Positions 1 through 40,491 of a stretch of DNA of 40,491 nucleotides are shown here, one piece after another (within the stretch, counting starts at the first letter, position 1; each line of letters begins with the position of its first letter). Location: contig JACDBX010000091.1 in assembly GCA_013694695.1 (NCBI GenBank), positions 1-40,491 on the forward strand. Reading direction: 5' to 3'. The notes under the pieces were generated by a model. It worked only from the letters and a program-made list of their open reading frames with translations, did not search any database and was not told where the DNA came from. This stretch comes from Gemmatimonadales bacterium. Its GTDB lineage: Bacteria > Gemmatimonadota > Gemmatimonadetes > Gemmatimonadales > GWC2-71-9. Position numbers and translations under genes: made by a program.

Positions 1-1680
1 TCCCGGAAGGGTCCCCCGCCCGCCCAGCACAAAGCTGCGATGCGCGGGGAGCATTCCGGTGCCGGCCCCGCCGCGGAGGCGCACGCCCAGGGTCGCCTTC
101 CCCCGCACCGAAGCGAGGTCGACGCCACCCGTGATCCGGCCCCAACCCTGCCGGTCAGCTGAGCCCTCTGCGGCGACCATCCATCGCGACCCATCGATCG
201 ATCGACTTGCGGCGCTCCCTCGCAACACTGTGTACGAGGGGCCCCCCAGTGCCGGGTTCATTCCAGTGCCTCCTGCAAGCGACGAGAACGCTGCCTCCAC
301 CGACCTCGGATGTTCGCGGGCGAGTTCGACCATCGTCGAGGCCCCGTGAAAATCGTGGTGGGCGGTCAATGCGGCACGATCCAGCAGTACCCAGTCGAGC
401 CGATCGTCGCCGGCCACCAGCGTCCTGAGCGAGTTGAGTGCCCCACTGATCACCGGCTCGTCGGCGACATCGCGAACGGCACGGGAGAGTTCGACGCCAA
501 GGACCGTAGCGCCGGTGGCACGGGTCACGTTGACTGCGCCCACGAAGCGTCGGTCGGTGCTACCTCCCCCGCCACGAACGGCGACCGTCACGCCAGCGGG
601 CGCGGTGAGTGCGAACGCGGGCGACACGCGCAATCCCTGCACACGGTTGATGCGAACGAACCCGCTCAGCCCGTCGGCTGACGCGCGGGCCGCGGGCAGG
701 CCGGAGATGTGAACGCCAACTGCACGAAGTGCATCGCGCCGTGCCGCTGCGACGTCGGTATCGGTCGGCGGCAATTCGTCCAGCGCCGATGCAATCGGCG
801 CAGTCCAGGAGGAATCAGGCGCGGGACGCCTGAGCCCGCCAATCGCCGGGCCCGAGAAGAGGCTGGCGGGATGCCGCAGCCCGAGCACGTACTGATCGAT
901 CGTCCAGTCCGCCCGGAGCACGGTCCGTATCGGCAGGTCGAGCCATGACGTGGCGCGCCGGATGACGATCGCCTGGCGCCACGGCAGCCACCGCTCGCGC
1001 TCCTGCAGCGAGCTCTCCAGCACGACCGTGATCGCCTCCACCGTGGGATCACGGTACGCGGCGGCGGTGAAGGTGAAGCGGAACCGCACCATGCTGGCCC
1101 GGTCGATGTCGAGATAGAGCGTGCCGACCGCACCCGGTCGCGCGGGATCGACCGGACGGACCTCGATGGCGACCACCCTGACGGCGCTGACGCCCGCACC
1201 GAGTCGCAAGGTGTCGCCGGGGGCGTAGCGGTATGTTGCCGAGCCGCCCTGCGAGAGCGGATGGGGCACGTCCCGGACCTCATCGCCGTCCCCAAGCCGG
1301 ATCGCGGCACCGTAGTCGTTCGCCACGATGCCCAGGTGATCGCGGTGATAGTTGACTCGGTTGGGGAGGAAGGTCGTGTCTCGCCATGCGGTGATGACCT
1401 GCTTGCTCCGGTTCGGGGCCTCACCGTACACTTCGACCCGGAGTTCGTCGACCTTGATCACCCGTTCCACCGGATTGTCACCGTGACCGATCACCGACGA
1501 GAATCGCACCATGCCGTGGGCCTCAGCGCGCCAGCCGGTGAGCAGCGGATCGCCATCGCGGGCGGACCGGGCGGCGATCGCGCGTTGCACCAGCGGCACG
1601 GAGTCGGCCGGCAGCCATTGCTGGGCGCCGAGCGGGGCGCCGAGCAGGAGGCAGGGGAGCAACGACGTCGTTGGGCGCAT
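1..1680 (-). CDS. Putative outer-membrane beta-barrel protein (BamA/FhaC-like C-terminus), 3' end outside window
   Basis: An uninterrupted minus-strand frame of 560 codons runs from an ATG at 1680 off the left edge. It starts with a signal peptide (about residues 1-19, ending LGA|QQ). A long beta-rich region follows, with alternating hydrophobic stretches and no transmembrane helices. The last visible residues read SFVLGGRGTLPG, which resembles the 'LGG..-.LRG' signature in the barrel of BamA/TpsB-type surface antigens. From that I infer an outer-membrane protein whose barrel lies mostly beyond the window; substrate or partner cannot be told. ATG 1680 is chosen because it gives a proper signal peptide; an in-frame GTG two codons upstream is possible. 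It diverges from the lipoprotein gene at 1696 with only 15 bp between, and a TATCTT element lies 6 nt before the ATG. Confidence 0.75.
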   Translation of the reverse strand, partial: MRPTTSLLPCLLLGAPLGAQQWLPADSVPLVQRAIAARSARDGDPLLTGWRAEAHGMVRFSSVIGHGDNPVERVIKVDELRVEVYGEAPNRSKQVITAWRDTTFLPNRVNYHRDHLGIVANDYGAAIRLGDGDEVRDVPHPLSQGGSATYRYAPGDTLRLGAGVSAVRVVAIEVRPVDPARPGAVGTLYLDIDRASMVRFRFTFTAAAYRDPTVEAITVVLESSLQERERWLPWRQAIVIRRATSWLDLPIRTVLRADWTIDQYVLGLRHPASLFSGPAIGGLRRPAPDSSWTAPIASALDELPPTDTDVAAARRDALRAVGVHISGLPAARASADGLSGFVRINRVQGLRVSPAFALTAPAGVTVAVRGGGGSTDRRFVGAVNVTRATGATVLGVELSRAVRDVADEPVISGALNSLRTLVAGDDRLDWVLLDRAALTAHHDFHGASTMVELAREHPRSVEAAFSSLAGGTGMNPALGGPSYTVLRGSAASRSIDGSRWMVAAEGSADRQGWGRITGGVDLASVRGKATLGVRLRGGAGTGMLPAHRSFVLGGRGTLPG

Positions 1681-1686
1681 CGACAC

Positions 1687-1692
1687 AAGATA
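1687..1692 (-). promoter_or_regulatory. Candidate -10/-7 element for a leaderless transcript of the 1680 gene
   Basis: On the minus strand TATCTT is followed by 6 nt and then the ATG at 1680. This spacing would place the transcription start at or next to the start codon. There is no Shine-Dalgarno sequence. The same TANNTT-then-start layout recurs at several genes in this window. Confidence 0.4.
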
Positions 1693-1695
1693 TTG

Positions 1696-2262
1696 ATGCT
1701 GGCCAGCGTGCTGGTTCTTGTATCCTGCAGCCGGAACCAGTTCGCGGCACCCGCCGTCGATCGGGCAGCGACAATCCGCTCGGGACCGCCCATCCCGGTT
1801 GAGCAGGCCTGGATGCTCGACCAGAGCGGTCCGTCAGCAACCGACACCACCGTGTGGTTCAATCCCGCGGAGCCGCGAACGGTGTTGCTCCGTCACGCCC
1901 CACCCGACAACGCGGTGTACGCGGTCATTGACGTGCCTGCCGGGGCTGTGGCGCCGGCGGCTGGCGACAGCGCCTCGATCACGATCGCGCCGACCCCGGG
2001 GCGGTTCGCGCTGAGCATCTCCACCAGCGGGGCACTTACCGGCCCACTGGTGGTCACCTTCTCCTATGCCACCCATTTCCAGGCGCCGAGCGATGCCGTC
2101 GCCCGCTATCCATCGCCGACGCGGTTTGACCAGGCGATGGGTGCGGGCATGCTCGAGGGAGCGGGCATGATCCGGTTCCTCCCCATCACGCGGCCGGCCG
2201 CCGACATGATGCAGTTCACCGTGAGCGCACCCGGCACGTACGTCCTGGCCGCCCCGAAGTGA
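1696..2262 (+). CDS. Putative lipoprotein of unknown function
   Basis: The predicted 188-residue protein begins with a short hydrophobic stretch ending in a lipobox-like LVSC (Cys at residue 11). This suggests signal peptidase II processing and lipid anchoring. The rest is a beta-rich domain without a family I recognise, containing hydrophobic strands (about residues 75-125) and a C-terminal strand ending TYVLAAPK. The frame is open far upstream, but that part is antisense to the outer-membrane gene and is left out. ATG 1696 (or TTG 1693) is the only start close to the lipobox; its n-region lacks basic residues, so the start is uncertain. The stop overlaps the trpE start as GTGA, so the two are probably co-translated, although a functional link to tryptophan synthesis is not obvious. 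Confidence 0.65.
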   Translation: MLASVLVLVSCSRNQFAAPAVDRAATIRSGPPIPVEQAWMLDQSGPSATDTTVWFNPAEPRTVLLRHAPPDNAVYAVIDVPAGAVAPAAGDSASITIAPTPGRFALSISTSGALTGPLVVTFSYATHFQAPSDAVARYPSPTRFDQAMGAGMLEGAGMIRFLPITRPAADMMQFTVSAPGTYVLAAPK

Positions 2263-3740
2263 ACCCCGACATCGCACGCTTCCGCGCGGCCGCCGCCGCG
2301 GGATTCACGCGCGTCCCGGTGACCCGTGAGGTCGTGCTCGACGCGGACACGCCGGTGAGCGCGTTCGCCAAGGTGCAACGCGGCGAGTTCGGCTTTCTCC
2401 TGGAATCCCTCGAGGGGGGTGAGCGCTGGGCGCGCTATTCGTTCCTCGCGACCGAGCCGACGACCGTGTTCCGGTACCGCGACGATCGCGTGGAGCGGCA
2501 TCACGCCGGGGAATGGATCGCCGAGGAGCAAACCCTCCCGGCACTCGATCACCTGGGGTTGCTCACTCGCCACAATCGCGCCCTGCCCACTGCCGGCCTG
2601 CCTCGATTCACTGGCGGCGCCGTCGGGTTCTGGGGGTACGACGTGGTCCGCAGCATCGAATCGCTACCCCACCCTCCTGCCGATGACCGCGCACTGCCCG
2701 ACGCCGTTGTGATGATGGTCGACACGCTGCTGGTGCTCGATCACCTCTTTCACCGCGCCGTGGTTGTCGCCAATGTGGCTGTCGCCGCCGACATCGACGA
2801 CGATGAGCTCACCCGACGCGTTGCCGATGCCACCGCGCGTTGCGACGAGTGGGTCGCGCGCCTGCACGCGCCGAGCGCGCTCACACCGCTCGTCGCGGCA
2901 AGCCAGTCCGATGCGAGCGGCGCATCGCCGTATGCCGACGCCACCTTTCTCCGCGACGTGGCGCGATGCCAGGAGTACATCGCCGCGGGCGACGCCTTCC
3001 AGATCGTGCTCTCGCGGCGAATCGATGTCTCCCCCGCTCCCGAACCGTTCCTCACCTACCGGTGGTTGCGGGCGCTCAACCCAGCCCCCTACTGCTATTT
3101 CCTCCGAGCGGGCGACATCACGATCGCCGGCGCGTCCCCGGAGGTGCTGGTACGCGTCGAGGGCGATGAGGTGACGGTGCGACCGATCGCGGGCACCCGC
3201 CCGCGGGGCGACACCATCGCCCGGGACGAGGTGAACGAGGCCGAACTGCTCGCCGACCCGAAGGAACGGGCCGAGCACCTGATGCTGCTCGATCTCGGGA
3301 GGAATGATGTCGGGCGCGTCGCAGCGTACGGATCGGTGCGCGTCGTCGAGCAGATGGTGGTCGAGCGGTATTCGCACGTGATGCACCTGGTGAGCGAGGT
3401 GCGCGGCACGCTCCGTGATGGACTCGACGCGCTCGATGCGTTTGCGGCGGCGTTTCCGGCCGGCACGGTGAGCGGCGCCCCGAAGGTGCGGGCGATGGAG
3501 ATCATCGACGAGTTCGAGCCGACTCGCCGCGGGCCGTATGCGGGTGCCGTGGGATATGTCGGTTACGGCGCGCGCGCCATGGACACGGCGATCGCGATCC
3601 GAACGGTCGTGTTCAGTGGCGGAACGGCGTCGGTTCAGGCGGGCGCCGGCATTGTCACCGACTCCGTCCCCGCCAACGAGTTGGCGGAAACAGCCAGCAA
3701 GGCTGGCGCGGTGCTGCGCGCGCTGGGTATGGCGCGCTGA
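2259..3740 (+). CDS. trpE: Anthranilate synthase component I
   Basis: TrpE converts chorismate to anthranilate, the first step of tryptophan synthesis, using ammonia supplied by a TrpG glutaminase. The 493 residues match the family length. The N-terminal domain carries the LLES motif (47-50) linked to tryptophan feedback binding, which favours TrpE over PabB. The chorismate-binding domain (about 225-490) shows PIAGTRPRG (309-317), DLGRNDVGRV (345-354), GTVSGAPK (402-409), GPYAGAVGY (425-433) and AGAGIV (461-466). The start is a GTG overlapping the upstream lipoprotein stop (GTGA), implying translational coupling. No trpG or other trp gene follows; maf lies convergent 6 bp downstream, so TrpG must be encoded elsewhere. 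Confidence 0.96.
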   Translation: MNPDIARFRAAAAAGFTRVPVTREVVLDADTPVSAFAKVQRGEFGFLLESLEGGERWARYSFLATEPTTVFRYRDDRVERHHAGEWIAEEQTLPALDHLGLLTRHNRALPTAGLPRFTGGAVGFWGYDVVRSIESLPHPPADDRALPDAVVMMVDTLLVLDHLFHRAVVVANVAVAADIDDDELTRRVADATARCDEWVARLHAPSALTPLVAASQSDASGASPYADATFLRDVARCQEYIAAGDAFQIVLSRRIDVSPAPEPFLTYRWLRALNPAPYCYFLRAGDITIAGASPEVLVRVEGDEVTVRPIAGTRPRGDTIARDEVNEAELLADPKERAEHLMLLDLGRNDVGRVAAYGSVRVVEQMVVERYSHVMHLVSEVRGTLRDGLDALDAFAAAFPAGTVSGAPKVRAMEIIDEFEPTRRGPYAGAVGYVGYGARAMDTAIAIRTVVFSGGTASVQAGAGIVTDSVPANELAETASKAGAVLRALGMAR

Positions 3741-3746
3741 CCTGGC

Positions 3747-4319
3747 TCACTTTCCGAATCGGTACTCGACGCCGGCGTCGGCAAGCAGCGCCAGGACCAG
3801 CCGGACCGGCAGTCCCATCACCCCGAAGAAATCGCCCTCGATCCGCTCGACCAGGGCTGCCCCCCACCCCTGGATCCCGTAGCCCCCCGCCTTGTCGAGC
3901 GGCTCACCGGTCGCAACGTAGGCACGAAGCCAGTCCTCATCTGCGGCGCGAAACGTCACCTGCGTTTCGTCGACTGCTTCGTGCTCACGACCGTTGGCGA
4001 CCAGGCAGATCGACGTGATCACGGTGTGGGTCCGCCCCTGCAGCATCATCAACATGCGCACCGCGTCATCGGCATCGACGGGCTTCTCAAGGATGGTGTC
4101 GTCGAGCACGACAATCGTGTCCGCACCGAGCACAAGGAGCCCGGGCACCGCACGCGCCTTGTCGCGTGCCAGGCGCTTGGAGTACGCAGCGGGTGCTTCC
4201 CGAGGCAGCGGTATCTCCTGCACATCAGCCGGCTGCACGACAATGGGCAGGTGCAGCATCTCCAGGAGCTGTCGGCGTCGCGGCGACGCAGAGGCGAGCA
4301 CCAGCGTCGGCATCGTCAT
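3747..4319 (-). CDS. maf: Maf-family nucleoside triphosphate pyrophosphatase
   Basis: Maf proteins hydrolyse non-canonical or excess nucleoside triphosphates (dTTP, UTP, m7GTP or modified bases, depending on subfamily) to the monophosphate and PPi in the cytoplasm. The 190-residue protein has the N-terminal SASPRR signature (10-15), GADTIV (65-70), EKP (78-80), GRTHTV (95-100) and DKAGGYGIQG (142-151). The last set resembles the dTTP/UTP pyrophosphatase (YhdE-like) branch. The start overlaps the dtd stop as ATGA, so dtd and maf form a coupled minus-strand pair; both act in cellular quality control. It is convergent with trpE, with 6 bp between stops and no visible terminator. Confidence 0.93.
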   Translation of the reverse strand: MTMPTLVLASASPRRRQLLEMLHLPIVVQPADVQEIPLPREAPAAYSKRLARDKARAVPGLLVLGADTIVVLDDTILEKPVDADDAVRMLMMLQGRTHTVITSICLVANGREHEAVDETQVTFRAADEDWLRAYVATGEPLDKAGGYGIQGWGAALVERIEGDFFGVMGLPVRLVLALLADAGVEYRFGK

Positions 4320-4759
4320 GCGTGGCGCTCCAGCAGGAGGGTCACGGGGCCGTCATTGACGAGCGCCACCTGCATGGTGGCGCCGAATACCCCCGTGGCC
4401 ACGGTGGCCCCGGTGGTGCGGAGTGCCGCGACGAAATGTTCGTAGAGCGGGATCGCGATCGCTGGCGGGGCGGCATCGATGAACGACGGCCGACGTCCCT
4501 TCGAGGCGTCGCCCAGCAGCGTGAACTGGGAAACCACCATCATGGCACCCCCCACGGCAGCGAGGTCGAGGTTCATCCGTCCCTCCCCATCGGCAAACAG
4601 GCGAAGACCGGTGATCTTCGCAATCATCCAGTCGACCACAGAATCGTTGTCATCGGGGGCAAATCCGACAAGAAGCAGGTACCCGATTCCGATCGCTGCG
4701 TGCTCCGCGCCATCGATGCTCACGGTCGCCTGTCGAACTCGTTGCAACACCACCCGCAT
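4316..4759 (-). CDS. dtd: D-aminoacyl-tRNA deacylase
   Basis: Dtd removes D-amino acids (and mischarged glycine) from tRNA, proofreading chirality during translation. The 147 residues match the full family length. Both hallmark motifs are present: SQFTL (77-81, with the catalytic-pocket Thr80) and the NDGPVT form (135-140) of the NxGPVT motif whose Gly-cisPro dipeptide excludes L-amino acids. The N-terminus MRVVLQRVRQATV is typical, which fixes the start. It is the first gene of a dtd-maf pair joined by an ATGA overlap. The 161 bp upstream to the divergent gene at 4921 must hold its promoter, but I see no convincing one. Confidence 0.95.
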   Translation of the reverse strand: MRVVLQRVRQATVSIDGAEHAAIGIGYLLLVGFAPDDNDSVVDWMIAKITGLRLFADGEGRMNLDLAAVGGAMMVVSQFTLLGDASKGRRPSFIDAAPPAIAIPLYEHFVAALRTTGATVATGVFGATMQVALVNDGPVTLLLERHA

Positions 4760-4920
4760 TGGCCGGCCTCCCGGGTTGGCGCTGGCGCACCCAGTTCGCG
4801 CGCGGTACCGTCATGTGTCACGCCGGCGGTCAAGATACCCATCTCCGCGCCTCGCTCCCGAATTGACGCGACGTTGAGCCGCCCGGCGCAATCTGGTGCA
4901 CCTCCAACCCCGAGTCGCCC

Positions 4921-5511
4921 ATGCATGCCGGTTACCTGAGTGCCCTCCTCGCTGCGGGGCTTGCGACCCCCCTTTCCGCCCAGTGGAGTGCATCGCTGGT
5001 CGTCGCCCGGACCGCCACCGCCGGGTACCTCGCGTCAGACGACGGGTCGGAGTTCCGACCTGGCTCACCCCGCGAGTACACCCTCACCCTCGGCACGGAG
5101 GCACGGGCGTGGCGCATTCGGGCCGGGGCACGGGTCATCCGCGCGAGTCTCACCGTTTCCGATGGCGAGGTGTCGCTGGTCACCCATGGGCTGGTGCGGG
5201 GGAATGGGTGGGTGGCGGACATCTCCCGACGCGTGCTGGGCGATGGCGTCGCGCCAACGCTGCGAGCAGGAGTGGGTGGTGAACTGGTGAAGTGGACCGT
5301 GGGAGGGCTGGATGACTCACAGCACTGGGTGGCGGCAGCGATCGGGTCTCTCGAGGGATCGGTCGCCATCGGCTGGCGCATGCGGGCGCTGGTGCGCGGC
5401 GAACTCGCCGCTGGCCCCTCTATCTTTCACGACGATGTCGCGACCGACGGCTTCGTCCTGAAGCGCGCGATCCGTCATGGCGTGGCACTTGGCGTGTCGA
5501 TCACCCCGTGA
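4921..5511 (+). CDS. Small secreted, probably outer-membrane beta-barrel protein
   Basis: The 196-residue product has a clear signal peptide (about 1-20, ending PLSA|QW). After it comes a run of short amphipathic strands rich in Gly, Val, Thr and Arg with aromatic residues, as in small 8-stranded outer-membrane barrels or periplasmic beta-sandwiches. I do not recognise a family and no catalytic motif is visible. It stands alone: dtd diverges upstream and glmS is convergent 13 bp downstream. A TTGACG hexamer at 4863-4868 could be a -35, but a matching -10 is not clear. Confidence 0.7.
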   Translation: MHAGYLSALLAAGLATPLSAQWSASLVVARTATAGYLASDDGSEFRPGSPREYTLTLGTEARAWRIRAGARVIRASLTVSDGEVSLVTHGLVRGNGWVADISRRVLGDGVAPTLRAGVGGELVKWTVGGLDDSQHWVAAAIGSLEGSVAIGWRMRALVRGELAAGPSIFHDDVATDGFVLKRAIRHGVALGVSITP

Positions 5512-5524
5512 CGAGCATGCCGCC

Positions 5525-7351
<1,827 letters not shown>

Positions 7352-7394
7352 AAGCCGTTAGTTCCGTGTGTGTTCCGTTGATATCCGCTTCCGC

Positions 7395-8753
7395 TCAGCG
7401 GGCGTTCCGGGCGCGATCCACCAGGACCGCGGCCTCATCCTGCGTTGGTGCCTCGGCGATCAGCCGGACGATCGGCTCCGTGCCGGAGGGCCGGACATGG
7501 AGCCAGCGATCGGGCCAGGATAGCCGCAACCCGTCCCGGCGGTCGATCGCCGCGTCGGGGAAGATCGCGACCAAGGCTGCGAACTGCGCCTCAAGATCCC
7601 CTCCGCGGTCCATCTTGGCCTTCACGATCGCGTATCGGGGGTTCTCAGCCACGAGCTCCGACAGCGGCTGCCCCACCGTGGCGAGGTATTGCAAGATGAG
7701 CGCCGCGGCGAGTGGGGCGTCGCGTCCCACGTGCAGGGCCGGCAGGATCACCCCGCCGTTGCCCTCGCCACCGATGACTGCTCCCTCCGACACGATCACA
7801 CGGGCCACGTTCGCCTCGCCCACCGGGGCCCGCACGAACCGTCCCCCGCCCCGTTTTGCCGCGTCCTCCACCACCAACGACGTCGAGAGGTTCGCCACCA
7901 CCACGGGTTGCTGCCCAGCGGGGGCCCTGGAAAGCACCGCCGCCACCGCGAGTGCCAGGGTGTAGTCCTCGCCAATCGGCATCCCGGTCTCGTCGACCAG
8001 CGCCAGGCGGTCGACATCAGGGTCGACCGCCATCCCGACGTCTGCACCGCTTTCACGCACCAGCGCGGCGAGGTCGCCCAGGTTGGCTGGCACCGGTTCG
8101 GGCTCGTGGGGGAACCGTCCATCGGCGTCGAGATGGATCCCGCTCACCTTCACCCCAAGGCGGGCGAAGAGGCGAAGCATCGTCGGCCCGCCCGCTCCCC
8201 GCACGGCATCCAGGGCAACGTGGAACCCTGCCTTATTGATGGCGTCGACATCCACTTCGGGGAGCGCCAGGATGGCGTCGAGGTGCCGGTCGATGGCGCC
8301 TTCGTCCCGCGTCATGACGCCGATGCCGTCCCACCCGCTCCGGGGCGGTCCGTCGTCGGCAAGTCGGCGAACCTCGGCGCCCGAATCGGCATCAAGGAAG
8401 ATCCCGTCGGGGCCGACGAACTTGAGTGCATTCCACTCGATCGGGTTGTGGCTGGCCGTGATGATCAGGCCGGCGCCCGCGCCATGGTGCTCGACCGCCA
8501 TCTGCACGGTTGGGGTGGGCGCCATGCCGACATCGATGACATCGATCCCGACCGACTGCAAGCCCGCAGCAGCGGCCAGGGTGAACATCGGACCGGAGGT
8601 GCGGGCGTCTCGCCCGATCACCACGCTGGTGCCGCCTCGCGTGCGTACCCAGGCGCCGAGTGCCGCCGCCTGGCGGGCGACGATTTCGGGTGTGAGGTCC
8701 TTGCCGACATGACCACGCATGCCGGAAACGGAAATCATCAGTGTATCGGACAT
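7395..8753 (-). CDS. glmM: Phosphoglucosamine mutase (alpha-D-phosphohexomutase family)
   Basis: The enzyme interconverts glucosamine-6-phosphate and glucosamine-1-phosphate, the step after GlmS. The 452-residue protein has the active-site serine loop ITASHNP (phosphoserine Ser101), a metal loop DPDVDR, a sugar loop GEGNGG and a phosphate-binding RPSGTEP near the C-terminus. The N-terminus (SVSGMRGHVG...LTPE) and GEGNGG follow the archaeal/Bacteroidetes-type phosphohexomutase rather than the E. coli GlmM pattern (GTDGIRG, GGEQSGH). Phosphomannomutase activity therefore cannot be excluded from motifs alone. Adjacency to glmS supports the GlmM assignment. The ATG at 8753 (MSDTLMISVSG) is chosen over an upstream ATG at 8870, which would run 39 residues into sequence overlapping the HD-GYP gene. 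Confidence 0.88.
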   Translation of the reverse strand: MSDTLMISVSGMRGHVGKDLTPEIVARQAAALGAWVRTRGGTSVVIGRDARTSGPMFTLAAAAGLQSVGIDVIDVGMAPTPTVQMAVEHHGAGAGLIITASHNPIEWNALKFVGPDGIFLDADSGAEVRRLADDGPPRSGWDGIGVMTRDEGAIDRHLDAILALPEVDVDAINKAGFHVALDAVRGAGGPTMLRLFARLGVKVSGIHLDADGRFPHEPEPVPANLGDLAALVRESGADVGMAVDPDVDRLALVDETGMPIGEDYTLALAVAAVLSRAPAGQQPVVVANLSTSLVVEDAAKRGGGRFVRAPVGEANVARVIVSEGAVIGGEGNGGVILPALHVGRDAPLAAALILQYLATVGQPLSELVAENPRYAIVKAKMDRGGDLEAQFAALVAIFPDAAIDRRDGLRLSWPDRWLHVRPSGTEPIVRLIAEAPTQDEAAVLVDRARNAR

Positions 8754-8784
8754 GGACCGCGCTGGACGGGAGTGAATCGATACC

Positions 8785-9852
8785 TCACACGGAGAGCAGG
8801 AGGCGATCGTGATCGGGAAACGCATCGCGAAACGCTGCGACGACGACCGGGTCGAAATGCGGGCCGGCACATCGCTCGAGCTCGAGCAGCGCCGGTTCGG
8901 CGCTCTGCTTGAGGCGATACGAACGCGTCGACGTCATCGCGTCGAAGGCGTCGACGACGGCGACCACCCGTGCGGACAACGGGATCGCTTCGCCCTTGAG
9001 GCCGTCGGGAAAGCCGGTGCCGTCCATGCGTTCATGGTGCGACCGCACGATCGAGAGCACCTCGGGGTGATCCTCGCTGAGGACGCTGAGCATCTCGGCG
9101 CCGTCGATGGTGTGAAGTCGCATCTCGGCGAACTCCTCGTCGGTGAGCGGTCCGGGCTTGTGCAGGACCGCGTCACGGGTGCCGATCTTGCCGATGTCGT
9201 GCAGCTCACCGCCAAGGCGGATCTCGCCGAGCATCTCCCGATCGATGCCGAGGGTGCGTCCGGTTGCAACGGCATACTCCGCCACCCGCTGCGAATGGCC
9301 GCGCGTGTACGGGTCCTTCGCCTCGAGCATGCGCACGGCCATCTGGACCTGCGCAAGGAACATCGCCTTGTTCTTCTGCGAGAGCTCGGCGACGCGGCGC
9401 TCAAGGTCCTCACGGTAGTTTTCCTCGAATCGACGCACCTCGAGCCTGAGGCGTCGCGTCTCGATCACGCGGGTCACGCGTGCCCGGACTTCCTCGATGA
9501 TGACGGGCTTGGTCAGGTAGTCGAGCGCACCGATCTTGAGACACTCCACCGCCGTCGTCACGTCGGCGTCACCGGTGAGCATCACGAAGGCAGTGTCAGG
9601 GTATCGCTTGAGCACGGCGCGGAGGAGCGAGATACCATCGCGCCCGGGCATGTGGATATCGCTGACGACGACCGGAACCATCCCGTCGCGATCGATGGTC
9701 TCAAGCGCCATGTCGGCGCTCGAGGCCTCGATGACGTCGAATCCCTGCACCTTGAGGACGCGGCACAGCACGTCGCGCACCGCGTCGTCGTCGTCGACGA
9801 CCATGATGCGCGCCGGGTGCGGTGCCACGATCTCCGCCGGGGTTTCTGCCAT
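8785..9852 (-). CDS. Response regulator with HD-GYP (c-di-GMP phosphodiesterase) output domain
   Basis: The protein (355 residues) has an N-terminal receiver domain (about 14-130) with the acidic pocket DDDD (20-23), phospho-acceptor Asp65 in SDIHMPG and Lys115 in LTKP. A short coiled linker (130-165) leads to an HD-GYP domain (165-355) with HD at 218-219 (ELHDIGK) and HHERMDGTGFPDGL at 272-285. HD-GYP domains hydrolyse c-di-GMP to GMP or pGpG. Here the signature Tyr is Phe (GFP instead of GYP), a conservative variant seen in the family, so activity is likely but not assured. No histidine kinase is adjacent. It is the first gene of a minus-strand run (HD-GYP, glmM, glmS; 31-bp gap to glmM). 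Confidence 0.93.
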   Translation of the reverse strand: MAETPAEIVAPHPARIMVVDDDDAVRDVLCRVLKVQGFDVIEASSADMALETIDRDGMVPVVVSDIHMPGRDGISLLRAVLKRYPDTAFVMLTGDADVTTAVECLKIGALDYLTKPVIIEEVRARVTRVIETRRLRLEVRRFEENYREDLERRVAELSQKNKAMFLAQVQMAVRMLEAKDPYTRGHSQRVAEYAVATGRTLGIDREMLGEIRLGGELHDIGKIGTRDAVLHKPGPLTDEEFAEMRLHTIDGAEMLSVLSEDHPEVLSIVRSHHERMDGTGFPDGLKGEAIPLSARVVAVVDAFDAMTSTRSYRLKQSAEPALLELERCAGPHFDPVVVAAFRDAFPDHDRLLLSV

Positions 9853-9858
9853 TCGGGA

Positions 9859-9887
9859 AAATTACCGGGACGGGGACAGGCCCACAA
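9859..9887 (-). promoter_or_regulatory. Promoter of the HD-GYP regulator gene, apparently leaderless
   Basis: On the minus strand TTGTGG (9887-9882) is followed by 17 bp and TAATTT (9864-9859), then 6 nt (TCCCGA) and the ATG at 9852. There is no Shine-Dalgarno site. The -10 lies in the sequence CCCGGTAA, which recurs at the -10 of the divergent promoter. Confidence 0.5.
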
Positions 9888-9932
9888 TCTGTCGTAGCCG
9901 ATCGGGTTGCCCGCGCAACAGCTGCCCGGTAA
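9862..9932. repeat. Inverted repeat linking two divergent -10 elements
   Basis: TTACCGGG (9862-9869) and CCCGGTAA (9925-9932) are perfect inverted 8-mers, 55 bp apart. Each overlaps the -10 of one of the two divergent promoters (HD-GYP gene and the PLP-enzyme gene). This may be a shared regulatory site or coincidence. Confidence 0.4.
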
Positions 9933-9935
9933 CGT
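9907..9935 (+). promoter_or_regulatory. Promoter of the Cys/Met PLP-enzyme gene
   Basis: TTGCCC (9907-9912), 17 bp, TAACGT (9930-9935). The predicted transcription start near 9942 leaves a leader of about 20 nt to the ATG at 9962. The -10 is embedded in CCCGGTAACGTT, mirrored at the opposite promoter. Confidence 0.45.
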
Positions 9936-9961
9936 TCCCGCTTCCTCTTGGTGGGCTCCAT

Positions 9962-11128
9962 ATGACCCAGCGCAATGACGACGACGTGACCGGCCGGATT
10001 GCCACCACCGCAGTGCACGCGGGTAAGCACCACGACCCGTACGCCGGCGCCGTGATGCCCCCGATCTACCAGACCTCCACCTACGTGCAGGCGACGCTCG
10101 GGGCGCCGCTGGGCTATGAGTATGCCCGGACCCAGAACCCCACCCGCGAGGCGCTGGAGCGGAACCTCGCCGCACTTGAAAACGGCACCGACGGCTTTGC
10201 CTTTGCGTCCGGCCTGGCTGCACTCGACGCCGTGCTCAAGTTGCTGCGCGCGGGCGACCATGTGGTGGTCGGGTCAAACATTTACGGCGGTTCGCACCGG
10301 CTCATGCAACGGGTGTTCGCGGAGTTCGGCGTCGAGTTCACGTTCGTCGACATGCGCGATACCGCCAATGTCGATGCCGCGCTCCGGCCGGCCACCCGAA
10401 TGGTGTACTGCGAGACGCCCACCAACCCGATGATGTTCCTGACCGACCTGCAGGCGATCGGGGACATCGCGCAGACTCGCGGGCTCATCTTCGTGGTGGA
10501 CAACACCTTTGCCACACCCGTGTTGCAGCGCCCGCTCGAGCAGGGTGCCGATATCGTGCTCCATTCCACGACGAAGTACCTCAACGGTCACTCCGACGTG
10601 ATCGGCGGCGCGTTGGTCGTCCGTCGCGACGACCTGGCCGAGCGAATCGGATTCCTGCAGAACGCGTCGGGCGCGGTTCCCGGCCCCTTTGACTGCTGGC
10701 TGGTGTTGCGCGGGATCAAGACACTGCCGCTCCGGATGAGGGCCCACTGCGAGAACGCGATGCGGATCGCCGACTGGCTGACCACCCGCCATGACCTCGA
10801 GCGGGTGTACTTCCCCGGACTCGCGACCCACCCGCAGCACGCGCTCGCGAAGCGACAGATGTCAGCGTTCGGTGGGATGATCTCGCTCGACCTGGGCGAC
10901 GCGGCGCGCGCGCGACGCGTGGTGGAGTCGACCCGGATCTTCGCACTGGCCGAGTCGCTGGGTGGGGTCGAGTCACTCATCGGGCATCCAGCCTCGATGA
11001 CCCACGCCTCGGTTCCCGCGCCGATGCGCGAGGAGATGGGGCTCACCGACTCGCTGATCCGGCTCTCGGTTGGCATCGAGGACGTTGACGACCTCATCGC
11101 CGACCTGGACCATGCCCTTTCCGCCTGA
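9962..11128 (+). CDS. Cys/Met metabolism PLP-dependent enzyme (cystathionine gamma-synthase/lyase type)
   Basis: The 388-residue protein is a full-length member of the transsulfuration family, which makes or breaks cystathionine or homocysteine C-S bonds with pyridoxal phosphate. It shows [11 protein letters not shown] (53-63, phosphate-binding Tyr/Arg), Asp180 in VVDNTFATP, and the PLP-lysine motif [12 protein letters not shown] with Lys205. The C-terminal part has [20 protein letters not shown]. Motifs cannot separate cystathionine gamma-synthase (MetB) from gamma- or beta-lyase, so no symbol is given. ATG 9962 follows the promoter and matches homologous N-termini; the frame is open further upstream but antisense to the HD-GYP gene. 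It stands as a single gene, 66 bp before the M48 peptidase. Confidence 0.9.
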
Positions 11129-11194
11129 GTTGCAACGTGAAACAAGCCCTCCCTCCAGTCGTAGGGTGATGGATCCTCAACCTTCGAGCTCGTG

Positions 11195-12220
11195 ATGACC
11201 ACCCTCCCCGCTGCCCGTCCGCGCGTCACACTTCCCGACATTTCCGGCGTGTCGTGGGAACATCCCGCCGACCGCGCGGCGCTGCACGCGTTGCGCGCGG
11301 TGCCCGGCGTCGACGAGGTGATCCGCAAGATCCTCGGGATCCTCGGCGGGGAGCGGGGCATCCGGCTCCTCTTCCAGGGCAATGCCGTGCGGGTGGGCCC
11401 GACGCAATACCCACTGTTGTGGGGGCTTCACGTCGAGAATTGCGCCACGTTCGGGTGGGAGCGGATTCCCGAGCTCTTCGTCACCCAGACGCCGGTGTTC
11501 AACGCAGGGGCGTACGGCATCGACGATCCGTTCATCGTCATTCATTCGTCCGCAGTCGAGATCCTCGATGAGGATGAGATGCGCGTACTGCTGGCCCATG
11601 AGCTCGGCCACGTCATGAGTGGTCATTCGCTCTACCGGACGATGGCGGAGATCATGCTCCTCATCTCCTTCGGCGCACTTCCGTTGCTTGCCTCGATCGT
11701 GCTCCTTCCGGTTCGACTCGCCTTCCTGGAATGGTACCGCAAGTCGGAACTGTCGTCGGACCGTGCGGGCCTCCTGGGGTCGCAGGACCTGGCGGCGACA
11801 ATGCGCCTCTTCATGAAGATGGCGGGCGGGGGCAACACGGCCATCGTGCGGCCCGGCGACCTCAATCTCGAACCGTTCATGGTGCAGGCAAACGAGTATG
11901 CCACATCGAATGAAGGGCTCGACCTGGTGTACAAGATCGTCAACACCCTGGCCCTCACGCACCCGATGAACGTGGTGCGCGCCGCCGAGGTGCAGCGATG
12001 GGTCCAGGACGGGTCATACGAGCGGATACTGCGCGGGGAGTACACGCGGCGCGGCGCCGAGACGAGCGACCGACCGTTTGGCGACGACGTGCGAGAGGCG
12101 GCGGGGCACTACAAGGCGGAGTTCGCCGATGCAGCCGGCCACCTCAGGAACGCCGCGCGCCGTGCGGCCGAGCGCGCCAAGGAAGCATTCGACGACGCCC
12201 GCACCAAGGGCCCGGCGTGA
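11195..12220 (+). CDS. M48-family zinc metallopeptidase, membrane-anchored
   Basis: M48 peptidases (HtpX/Ste24/BepA-like) degrade misfolded membrane or envelope proteins. About 341 residues: the zinc motif HELGH at about 135-139 (AHELGHVMSGH), a hydrophobic segment right after it (about 152-177) that probably forms one or two membrane passes, and the third zinc ligand Glu in SELSSDRAG (about 185). The C-terminal 60 residues are Ala/Arg/Glu-rich and likely helical. A GTG one codon upstream (11192) is an alternative start. The stop overlaps the purD start (GTGA), so the peptidase and purD are probably translationally coupled, a pairing that looks like gene packing rather than shared function. 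Confidence 0.88.
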   Translation: MTTLPAARPRVTLPDISGVSWEHPADRAALHALRAVPGVDEVIRKILGILGGERGIRLLFQGNAVRVGPTQYPLLWGLHVENCATFGWERIPELFVTQTPVFNAGAYGIDDPFIVIHSSAVEILDEDEMRVLLAHELGHVMSGHSLYRTMAEIMLLISFGALPLLASIVLLPVRLAFLEWYRKSELSSDRAGLLGSQDLAATMRLFMKMAGGGNTAIVRPGDLNLEPFMVQANEYATSNEGLDLVYKIVNTLALTHPMNVVRAAEVQRWVQDGSYERILRGEYTRRGAETSDRPFGDDVREAAGHYKAEFADAAGHLRNAARRAAERAKEAFDDARTKGPA

Positions 12221-13494
12221 AGCTGCTGATTGTCGGTGGCGGGGGTCGCGAACATGCCCTTGCCTTGGCACTCGCCACCGACGATCCCGGCCACGAGATC
12301 TTCGTCGCACCCGGCAACCCCGGCACTGCCCCGTTCTGTGCCAACCTGTCCATTGCTGCCGATGACATCGAGCGCCTCGTGCGCGCAGCGAGCGCCCACT
12401 CGATCGAGCTCGTCGTCGTCGGCCCTGAAGTGCCGCTGGCCCTCGGCCTCGCCGACGCGCTGCGCGGTGCCGGGCACCTGGTGTTCGGACCAGGTGCGGC
12501 GGCGGCCCGGATCGAATCGTCGAAGGCATTCTCCAAGGACGTGATGGCAAGCGCTGGCGTGCCCACGGCAGCGAGCGAGGTGTTCACCGCACTCCAACCC
12601 GCCCTCGCACATGTCGATGTCCATCCGGAGCCACTCGTGGTCAAGGCATCGGGACTCGCGGCCGGCAAGGGAGCGGTGGTGTGCATCACGCGCGCTGAAG
12701 CGCGGGCGGCGGTGACCTCGATGCTCGGCGAGCGCGCCTTCGGCGAGGCCGGTGACGAGGTGGTGATCGAAACCTTCCTGCAGGGGGAGGAGCTCTCGGT
12801 GTTCGCCGTGACCAACGGCACGGAGATCCGCCTCCTCCCATCTGCCCAGGACCACAAGCGGCTCCTCGACGGGGACACCGGTCCCAACACCGGAGGCATG
12901 GGTGCGTACGCGCCGGTGGCGATCGCGACCGGGCCTCTGCTCGACCGGGTGGAGCGGGAGGTGCTGCGACCGACGCTGGCGGAGCTCTCCCGCCGCGGTG
13001 CCCCGTTCGTGGGCGTCCTCTACGCGGGCCTGATGATCGCCCCCGACGGCACACCGAACGTGATCGAGTTCAACTGCCGGTTCGGTGATCCCGAAGCGGA
13101 GGTGATACTGCCGCTCGTGAAGTCAGGACTGACCGCGCTCCTCGTCGCTGCGGCACGCGGCGAGCCGCTGCCGCGAATCGAGGTTCACGAGGCAGCCGCG
13201 GTCACGGTCGTGCTGGCGGCGGGTGGGTATCCCGAGGCAGCAAGCCGTGGCGACGTGATCACGATTCCTGATGACATGCCGGATGGTGTCACGGTCTTTC
13301 ATGCCGGCACGCGCACCGAAGCCGACGGCACGCTCGTCACCAGTGGCGGCAGGGTGCTGGCGGTCACGGCCGTCGCGCCGACATTCGAAGGTGCACTCGA
13401 GCGGAGCAGCGCTGCGGCCGAAATGGTCGAGTTCGAGGGGAAGCAGATGCGGCGAGATATCGGGTGGCGCGAGCTGGAACGTCGGAGCCGTTAG
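12217..13494 (+). CDS. purD: Phosphoribosylamine--glycine ligase (GAR synthetase)
   Basis: PurD joins phosphoribosylamine and glycine with ATP in step 2 of de novo purine synthesis. The 425-residue protein starts with the nucleotide/substrate loop KLLIVGGGGREHALA, then an ATP-grasp fold: VVKASGLAAGKGAVVC, QDHKRLLDGDTGPNTGGMGA and EFNCRFGDPEAEVILPL carry the ATP, phosphate and metal contacts. The GTG start overlaps the M48 stop (GTGA) and gives the canonical N-terminus. Its stop codon sits inside a GCCGTTA tandem repeat, and a region of 7-bp repeats separates it from the convergent mutM. Confidence 0.97.
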   Translation: MKLLIVGGGGREHALALALATDDPGHEIFVAPGNPGTAPFCANLSIAADDIERLVRAASAHSIELVVVGPEVPLALGLADALRGAGHLVFGPGAAAARIESSKAFSKDVMASAGVPTAASEVFTALQPALAHVDVHPEPLVVKASGLAAGKGAVVCITRAEARAAVTSMLGERAFGEAGDEVVIETFLQGEELSVFAVTNGTEIRLLPSAQDHKRLLDGDTGPNTGGMGAYAPVAIATGPLLDRVEREVLRPTLAELSRRGAPFVGVLYAGLMIAPDGTPNVIEFNCRFGDPEAEVILPLVKSGLTALLVAAARGEPLPRIEVHEAAAVTVVLAAGGYPEAASRGDVITIPDDMPDGVTVFHAGTRTEADGTLVTSGGRVLAVTAVAPTFEGALERSSAAAEMVEFEGKQMRRDIGWRELERRSR

Positions 13495-13575
13495 CCGTTA
13501 GCGATCATCCATCATCCATCCCCGTTCTCCGTTCGCCAGTCTCTCTTCTCTCTTCTCTCTTCTCTCTTCTCTCTA
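13487..13575. repeat. Mosaic of four different heptanucleotide tandem repeats
   Basis: Four successive repeats, all with a 7-bp period: GCCGTTA x2 (13487-13500), ATCATCC x2 (13504-13517), CCGTTC[T/G] x2 (13522-13535) and CTCTCTT x4 plus CTCTCTA (13541-13575). The purD stop lies in the first block and the mutM stop (TAG on the minus strand, 13575-13573) in the last. The repeats therefore lie in the 3' regions of two convergent genes and do not enter the reading frames beyond the stops. Confidence 0.9.
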
Positions 13576-14397
13576 CCTCTGGCATCTCCTGCAGAACACC
13601 GTCGCCCGATTGTCGATCGCGTGCGTTGTCGCGAGCATGGCACCGCAGGTTCGGCATGGCTGCCCGCCGCGTCCGTAGACATCGAGCGATTGCTGGAACC
13701 GGCCTTCCTCCCCAGCTGATGAGACGTAATCGCGGATGGTCGAGCCGCCGCTCGTGATCGCCGCCTGCAGGATCCGCCGTACCTCTGCGTGCAACGCAAT
13801 CAGCTTGCGCCGTGACACCTTGCTCGCGAGTGTCCGGGGATTGATGCGGGCAGCATGGAGCGCCTCGTTGGCGTAGATGTTCCCCACCCCCACGACCTGG
13901 CGCTGGTTCATGATCACCTTCTTGATCGCGGAATCCGAGCGCGCAATCCGATCGGCAAACTCCTCGGCGGTGAATTCCGGGTCGAGCGGCTCCGGACCGA
14001 GTCGGGTGGCATAGCGCTCCCATCCGTCCGCATCGAGCCAGCGAATCGTGCCGATCCGCCGCACGTCCCGATAGATCAGGGTCGACTTGTCGTCGAGCTC
14101 GCACTGGAGGACGGCGTACTGGCGGAGCGCGGTGGTCATCCGGCCGACGTGGTGAATCAGGGTACCGCTCATGCCGGGCTGGATTGCCAGGATCTGTCGG
14201 TCCGTGTGGAGCAGCGCGTGCTTGGCGCGCCGGTCGATCGCCGTGATCGTCGCGCCGATGAGGCCTCGATGGAGAGCCCGGCGGGTGACGCCGTCGAGGA
14301 TGTCCTCGTGAGTCAGGTGTACTCCGTGAATACGGCGACCCGTGAGCAACGGTCGCAATTGGCGGACGAGGGTTTCGACTTCGGGAAGTTCAGGCAT
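13573..14397 (-). CDS. mutM: Formamidopyrimidine-DNA glycosylase (Fpg/MutM)
   Basis: MutM excises 8-oxoguanine and formamidopyrimidines from DNA and cleaves the abasic site. The mature protein must begin with Pro: the sequence MPELPEVETL gives the catalytic Pro2 and Glu3, which fixes the start at 14397. Lys59 (DRRAKHALL) and the QPGMSGTL loop (73-80) are present. The C-terminal zinc finger has two CxxC pairs (CRTCG and CRRCQR). The length of 274 residues is normal. It diverges from malQ (128 bp between starts) and converges on purD. Its TAG stop lies in the last unit of a CTCTCTT repeat, so repeat slippage would change only the downstream untranslated sequence. Confidence 0.96.
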   Translation of the reverse strand: MPELPEVETLVRQLRPLLTGRRIHGVHLTHEDILDGVTRRALHRGLIGATITAIDRRAKHALLHTDRQILAIQPGMSGTLIHHVGRMTTALRQYAVLQCELDDKSTLIYRDVRRIGTIRWLDADGWERYATRLGPEPLDPEFTAEEFADRIARSDSAIKKVIMNQRQVVGVGNIYANEALHAARINPRTLASKVSRRKLIALHAEVRRILQAAITSGGSTIRDYVSSAGEEGRFQQSLDVYGRGGQPCRTCGAMLATTHAIDNRATVFCRRCQR

Positions 14398-14433
14398 CTG
14401 GCGGAATCGACTCGTGATTTCGGGAAGGCACGC

Positions 14434-14463
14434 TTGACGTGTTGCCGGCGACGCACGTAGGAT
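14434..14463 (+). promoter_or_regulatory. Sigma-70-like promoter of malQ
   Basis: TTGACG (14434-14439), 18 bp, TAGGAT (14458-14463) in the mutM-malQ divergent region. The predicted start near 14470 gives a leader of about 55 nt to the GTG at 14526. This is the best match to the classical consensus in the window. Confidence 0.55.
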
Positions 14464-14525
14464 AGCGCCGCCCGTCACGATGCCGCACCACGCCCCCACC
14501 CCCTCATTTTCACCAGGACCGTGCC

Positions 14526-16454
14526 GTGGACGATCGGTCGGCGCTTCACATCCTCGCGCAGCGCATGGGCGTTTCCACCGGCTTCACCGACGGACTGGGG
14601 ACCGTTCGCGGCGTGTCCGACGCCACCCTCGAACGCGTCTGTCGCGCCCTCGGTGCGGCCCTTGACGGTCCCGGTGGAGTGGTCACCGCCCTCGAACACG
14701 CACTCGACAACGCGATTGACCTGACGCCGCCTCCGGTGGTGGTGGCGTGGAACGGCAACCTTGCGCTCCCCGGCACCGGGCCGGGGACTGCCTCCACGCT
14801 TCACCTGGAGTCGGGCGGCGTGGTCGAGATGGGCACCCCCGGCCGCATCCCGGGAATCGATGGGTCGATCCCCCTGGGATACCACACCTTGCACACCGTG
14901 GTCAACGGTGTGCCCCATTCATCCACGGTGATCAGCGCACCGATGCACTCGTGGCGCCGAGCCGATTCGCGGCCAGCGTGGGGCGTGGGCGCCCATCTGG
15001 CGGCCCTTCGCTCGGCACGCAGTCGCGCGGTGGGTGACCTTCGCGACCTCGCCACCACGTGCCGGTGGGTTGCGGCAAACGGCGGTAACACCCTCACCGT
15101 GCTGCCGCTTCTGCCCACGTTCAATACCGGCGACGTCGAGCCCAGCCCGTATTCGCCAGTCAGCCGCCTGTTCTGGTCGGAACTCATGCTCGATCTCGGT
15201 GATGCGCACGCCGCGACAGGTACGGTCGACCGCCTCGACGTCGCGAGCGCGCACGAAGAGATCCTCCGCGCACTCGCATTGCTGCCGTTGCCCGACCTGT
15301 CGACCGCGGACGATGAGCTGCGCCAGTATGCACGGTTCAGGGGTGCGCAGGCGCGCCTCGGGCGCGACTGGCGCCGCTGGCCCGTCGCGGCGCGCGACGG
15401 AACGCTCACTACGGACGATGTCGATCCCGAAACCGAACGGTTTCACCTCGCCGCCCAGCTCCTCACGACACGCCAGCTGCACGATACCGCCAGCCGACTC
15501 ACCGAGGCGGGGTTTCGGCTCGGCCTCGACCTGTCCCTCGGCGTGCATCCCGATGGCTACGACATCTGGTCGCGGCCCGGTCTCCATGCCATGGACATGT
15601 CGGTCGGGGCACCACCCGATGGAGGCTTCCCGAGCGGACAGGACTGGGGATTCCCGCCGACAATTCCGGCTGCGTCGCAGGCGGAGGGGCACCGCTATTT
15701 CGCGCGGTCAGTCGCACACCAGATGGCGGTCGCCGGCGTGCTCCGGATCGACCACGTGATGGCACTGAGTCGGCTCTACTGGATTCCGCACGGCGCCGGC
15801 CTTCACGACGGCACGTATGTCACGTACCCCCTCGAGGAGCTCGTCGCGGTGGTGACCCTGGAATCGGCGCGCCACGAGTGCGAAGTGATCGGCGAGAATC
15901 TCGGGACGGTGACGCCAGAGTTCAGGTCGGTGCTGCCACGACACGGGATCCCGGGGATGTTTCTCGCCCAGTTTGCAGCGTCCGACGTGGCAAAGATGGC
16001 GATCCCCACCGAACATGACGTGGCTTTGATCGGAACCCACGACACGCCAACGCTGGCGGGGTGGCTCGCCGCCGACGACGTCGACGAGCGGGTCAGCAGC
16101 GGCCTGTTGCCAGCGGAGGAAGCGCCCGGCGTCCGCGACGCACGGGCCGCGAGTGTTGCCCGCCTTGCGGCGTGGCTCGGCCGGGACGCTGACGATCCGG
16201 ATGCCATGCTGGCGGGACTGTTCGAGTGGCTCGGACTGTCGGCCTCGCCGCTGGTACTGCCATGGATCGAGGATCTTTGGCTGGAGGTGCGCGGCGTGAA
16301 CCTTCCCGGGACGCGCTCCTCGGCGCGACCGAACTGGCAGCGACCGATGGGCCGCCTCCTTGACGACATCCTGGCGGACTCGTCGATAACCGCGCGCATG
16401 CAGATCCTCGATGCTGCCCGACTCGCCGCTGCCAGGCAACACGGGCGTTCCTGA
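14526..16454 (+). CDS. malQ: 4-alpha-glucanotransferase (amylomaltase, GH77)
   Basis: MalQ transfers alpha-1,4-glucan segments between maltodextrins in the cytoplasm, releasing glucose. The 642-residue protein is the long type: an N-terminal beta domain (about 1-145) precedes the GH77 barrel, which opens with WGVGAHLAALRSARSRAVGDLRDL-type sequence (about 150-175). The catalytic triad is visible: nucleophile Asp409 in RIDHVMALSR, acid/base Glu457 in VIGENLGTV, and Asp506 in IGTHDTPTLAGW. The GTG start fits the promoter at 14434-14463. Together with pgm at 20.6-22.3 kb it points to intracellular glycogen or maltodextrin turnover. No other glycogen gene is adjacent. Confidence 0.94.
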   Translation: MDDRSALHILAQRMGVSTGFTDGLGTVRGVSDATLERVCRALGAALDGPGGVVTALEHALDNAIDLTPPPVVVAWNGNLALPGTGPGTASTLHLESGGVVEMGTPGRIPGIDGSIPLGYHTLHTVVNGVPHSSTVISAPMHSWRRADSRPAWGVGAHLAALRSARSRAVGDLRDLATTCRWVAANGGNTLTVLPLLPTFNTGDVEPSPYSPVSRLFWSELMLDLGDAHAATGTVDRLDVASAHEEILRALALLPLPDLSTADDELRQYARFRGAQARLGRDWRRWPVAARDGTLTTDDVDPETERFHLAAQLLTTRQLHDTASRLTEAGFRLGLDLSLGVHPDGYDIWSRPGLHAMDMSVGAPPDGGFPSGQDWGFPPTIPAASQAEGHRYFARSVAHQMAVAGVLRIDHVMALSRLYWIPHGAGLHDGTYVTYPLEELVAVVTLESARHECEVIGENLGTVTPEFRSVLPRHGIPGMFLAQFAASDVAKMAIPTEHDVALIGTHDTPTLAGWLAADDVDERVSSGLLPAEEAPGVRDARAASVARLAAWLGRDADDPDAMLAGLFEWLGLSASPLVLPWIEDLWLEVRGVNLPGTRSSARPNWQRPMGRLLDDILADSSITARMQILDAARLAAARQHGRS

Positions 16455-16502
16455 GACGCAGGGCGATGCACGGCGCGCGTGCGCAAACATTCATGAGGCG
16501 GA

Positions 16503-16534
16503 CCGGGAGTCTGTGTCCCGGCCAGCATGCCGGC
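16503..16534 (+). other. Hairpin-forming sequence between malQ and the ferritin-like gene
   Basis: A perfect CCGGGA / TCCCGG stem (16503-16508 and 16516-16521) is followed directly by a near-palindrome centred on GCATGC (16525-16530). There is no T-run, so it is only a possible terminator for malQ or a leader structure for the next gene. Confidence 0.3.
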
Positions 16535-16597
16535 CGTCCACAGGGCATGGCGGGCGCCCATCCCACTCCGATTGCCAGGCGACCGCACGACCCCAAC

Positions 16598-16603
16598 GAG
16601 GAG
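16598..16603 (+). promoter_or_regulatory. Ribosome binding site deciding the ferritin-like gene start
   Basis: GAGGAG ends 7 nt before the GTG at 16611. This supports that start over an in-frame ATG at 16527, which has no such site and would add an unrelated Arg/Pro-rich extension. Confidence 0.7.
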
Positions 16604-16610
16604 TCATCCC

Positions 16611-17096
16611 GTGGCCAAGCCCAAGGCCTCCAGCACGAGCGGCACCGGCCCGATCTCCCGCGAACGCCTCATCGAGCTGCTGAATGAGGACCTCGCGCGC
16701 GAGTACCAGGCGATCATCGCATATGTGGTGTATTCGCAGGTGATCACGGGCGCGCGGTTCATGTCGATCGCAAAGGAGCTCGAGGTGCACGCCAAGGAGG
16801 AGCTGTCGCACGCCCTCATCCTGTCAAAGCAGATCGACTATCTGGGCGGGACGCCGACCGTCACCCCGAAGCCGGTGAAGATGTCCGACAAGGCGGAGGA
16901 CCTGCTGCGGTTCGACCTCGACAACGAGACGGAAACGATCAGGGCATACCAGGCGCGGGTCCGCCAGTGCGAGGCACTGGGCGAATTCGCCATGGCGGAG
17001 CACATCCGGGACATCCTGAAGCAGGAACAGGAACACCAGATCGACCTTGCCACCGCACTCGGTGAACCCCCGCCGGACATGACGTCTCGCGCCTGA
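16611..17096 (+). CDS. Ferritin-like (bacterioferritin-type) diiron protein
   Basis: The 161-residue four-helix protein has the diiron ligand set of the bacterioferritin/ferritin-like superfamily: Glu31 in REYQAIIAY, Glu64-x-x-His67 in EELSHA, a third-helix Glu (around 107-109, NETETI) and Glu139-x-x-His142 in EQEHQ. Such proteins store iron or oxidise Fe(II) and protect against peroxide. A short basic, Ser/Thr-rich N-terminal tail (1-14) precedes the first helix, reminiscent of DNA-binding tails of Dps-like proteins, though that role is speculative. A GAGGAG site supports the GTG start. It appears to be monocistronic between malQ and a gene remnant. Confidence 0.85.
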   Translation: MAKPKASSTSGTGPISRERLIELLNEDLAREYQAIIAYVVYSQVITGARFMSIAKELEVHAKEELSHALILSKQIDYLGGTPTVTPKPVKMSDKAEDLLRFDLDNETETIRAYQARVRQCEALGEFAMAEHIRDILKQEQEHQIDLATALGEPPPDMTSRA

Positions 17097-17105
17097 CCGT
17101 ACGCC

Positions 17106-17204
17106 TCAGCGATCGAGATCGCGGATGAGTGCCTTCATCTCATCGACCTCGCGGCGCTGGGGCTCGACGATGTCGTCGGCAAGGCGCCGAACGAGTTCCC
17201 ACGA
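17106..17204 (-). pseudogene. Remnant of a DUF305-like gene (C-terminal 32 codons)
   Basis: Between the ferritin-like and S15 genes the minus strand encodes 32 sense codons before a TGA. They include VRRLADDIVEPQRREVDEM and end ALIRDLDR. This resembles the last helix of DUF305 proteins (pattern A..I...Q..EI..M). There is no usable start: an in-frame TGA (17207-17205) sits immediately upstream, and the S15 stop is only 24 bp further. The rest of the gene appears deleted. The family match is from memory of the pattern and the region is short, so a chance open frame is possible. Confidence 0.4.
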
Positions 17205-17219
17205 TCATGTTGCACGTCG

Positions 17220-17236
17220 CCTGACCGGATGTCAGG
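17220..17236 (-). other. Small hairpin at the end of the S15 gene
   Basis: CCTGAC and GTCAGG (17220-17225 and 17231-17236) form a perfect 6-bp stem with a 5-nt loop overlapping the S15 stop codon. No U-run follows, so it is a weak terminator candidate at best. Confidence 0.25.
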
Positions 17237-19178
17237 GCACGGCGCCGGCGTGCCGTGCGCCCTTCACGCCCCCCACCACCGGAATGTCAAAGTGCGAATG
17301 GGCCAGGTCGAGCGTGAGCTCAGTTCCCGCCGCGGGCCAAAGGGTGAACTGGCGATCGCTGGACATGATCATCACCGCGAGCCGGCTACCTGACGGAACG
17401 TATTCGTCGTCGGGTTCGAGGTCGAAGGTGAGGTCGTAGAACCGCCCCGGCACCAGCGGCTCGCCTGGCTCCATCGACTGGTAATCACCACCCCGGGTCA
17501 GCGACTTCCAGTTGCGGATGTCGGCCCACCCGCGGGTGAGCACACCGCGGTGACTGGCCGCGCCCACCCCCGCTGAATCGAATGGCAACATCACCAACCA
17601 TACCGACAGGTTCGCGGCCGGCTTGCTCGACGCGATGCGCAGTGTCACTCGCGGAGTGCCGGAGATGTGCATCGTGTCGGTGAGGACGGCCGTCGCATAC
17701 AGCAGGCGGTGGGGCGAACTCGTTGCGGTCGCGTTGGCGCTGCCGCTCATTGCGACATCGTCGACCAAGCGATCTGTTCCCTGGCTCCCCTTTCCGAGCG
17801 CGAGCGACCCCGACCCGCCGGGACCCGACACCGGACGGAACGCCACCATTTCGGAACCCGGAACGGGGAATGACGCGAACGGAGTGGGAAGCATGGTGCG
17901 GGGGCGCGCCCGCGGGGCTGCCGAATCCGTGGGAGCCGTTGCGGGCTTCATTGCCTGCGGCGCCTGCATGCCGGCATCCTGGACGATCCAGACCGGCGGG
18001 TCCTGCTGAACGCCGTTGTCGACACCGTACAAGTAGTGCGTGAACCACCGGTTCACCATGTCGGCTGGTGGGTTCCCGCCATGACCGCCCTGGTGCATGT
18101 ACAGCGACACCGGCTGTTTGCGCGCCTGCATTGCGTCGAAGATCCGCACGCTGTGCGAAGGGAATACGTTGTAGTCATTGAAGCCGTGCGCCAGCAGCAC
18201 AGCAGCGCGGATACCCTTCGTGTATTGCGCCAGGTCGCGCACCCGCCAGAACTCGTTGATGTCGCCGGTCTGGCGGTCCTGTCCCTTTGCCCCAGCGAAC
18301 ACCCCGTTCTTCCAGATCCGGTCACAGTTGGCGCGGCCGGTGGTGTCACCACTCGCCACGAAGTCGTAGAGCACGTCGACATCCTCGCCGAGGTACCCCC
18401 CGGGCGAGCGCACCAGACCGTTGGCCCGGTAGTAGTGGTAGTACGACGTGTTCGGCGATACCGGGACGACAACCTCCAGCCCCTTGACGCCCGTGGTCGC
18501 AGCCGCGAGCGGCAGCGTCCCTTCGTACGATGTACCGATCATGCCGACCTTGCCTGTCGACCACGACGTCGCGTCGATGCGCGCCGATCCGGTGCGCGTC
18601 GTGTAGCCGGGCGCACGGCCGTTCAACCAGTCGATCACGGCCTTCGGCGCCATCCGTTCCGGGATGTCGCCTACCGTCGGACAACCCTCTGAGAGCCCGG
18701 TGCCCGGCTGCTCCGAATGCACCACCGCAAATCCGCGGGGCACCCATTCATTCACGAGGGAATTCGAGATGCGCGGGCGCGGCGAACGAAACGCCGGTGG
18801 TGTCATGGGATCACGGGGAGCGGGCGATGCGTCGAGCTCCTGCCCGACGTGCCAGTTGACCTGGCCGCGCGCGGTTCCGGCGTAGTACGGGCTCGATCCC
18901 ATGACCACCGGCACGCGCAGCCCCTCGGACGCCGTCTGGCCGGGCCGGGTTACATCGACGTGGATTCGGTCCTTCCGGCCGTCGTGGTCGGAATCGAACG
19001 ACGTCTCCACCCAGAGCTCCTGTCGAATCCATTGCGCCGTGTCCGCAAATGCCGGGACCACCTGCGCCAGACCACCGCGGAATACCGGACCTGCCTTGGG
19101 CGCGCCCTGCGCTGCCACTGTGGCCGAGGTGAGCAACACTGCACCGGCGAACAGGACCGCGGAACATCGATTGATCAT
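17232..19178 (-). CDS. Secreted S15-family X-Pro dipeptidyl-peptidase/CocE-type hydrolase
   Basis: This alpha/beta hydrolase removes N-terminal Xaa-Pro dipeptides or, in CocE-like relatives, hydrolyses esters or beta-lactam-type amides. The 648-residue protein has a signal peptide (MINRCSAVLF..., ending VAA|QG at 23-24), so it acts in the periplasm or outside. The catalytic triad is visible: Ser217 in GTSYEG, Asp336 in AHGFNDYNVF and His367 in HQGGHGG. The C-terminal part (about 440-648) is the beta-jelly-roll of the family. ATG 19178 is chosen because a good promoter lies 30 bp upstream; the earlier ATG at 19223 lies inside that promoter's inverted repeat. A peptide-scavenging role is inferred. 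Confidence 0.9.
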   Translation of the reverse strand: MINRCSAVLFAGAVLLTSATVAAQGAPKAGPVFRGGLAQVVPAFADTAQWIRQELWVETSFDSDHDGRKDRIHVDVTRPGQTASEGLRVPVVMGSSPYYAGTARGQVNWHVGQELDASPAPRDPMTPPAFRSPRPRISNSLVNEWVPRGFAVVHSEQPGTGLSEGCPTVGDIPERMAPKAVIDWLNGRAPGYTTRTGSARIDATSWSTGKVGMIGTSYEGTLPLAAATTGVKGLEVVVPVSPNTSYYHYYRANGLVRSPGGYLGEDVDVLYDFVASGDTTGRANCDRIWKNGVFAGAKGQDRQTGDINEFWRVRDLAQYTKGIRAAVLLAHGFNDYNVFPSHSVRIFDAMQARKQPVSLYMHQGGHGGNPPADMVNRWFTHYLYGVDNGVQQDPPVWIVQDAGMQAPQAMKPATAPTDSAAPRARPRTMLPTPFASFPVPGSEMVAFRPVSGPGGSGSLALGKGSQGTDRLVDDVAMSGSANATATSSPHRLLYATAVLTDTMHISGTPRVTLRIASSKPAANLSVWLVMLPFDSAGVGAASHRGVLTRGWADIRNWKSLTRGGDYQSMEPGEPLVPGRFYDLTFDLEPDDEYVPSGSRLAVMIMSSDRQFTLWPAAGTELTLDLAHSHFDIPVVGGVKGARHAGAVP

Positions 19179-19207
19179 CTGGGACTCGGCGTTGGGTGGG
19201 ATGCGGA

Positions 19208-19236
19208 AACGTATGTTGAACATGGCCAGTGTTCAA
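19208..19236 (-). promoter_or_regulatory. Promoter of the S15 peptidase gene
   Basis: On the minus strand TTGAAC (19236-19231), 17 bp, TACGTT (19213-19208). Predicted start near 19201, giving a leader of about 22 nt to the ATG at 19178. The -35 and spacer are covered by a perfect inverted repeat, so binding there should block the promoter. Confidence 0.55.
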
Positions 19237-19239
19237 CAT
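19213..19239. promoter_or_regulatory. Operator-like inverted repeat over the S15 promoter
   Basis: Perfect 10-bp arms ATGTTGAACA (19213-19222) and TGTTCAACAT (19230-19239) with a 7-bp spacer. The symmetry, size and overlap with the -35 region are typical of a dimeric repressor site. No regulator gene is adjacent, so the binding protein is unknown. Confidence 0.5.
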
Positions 19240-19245
19240 GTCCGC

Positions 19246-19266
19246 TGGTGCAACGTTGCTGCACCA
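19246..19266. promoter_or_regulatory. Second operator-like inverted repeat in the divergent region
   Basis: TGGTGCA (19246-19252) and TGCACCA (19260-19266) are inverted around a core, and GCAACGTTGC (19250-19259) is itself a perfect palindrome. It lies just before a weak -10 (TAGACT, 19268-19273) for the plus-strand barrel gene. Confidence 0.4.
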
Positions 19267-19343
19267 TTAGACTGCGGTGAAAGCGATCTCGGGCGCGCCG
19301 TGCGCCCATTCACCCCACTTTCCACCCGAACGGTACCCAGTTG

Positions 19344-20627
19344 ATGCGCCTGACCCTGTGCTTTCTCGCCCTGATCGGCGTGGCCCTGCAACGGTCCAGC
19401 CCGGCAAGCGCGCAGGCTGCTGTCACGCCGGTCGCGTCAACGGCACGACTGCGGATCTTCCTCGACTGCGCCACCCATTGCGACGGGGAGTACCTCCGCT
19501 CGGAGATCCGGATCGTCGACTGGGTAACGGACCGCAACGCAAGCGACATTTACGTGCTCGCCACGTCGCAGCGAACAGGTGCGGGTGGCAACGATGTCGC
19601 GCTTGAGTTCATCGGCCGGGGTGGTGAGCTCGATGGCCTCACCGACCGCCACACTTTCCAGACAGCGCCCGATGCCACGAACGATGAATTTCGCTCGGAG
19701 TTCGCCCGGGTGCTCAGGCTGGGGCTGGTGCGATATCTACTGGCCAGCGATCGCGCCCGGTCGCTCATTCTCACCGGGGGCGACGTGGACGAGCTCAACG
19801 ACCGCGCCCAGTTGCCAACCACGGATCCGTGGAACTTCTGGGTCTTCAACATCCAGCTCGACGGACAGCTCAACGCTGAATCGAAGGAGAAGGGAACCGA
19901 GGTGGAGCTGGAGCTCAACGCGTCGCGGATCACCGATGCGTGGAAGCTGCAGTTCGAGCTTGCCGGTTCGCTCGATCGCAATACCTACGAACTCGACGAC
20001 GGCAGACGAGTCCGGGCAACCAGGGATCGCTGGAATGCGGATGCCCTGCTGGGCCGGTCGCTGGGGCCGCAGTGGTCGGCGGGCATCGATGCCGGTGCGC
20101 TCGGGGCCAAGCGCGAGAACCTCGACCTGCGGCTGCGGTTCGCACCGGTGATCGAGTACGATGCCTTCCCGTACGCCGAGGCGCATCGCCGCCGGCTGAT
20201 CCTGCAGTACAGCCTGGGCATCAACCGGTACGAATACGTGGAGGAGACGGTCTACAGCCGACTCCAGGAGACTCGCCTCGACCAGCGGCTGCGCGTTGAG
20301 TACCGGACTCGGCAGCCATGGGGTGGCGCCAGCCTGACCGGCACCGCCGAAGCATTCCTGCATGATCTCGGGCAGAACCGGCTGGGCATCGACGGTGACA
20401 TCACGGTGAGGCTCGCGAAGGGGCTCGGGCTCGACATCGAGGCATCGTACTCGAAGGTGCGGAACCAGATCACCCTGCCCAAGGGCTCCGCCACGGACGA
20501 CGAGATCTTTCTCGACCTCCGCCAGCGCGCGACCAACTACCAGGCCCAGGTCGCTGTCGGCATCTCATACACCTTTGGTTCGTTTCTGAACAGCGTCGTC
20601 AACCCGCGGTTCAACAACCTCGACTAG
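19344..20627 (+). CDS. Outer-membrane beta-barrel protein of unknown function
   Basis: The 427-residue product has a signal peptide (MRLTLCFLALIG..., cleavage ASA|QA at 23-24). An N-terminal periplasmic part (about 25-150, containing two Cys in FLDCATHCDGEY) comes before a C-terminal barrel (about 150-427) with many alternating strands. The end reads ISYTFGSFLNSVVNPRF, a C-terminal pattern I associate with outer-membrane proteins of the FCB group. The N-terminal sequence (IFLDCA.HCD..YLRSEI) recurs in uncharacterised proteins and may be a domain of its own. A TTG codon precedes the ATG at 19344. Its stop shares CTAG with the convergent pgm stop. It diverges from the S15 gene across two operator-like repeats and may be co-regulated with it. 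Confidence 0.8.
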   Translation: MRLTLCFLALIGVALQRSSPASAQAAVTPVASTARLRIFLDCATHCDGEYLRSEIRIVDWVTDRNASDIYVLATSQRTGAGGNDVALEFIGRGGELDGLTDRHTFQTAPDATNDEFRSEFARVLRLGLVRYLLASDRARSLILTGGDVDELNDRAQLPTTDPWNFWVFNIQLDGQLNAESKEKGTEVELELNASRITDAWKLQFELAGSLDRNTYELDDGRRVRATRDRWNADALLGRSLGPQWSAGIDAGALGAKRENLDLRLRFAPVIEYDAFPYAEAHRRRLILQYSLGINRYEYVEETVYSRLQETRLDQRLRVEYRTRQPWGGASLTGTAEAFLHDLGQNRLGIDGDITVRLAKGLGLDIEASYSKVRNQITLPKGSATDDEIFLDLRQRATNYQAQVAVGISYTFGSFLNSVVNPRFNNLD

Positions 20628-22261
20628 GCGAGCGCGGTATCGACGATCGCCTGCGCCTCGTCGATGATCGCCTCGAGGTGCGGCCGACCGCGGAACGATT
20701 CGGCGTAGATCTTGTAGATGTCCTCCGTGCCGGATGGTCGAGCCGCGAACCACCCCGATGCCGTCGACACCTTGATCCCGCCAATCGCCGCGTCGTTCCC
20801 GGGAGCATGGCTGAGCACGGCTTCAATGCGCTCCCCGGCGAGCGTGTCGCTCGTGACCGCGTCGGGTGAGAGTTTCGCGAGGCGCGTCTTCTGTGCGGGC
20901 GTGGCCCCGGCCTCGACCCGGTCATACACCGGCTCACCGTGCTCACTCGTGAGCGCGGCATAGCGCTCCGCCGGGTCCTTCCCCGATCCAGCCATGATTT
21001 CCGCAGCCAGCAGCGCGGGAATGAATCCGTCCTTGTCGGTGGACCATACCGTCCCGTCGCGACGGAGGAACGACGCGCCGGCACTTTCCTCCCCGACAAA
21101 CCCAAGTGATCCATCGAACAGGCCATCGACGAACCACTTGAAGCCGACCGGCACCTCGTGAAGCCTCCGACCCAGCGACGCAGCGACCCGATCGATCATG
21201 CTGCTGCTCACCACCGTCTTCCCCACTGCGGCTGCGGCCGACCACTCGTCCCTGGTCCGGAAGAGGTGGTCCACCATCACGGCGAGGTAGGCATTGGGCG
21301 GCAGGAGCCCACTCTGCGTCACGATGCCGTGTCGGTCGTGGTCGGTGTCGCATGCAAAGGCGATGTCGAATCGATCGCCGATCGCGATGAGACGCTGCAT
21401 GGCGTCGGTGGACGACGGATCCATGCGGATCTTCCCATCCCAGTCAACCGGCATGAACGCGAAGGTCGGATCAACGACCTCGCTCACGACGGTGAGGTCG
21501 AGACGATGGCGGTCCGCGATCTGTTGCCAGTAGTGAACGCCGGCGCCGCCCATCGGGTCGACACCCAGGCGCAGGCCCGCGCCGCGGATCCCGTCCATGT
21601 CGATGACGGCCCCGAGGTCGTCGATGTATGGCGTGCGGTAGTCGTGCCGGTGAGTGGTGGCCGCGCGCAACGCTGCCGCATGCGGAACTCGCGGCACACC
21701 AGCAAGACCGGCCTCGAGCAGTCGGTTGGCCTCGGCCTCGATCCATCGGGTCACTGCGGTGTCGGCCGGGCCGCCGTGAGGCGGATTGTATTTGAAGCCC
21801 CCGTCGGCCGGCGGGTTGTGCGACGGAGTGATCACGATCCCGTCGGCGAGTCCGCTCGTGCGGCCGCGGTTGTACCCGAGGATCGCGTGCGAGATGACCG
21901 GCGTGGGGGTGTAGTCGTCATCCGCGGCGAGCATCACCTCGACACCGTGCGCCGCGAGTACCTCAAGCGCCGACTCGGCGGCCGGGCGTGAGAGCGCATG
22001 GGTATCGATGCCCAGGAAGAGCGGGCCATCATGCCCCTGCTCGCGGCGGTACCGGCAGATCGCCTCGCTGATCGCCAGGACGTGATGCTCGTTGAAGGTT
22101 CGATCGAACGCTGAGCCACGGTGTCCGGAGGTCCCGAAGCTCACCCGCTGCGTTGCAATGGCGGGATCGGGCACCTCGTTGAAATACGCCACCTGGAGCT
22201 TGGCAACATCGATGAGCAGGTCGGCGGGCGGCAGCTTTCCAGCGAGGGGGCTTCGTGTCAT
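20624..22261 (-). CDS. pgm: Phosphoglucomutase (alpha-D-glucose phosphate-specific)
   Basis: Pgm interconverts glucose-1-phosphate and glucose-6-phosphate, linking glycogen and nucleotide-sugar synthesis to glycolysis. The 545 residues match the E. coli Pgm type (about 546). Visible motifs: FGTSGHRGS (42-50), phosphoserine loop ITPSHNPPADGGFKYNPPHG with Ser147, metal loop CDTDHDRHG, and C-terminal RPSGTEDIYKIYAESF. ATG 22261 (MTRSPLAGKL) gives the family N-terminus; an ATG 31 codons upstream is rejected. A TATTGT element at 22314-22309 might be its -10. It is convergent with the barrel gene, the two stop codons overlapping in one CTAG. Confidence 0.95.
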   Translation of the reverse strand: MTRSPLAGKLPPADLLIDVAKLQVAYFNEVPDPAIATQRVSFGTSGHRGSAFDRTFNEHHVLAISEAICRYRREQGHDGPLFLGIDTHALSRPAAESALEVLAAHGVEVMLAADDDYTPTPVISHAILGYNRGRTSGLADGIVITPSHNPPADGGFKYNPPHGGPADTAVTRWIEAEANRLLEAGLAGVPRVPHAAALRAATTHRHDYRTPYIDDLGAVIDMDGIRGAGLRLGVDPMGGAGVHYWQQIADRHRLDLTVVSEVVDPTFAFMPVDWDGKIRMDPSSTDAMQRLIAIGDRFDIAFACDTDHDRHGIVTQSGLLPPNAYLAVMVDHLFRTRDEWSAAAAVGKTVVSSSMIDRVAASLGRRLHEVPVGFKWFVDGLFDGSLGFVGEESAGASFLRRDGTVWSTDKDGFIPALLAAEIMAGSGKDPAERYAALTSEHGEPVYDRVEAGATPAQKTRLAKLSPDAVTSDTLAGERIEAVLSHAPGNDAAIGGIKVSTASGWFAARPSGTEDIYKIYAESFRGRPHLEAIIDEAQAIVDTALA

Positions 22262-22379
22262 CGGTGCGTGCGGTTGATCATGGCGGGATTCCGTGCGGGA
22301 GTCGATGAACAATAGCACGCGTGCGAGACCGAATCCGGGAACGCCTGCCGTCATCCGGCGAATCCGCGGCGTCGCTGCT

Positions 22380-22385
22380 TACTTT
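22380..22385 (+). promoter_or_regulatory. Candidate -10/-7 element for a leaderless UvrC-like transcript
   Basis: TACTTT is followed by 5 nt (CCCGG) and the GTG at 22391. No Shine-Dalgarno site is present, and no clear -35 is seen 17-18 bp upstream. Confidence 0.4.
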
Positions 22386-22390
22386 CCCGG

Positions 22391-23479
22391 GTGACCCGAC
22401 TCGAGCTTTCCCTCCCCGCCGGCGACCTGACCGCCTTGCGGTTCCGGATTCGTCGACTGGCTGAGGATCGCCCCGGCACCTATCGAATGCTCGACGCATC
22501 CGGGCGGATCCTGTATGTCGGCAAGGCCAAGAGCGTTCGCACCCGCCTGATGTCGTACTTCCGCGCGAAATATCCGGACGACAAGGCCGCCCGCATCCTG
22601 CACGCAACGAGCGACATCCGGTTCGACTATACGCCGAGCGAGTTTGCCGCAGCGCTCGCTGAATTGCGGCTGATCCGCCAGCACCGGCCACCCTACAACG
22701 TGGCGATGAACCGGCAACGCGGGATGATGTTCCTCGTCCTCACCGACGAGCCAGCACCCCGCCTGCTCGCGACCCAGTCGCCCGAGCGGCATCCCGGCCG
22801 GGTCTATGGTCCGCTTCCCTCCCGGGCGCGCACGTCCGATGGCGCGCGTGTCCTCACCGACCTGCTGGCCCTGCGCGACTGTCGCGGCAACGCCCCGATG
22901 CATTTCGCCGAACAGGGTGATCTCTTCACCGAGCCACGGCGTGCGGCGTGCCCGCGATTCGATTTCGGGACCTGCCTGGCTCCGTGCGCGGGCGAGGTGT
23001 CGGAGCCGGTGTACCAACGGCACGCCGAGCGGGCGGCGGCCTTCTGCGAGGGGAGGGCGATCGAGCCGGTCGATCGCGTGGTGCGGGAGATGAGCGCCCG
23101 GGCGGAGTCCGGTGACTTCGAGGGAGCGCTTCGGTGGCGCGAACGGTTCGAGGCACTCGAATGGTTGCTGGCGGCCACCACCCGCGCCCGATGTGCGCTC
23201 GAGCTGCTCACGTTTGTTTATCGTGACCCGGGCGCGCGCGGCGACGACAGGGTCTACCTGATCCGCCAGGGCGAGGTGCGAGGCGGATGGCCCGACCCCA
23301 CCACACCGCTCGAACGAGAGGCATTCAACGCCGCGGTGCGGGAAGAACGTACCCGCGCCGTTGCCCCGATCCATCAGGTACATCCGGACCGGCTCCACGA
23401 ACGCCTGCTCGTGATGCACTGGTTCCGGACGCGCCCCGATTCGTGGCGACGAACGGTGAAGCTGGAGGAATGGAAGTAA
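22391..23479 (+). CDS. UvrC-like GIY-YIG nuclease lacking the C-terminal endonuclease half
   Basis: The 362-residue protein corresponds to the N-terminal half of UvrC, which makes the 3' incision in nucleotide excision repair. A GIY-YIG domain (about 26-105) shows GTYRMLDASGRILYVGKAK, Arg50 and the metal-binding Glu91 in AELRLIRQHRPPYN. Next come Cys164, Cys187, Cys195 and Cys199 (CPRFDFGTCLAPC), matching the UvrC Fe-S cluster cysteines. A UVR-like helical hairpin (about 228-262) could bind UvrB. The RNase H-like and HhH domains that make the 5' incision are absent, so it is Cho-like but retains a UVR-like region. A full-length UvrC is presumably encoded elsewhere. The start is GTG 22391. Confidence 0.85.
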   Translation: MTRLELSLPAGDLTALRFRIRRLAEDRPGTYRMLDASGRILYVGKAKSVRTRLMSYFRAKYPDDKAARILHATSDIRFDYTPSEFAAALAELRLIRQHRPPYNVAMNRQRGMMFLVLTDEPAPRLLATQSPERHPGRVYGPLPSRARTSDGARVLTDLLALRDCRGNAPMHFAEQGDLFTEPRRAACPRFDFGTCLAPCAGEVSEPVYQRHAERAAAFCEGRAIEPVDRVVREMSARAESGDFEGALRWRERFEALEWLLAATTRARCALELLTFVYRDPGARGDDRVYLIRQGEVRGGWPDPTTPLEREAFNAAVREERTRAVAPIHQVHPDRLHERLLVMHWFRTRPDSWRRTVKLEEWK

Positions 23480-23550
23480 GCGAAAGATTCAGAATGAAAC
23501 CTTTTCCATGCTCAGCCCGTTGTGCCGCCAACCTCATTGACGGAGCTGAA

Positions 23551-24000
23551 ATGCGCTTTTCCCTGACCGCCTGCCTGCTCGCAGCGCCCGTGGCGACTCT
23601 CGCCGCACAGGATGGTCCACCCGCCCTAAAGGCGCCCCTGACCCTGACCGCCGCCGATTCCGCGCGCTACCTCGAACTTGGCCGGACCTACACGCGCTGG
23701 TTCCTCGCCGGTCAGGCCGACTCGCTCGTTGCCGTGACCGATCCGGCTGCGCTCGAGAAGATGGGCGGACCGGAGGGTATCCAGACCGTGATGGAACAGG
23801 TGACGACACGCGCGGGCATCGAGCTGGCGGTTGTCGAAGAAAAATTGACCCGTCGCCGTGGCGCGCTCCAATTCTGGCACGCCGGCAACTTCAGCGAACT
23901 GACGACAGACCAGCTCGTGATCCGCTGGCTGATCGACGAGCATGGAAAGATCACCGGTGCCGGGATCGGGCCCCGGTCCAACGCGCCACCGGTCGACTGA
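23551..24000 (+). CDS. Small secreted protein of unknown function
   Basis: The 149-residue product has a signal peptide (MRFSLTACLLAAPVATLAA|Q, cleavage at 19-20) and a single alpha+beta domain. LTAADSARYLELGRTYTRWF is followed by FLAGQADSLV and a C-terminal IRWLIDEHGKITG strand. The layout resembles the small NTF2/DUF3887-like domains found beside serine hydrolases, but no motif settles this. GGAG (23542-23545) before ATG 23551 fixes the start; the frame upstream is antisense or out-of-frame UvrC-like sequence. It is convergent with the phosphoesterase gene, 4 bp between stops. Confidence 0.7.
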   Translation: MRFSLTACLLAAPVATLAAQDGPPALKAPLTLTAADSARYLELGRTYTRWFLAGQADSLVAVTDPAALEKMGGPEGIQTVMEQVTTRAGIELAVVEEKLTRRRGALQFWHAGNFSELTTDQLVIRWLIDEHGKITGAGIGPRSNAPPVD

Positions 24001-24004
24001 GCCG

Positions 24005-24499
24005 CTACTCCTCGTCCATCCCGGTCAGTGGCACCAGCCGCCCTCTCGGCGGGATCCCGGGCTCGAGCTCGATGATCCCGACCGAGGCCGGAAGGTCAAA
24101 TCGTCGCGCCCCCGCACCCCCCGGATTCATCACGGTCACGACCACATCCACCGTTTCGAGCAACGGGCGGTGGGTGTGGCCGAAGATGATGATGTCGGCG
24201 TCGGGGTACTCCTGGTGGAGGGCCGCCGGCGTCGGCCTTCGACCAAGCTGGTCGCCGTGCGTCACCACGATGTCGAAGCCATCGAGTTGGACGCGGGCAA
24301 CGTCCGGGATGTTGGCGCGGATGTCGAACCCATCGGTGTTGCCGTGGACCGCCGTCACGGGCGCGATCGCCTCGAGTTCGGTGATGATGTCGGGCGGCCC
24401 GATATCGCCGGCATGCAGGATGTGATCGACCCCCTCGAACACCTCGAAGACTTCGGGCCGGAGCATCCCGTGCGTATCGCTGATCACCCCGATGCGCAT
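24005..24499 (-). CDS. YfcE/MJ0936-type metallophosphoesterase
   Basis: The 164-residue calcineurin-like phosphodiesterase has the complete two-metal motif set: DTHG (8-11), AGDIG (30-34), VHGNTD (51-56), VTHGDQ (79-84, His81) and FGHTHRP (107-112 region). YfcE-type enzymes hydrolyse phosphodiesters in vitro; the natural substrate is not known. It is the last gene of the menG-ubiD-ubiA-ubiX run, 4 bp after the ubiX stop, so it is probably cotranscribed. A role in quinone synthesis is not implied by the family. Confidence 0.9.
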   Translation of the reverse strand: MRIGVISDTHGMLRPEVFEVFEGVDHILHAGDIGPPDIITELEAIAPVTAVHGNTDGFDIRANIPDVARVQLDGFDIVVTHGDQLGRRPTPAALHQEYPDADIIIFGHTHRPLLETVDVVVTVMNPGGAGARRFDLPASVGIIELEPGIPPRGRLVPLTGMDEE

Positions 24500-24503
24500 C
24501 GGC

Positions 24504-25088
24504 TCAGCCCTCCCAGCGCGGTGCCAGCGGGATGTCGAGCCCCAACTGGTCGATCACCCGCTGCACGATGAAGTCCACCAGGTCGCTGATCGCCGTGGGC
24601 CGATGGTAGAAACCCGGCGCCGCGGGCACGACCACCGCCCCGGCCTCGGTGAGCGCAACCAGGTTGCGGAGGTGTACCAGCGAAAGCGGTGACTCGCGTG
24701 GCACCACGATCAGCTTCCGCCGTTCCTTGAGCGTGACATCGGCGGCGCGCTCGACCAGGGACCGTGAACTCCCCTGCGCGATCGCCGAAACCGTTCCCAT
24801 CGAGCACGGACAGATCACCATGCCGGCAGTGCGATGGGAGCCCGACGCCGGCCTGGCACCGCGATCACTGTCCGGGTGGAGCGTGACCGACGCCCAATCG
24901 CCGCCGGTCGCGTCGCGCAGCGCTGCCTCGTTCGCGATGGCCGACTCGGTCTCGAGCAACCTCCAGCCGTGCGACGTCACAATCAGGTCGACGTCCACGT
25001 TTGCCCGCGCCAGCACCTCCAGCAGCCGCACCGCGTACGGAGCGCCGGATGCGCCGGTGATGGCGAGGACGATCGGGTGCTGGGGCAT
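24504..25088 (-). CDS. ubiX: Flavin prenyltransferase (UbiX family)
   Basis: UbiX attaches a dimethylallyl group to FMN to make prenylated FMN, the cofactor of UbiD decarboxylases. The 194-residue protein has the FMN-binding TGASGAPYAVRLLE (11-24), ICPCSMGTVSAIAQGSS (92-108) and ERRKLIVVPRESPL (122-135), all typical. It lies between ubiA and the phosphoesterase in one minus-strand operon with its client enzyme ubiD. In a menaquinone-using organism this pair would serve the decarboxylation late in the futalosine pathway, which is an inference from context. Confidence 0.95.
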   Translation of the reverse strand: MPQHPIVLAITGASGAPYAVRLLEVLARANVDVDLIVTSHGWRLLETESAIANEAALRDATGGDWASVTLHPDSDRGARPASGSHRTAGMVICPCSMGTVSAIAQGSSRSLVERAADVTLKERRKLIVVPRESPLSLVHLRNLVALTEAGAVVVPAAPGFYHRPTAISDLVDFIVQRVIDQLGLDIPLAPRWEG

Positions 25089-25140
25089 TCGGGACTCCGG
25101 TGGTGCGGGAAGCGACGGGCGGGGAGGAACGCCCTCGCCT

Positions 25141-26043
25141 TCACCCCAACAATCTGTCGACGCTGGCGAAGAGCACCATCACCACGCTCATCACGCCATT
25201 CATCGTGAAAAATGCCGTGTCGAGGCGGGAAAGATCACCTGGCCGCACCAGGCGGTGCTCGTACGCCAGGATGCCGGCGGCGGCGGCCACGCCCACGAAG
25301 TACCAGGCCCCGAAGCCGGCGTGCCAGCCGAAGAACGCGAGCGCGGGGATCGTGACCCCGTGCAACAACTTGGCGATGAGGATCGCGCGTCGCTGACCGA
25401 ATCGCACCACCACGCTGCGCAGCCCAGTGGAGCGGTCGAATGCCTCGTCGGGCAGGGCATAGAAGATGTCGAATCCGGCCACCCACGACATCACCGCCGC
25501 GGTGATCACGAACAGCAGCCACCACGGCTCACTCCACGCCCCGGTGACGGCGATCCATCCTCCCACCGGCGCGATCGCGAGCGAGAGGCCGAGCCAGAGA
25601 TGTGGCCACGCCGTGAAGCGCTTGGTGTAGCTGTAGCCCAGCACCCAGAGGAGCGCCACCGGAGACAGCACCAGGCAGAGCCGGTTGAGCGCGCCAGCCG
25701 CGAGCACGAACACCACCCCGGCGAACACGACCGCGGCGCTCGCCTGCGCCACGCTGATCGCGCCGCGCGGAATCTCGCGGGCGCTCGTTCGCGGATTGCG
25801 CGCGTCAAACTCCCGGTCGACAATGCGATTGAACCCCATCGCGACGAAACGGGCGGCGCTGAACGCCACGATCACCAGCACCACCGTGCGCGGCGTGACC
25901 GGTGCCACCCACGAGGCCGCGATCACGCCGAGCAGCGCGAAGGGCAACGCGAAGAGCGTGTGAGGCAGCTTCACGAACGACGACCACCGCGCGAACGCAC
26001 CAGCGCCCGCGATCGTCTGCGCTTCCGGCACGCTCCTGCTCAC
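25141..26043 (-). CDS. ubiA: UbiA-family prenyltransferase (menaquinone/ubiquinone biosynthesis)
   Basis: This integral membrane enzyme attaches a polyprenyl chain to an aromatic acid. About 300 residues with 8-9 hydrophobic helices and both Asp-rich, Mg-diphosphate motifs: NRIVDREFDARNPRT (72-86; Asn72, Asp76, Asp80) and FDIFYALPDEAFD (191-203; Asp192, Asp199, Asp203). With UbiD, UbiX and MenG around it, the likely substrate is the 1,4-dihydroxy-6-naphthoate of the futalosine route (MqnP-like). 4-hydroxybenzoate (ubiquinone route) is the alternative. The GTG at 26043, 7 bp after the ubiD stop, is chosen; an ATG at 26112 would overlap ubiD by 62 bp. Confidence 0.92.
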   Translation of the reverse strand: MSRSVPEAQTIAGAGAFARWSSFVKLPHTLFALPFALLGVIAASWVAPVTPRTVVLVIVAFSAARFVAMGFNRIVDREFDARNPRTSAREIPRGAISVAQASAAVVFAGVVFVLAAGALNRLCLVLSPVALLWVLGYSYTKRFTAWPHLWLGLSLAIAPVGGWIAVTGAWSEPWWLLFVITAAVMSWVAGFDIFYALPDEAFDRSTGLRSVVVRFGQRRAILIAKLLHGVTIPALAFFGWHAGFGAWYFVGVAAAAGILAYEHRLVRPGDLSRLDTAFFTMNGVMSVVMVLFASVDRLLG

Positions 26044-26050
26044 GCCGATG

Positions 26051-27535
26051 TCACGCCTGGGGATCCAGCCCGAGGGAGTTCCACAGTTCATCGACCCGCT
26101 GCCGCGTGGCATCGTCCATCACGATCCGCTCCGGCCACTCGCGGGTGAATCCCTCCTCGGGCCACTTCCTCGTTGCGTCGATCCCCATCTTGCTGCCGAA
26201 GGTGAAGTGCTGCGAGGAATGATCGAGCACGTCCATCGGCCCGCGCGCAAACTCGGTGTCGCGCTTCGGGTCGATGTTGTTGAGCGCGATCCACCATACC
26301 TCATCGGGGTCCTGCACGTTGACGTCGCTATCGACCACCACGATCACCTTCGACAGCGCCATCAGTCCCTGTCCCCACAGGGCGTGCATGACCTTGAACG
26401 CCTGCCCGGGATACTGCTTGTCGATGCTGACAAACACCAGGTTGTGGAAGATGCCCGCAGCTGGCATGTGATAGTCGACGATCTCGGGCACGGTGAGCTT
26501 GAGGAGCGGGAGAAAGATCCGCTCGGTGGCGTTCCCGAGCCAGTAATCCTCCATCGGTGGCCGCCCCACCAGCGTGGCGGGATACACTGGCGCGCGCTTC
26601 ATCGTGACCGCCGTAACGTGCATTCGCGGATAGAGATCGGCGAGCGAATAGAAGCCGGTGTGATCGCCGAACGGCCCTTCCATCACCAGGTCCTCCGCAG
26701 GATCGATGTGGCCCTCGATCACGATCTCCGATTCGGCGGGAACGTCGAGGTCGCAGGTGATCGCCCGCGCCAATTCCACCGGCTGCCGACGGATGAACCC
26801 GGCGAAGAGGAATTCGTCGATCCCGGGGGGGAGCGGCGCCGAGCCTGAGTACATCGCGGTCGGGTCGCCGCCGAGGGCGATCACCACCGGCATCACCTCG
26901 CCGCGCTCAGCCATCGCACGCCAGTGCGCCGCCCCCGACTTGTGCCGCTGCCAGTGCATCGCGAGCTCCCGCTTGCCCTGCACCTGCACCCGATACATCC
27001 CGACATTGCGCGTCTTCCGGTCGGGATCGCGGGTGATCACCATCGGGAGCGTGATGTAGCGCCCGCCGTCGCCCGGCCACGTCTGCAGGAAGGGGATCCG
27101 GTCGAGGTCGATGTCGTCGCCGCGCAGGACCACCTCCTGGCATGGCGCACGGCCCGACCGCACCTTCGGCGGATACTTGGCCGCCTCGGCGAGCCGGGGT
27201 AGCATCGAGAGCTTGCCCATCAGTCCCTCGGGCACCTGCATCGTCACCAGTTCGCTGATACGCTCACCGATCTCGTCGATCCGGCTGACACCGAACGCCA
27301 TGCACATCCGGCGCGACGATCCGAAGAGGTTGATCGCCACCGGCATCGCGCTCCGTGTTCCGTCGGGCATGATCGGATGCTCGAAGAGAAGGGCGGGCCC
27401 GCCGCCGGGTTGCTTCATCACGCGATCAGCGATCTCGGCAATCTCGAGATGGGTGCGAACTGGAGCGTTGATCCGCACCAGCTCACCAGCGTGATCGAGC
27501 GCAGCAATGAATTCAGGCAGCGAGTCGATGCTCAT
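26051..27535 (-). CDS. ubiD: UbiD-family prenyl-FMN-dependent decarboxylase
   Basis: UbiD removes the carboxyl group from the prenylated aromatic ring with prenylated FMN from UbiX. The 494-residue protein is full length and shows the typical N-terminus (SIDSLPEFIAALDHAGELVR). The central region has KLSMLPRLAEAAKYPPK, DIDLDRIPFLQTWPGDGG and TCDLDVPAESEIVIEG. The cofactor/metal region EGPFGDHTGFYS follows, then HNLVFVSIDKQYPGQA. The ATG overlaps the menG stop (ATGA), indicating coupling. An earlier ATG, 18 codons upstream, lies inside menG and is not preferred. Confidence 0.95.
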   Translation of the reverse strand: MSIDSLPEFIAALDHAGELVRINAPVRTHLEIAEIADRVMKQPGGGPALLFEHPIMPDGTRSAMPVAINLFGSSRRMCMAFGVSRIDEIGERISELVTMQVPEGLMGKLSMLPRLAEAAKYPPKVRSGRAPCQEVVLRGDDIDLDRIPFLQTWPGDGGRYITLPMVITRDPDRKTRNVGMYRVQVQGKRELAMHWQRHKSGAAHWRAMAERGEVMPVVIALGGDPTAMYSGSAPLPPGIDEFLFAGFIRRQPVELARAITCDLDVPAESEIVIEGHIDPAEDLVMEGPFGDHTGFYSLADLYPRMHVTAVTMKRAPVYPATLVGRPPMEDYWLGNATERIFLPLLKLTVPEIVDYHMPAAGIFHNLVFVSIDKQYPGQAFKVMHALWGQGLMALSKVIVVVDSDVNVQDPDEVWWIALNNIDPKRDTEFARGPMDVLDHSSQHFTFGSKMGIDATRKWPEEGFTREWPERIVMDDATRQRVDELWNSLGLDPQA

Positions 27536-28263
27536 CGGGTGCGCACTCCCATGTGGATCGCGACGATGCCGCCCCAGAGGGAGCGCCACCGGACCGCCTC
27601 GAATCCCGCCGCCTCCATCCGCCGGGCCAGCTCCGGCGGCTCCGGAAAGGCGAGCACCGACGCTGGTAGCCAGTCGTAAGCGCTCCTATGTTTTGAGACC
27701 AGCCGACCGACCCGCGGCAGCACATGGCGGAAGTAGCCCAGGTACATCGCCCGCATCGGCTGGTGCCGCGGCGTGCTGAATTCGAGCACCACGAATCGCG
27801 CGCCGGGTCGGAGCACCCGCGCCGCTTCCCTGAGTCCCCGATCGAGGTCCATGAGATTCCGCACGCCGAACCCGACCGTGGCTCCATCAAAAATCGCGTC
27901 GCCGAAGGGAAGCCGGAGGGCATCAGCCGTGGCGGGCTGCACCCTCGCCGACTTGCCGGCGCCGAGCCGGAGCATCGCCGGCACAAAGTCGGCGCCGACC
28001 ACGGTTCCGGCAAATCCTGTCCTGTTGCCCAGCTCGGCGGCAAGATCCAGCGTGCCGGCACAGAGGTCGAGATACCGCCCCTCGGGATGCGCCTCCCAGC
28101 CCAGATCGCTCACGGCGGCGCGGCGCCAGCCACGGTCCGCATTGAGCGAAAGCACATGATTCAGCAGGTCGTACCTGGGCGCGATGTCGGTGAAGACGCC
28201 GCGCACGTACTCCCGCTTGGCGCGGCCGCCTGTGACCGGTAGGGACTGTTCGGCAGGGTGCAT
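27532..28263 (-). CDS. ubiE: Demethylmenaquinone/ubiquinone C-methyltransferase
   Basis: MenG/UbiE performs the SAM-dependent C-methylation that finishes menaquinone (or a late ubiquinone step). The 243-residue protein has the family signature AKREYVRGVFTDIAPRYD leading to LLNHVLSLNADRGWRR (15-48), SAM motif I YLDLCAGTLDLA (64-75), GVRNLMDLDRGLREA and the conserved LEFSTP. ATG 28263 starts the family N-terminus; upstream in-frame ATG 28425 overlaps the sigma factor gene. It is the first gene of the menG-ubiD-ubiA-ubiX operon and diverges from the sigma factor gene (57 bp between starts). A TAGCTT element lies 8 nt before the ATG. Confidence 0.95.
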   Translation of the reverse strand: MHPAEQSLPVTGGRAKREYVRGVFTDIAPRYDLLNHVLSLNADRGWRRAAVSDLGWEAHPEGRYLDLCAGTLDLAAELGNRTGFAGTVVGADFVPAMLRLGAGKSARVQPATADALRLPFGDAIFDGATVGFGVRNLMDLDRGLREAARVLRPGARFVVLEFSTPRHQPMRAMYLGYFRHVLPRVGRLVSKHRSAYDWLPASVLAFPEPPELARRMEAAGFEAVRWRSLWGGIVAIHMGVRTR

Positions 28264-28271
28264 CGTGCCGA

Positions 28272-28277
28272 AAGCTA
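28272..28277 (-). promoter_or_regulatory. Candidate -10/-7 element upstream of menG/ubiE
   Basis: TAGCTT on the minus strand (28277-28272) is followed by 8 nt and the ATG at 28263, giving a leader of one or two nucleotides at most. No Shine-Dalgarno site is present. Confidence 0.35.
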
Positions 28278-28320
28278 CCGGCTCGGCGAACCGTCCCGCA
28301 ACGCGCGCGGCGCATTGACG

Positions 28321-28926
28321 ATGCGCACACCGGCGGCGTGGGTCCCGCTCAGCGACCAGGAAGTGGTGCGCCACGCCGTGATGGGCCGGGATTCGGCGTA
28401 TCGCGAGCTCATTCGTCGCTACCAACGACCTGTGTTCTCGCTGATCTACCGGATGGTGCGTGATCGCGAGCTCGCCGAAGACCTCGCGCAGGAGACGTTC
28501 GTCAAGGTGCTGAACGCGATCGAGTCGTACCGGCCCGAGTACAAGTTCTCAAGCTGGATCTTCAAGATCGCCAACAACGCCGCCATCGATCACCTCCGCA
28601 AGCGCTCACTCGACACTCTCTCGCTCGACGGCTCCCCCCACGCACAGACGGCGGACGCAGTCGAGGCCACCACGCTGCAGATCGGCGACAACCGCGAGTC
28701 GGCCCTCGACGAGGTGACGTCGCGCGAGCTCGGCGCGCAGATCGAGGAGGCGATCGGGAATCTCCGACCGGAATACCGAAGCTGCATCCTGCTGCGGCAC
28801 GTCGATGGCCGGCCATACGAGGAGATCGCCGAGATCCTCGACCTCCCGCTTGGCACGGTCAAGACCTACATCCACCGGGCTCGAAATGAGCTCCGGATTC
28901 TGCTCGCTGACATGCATGATGAATGA
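28321..28926 (+). CDS. ECF-family RNA polymerase sigma factor
   Basis: The 201-residue protein has sigma region 2 (about 25-95: YRELIRRYQRPVFSLIYRMV, DLAQETFVKVL, FSSWIFKIANNAAIDHLRK). A variable linker follows, then region 4 (about 140-195: LRPEYRSCILLRHVDGRPYE, EEIAEILDLPLGTVKTYIHR) with the DNA-binding helix-turn-helix. ECF factors direct RNA polymerase to stress-specific promoters. The next gene is a zinc-finger anti-sigma factor, so control by release from it is expected. ATG 28321 is preferred; an ATG at 28258 would overlap the divergent menG start. It opens a four-gene plus-strand operon. Confidence 0.94.
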   Translation: MRTPAAWVPLSDQEVVRHAVMGRDSAYRELIRRYQRPVFSLIYRMVRDRELAEDLAQETFVKVLNAIESYRPEYKFSSWIFKIANNAAIDHLRKRSLDTLSLDGSPHAQTADAVEATTLQIGDNRESALDEVTSRELGAQIEEAIGNLRPEYRSCILLRHVDGRPYEEIAEILDLPLGTVKTYIHRARNELRILLADMHDE

Positions 28927-28949
28927 AACCCACCACCCGCACTCGTCGT

Positions 28950-28955
28950 AGGAGG
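28950..28955 (+). promoter_or_regulatory. Strong ribosome binding site of the anti-sigma gene
   Basis: AGGAGG, 8 nt before the ATG at 28964. It is one of few near-perfect Shine-Dalgarno sites in the window and would favour high anti-sigma synthesis relative to the sigma factor. Confidence 0.7.
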
Positions 28956-28963
28956 CCAGCATC

Positions 28964-29539
28964 ATGAACGCCCCCGAACCGCACCACCTGACCGCGGACG
29001 AACTCGACGCGATACTCGACGGAACCATCGTCGAACGCGCGAGTGTACACGTTGCCGGTTGCACCGTTTGTCGCACCATGGTCGAGCTTGACCGCCGGGT
29101 TGTCGACGCACTCGCCATCCTCCCGCCAGTCGATCCGGCGCCGGGCTTCAGCCCACGGGTCATGGCCAGGGTAAGCATCCACTCGCCGCCCGTCCAGGTG
29201 ACCGTCCGCGCGCTTGGCGCACGGAGGCGCGTCGTCGTCGGTGCGGCCTTGGTGGGTGCGGCAGTGGCGGGTGGCTTCGCGTGGGCAACGTCCAACCCGG
29301 CCGAGGCGCTTGCGTGGGCGGAACCGGCGTTGCAGGGGATCGGCCAGACGCTCTGGACTTCGTTGCAGGCTGCCGCGGCGAACATGGTCGAGCAGCCGTG
29401 GTTCGACGGGACCCGGGACCTTCTTGCGGCGCCTGCGCGCGCCATTCCGGTGATCGGTGCGGCGGCGGCGCTCTACGCTGCCGCGCTGGTCGGTTTGCGT
29501 CGACTCTTGGCCGAGCCGGTGCCTGATGCGCGTTGGTAG
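28964..29539 (+). CDS. Membrane-anchored zinc-finger anti-sigma factor
   Basis: The 191-residue protein starts with a short cytoplasmic domain that carries the ZAS motif HxxxCxxC (His29, Cys33, Cys36 in VHVAGCTVC), which typically wraps the ECF factor. Two hydrophobic segments follow (about 75-97 and 158-178) with a loop of about 60 residues between them that probably senses envelope state. It sits 37 bp after the sigma gene and overlaps the next gene by 14 bp. The assignment rests on the motif and context; the signal sensed is unknown. Confidence 0.85.
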   Translation: MNAPEPHHLTADELDAILDGTIVERASVHVAGCTVCRTMVELDRRVVDALAILPPVDPAPGFSPRVMARVSIHSPPVQVTVRALGARRRVVVGAALVGAAVAGGFAWATSNPAEALAWAEPALQGIGQTLWTSLQAAAANMVEQPWFDGTRDLLAAPARAIPVIGAAAALYAAALVGLRRLLAEPVPDARW

Positions 29540-30749
29540 GGGAGCGCTGAGGGCACTGTTGTTCCTTCTGGTGGCGGTGCTCCCCTCCCCGTTGTTGGCT
29601 TCATCGCCGGACAACCCGGTTGCGACTGTCGCGCACCGGATGCGCGATCTCCTTCCGCTCCTCGAGGGCCTGTCTGCCCCCGCCCCGCAGGCCGTTCAGG
29701 CAGATGCGCAGGCACCAACTGTCAATCCTGCGCGCCTCGACGATCCGGCGCGCCTTGAGCGCGACCTACGTGCTGCGCTGCGGTCACCAATTTCCAGAAC
29801 CCGGCTCAATGTGGTGGGCGGGCGGGCCCGGATCGGACATACCTCGATCGGGTCGGATGAGATCGTGGCTGGACACCTCGTTGTGCTGAACGGAGATACC
29901 GAGGTGCACGGGAGGATCGAGGGCAACATTCTCTCCCTCGATGGCAATGTCACGGTCCATCGCGGCGGAATCGTGATCGGCGATGTCCTGGCCATCGGTG
30001 GGCGGGTTCGCATGATCGGTGGCGACGTCACCGGCACGATGCAAAGCCTTGAGGCCGTCGTCTCCCCCGCGGAACCTGCGCCATCGCTGTGGCGCGTGGT
30101 GGCACAGCGGGGGGCAGGACTGGCAGGGATCTTCGTCACCCTGCTGGTCCTCGGCTTCGGCATGGTGACATTCGGACGCCCCAATCTCGAAATCGTGTCG
30201 GACACTGTTTCGCATTCATTCGGCCGGAGTTTTACCGCCGGCCTGCTCGGGCAGATTCTGCTCGTGCCGACCTTCGGGATGCTGGTGGTCGGACTGGTGC
30301 TCACCGTCGCTGGCGCGCTCCTCGTGCCTTTCGCCGTGGTGATCTATCTCCTCCTCGCGGTCGTCGCCATCCTCGGTGGTCTCCTCGCCGTCGCACACGC
30401 GATGGGCGAGACGATCACGCGTCGCCGGATGGCTCGCGGACTGGTGGTGTCGCCCAACGCCTATCGCTATGTCCTCACCGGCCTGACTGCGCTGGCAGTG
30501 AGCTGGATCGCGTGGGTGGCGGTCGGCTGGGTGCCCGTTGCCGGTGGCATCATTTTCGTCTCGGCGGCACTCGCGACCTGGTTCCTCGGCACGGTCGGTT
30601 TCGGCGCGGCGATCCTCTCGCGCGGCGGCGTGCGCGAGCACTTCGCCGGGCGGATTCTCCCGCCCGAGATGATGACCGACGAGTTCCTCTGGGCAACTCC
30701 GCAGTTCGGTGTGCCCGCCGTGACCCGCCCGGCAAAGGACCCTCAGTGA
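29526..30749 (+). CDS. Bactofilin-like polymer-forming domain protein with membrane segments
   Basis: The 407-residue protein has an N-terminal signal peptide or anchor (1-25, ending LLA|SS) and a low-complexity stretch (45-75). A beta-helical region follows (about 115-180: NGDTEVHGRIEGNILSLDG, HRGGIVIGDVLAIGGRVRMI) like bactofilin/polymer-forming repeats. Four or more transmembrane helices (about 195-375) come next. Fusion of such a beta-helix with a polytopic membrane part occurs in uncharacterised envelope proteins. Being third in a sigma/anti-sigma operon suggests an envelope-stress or shape-related role, which is inference. ATG 29526 lies inside the anti-sigma gene (14-bp overlap). Confidence 0.8.
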   Translation: MRVGRGALRALLFLLVAVLPSPLLASSPDNPVATVAHRMRDLLPLLEGLSAPAPQAVQADAQAPTVNPARLDDPARLERDLRAALRSPISRTRLNVVGGRARIGHTSIGSDEIVAGHLVVLNGDTEVHGRIEGNILSLDGNVTVHRGGIVIGDVLAIGGRVRMIGGDVTGTMQSLEAVVSPAEPAPSLWRVVAQRGAGLAGIFVTLLVLGFGMVTFGRPNLEIVSDTVSHSFGRSFTAGLLGQILLVPTFGMLVVGLVLTVAGALLVPFAVVIYLLLAVVAILGGLLAVAHAMGETITRRRMARGLVVSPNAYRYVLTGLTALAVSWIAWVAVGWVPVAGGIIFVSAALATWFLGTVGFGAAILSRGGVREHFAGRILPPEMMTDEFLWATPQFGVPAVTRPAKDPQ

Positions 30750-31600
30750 CGCCACGGAGCGCGGCGCTCGCGCTGTGGTCCGCGGGCGCGCTGCTCGCAA
30801 TGCCGGCCCAGGCACAGACGATGAGATCGTTCACGGCCACGCGCGGGATCCTGGCCGAGCGGCAGGTGATTGCGACTCTCGACTTTGGGGCGGGCGCAGT
30901 GCGGGTCGGACCGGCCGCAGCGTCGCAGCTCTACCGCATGGAAGTTCGCTACGACGCCGACCGTTTCCGGCCCACGCAGCAGTACGACCCCCGCACCGGG
31001 ATCCTCCGGCTCGGCCTGGAGTCGATCGGGAAGGGCGGGATGCGGGTGACTTCGCGCAGCCAGCTCGAGCAGACCGGCAACTTCGCGTTCTCGCGCACCG
31101 TACCGCTTTCGCTCTCCGCCAATCTCGGTGCGAGCGAGGCCAGTCTCGAGCTGGGCGGCCTCACACTTACCGACCTCACGGTGCGTTCCGGTGCGAGCCG
31201 TGCCACCATCGCGTTCGGTTCTCCCATGCGCGGCGAGTGCCGCCACGCCACGTTCACCGTGGGTGCCGGCGAGATCGATATCGCCGGCCTTGCCAACGCC
31301 GGTTGCCGCGAGGTCCGGCTCGAGGGCGGAATCGGCCGGGCAACGCTCGAGTTCACGGGAGCGTGGAAGCGCAACGCGCGGGTGACGGTGGCAATGTCGA
31401 TGGGCGTGGTGACGCTGCGCATCCCGCGTGGCACAGGAGTTCGCCTCGATGCCAGTCGCTTCCTGAGCGCGCTCAGCGCCGATGGGTTAGAGCGTGACGG
31501 AAAGACATGGAGCACGCCGCGGTTCGATGAGGCCAAGCGGAAAATCACCGTGGAGCTCAACACCACCGTCGCCAGCATCGACGTGGACTGGATCGACTAA
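30746..31600 (+). CDS. Secreted LiaF/toast-rack-like protein of the sigma-factor operon
   Basis: The 284-residue product has a signal peptide (TPRSAALALWSAGALLAM..., cleavage AQA|QT at 23-24). The mature part is a repetitive beta-solenoid: AERQVIATLDFGAGAVRVGP, SLELGGLTLTDLTVRSGAS and IDIAGLANAGCREVRLEGG. The C-terminus contains VTLRIPRGTGVRLDASRF. This resembles the N-terminal 'toast-rack' and LiaF-like cell-envelope domains. Function is unknown; LiaF relatives act in sensing envelope damage. The GTG start overlaps the upstream stop (GTGA), so it is translationally coupled and closes the operon. It is convergent with mrp. Confidence 0.8.
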   Translation: MTPRSAALALWSAGALLAMPAQAQTMRSFTATRGILAERQVIATLDFGAGAVRVGPAAASQLYRMEVRYDADRFRPTQQYDPRTGILRLGLESIGKGGMRVTSRSQLEQTGNFAFSRTVPLSLSANLGASEASLELGGLTLTDLTVRSGASRATIAFGSPMRGECRHATFTVGAGEIDIAGLANAGCREVRLEGGIGRATLEFTGAWKRNARVTVAMSMGVVTLRIPRGTGVRLDASRFLSALSADGLERDGKTWSTPRFDEAKRKITVELNTTVASIDVDWID

Positions 31601-31611
31601 GCCCGAGCGGC

Positions 31612-32712
31612 CTACCCCTCCAGCACCGGCATCCGCTGTCGCACGGTTGACGCCTTCGCCCAGATGCGGTCGGCGATCTCGCGCAGCATCACCGCTGCCG
31701 CCGTCGTCGGTGCCTCGATGACGATCGGTCGTCCGCGATCGGCGGCATCGGCCATCCCTCCCTGCAGCGGCACCTGCCCCAGCAACTCCGCGTCCAGTTC
31801 CTCGGCGAGTCGCTCGCCGCCCCCGGTGCCGAAAAGGTCGTGGCGCATTCCGGTAACCGGGTCCAGAAACCCACTCATGTTCTCGACGATGCCGAACATC
31901 GGCACGTTGACCCGCTCGAACATCTTCGCGCCGCGCAGCGCGTCGCCCACCGACATCTCCTGCGGCGTGGTCACGATCACCGCACCGCTCACCAGTACCG
32001 ACTGCACCAGCGAGAGCTGTGCGTCGCCCGTTCCCGGTGGCATGTCGACGATGAAGCAGTCGAGTTCGCCCCACGCCACGTCGCGCAGGAACTGGTTGAT
32101 CACCTTCATGATGATCGGGCCACGCCAGATCGCCGGCGCATCGCGATCGACCAGGAAACCGATCGACATCAGCTTGACGCCCCACGCCTCGAGCGGCTGG
32201 ATGAGGCCGTCGCGCACCGCCGGCTTCTCGTACACACCAGCCATGCGCGGCAGGTTGGGACCGTAGATGTCGGCGTCCATGATGCCGACACGCAGCCCGC
32301 GTTCCGCGAGCGCCACCGCGACATTGATCGCCACCGTCGACTTCCCCACCCCGCCCTTGCCCGACGAGATCGCGATCACCCGCCCGAGCCCGGGAATCTC
32401 GCTCGGCACCGGCGCCGCCGGCACGCCCGCCGAGGCGCTCTGCGGAGCAGCGTGCGTGGTGGGCGCGGGACCCTCGGGATCACGGACGGCGATCTTTGGC
32501 TGGGGAAGGCCGGCCGCGGTCAGCGCCTGACGCACCTGGCGCACCAGCGTGGCGGGATCCTCGCGGCGGAGCAGCACCGTGAACGTCGCCGCACCGTCGG
32601 CGGCGACGTCGAGATCGGCGATCATGCCCGATGCCATCATCCCGGTACCCGTGCGTGGGTTCAAGACGCTGTCGAGCGCCGCCTCGATGGTGGACTGGTG
32701 CGAAGTGGTCAT
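31612..32712 (-). CDS. mrp: Mrp/NBP35-family P-loop ATPase (Fe-S cluster carrier), lacking the CxxC pair
   Basis: Mrp/ApbC proteins carry or transfer Fe-S clusters. The 366-residue protein has an N-terminal DUF59/MIP18 domain (about 5-78), a flexible Ala/Pro linker (80-105) and the deviant Walker A GKGGVGKST (118-126). It also has DADIYGPNLP, VDMPPGTGDAQLSL and ENMSGF. Where the family usually has CxxC after ENMSxF, this sequence reads LDPVTGMRHDLFG, and the only cysteine in the whole protein is Cys219. Cluster bridging by the standard cysteines is therefore impossible. It is the last gene of the nrnA-nfu-mrp run, 10 bp after the NifU-domain gene. The ATG at 32712 gives the family N-terminus. 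Confidence 0.9.
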   Translation of the reverse strand: MTTSHQSTIEAALDSVLNPRTGTGMMASGMIADLDVAADGAATFTVLLRREDPATLVRQVRQALTAAGLPQPKIAVRDPEGPAPTTHAAPQSASAGVPAAPVPSEIPGLGRVIAISSGKGGVGKSTVAINVAVALAERGLRVGIMDADIYGPNLPRMAGVYEKPAVRDGLIQPLEAWGVKLMSIGFLVDRDAPAIWRGPIIMKVINQFLRDVAWGELDCFIVDMPPGTGDAQLSLVQSVLVSGAVIVTTPQEMSVGDALRGAKMFERVNVPMFGIVENMSGFLDPVTGMRHDLFGTGGGERLAEELDAELLGQVPLQGGMADAADRGRPIVIEAPTTAAAVMLREIADRIWAKASTVRQRMPVLEG

Positions 32713-32722
32713 GGTGTTCCCG

Positions 32723-32965
32723 TCAGACGGCCTCGACGACACGCACTTCCGGCACCGCCGTGCGGAGTCGCGTCTCGATGCCCTGCTTGAGTGTCACGGT
32801 GGAGGCCGCGCATCCCTTGCACGTCCCGCCGAGTCGCACCAGCAGGAGGCCGCTGGCTGTGTCGAAATCGATGACCTCGACGCTTCCCTTGTGTGAGCTG
32901 ATGTACGGCCGGAGACCGTCGAGTGCGCGCTCGATGCGGTCGAACATGTCGGGGGCGTCGCTCAT
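32723..32965 (-). CDS. NifU C-terminal-domain (Nfu-type) Fe-S scaffold protein
   Basis: The protein has 80 residues and is a stand-alone NifU C-terminal domain with the cluster-binding CxxC, Cys49 and Cys52, in GGTCKGCAAST. Such Nfu proteins hold a labile 4Fe-4S cluster between two subunits and pass it to targets. It lies between nrnA (ATGA start/stop overlap) and mrp, so it is co-translated and could supply clusters with or in place of the CxxC-less Mrp. The start is fixed by the overlap and by the complete fold. Confidence 0.93.
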   Translation of the reverse strand: MSDAPDMFDRIERALDGLRPYISSHKGSVEVIDFDTASGLLLVRLGGTCKGCAASTVTLKQGIETRLRTAVPEVRVVEAV

Positions 32966-33957
32966 GCCCGCACCACGACGCCGCCGAGCAGTTCGCGCGC
33001 GGCCTGCAGCAGCTCCGCCTGCACCGTCGGCATCGGGCCGGCGATGGCCACGCCTGCGGCCTTGCGGTGCCCGCCACCACCGAAGCGACGGGCAAGCTCG
33101 GCGACGTCGACGTCGCCCACGCTCCGGAGCGACACCTTGGTGCGCCCCCCCGACACCTCGCGGAAGAGCAGCGCCATTCGCACCCCGCGGATCGAGCGCG
33201 CATGCTCCACCGCGCCATCGAGGTCGTCGGGATCGACGTCATGGCGCTCGAGCGATCCCGGCGGCACGGTCACCCAGGCGAGACCGAACTCGGGCTCCAC
33301 CACCAGCGTCTGCAGTACTTCGGCCAGCAGCCGCGGACGGCCTTCCGGCGCATTGGCGTAGACATCGAGATAGACCTGCTCGGTGTCGACCCCGGCCTCG
33401 ACCAGGTCGGCCGCTACCCGGAGCGTGCGCGGACGAGTGTTGGAGAAGCGGAATCCACCGGTGTCGGTGACCAGCGCCACATAGAGGGCGCGCGCGGATT
33501 GGTGGGTGATCGGCCACCCCGCCTCGCGAGCCAGGAGGGCGATCAACTCGCCGGTGGCCGCGGCCTCCGGATCGACGAAGCGAGGCCCGTCGGGCAGCAC
33601 CCCGGGCCCGACGTGGTGGTCGATGCAGGCCACCGGCACGCCGCAGTCGCGCACTGTCTCCGCCAGGATGCCGAGGCGCGAGAGGTCGGCGATGTCGAGT
33701 ACCACGACGATGTCGGCACGACGCAGCTCCTTTACCGCCTGGGCGCTTCGGTCGACCCCAGGGATGTCGGCGAAGAGGAAGTCGTAGCGGTCGGGCGTGG
33801 CCGTGGGGTTGGTGATCGCCACGTCGGCACCGAGGCCGCGAAGGAGATGGACCAGACCGACCTCGCTGCCCAGCCCATCACCATCGGGATTCACGTGGGT
33901 GGTGAGGCAGATGCGCTTGCCAGGGACAAGTAGTGCGGCGACGTCGAGAGCGGACAT
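32962..33957 (-). CDS. nrnA: DHH/DHHA1 phosphoesterase, NrnA-like (oligoribonuclease/pAp phosphatase)
   Basis: NrnA degrades nano-RNA oligonucleotides and dephosphorylates pAp. The 331-residue protein has HVNPDGDGLGS (21-31; His21, Asp25, Asp27), Asp88 in VVLDIAD, the DHH triad (113-115, CIDHHVGP) and the DHHA1 motif GGGGHRKAAG near the C-terminus. ATG 33957 (MSALDVAALL) is preceded by a TATTTT element 6 nt upstream and no ribosome site, so it may be leaderless. The open frame extends 115 codons further upstream through a terminator and the end of the APC gene; that part is rejected. Confidence 0.94.
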   Translation of the reverse strand: MSALDVAALLVPGKRICLTTHVNPDGDGLGSEVGLVHLLRGLGADVAITNPTATPDRYDFLFADIPGVDRSAQAVKELRRADIVVVLDIADLSRLGILAETVRDCGVPVACIDHHVGPGVLPDGPRFVDPEAAATGELIALLAREAGWPITHQSARALYVALVTDTGGFRFSNTRPRTLRVAADLVEAGVDTEQVYLDVYANAPEGRPRLLAEVLQTLVVEPEFGLAWVTVPPGSLERHDVDPDDLDGAVEHARSIRGVRMALLFREVSGGRTKVSLRSVGDVDVAELARRFGGGGHRKAAGVAIAGPMPTVQAELLQAARELLGGVVVRA

Positions 33958-33963
33958 GGAGGG

Positions 33964-33969
33964 AAAATA
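33964..33969 (-). promoter_or_regulatory. Candidate -10/-7 element for a leaderless nrnA-nfu-mrp transcript
   Basis: TATTTT on the minus strand (33969-33964), 6 nt (CCCTCC), then the ATG at 33957. No clear -35 is seen. The upstream terminator at 34019-34046 means this operon needs its own promoter here. Confidence 0.45.
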
Positions 33970-34018
33970 GTCGATCGTGGGTGGGGGGCCGCTGGGAGCA
34001 GGCAAAGGCGAAGGAAGA

Positions 34019-34046
34019 AGGGCCGGCTCCTCTCGGGGCCGGCCCT
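34019..34046 (-). terminator. Rho-independent terminator of the APC transporter gene
   Basis: Perfect 9-bp stem AGGGCCGGC / GCCGGCCCT with a 10-nt loop, 27 bp past the APC stop. On the minus strand it is followed by a pyrimidine-rich TTCTTCCTTCG stretch. It separates the APC gene from nrnA. Confidence 0.75.
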
Positions 34047-34073
34047 CCTCCATTGACGAACGAACCGACGGGA

Positions 34074-35621
34074 CTACATCCCGCTCTTCGCCAACCTCGA
34101 ATTCCTGATCCCGTACCCGAAGTAGATCAAGAGGCCAAGTGCCATCCAGACCCCCAGCCGGATCCAGGTGTCCCCCGGCAGGCCGTACATCAGGTAGCCG
34201 CAGATCAGGATGCCCATGATCGGCACAAACGGCACCAGCGGCGTGCGGAATGGCCGCGGCAGCTCGGGCCGCTTGTAGCGCAGCACCAGGATGCCGCCGC
34301 ACACGATCACGAAGGCGAGCAGCGTGCCGATCGACACCAGCTCACCGAGCAGCGCAATCGGGAAGAAACCGGCAATGAGCGACGCTACGATGCCGGTGAT
34401 GATGGTCGAGATCCACGGCGTGCCGAACTTGTGGTGCACCTTGCCGAACAGCGACGGCAGGAGCCCGTCACGCGACATCGCGTAGAAGATGCGCGGCTGG
34501 CCCATGAGCATCACCAGCACCACCGATGCAAGACCCGCGATCGCGCCGATGTTCACGAAGAAGCCCAGCCAGGCGAGGCCCGGACCGGCCTTCTGGATCG
34601 CGACGAACACCGGGTGCGCCACGTCGAGCTCGGAGTAGTGTGCCATGCCCGTCATCACCAGCGCCATCGCGATGTACAGCACGGTACAGACGGCGAGCGA
34701 CCCGAGGATGCCGATCGGAAGGTCGCGCTGCGGGTTCTTCGCTTCCTGCGCCGTCGTCGACACCGCGTCGAAACCGATGAAGGCGAAGAAGATCACGCCG
34801 GCGCCCCTGAGGATACCGCTCCAGCCGAACTGCCCCGGGGCGATGTTCTCGGGAATGAACGGTACCCAGTTGGCGGTGTCGATGTACTTGATGCCGAAGC
34901 CGATCACCGCGAGGACGATCGCGACCTTCACATACACGATGAAGTTGTTGAACTTCGCCGACTCCTTGATGCCGATCACGAGGAGCACGGTGAGCACCAG
35001 CACCATCAGCATCGCCGGAACGTTGAGGACGCCGCTCTGGACCGCGCCACCCGCCGCGGCACAGTTGGCCACCGTGACCGCGGTTTTAGAGATCGCATCG
35101 ACTGCCACGCCACCCGTTGCCGGGTCAACGCAGAGCTGCGCGCGCACCAGCGTGTGGGTCCCCTCGACGGTGAACGGCGAGCCGGCCAGCGCCGCGGGGA
35201 TGTGCAGCCCCAGCGAGGCGACGAACGCGGTGAAGTAGCCCGACCAGCCCACCGCGACCGTCGACGCCGCAAAGAGGTACTCGAGGATCAGGTCCCAGCC
35301 GATGATCCAGGCGATGAACTCACCGAGCGTCGCGTACCCGTAGGTGTACGCGCTGCCGGCCACCGGGATCATCGCCGCGAACTCCGCGTAGCAGAGGCCG
35401 GCGAAGAGACAGCCGAAACCGGCGAGGACGAACGACAGCACGATCGCGGGTCCGGCGTTGTTGGCGGCTGCCGTGCCCGTGAGCACGAAGATGCCGGCGC
35501 CGATGATCGCACCGATACCGAGCAGCACAAGATTGGACGCGGTGAGCGTCCGCTTGAGGGAGCCTTCGGCGCCATCCTCCGGCACGATATCGGTCATCGA
35601 CTTGGTGCGGAACAGACTCAC
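34074..35621 (-). CDS. APC-superfamily cationic amino-acid permease
   Basis: The 515-residue protein with 12 or more hydrophobic helices is an amino acid-polyamine-cation transporter of the CAT-like group. It shows SLFRTKSMTDI then LKRTLTASNLVLLGIGAIIG in the first helix, YAEFAAMIPVAGSAYTYGY, FFAFIGFDAVSTTAQEAKNP and PRIFYAMSRDGLLP. An extended outside loop (about 155-195) carries two Cys, possibly a disulfide. The substrate is probably a cationic or neutral amino acid, not determinable here. GTG 35621 is chosen because homologues begin 'SLFR.K'; ATG 35597 is the alternative. A hairpin lies just upstream and a terminator follows, so it is a single-gene transcript. Confidence 0.92.
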   Translation of the reverse strand: MSLFRTKSMTDIVPEDGAEGSLKRTLTASNLVLLGIGAIIGAGIFVLTGTAAANNAGPAIVLSFVLAGFGCLFAGLCYAEFAAMIPVAGSAYTYGYATLGEFIAWIIGWDLILEYLFAASTVAVGWSGYFTAFVASLGLHIPAALAGSPFTVEGTHTLVRAQLCVDPATGGVAVDAISKTAVTVANCAAAGGAVQSGVLNVPAMLMVLVLTVLLVIGIKESAKFNNFIVYVKVAIVLAVIGFGIKYIDTANWVPFIPENIAPGQFGWSGILRGAGVIFFAFIGFDAVSTTAQEAKNPQRDLPIGILGSLAVCTVLYIAMALVMTGMAHYSELDVAHPVFVAIQKAGPGLAWLGFFVNIGAIAGLASVVLVMLMGQPRIFYAMSRDGLLPSLFGKVHHKFGTPWISTIITGIVASLIAGFFPIALLGELVSIGTLLAFVIVCGGILVLRYKRPELPRPFRTPLVPFVPIMGILICGYLMYGLPGDTWIRLGVWMALGLLIYFGYGIRNSRLAKSGM

Positions 35622-35633
35622 GGCATATACCCC

Positions 35634-35651
35634 GGAGGAGCGATCTCCTCC
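35634..35651 (-). other. Leader hairpin upstream of the APC permease gene
   Basis: Perfect 7-bp stem GGAGGAG / CTCCTCC with a 4-nt loop, 13 nt before the GTG at 35621. The minus-strand left arm is itself a Shine-Dalgarno-like sequence, so pairing could hide it. A regulatory role is only suggested. Confidence 0.35.
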
Positions 35652-35779
35652 CGTTGAGGTGGGACGGACTGCACATCGATGGGTGGTGCGGCATGGGGGG
35701 TGGGGACCCCACAAGTCTACGCCCGGTACGGCGATCAGGCCAGATCACCCCCGGGCGGGATTCAGGACCGGGCGCCCCG

Positions 35780-37360
35780 TCACTTGTAGACAGGAAACTC
35801 GTTGTTCTTGTACTTGGCCCAGTAGGCGTCGAGATCGGACTTTACCTTGCCGCTCAGCAGCAGCACCCCGACGAGGTTCGGGAAGGCCATGCCGAGGATC
35901 ATCAGGTCACCAAAATTCAGGATGTTCGTCGCCGAGACGATTGAGCCGAGGAAGGTGAAGAGCACGAACACGAACTGGAAGATCCGGCTCTTGCCGTCGC
36001 CCACCAGATATGTCCAGCACCGTTCGCCGTAGTACGACCAGGAGATCATGGTCGAGAAGGCGAAAAGCAGCACGCAGCCGCTCAGAACGAGCGGGAACCA
36101 CGAGATGTGCTGGCCGAACGCCCGGGAGGTCAGTGCCGCGCCCTGGTTGCCGGCGATCAGCGCCGCGTTCTCGGGGTTGTTGTACGCGCCGGTGATCACG
36201 ATCACCAGCGCGGTCATGGTGCACACCACCACCGTGTCGATGAACGGCTCAAGGAGCGCCACGATCCCCTCGCGAACCGGGTATGGGGTGCGAGCCGCCG
36301 AGTGGGCGATTGCCGCCGAACCCGTCCCCGCCTCGTTCGAGAACGCGGCGCGACGGAATCCCTGCACCAGCACGCCGATGAAGCCGCCATAGAGGGCCGG
36401 CGGAGCGAAGGCACCTTCGATGATCGCGCCGAACGCCGTCGGGATGAGGCTGTAGTTGTCGAACAGGATGTAGAGAGCCGCGGTCACGTAGACGCCGACC
36501 ATCGTCGGCACGATCTTGTCGGCTACTTCGGCGATCCGCTTGATCCCGCCGATGATCACGACACCGACAAGGGTCGCCATCACCAGGCCGTAGATCCATG
36601 GGTAGGTGACCAGGATCGGCATCGATTCCTGCAGCGCGTTCAGCGACTGGCTGACCTGGAAGGTGTTGCCGCCGCCAAGCGACCCACCGATGCAGAGCAC
36701 GGCGAAGAGCACCGCGAGGACCTTGCCCAGCCCGCCGAGGTTCAGCTCCTTCAGGCCATTGGAGAGGTAGTACATCGCCCCGCCCATCACGTGGCCGTCG
36801 GAACGGACCTGTCGGTACTTCTGGCCGAGGGTGCACTCGGCGAACTTGGCCGACATCCCGATCAGGCCGGCAATGATCATCCAGAACGTCGCGCCGGGAC
36901 CGCCGATCGACACCGCGATCGCCACGCCGGCGATGTTGCCGAGACCGACGGTCGCCGAGAGCGCCGTCGTCAGCGCCTGGAAGTGTGAGACCTCGCCAAG
37001 ATCGGAGGGGTTGGAGTATCTCCCCCGCGTGACATTTATCGCGTGCTTGAATGCCCGCAGGTTGATGAACCCCATCCGAAACGTCAGGTAGACGGACCCG
37101 AGCACCAGCCAGAGCACCACCACCGGCAGTTGCAGGTTGGGATCACTGTTGTTGTCCCAGGATATCACGTCGTAGAAGAACACCGCCGTGAGTGGTTCGA
37201 CGATTGCCGCGCCGAAAAACCGGTCGATCGCGTCGACCACCCCGGCGCCCGACACCGTCGCGATGGAATCGGAGGCCTGGGCAGCGAGCGGGGCCGTTGC
37301 GGCGAGCACCAGTGCAAGGGCCGAGGCGAACGGGCGCACGAATCGGGAGCGACGCGTCAT
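35780..37360 (-). CDS. AGCS-family sodium:alanine/glycine symporter
   Basis: The 526-residue polytopic protein imports alanine or glycine with sodium. Family motifs are clear: GFINLRAFKHAINVTRGRYS, SHFQALTTALSATVGLGNIA, GVAIAVSIGGPGATFWMI, FAECTLGQKYR, FRRAAFSNEAGTGSAAIAHS and the C-terminal TMISWSYYGERCW. Unlike many members it starts with a cleavable-looking signal peptide (MTRRSRFVRPFASALALVLA..., ending LAA|QAS at 27-28) before the first core helix. An AGGAC site lies shortly before the ATG. It follows guaB by 74 bp on the same strand and precedes the APC gene, so two amino-acid carriers are neighbours. Confidence 0.94.
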   Translation of the reverse strand: MTRRSRFVRPFASALALVLAATAPLAAQASDSIATVSGAGVVDAIDRFFGAAIVEPLTAVFFYDVISWDNNSDPNLQLPVVVLWLVLGSVYLTFRMGFINLRAFKHAINVTRGRYSNPSDLGEVSHFQALTTALSATVGLGNIAGVAIAVSIGGPGATFWMIIAGLIGMSAKFAECTLGQKYRQVRSDGHVMGGAMYYLSNGLKELNLGGLGKVLAVLFAVLCIGGSLGGGNTFQVSQSLNALQESMPILVTYPWIYGLVMATLVGVVIIGGIKRIAEVADKIVPTMVGVYVTAALYILFDNYSLIPTAFGAIIEGAFAPPALYGGFIGVLVQGFRRAAFSNEAGTGSAAIAHSAARTPYPVREGIVALLEPFIDTVVVCTMTALVIVITGAYNNPENAALIAGNQGAALTSRAFGQHISWFPLVLSGCVLLFAFSTMISWSYYGERCWTYLVGDGKSRIFQFVFVLFTFLGSIVSATNILNFGDLMILGMAFPNLVGVLLLSGKVKSDLDAYWAKYKNNEFPVYK

Positions 37361-37434
37361 ATCACGTCCTGCGATGAGGAAGGAGACTGCGGTGCGTACG
37401 TGGGGCCGGCACCGAGGTTGCGGGCCGGCGGACC

Positions 37435-39269
<1,835 letters not shown>

Positions 39270-39282
39270 GATGTCTCCGGGC

Positions 39283-40293
39283 TCAGTCGAGCCGACGGAC
39301 GAAGTTCAGGACGGGAGTCGGAAGGAAACGCGTGCGTCCACTCCTCACCGTGGCGCGAACGCGAATCCGGGCCAGTGGCTCGAGATTGCGGAAGCGCTCG
39401 ACCTCGTCGGCCCGTACGACGAGATAGACGAAACCGGTTTCAGGAAGCGGGCCGCGGGCCAGGATGTATGGCTGCCCGGGAGGGAGTTCAGGCCTCAGCT
39501 CGTCGGCCTGCTGCACCGCAAGCACCTGCAGCGTCCACTCGACCGGCTGACCCACGTAGCGCTCGGGGTTCTCTCGCACATCGGCGCCGCTCACCTGGTT
39601 GACCGGGGCCAGGTCGCTGAGCGACGCATCGCGCGTCCACGCGTCGATCCGAATCCGCGTCCAGCCTTCACGGCGCTCCACCACTTCGACGCGGAGCGGC
39701 GATTCGATCGTCCCCACGGCGGCCCCGCGAGGCGTGGTACTTAGCATCGACCCCGCCGAGAGGGTTGTCGCGGCGCCTGCGGTTGTGCCGGGAGTGGTTG
39801 CTGAACCCGCGGCAACTGGCGATGGAGCAGGCGCGACGGCCTGGCCGGCGGCGAGCGCGCTCGTCACCACCCACCCCGTGCGCCGGACCTTGACCCATCC
39901 ACCCCGCTTCTCGAGCTCCTTGAAGAGCGCGCCGGCGCGTGCCATGGCGATGGTGGCGCCGGTTCCGGGACCGGTCCGCACCGCCGTCCCCGCGCTGATA
40001 TTGACCGCGACGTCGAATCCTTCCCGGATGTCGTCGCGCAGCGCTGGCTCCGAGATCCATCCCTCGAGTGTCGCTTCCTGCCAGGTGCCCCGGATACCCG
40101 CCGTGGAAAGCGTCGCGTCCTTTGCGATGCGAGCAAGCACGGTGCCGCCCGGATCCTTCACCAGGTCGGCGGGCGCAATGGTGCGTCGCGCAGGCTGTTG
40201 GGCCTGCAACGACGCCGCGAACACCAGCATCAACGCAACGATGCAGGCTGGTAGGCGATATTGAGCGGAAGTAGATTGCGGCGCGCCGGTCAC
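39283..40293 (-). CDS. Secreted SH3-domain protein with OB-like C-terminal domain
   Basis: The 336-residue product has a signal peptide (about 1-31, ending LQA|QQ). Two bacterial SH3-like stretches follow (about 88-135: GTAVRTGPGTGATIAMARAG then WVKVRRTGWV; and about 180-235: TTPRGAAVGTIES then EGWTRIRIDAW), joined by an Ala/Ser/Thr linker. The C-terminal domain (about 240-336) has DVRENPERYVGQPVEWTLQV and RVRATVRSGRTRFLPTPVL, resembling an OB-type fold. Bacterial SH3 domains often bind peptidoglycan. GTG 40293 is preferred because ATG 40329 would overlap the divergent gpmI start. A TACACT element lies 7 nt before the GTG. Confidence 0.8.
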   Translation of the reverse strand: MTGAPQSTSAQYRLPACIVALMLVFAASLQAQQPARRTIAPADLVKDPGGTVLARIAKDATLSTAGIRGTWQEATLEGWISEPALRDDIREGFDVAVNISAGTAVRTGPGTGATIAMARAGALFKELEKRGGWVKVRRTGWVVTSALAAGQAVAPAPSPVAAGSATTPGTTAGAATTLSAGSMLSTTPRGAAVGTIESPLRVEVVERREGWTRIRIDAWTRDASLSDLAPVNQVSGADVRENPERYVGQPVEWTLQVLAVQQADELRPELPPGQPYILARGPLPETGFVYLVVRADEVERFRNLEPLARIRVRATVRSGRTRFLPTPVLNFVRRLD

Positions 40294-40300
40294 GACCGGG

Positions 40301-40306
40301 AGTGTA
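40301..40306 (-). promoter_or_regulatory. Candidate -10 element for a leaderless SH3-protein transcript
   Basis: TACACT on the minus strand (40306-40301), 7 nt, then GTG 40293. It supports the GTG start over the ATG at 40329, which would lie upstream of this element. Confidence 0.35.
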
Positions 40307-40322
40307 GACCTCGCGGAGGAGC

Positions 40323-40491
40323 ATGTCAAACGCCAGCAGGCGCGTCGCGCCGGTCATCCTCGTCGTTCTCGATGGCTGGGGCTGGCGCCCCGAACCCGAT
40401 GGAAACGCGATCGCCCTCGCTCGCACCCCGACGTGGGACCGGATGGTGGCAGGGTCGCCGCTCGCGTTGCTCGACGCGAGCGGGCTCCGGG
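40323..40491 (+). CDS. gpmI: 2,3-bisphosphoglycerate-independent phosphoglycerate mutase, N-terminal fragment
   Basis: The first 56 codons are inside the window: MSNASRRVAPVILVVLDGWG is followed by GNAIALARTPTWDRM and PLALLDASG. The DGWG motif holds a metal ligand of the alkaline-phosphatase-like catalytic centre, and GNAIALA..TP..D with L.ASG is the standard GpmI N-terminus. GpmI interconverts 3- and 2-phosphoglycerate in glycolysis using Mn2+. A GGAGGAG sequence lies immediately upstream, unusually close to the ATG. It diverges from the SH3-protein gene with 29 bp between starts. Confidence 0.93.
   Translation, partial: MSNASRRVAPVILVVLDGWGWRPEPDGNAIALARTPTWDRMVAGSPLALLDASGLR

Follow-up and report, generated by a model that had tools for sequence, protein, structure and literature searches.

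We find that the gene at 22391-23479 (+ strand) of the window, by which we mean the whole 40,491-nucleotide stretch of Gemmatimonadales DNA that was analysed, encodes a protein that is, judged from its sequence, a UvrC paralogue and by architecture a Cho-like nuclease, in which the 3'-incision half of UvrC is kept. The open reading frame starts with GTG and runs for 362 residues in the layout of a UvrC N-terminal half: a GIY-YIG nuclease domain, a region of four cysteines (C4), a UVR helical hairpin of the UvrB-binding type and a C-terminal segment of about 100 residues. The GIY-YIG domain at residues 28-103 (22472-22699, +) was found by Pfam with an E value of 1.5e-5, above the cut-off, and the same scan of the window protein returned no match at E<=10 to RNase H, EndoV-like 5' nuclease, HhH, ExoIII or exonuclease domains. 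The ORF, Pfam and the family profile confirm what a preliminary description had read from the letters, that is, a UvrC N-half that retains GIY-YIG and UVR, has no 5'-incision domain and ends at residue 362. The best NCBIfam model is the DEDD-exonuclease fusion PRK07883.1-4 (residues 25-352, E 2.4e-42), under its cut-off at 145 against 495 bits, followed by UvrC TIGR00194 (residues 25-261, E 1.9e-40), also under its cut-off; the Cho model PRK10545 covers residues 26-214 only, with 43.8 bits against a cut-off of 367. Among solved structures, significant sequence matches come from UvrC GIY-YIG domains only.

For residue conservation we built an alignment of 74 cho-like rows, one from the window and 73 from other loci, together with five divergent ORFs of families f7 and f8, 12 UvrC and four Cho or fusion rows; L040, which is incomplete, and eight loci that were duplicates or overlapped others were left out. 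Residues Y31, Y42, R52, E91 and N103, which we take to be the GIY-YIG catalytic positions, are invariant in all 74 cho-like rows. The four cysteines C164, C187, C195 and C199 (22880-22987, +) had been assigned to UvrC positions, correctly so, and are invariant in 74/74 cho-like and 12/12 UvrC rows; their spacing is CX22CX7CX3C in the window protein versus CX11CX7CX3C in E. coli UvrC (L076). An iron-sulfur loop behind the GIY-YIG domain of UvrC is mentioned in PMC9426483, and the cho-like cysteines would supply the ligands that a [4Fe-4S] site of the UvrC type requires, making a [4Fe-4S] cluster possible. The active site, the cysteines and the UVR core are unchanged in members down to about 35% identity.

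The UVR hairpin (residues 225-262; 23063-23176, +) is weak in the window protein alone, where Pfam places it at 228-257 with an E value of 0.12 and 12.6 bits against a cut-off of 21.5, and is clear across the family. In its core E244 and A246 are kept in 74/74 and R250 in 72/74 cho-like rows, the same residues as in UvrC, and these positions differ in the Cho and Cho+Exo rows, where the core is largely lost. A profile made from residues 218-263 of the 74 members and searched against 1936 frames finds the cho-like rows, 12/12 UvrC, the fusion L071 and the C-terminus of UvrB of the window genome (E 3.7e-7, at residues 650-680 in a frame of 696), the sole further row standing at E 0.23; among these frames it does not pick up Cho L072 or the Cho+Exo rows L073 and L074. 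When members were scanned singly, Pfam reported UVR at E<=0.5 in 8 of 11, the best at 1.3e-8. By these profiles the UVR of the cho-like protein is homologous to those of UvrC and UvrB. The C-terminal residues (23177-23476, +) are positioned in the profile alignment like the UvrC segment preceding the 5'-nuclease domain, the whole cho-like profile aligning from 11-347 to UvrC 12-345 with an E value of 5.1e-54. Residues 264-362 by themselves reach E 0.06 against UvrC at the expected place (280-344), with 0.3 for the reversed control, which is not significant, and on this ground we rejected their assignment as the UvrC middle domain; in the whole-profile alignment the tail follows the UvrC order.

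An AlphaFold2 model of the window protein built with 11 sequences (mean pLDDT 68.5, pTM 0.63) has helices at 225-239 and 243-272 that form a hairpin with a pLDDT of about 78-90 by block and match UVR-type hairpins, as the preliminary description had proposed; a predicted structure lacking UVR, which would have spoken against that description, is thus not what the model gives. Confidence is mostly low in residues 1-110 and in the cysteine loop, with residues 165-186 under 50, and because the GIY-YIG part of the model is of low confidence the assignment of that fold rests on sequence. The top Foldseek match is the UvrC GIY-YIG domain 1yd6, a weak one (E 0.044, rmsd 12.9), and the E. coli UvrB C-terminal domain 1e52 comes at rank 44 with an rmsd of 1.3 over 39 columns and an E value of 7.6. 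VIA-align places a ClpC hairpin at the top (Z 8.4, rmsd 1.0 over 52) and fits 1e52 poorly (Z 4.7, rmsd 4.6); hairpins resemble many helical proteins, and unrelated helical hairpins reach Z 7.7 by the same program. The model agrees with a UVR hairpin, for which the sequence profile is the stronger evidence.

This architecture is already known. A 2006 study (PMC1564403) lists a Cho-like category, C4-UvrBb with no EndoV and no ExoIII, that had one member, Gloeobacter violaceus GI 37521011, and proposes that it arose by duplication and truncation of UvrC. The window protein falls within that definition as matched by described architecture, the elements common to both being GIY-YIG, the four-cysteine region, the UvrB-binding domain and the lack of EndoV-HhH and of ExoIII; the Gloeobacter member, compared by description, differs from the Gemmatimonadota form, which is phylum-wide, lies mostly beside mutM and carries about 100 residues after UVR. 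Cho-like+Exo, with 11 members in the same text, corresponds to the actinobacterial DEDD fusion (PRK07883) that is the best NCBIfam match of the window protein over residues 25-352, and UVR is found in its representative L071; unlike the window protein, the fusion carries an N-terminal exonuclease, PF00929, and in L071 two of the four cysteine positions are gapped or altered. A detached exonuclease half adjoining the cho-like gene was also considered and rejected, the single PF00929 (RNase_T) match of the genome being on another contig. E. coli-type Cho (ydjQ) is likewise a UvrC N-half with GIY-YIG and four cysteines, as in Klebsiella Cho (L072), but it has no UVR and ends in a C-terminal domain of its own (PMC1564403), where the window protein has UVR instead. 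Of the contrast with Cho first drawn from the sequence, the UVR part therefore stands, whereas the cysteines, which the Klebsiella protein also has, do not separate the two. UvrC has the same GIY-YIG, C4, UVR order and adds PF08459 and HhH, both absent from the window protein. In a tree of 79 rows, from which some f1 rows were left out, 58 cho-like rows form one branch (99/97), the 12 UvrC another (100/100) and the five f7/f8 ORFs a third. The long-branch L071 joins the five divergent ORFs, a placement that is unsure given the program's warning of long branches meeting. These five (L054, L055, L065, L066, L067) are a third, divergent kind of UvrC N-half ORF of 379-434 codons with four cysteines and no clear UVR. 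In two f7 genomes (L062, L064) the uvrC frame is open for about 500 codons further upstream, giving 1131 and 1124 codons in total, which may be a fusion or chance.

The cho-like form is a real gene kind of the phylum. In a sample of 200 Gemmatimonadota genomes, the window genome G000 included, the window protein was matched at E<=1e-5 in 195, and the best scores fell either at 2.6e-53 and below or at about 1e-35 and above. The set with the lower E values, which is the cho-like one, takes in 141 of the 200 genomes among the matches listed, down to about 161 bits, with 28 in family f1, 68 in f2, 3 in f3, 5 in f4, 34 in f5 and 3 in f6; 59 genomes have no copy of the cho-like clade among the matches listed. 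The ten relatives of the window protein that carry names are Gemmatimonadota MAGs, and the relatives align over its residues 1-361. Of the 200 genomes, 196 have the UvrC 5'-nuclease domain PF08459, among them 140 of the 141 cho-like ones; the sole exception, G107 (L027), probably reflects an assembly gap. Neither the phage nor the plasmid collection held a record with one place covering 80% of the window protein, by which an origin from either was rejected; those matches listed from the two collections that bear annotation are for the most part UvrC, joined by Cho, exonuclease fusions and further GIY-YIG proteins. In a one-contig genome (G074) a third copy, L116:2776-3603, consists of the C-terminal half only and is joined to what by eye resembles an IS91-type transposase remnant.

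In relatives the gene directly upstream of cho-like is mutM (fpg), which is displaced in the window (13579-14397, - strand; identified by TIGR00577 at 258 bits, Pfam and synteny), and upstream of mutM stands purD (11998-13494, +; Pfam GARS and synteny). Among 75 loci, the window and 74 others, mutM lies upstream of cho-like on the same strand in 53 and within 400 bp in 49, and, if the earliest candidate start of cho-like is taken, the gene runs into the mutM stop in 23 of the 49 and begins within 30 bp of it in 13 more, these being possible starts; purD precedes mutM in many loci (a cluster of 38). Counted by genome among the matches listed, 66 cho-like genomes of f1, f2, f3, f4 and f6 have a mutM, and in 62 of them it is upstream on the same strand at no more than 400 bp; three of the remaining four have it at 1.1-2.2 kb and the fourth, the window genome, does not have it adjacent. 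In f5 it adjoins cho-like in none of 31 genomes among the matches listed. These counts leave out 41 f2 and 3 f5 cho-like genomes without a listed mutM, and as the genomes share ancestry they are not independent events. We found no matching title or abstract on a link between mutM and cho-like in the open-licence literature. The linkage suggests a role against oxidative or other glycosylase-substrate damage.

In four genus mates, two family mates and L007, purD, mutM and cho-like follow in that order on one strand. In the window purD is followed by mutM on the opposite strand, a 4-alpha-glucanotransferase, a ferritin-like gene, an S15 peptidase, a phosphoglucomutase and then cho-like, such that the block 13495-22390, with CT-rich repeats at its left edge (about 13515-13570), stands where genus mates have mutM. 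Flipping 13579-22390 would restore mutM directly against cho-like, and the simple reading is an inversion-like rearrangement with one edge at the cho-like junction that carried mutM off by 8 kb; the source could also be an error in the assembly, which is in many contigs. A -10-like box, TACTTT (22380-22385, +), lies 5 nt before the GTG start and suggests that cho-like may have its own promoter of the leaderless type. In 18 of the 75 loci, seven of them near-identical second paralogues, a candidate start has TAnnnT 5-8 nt ahead of it; at other distances the figure is about 0.8 per offset. The Cho of E. coli type is SOS-induced. None of three LexA-type patterns tried matched upstream of cho-like, and SOS control was set aside on this weak ground, as the patterns may not be those of this phylum.

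The second paralogue has a neighbourhood of its own, a photolyase-related gene standing just upstream on the same strand in seven of eight loci (L008-L013 and L115, not L114), with PF04244 present in both such genes tested. This linkage suggests UV damage. A TAGCTT box is seen 6 nt before the GTG of the same seven copies.

The window genome (2.8 Mb, 195 contigs, 93.8% complete) has uvrB, two uvrA genes above the family cut-off (G000:C70 and G000:C33; L124, L125) and, on another contig, a full-length UvrC frame with GIY-YIG, UVR, PF22920, PF08459 and HhH, which came to light as a second, weaker match to the window protein. The gene under study is thus not the sole uvrC of its genome, the case in which the earlier reading would have failed. 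That it is a truncated or frameshifted uvrC, a gene fragment or an assembly error fits the missing C-half of UvrC and yet has next to no probability: a complete uvrC exists elsewhere in the same genome, relatives across many genera share the end point, and the cho-like rows branch apart from UvrC. A frameshifted or split uvrC is ruled out by that separate gene and by the recurrence of the half-length form in relatives. We propose, with moderate confidence, that the most likely mechanism is that of an alternative 3'-incision nuclease recruited by the UVR of UvrB, with UvrC making the 5' cut. A UVR-UVR contact would bring the cho-like protein to the UvrB-DNA pre-incision complex, where it would make the 3' nick, after which the RNase H half of a separate UvrC would make the 5' nick; the route may be used for lesions poorly suited to the 3' site of UvrC itself, a role that has been described for E. 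coli Cho. The preliminary description had likewise suggested an alternative 3' nuclease recruited by UvrB, a reading that our findings agree with and partly support. The preserved active site, cysteines and UVR and the presence of uvrB, the two uvrA and full uvrC in one genome favour this proposal. Counting against it are a context of mutM, a base-excision enzyme, and not of uvr genes, the separation of mutM from cho-like in f5, a UVR in the window protein below the Pfam cut-off, the weak match to 1e52, the lack of a LexA-type box of the three kinds tried and the 59 genomes without a cho-like copy among the matches listed.

It is the mutM context that gives weight to another partner. MutM would remove an oxidised base and nick, and the GIY-YIG of the cho-like protein would cut on the 3' side of the blocked end or of a damage cluster, in a patch repair of glycosylase products that is independent of UvrB. 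The adjacency in 62 of 66 genomes (among the matches listed) and the overlapping or closely spaced genes (23 of 49 loci, and 13 more within 30 bp) speak for MutM as the main partner, but a UVR core kept in 74/74 rows would be needless if UvrB were not the partner, purD belongs to the same gene string so that neighbourhood need not mean partnership, f5 has the protein with no adjoining mutM (0/31, among the matches listed), and the window and its genus mates have their own promoter-like box; on balance we find this account unlikely. Still smaller is the chance we allow for a generally redundant 3' nuclease kept in slack as a backup, one to which no particular lesion class belongs and whose neighbours are inherited by descent. 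Its absence from 59/200 genomes among the matches listed, by which it is dispensable in many, and the almost constant presence of the full uvrC domain agree with such a role, whereas the unchanged active site, cysteines and UVR core at about 35% identity and the second repair gene adjoining the second paralogue in 7/8 loci disagree with it. A more speculative extension of UvrB recruitment, which we consider improbable, is that Gemmatimonadota pair a lesion-specific enzyme (MutM or, in the case of the second paralogue, the photolyase-related protein) with a dedicated 3' nuclease that docks on UvrB and hand particular lesions directly to a shortened nucleotide excision repair. If true, such pairs would be a physical bridge from base excision or photoreversal to nucleotide excision repair.

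Our results turn Cho-like, a category of one protein in the 2006 study, into a conserved, phylum-wide family in which the UvrB-docking part is intact. The family offers a natural test of the part that the UVR of UvrC plays in 3' incision, as the 5' nuclease is on another protein, and its recurrent mutM neighbourhood hints, in a concrete form open to testing, that base excision and nucleotide excision repair may communicate with each other.
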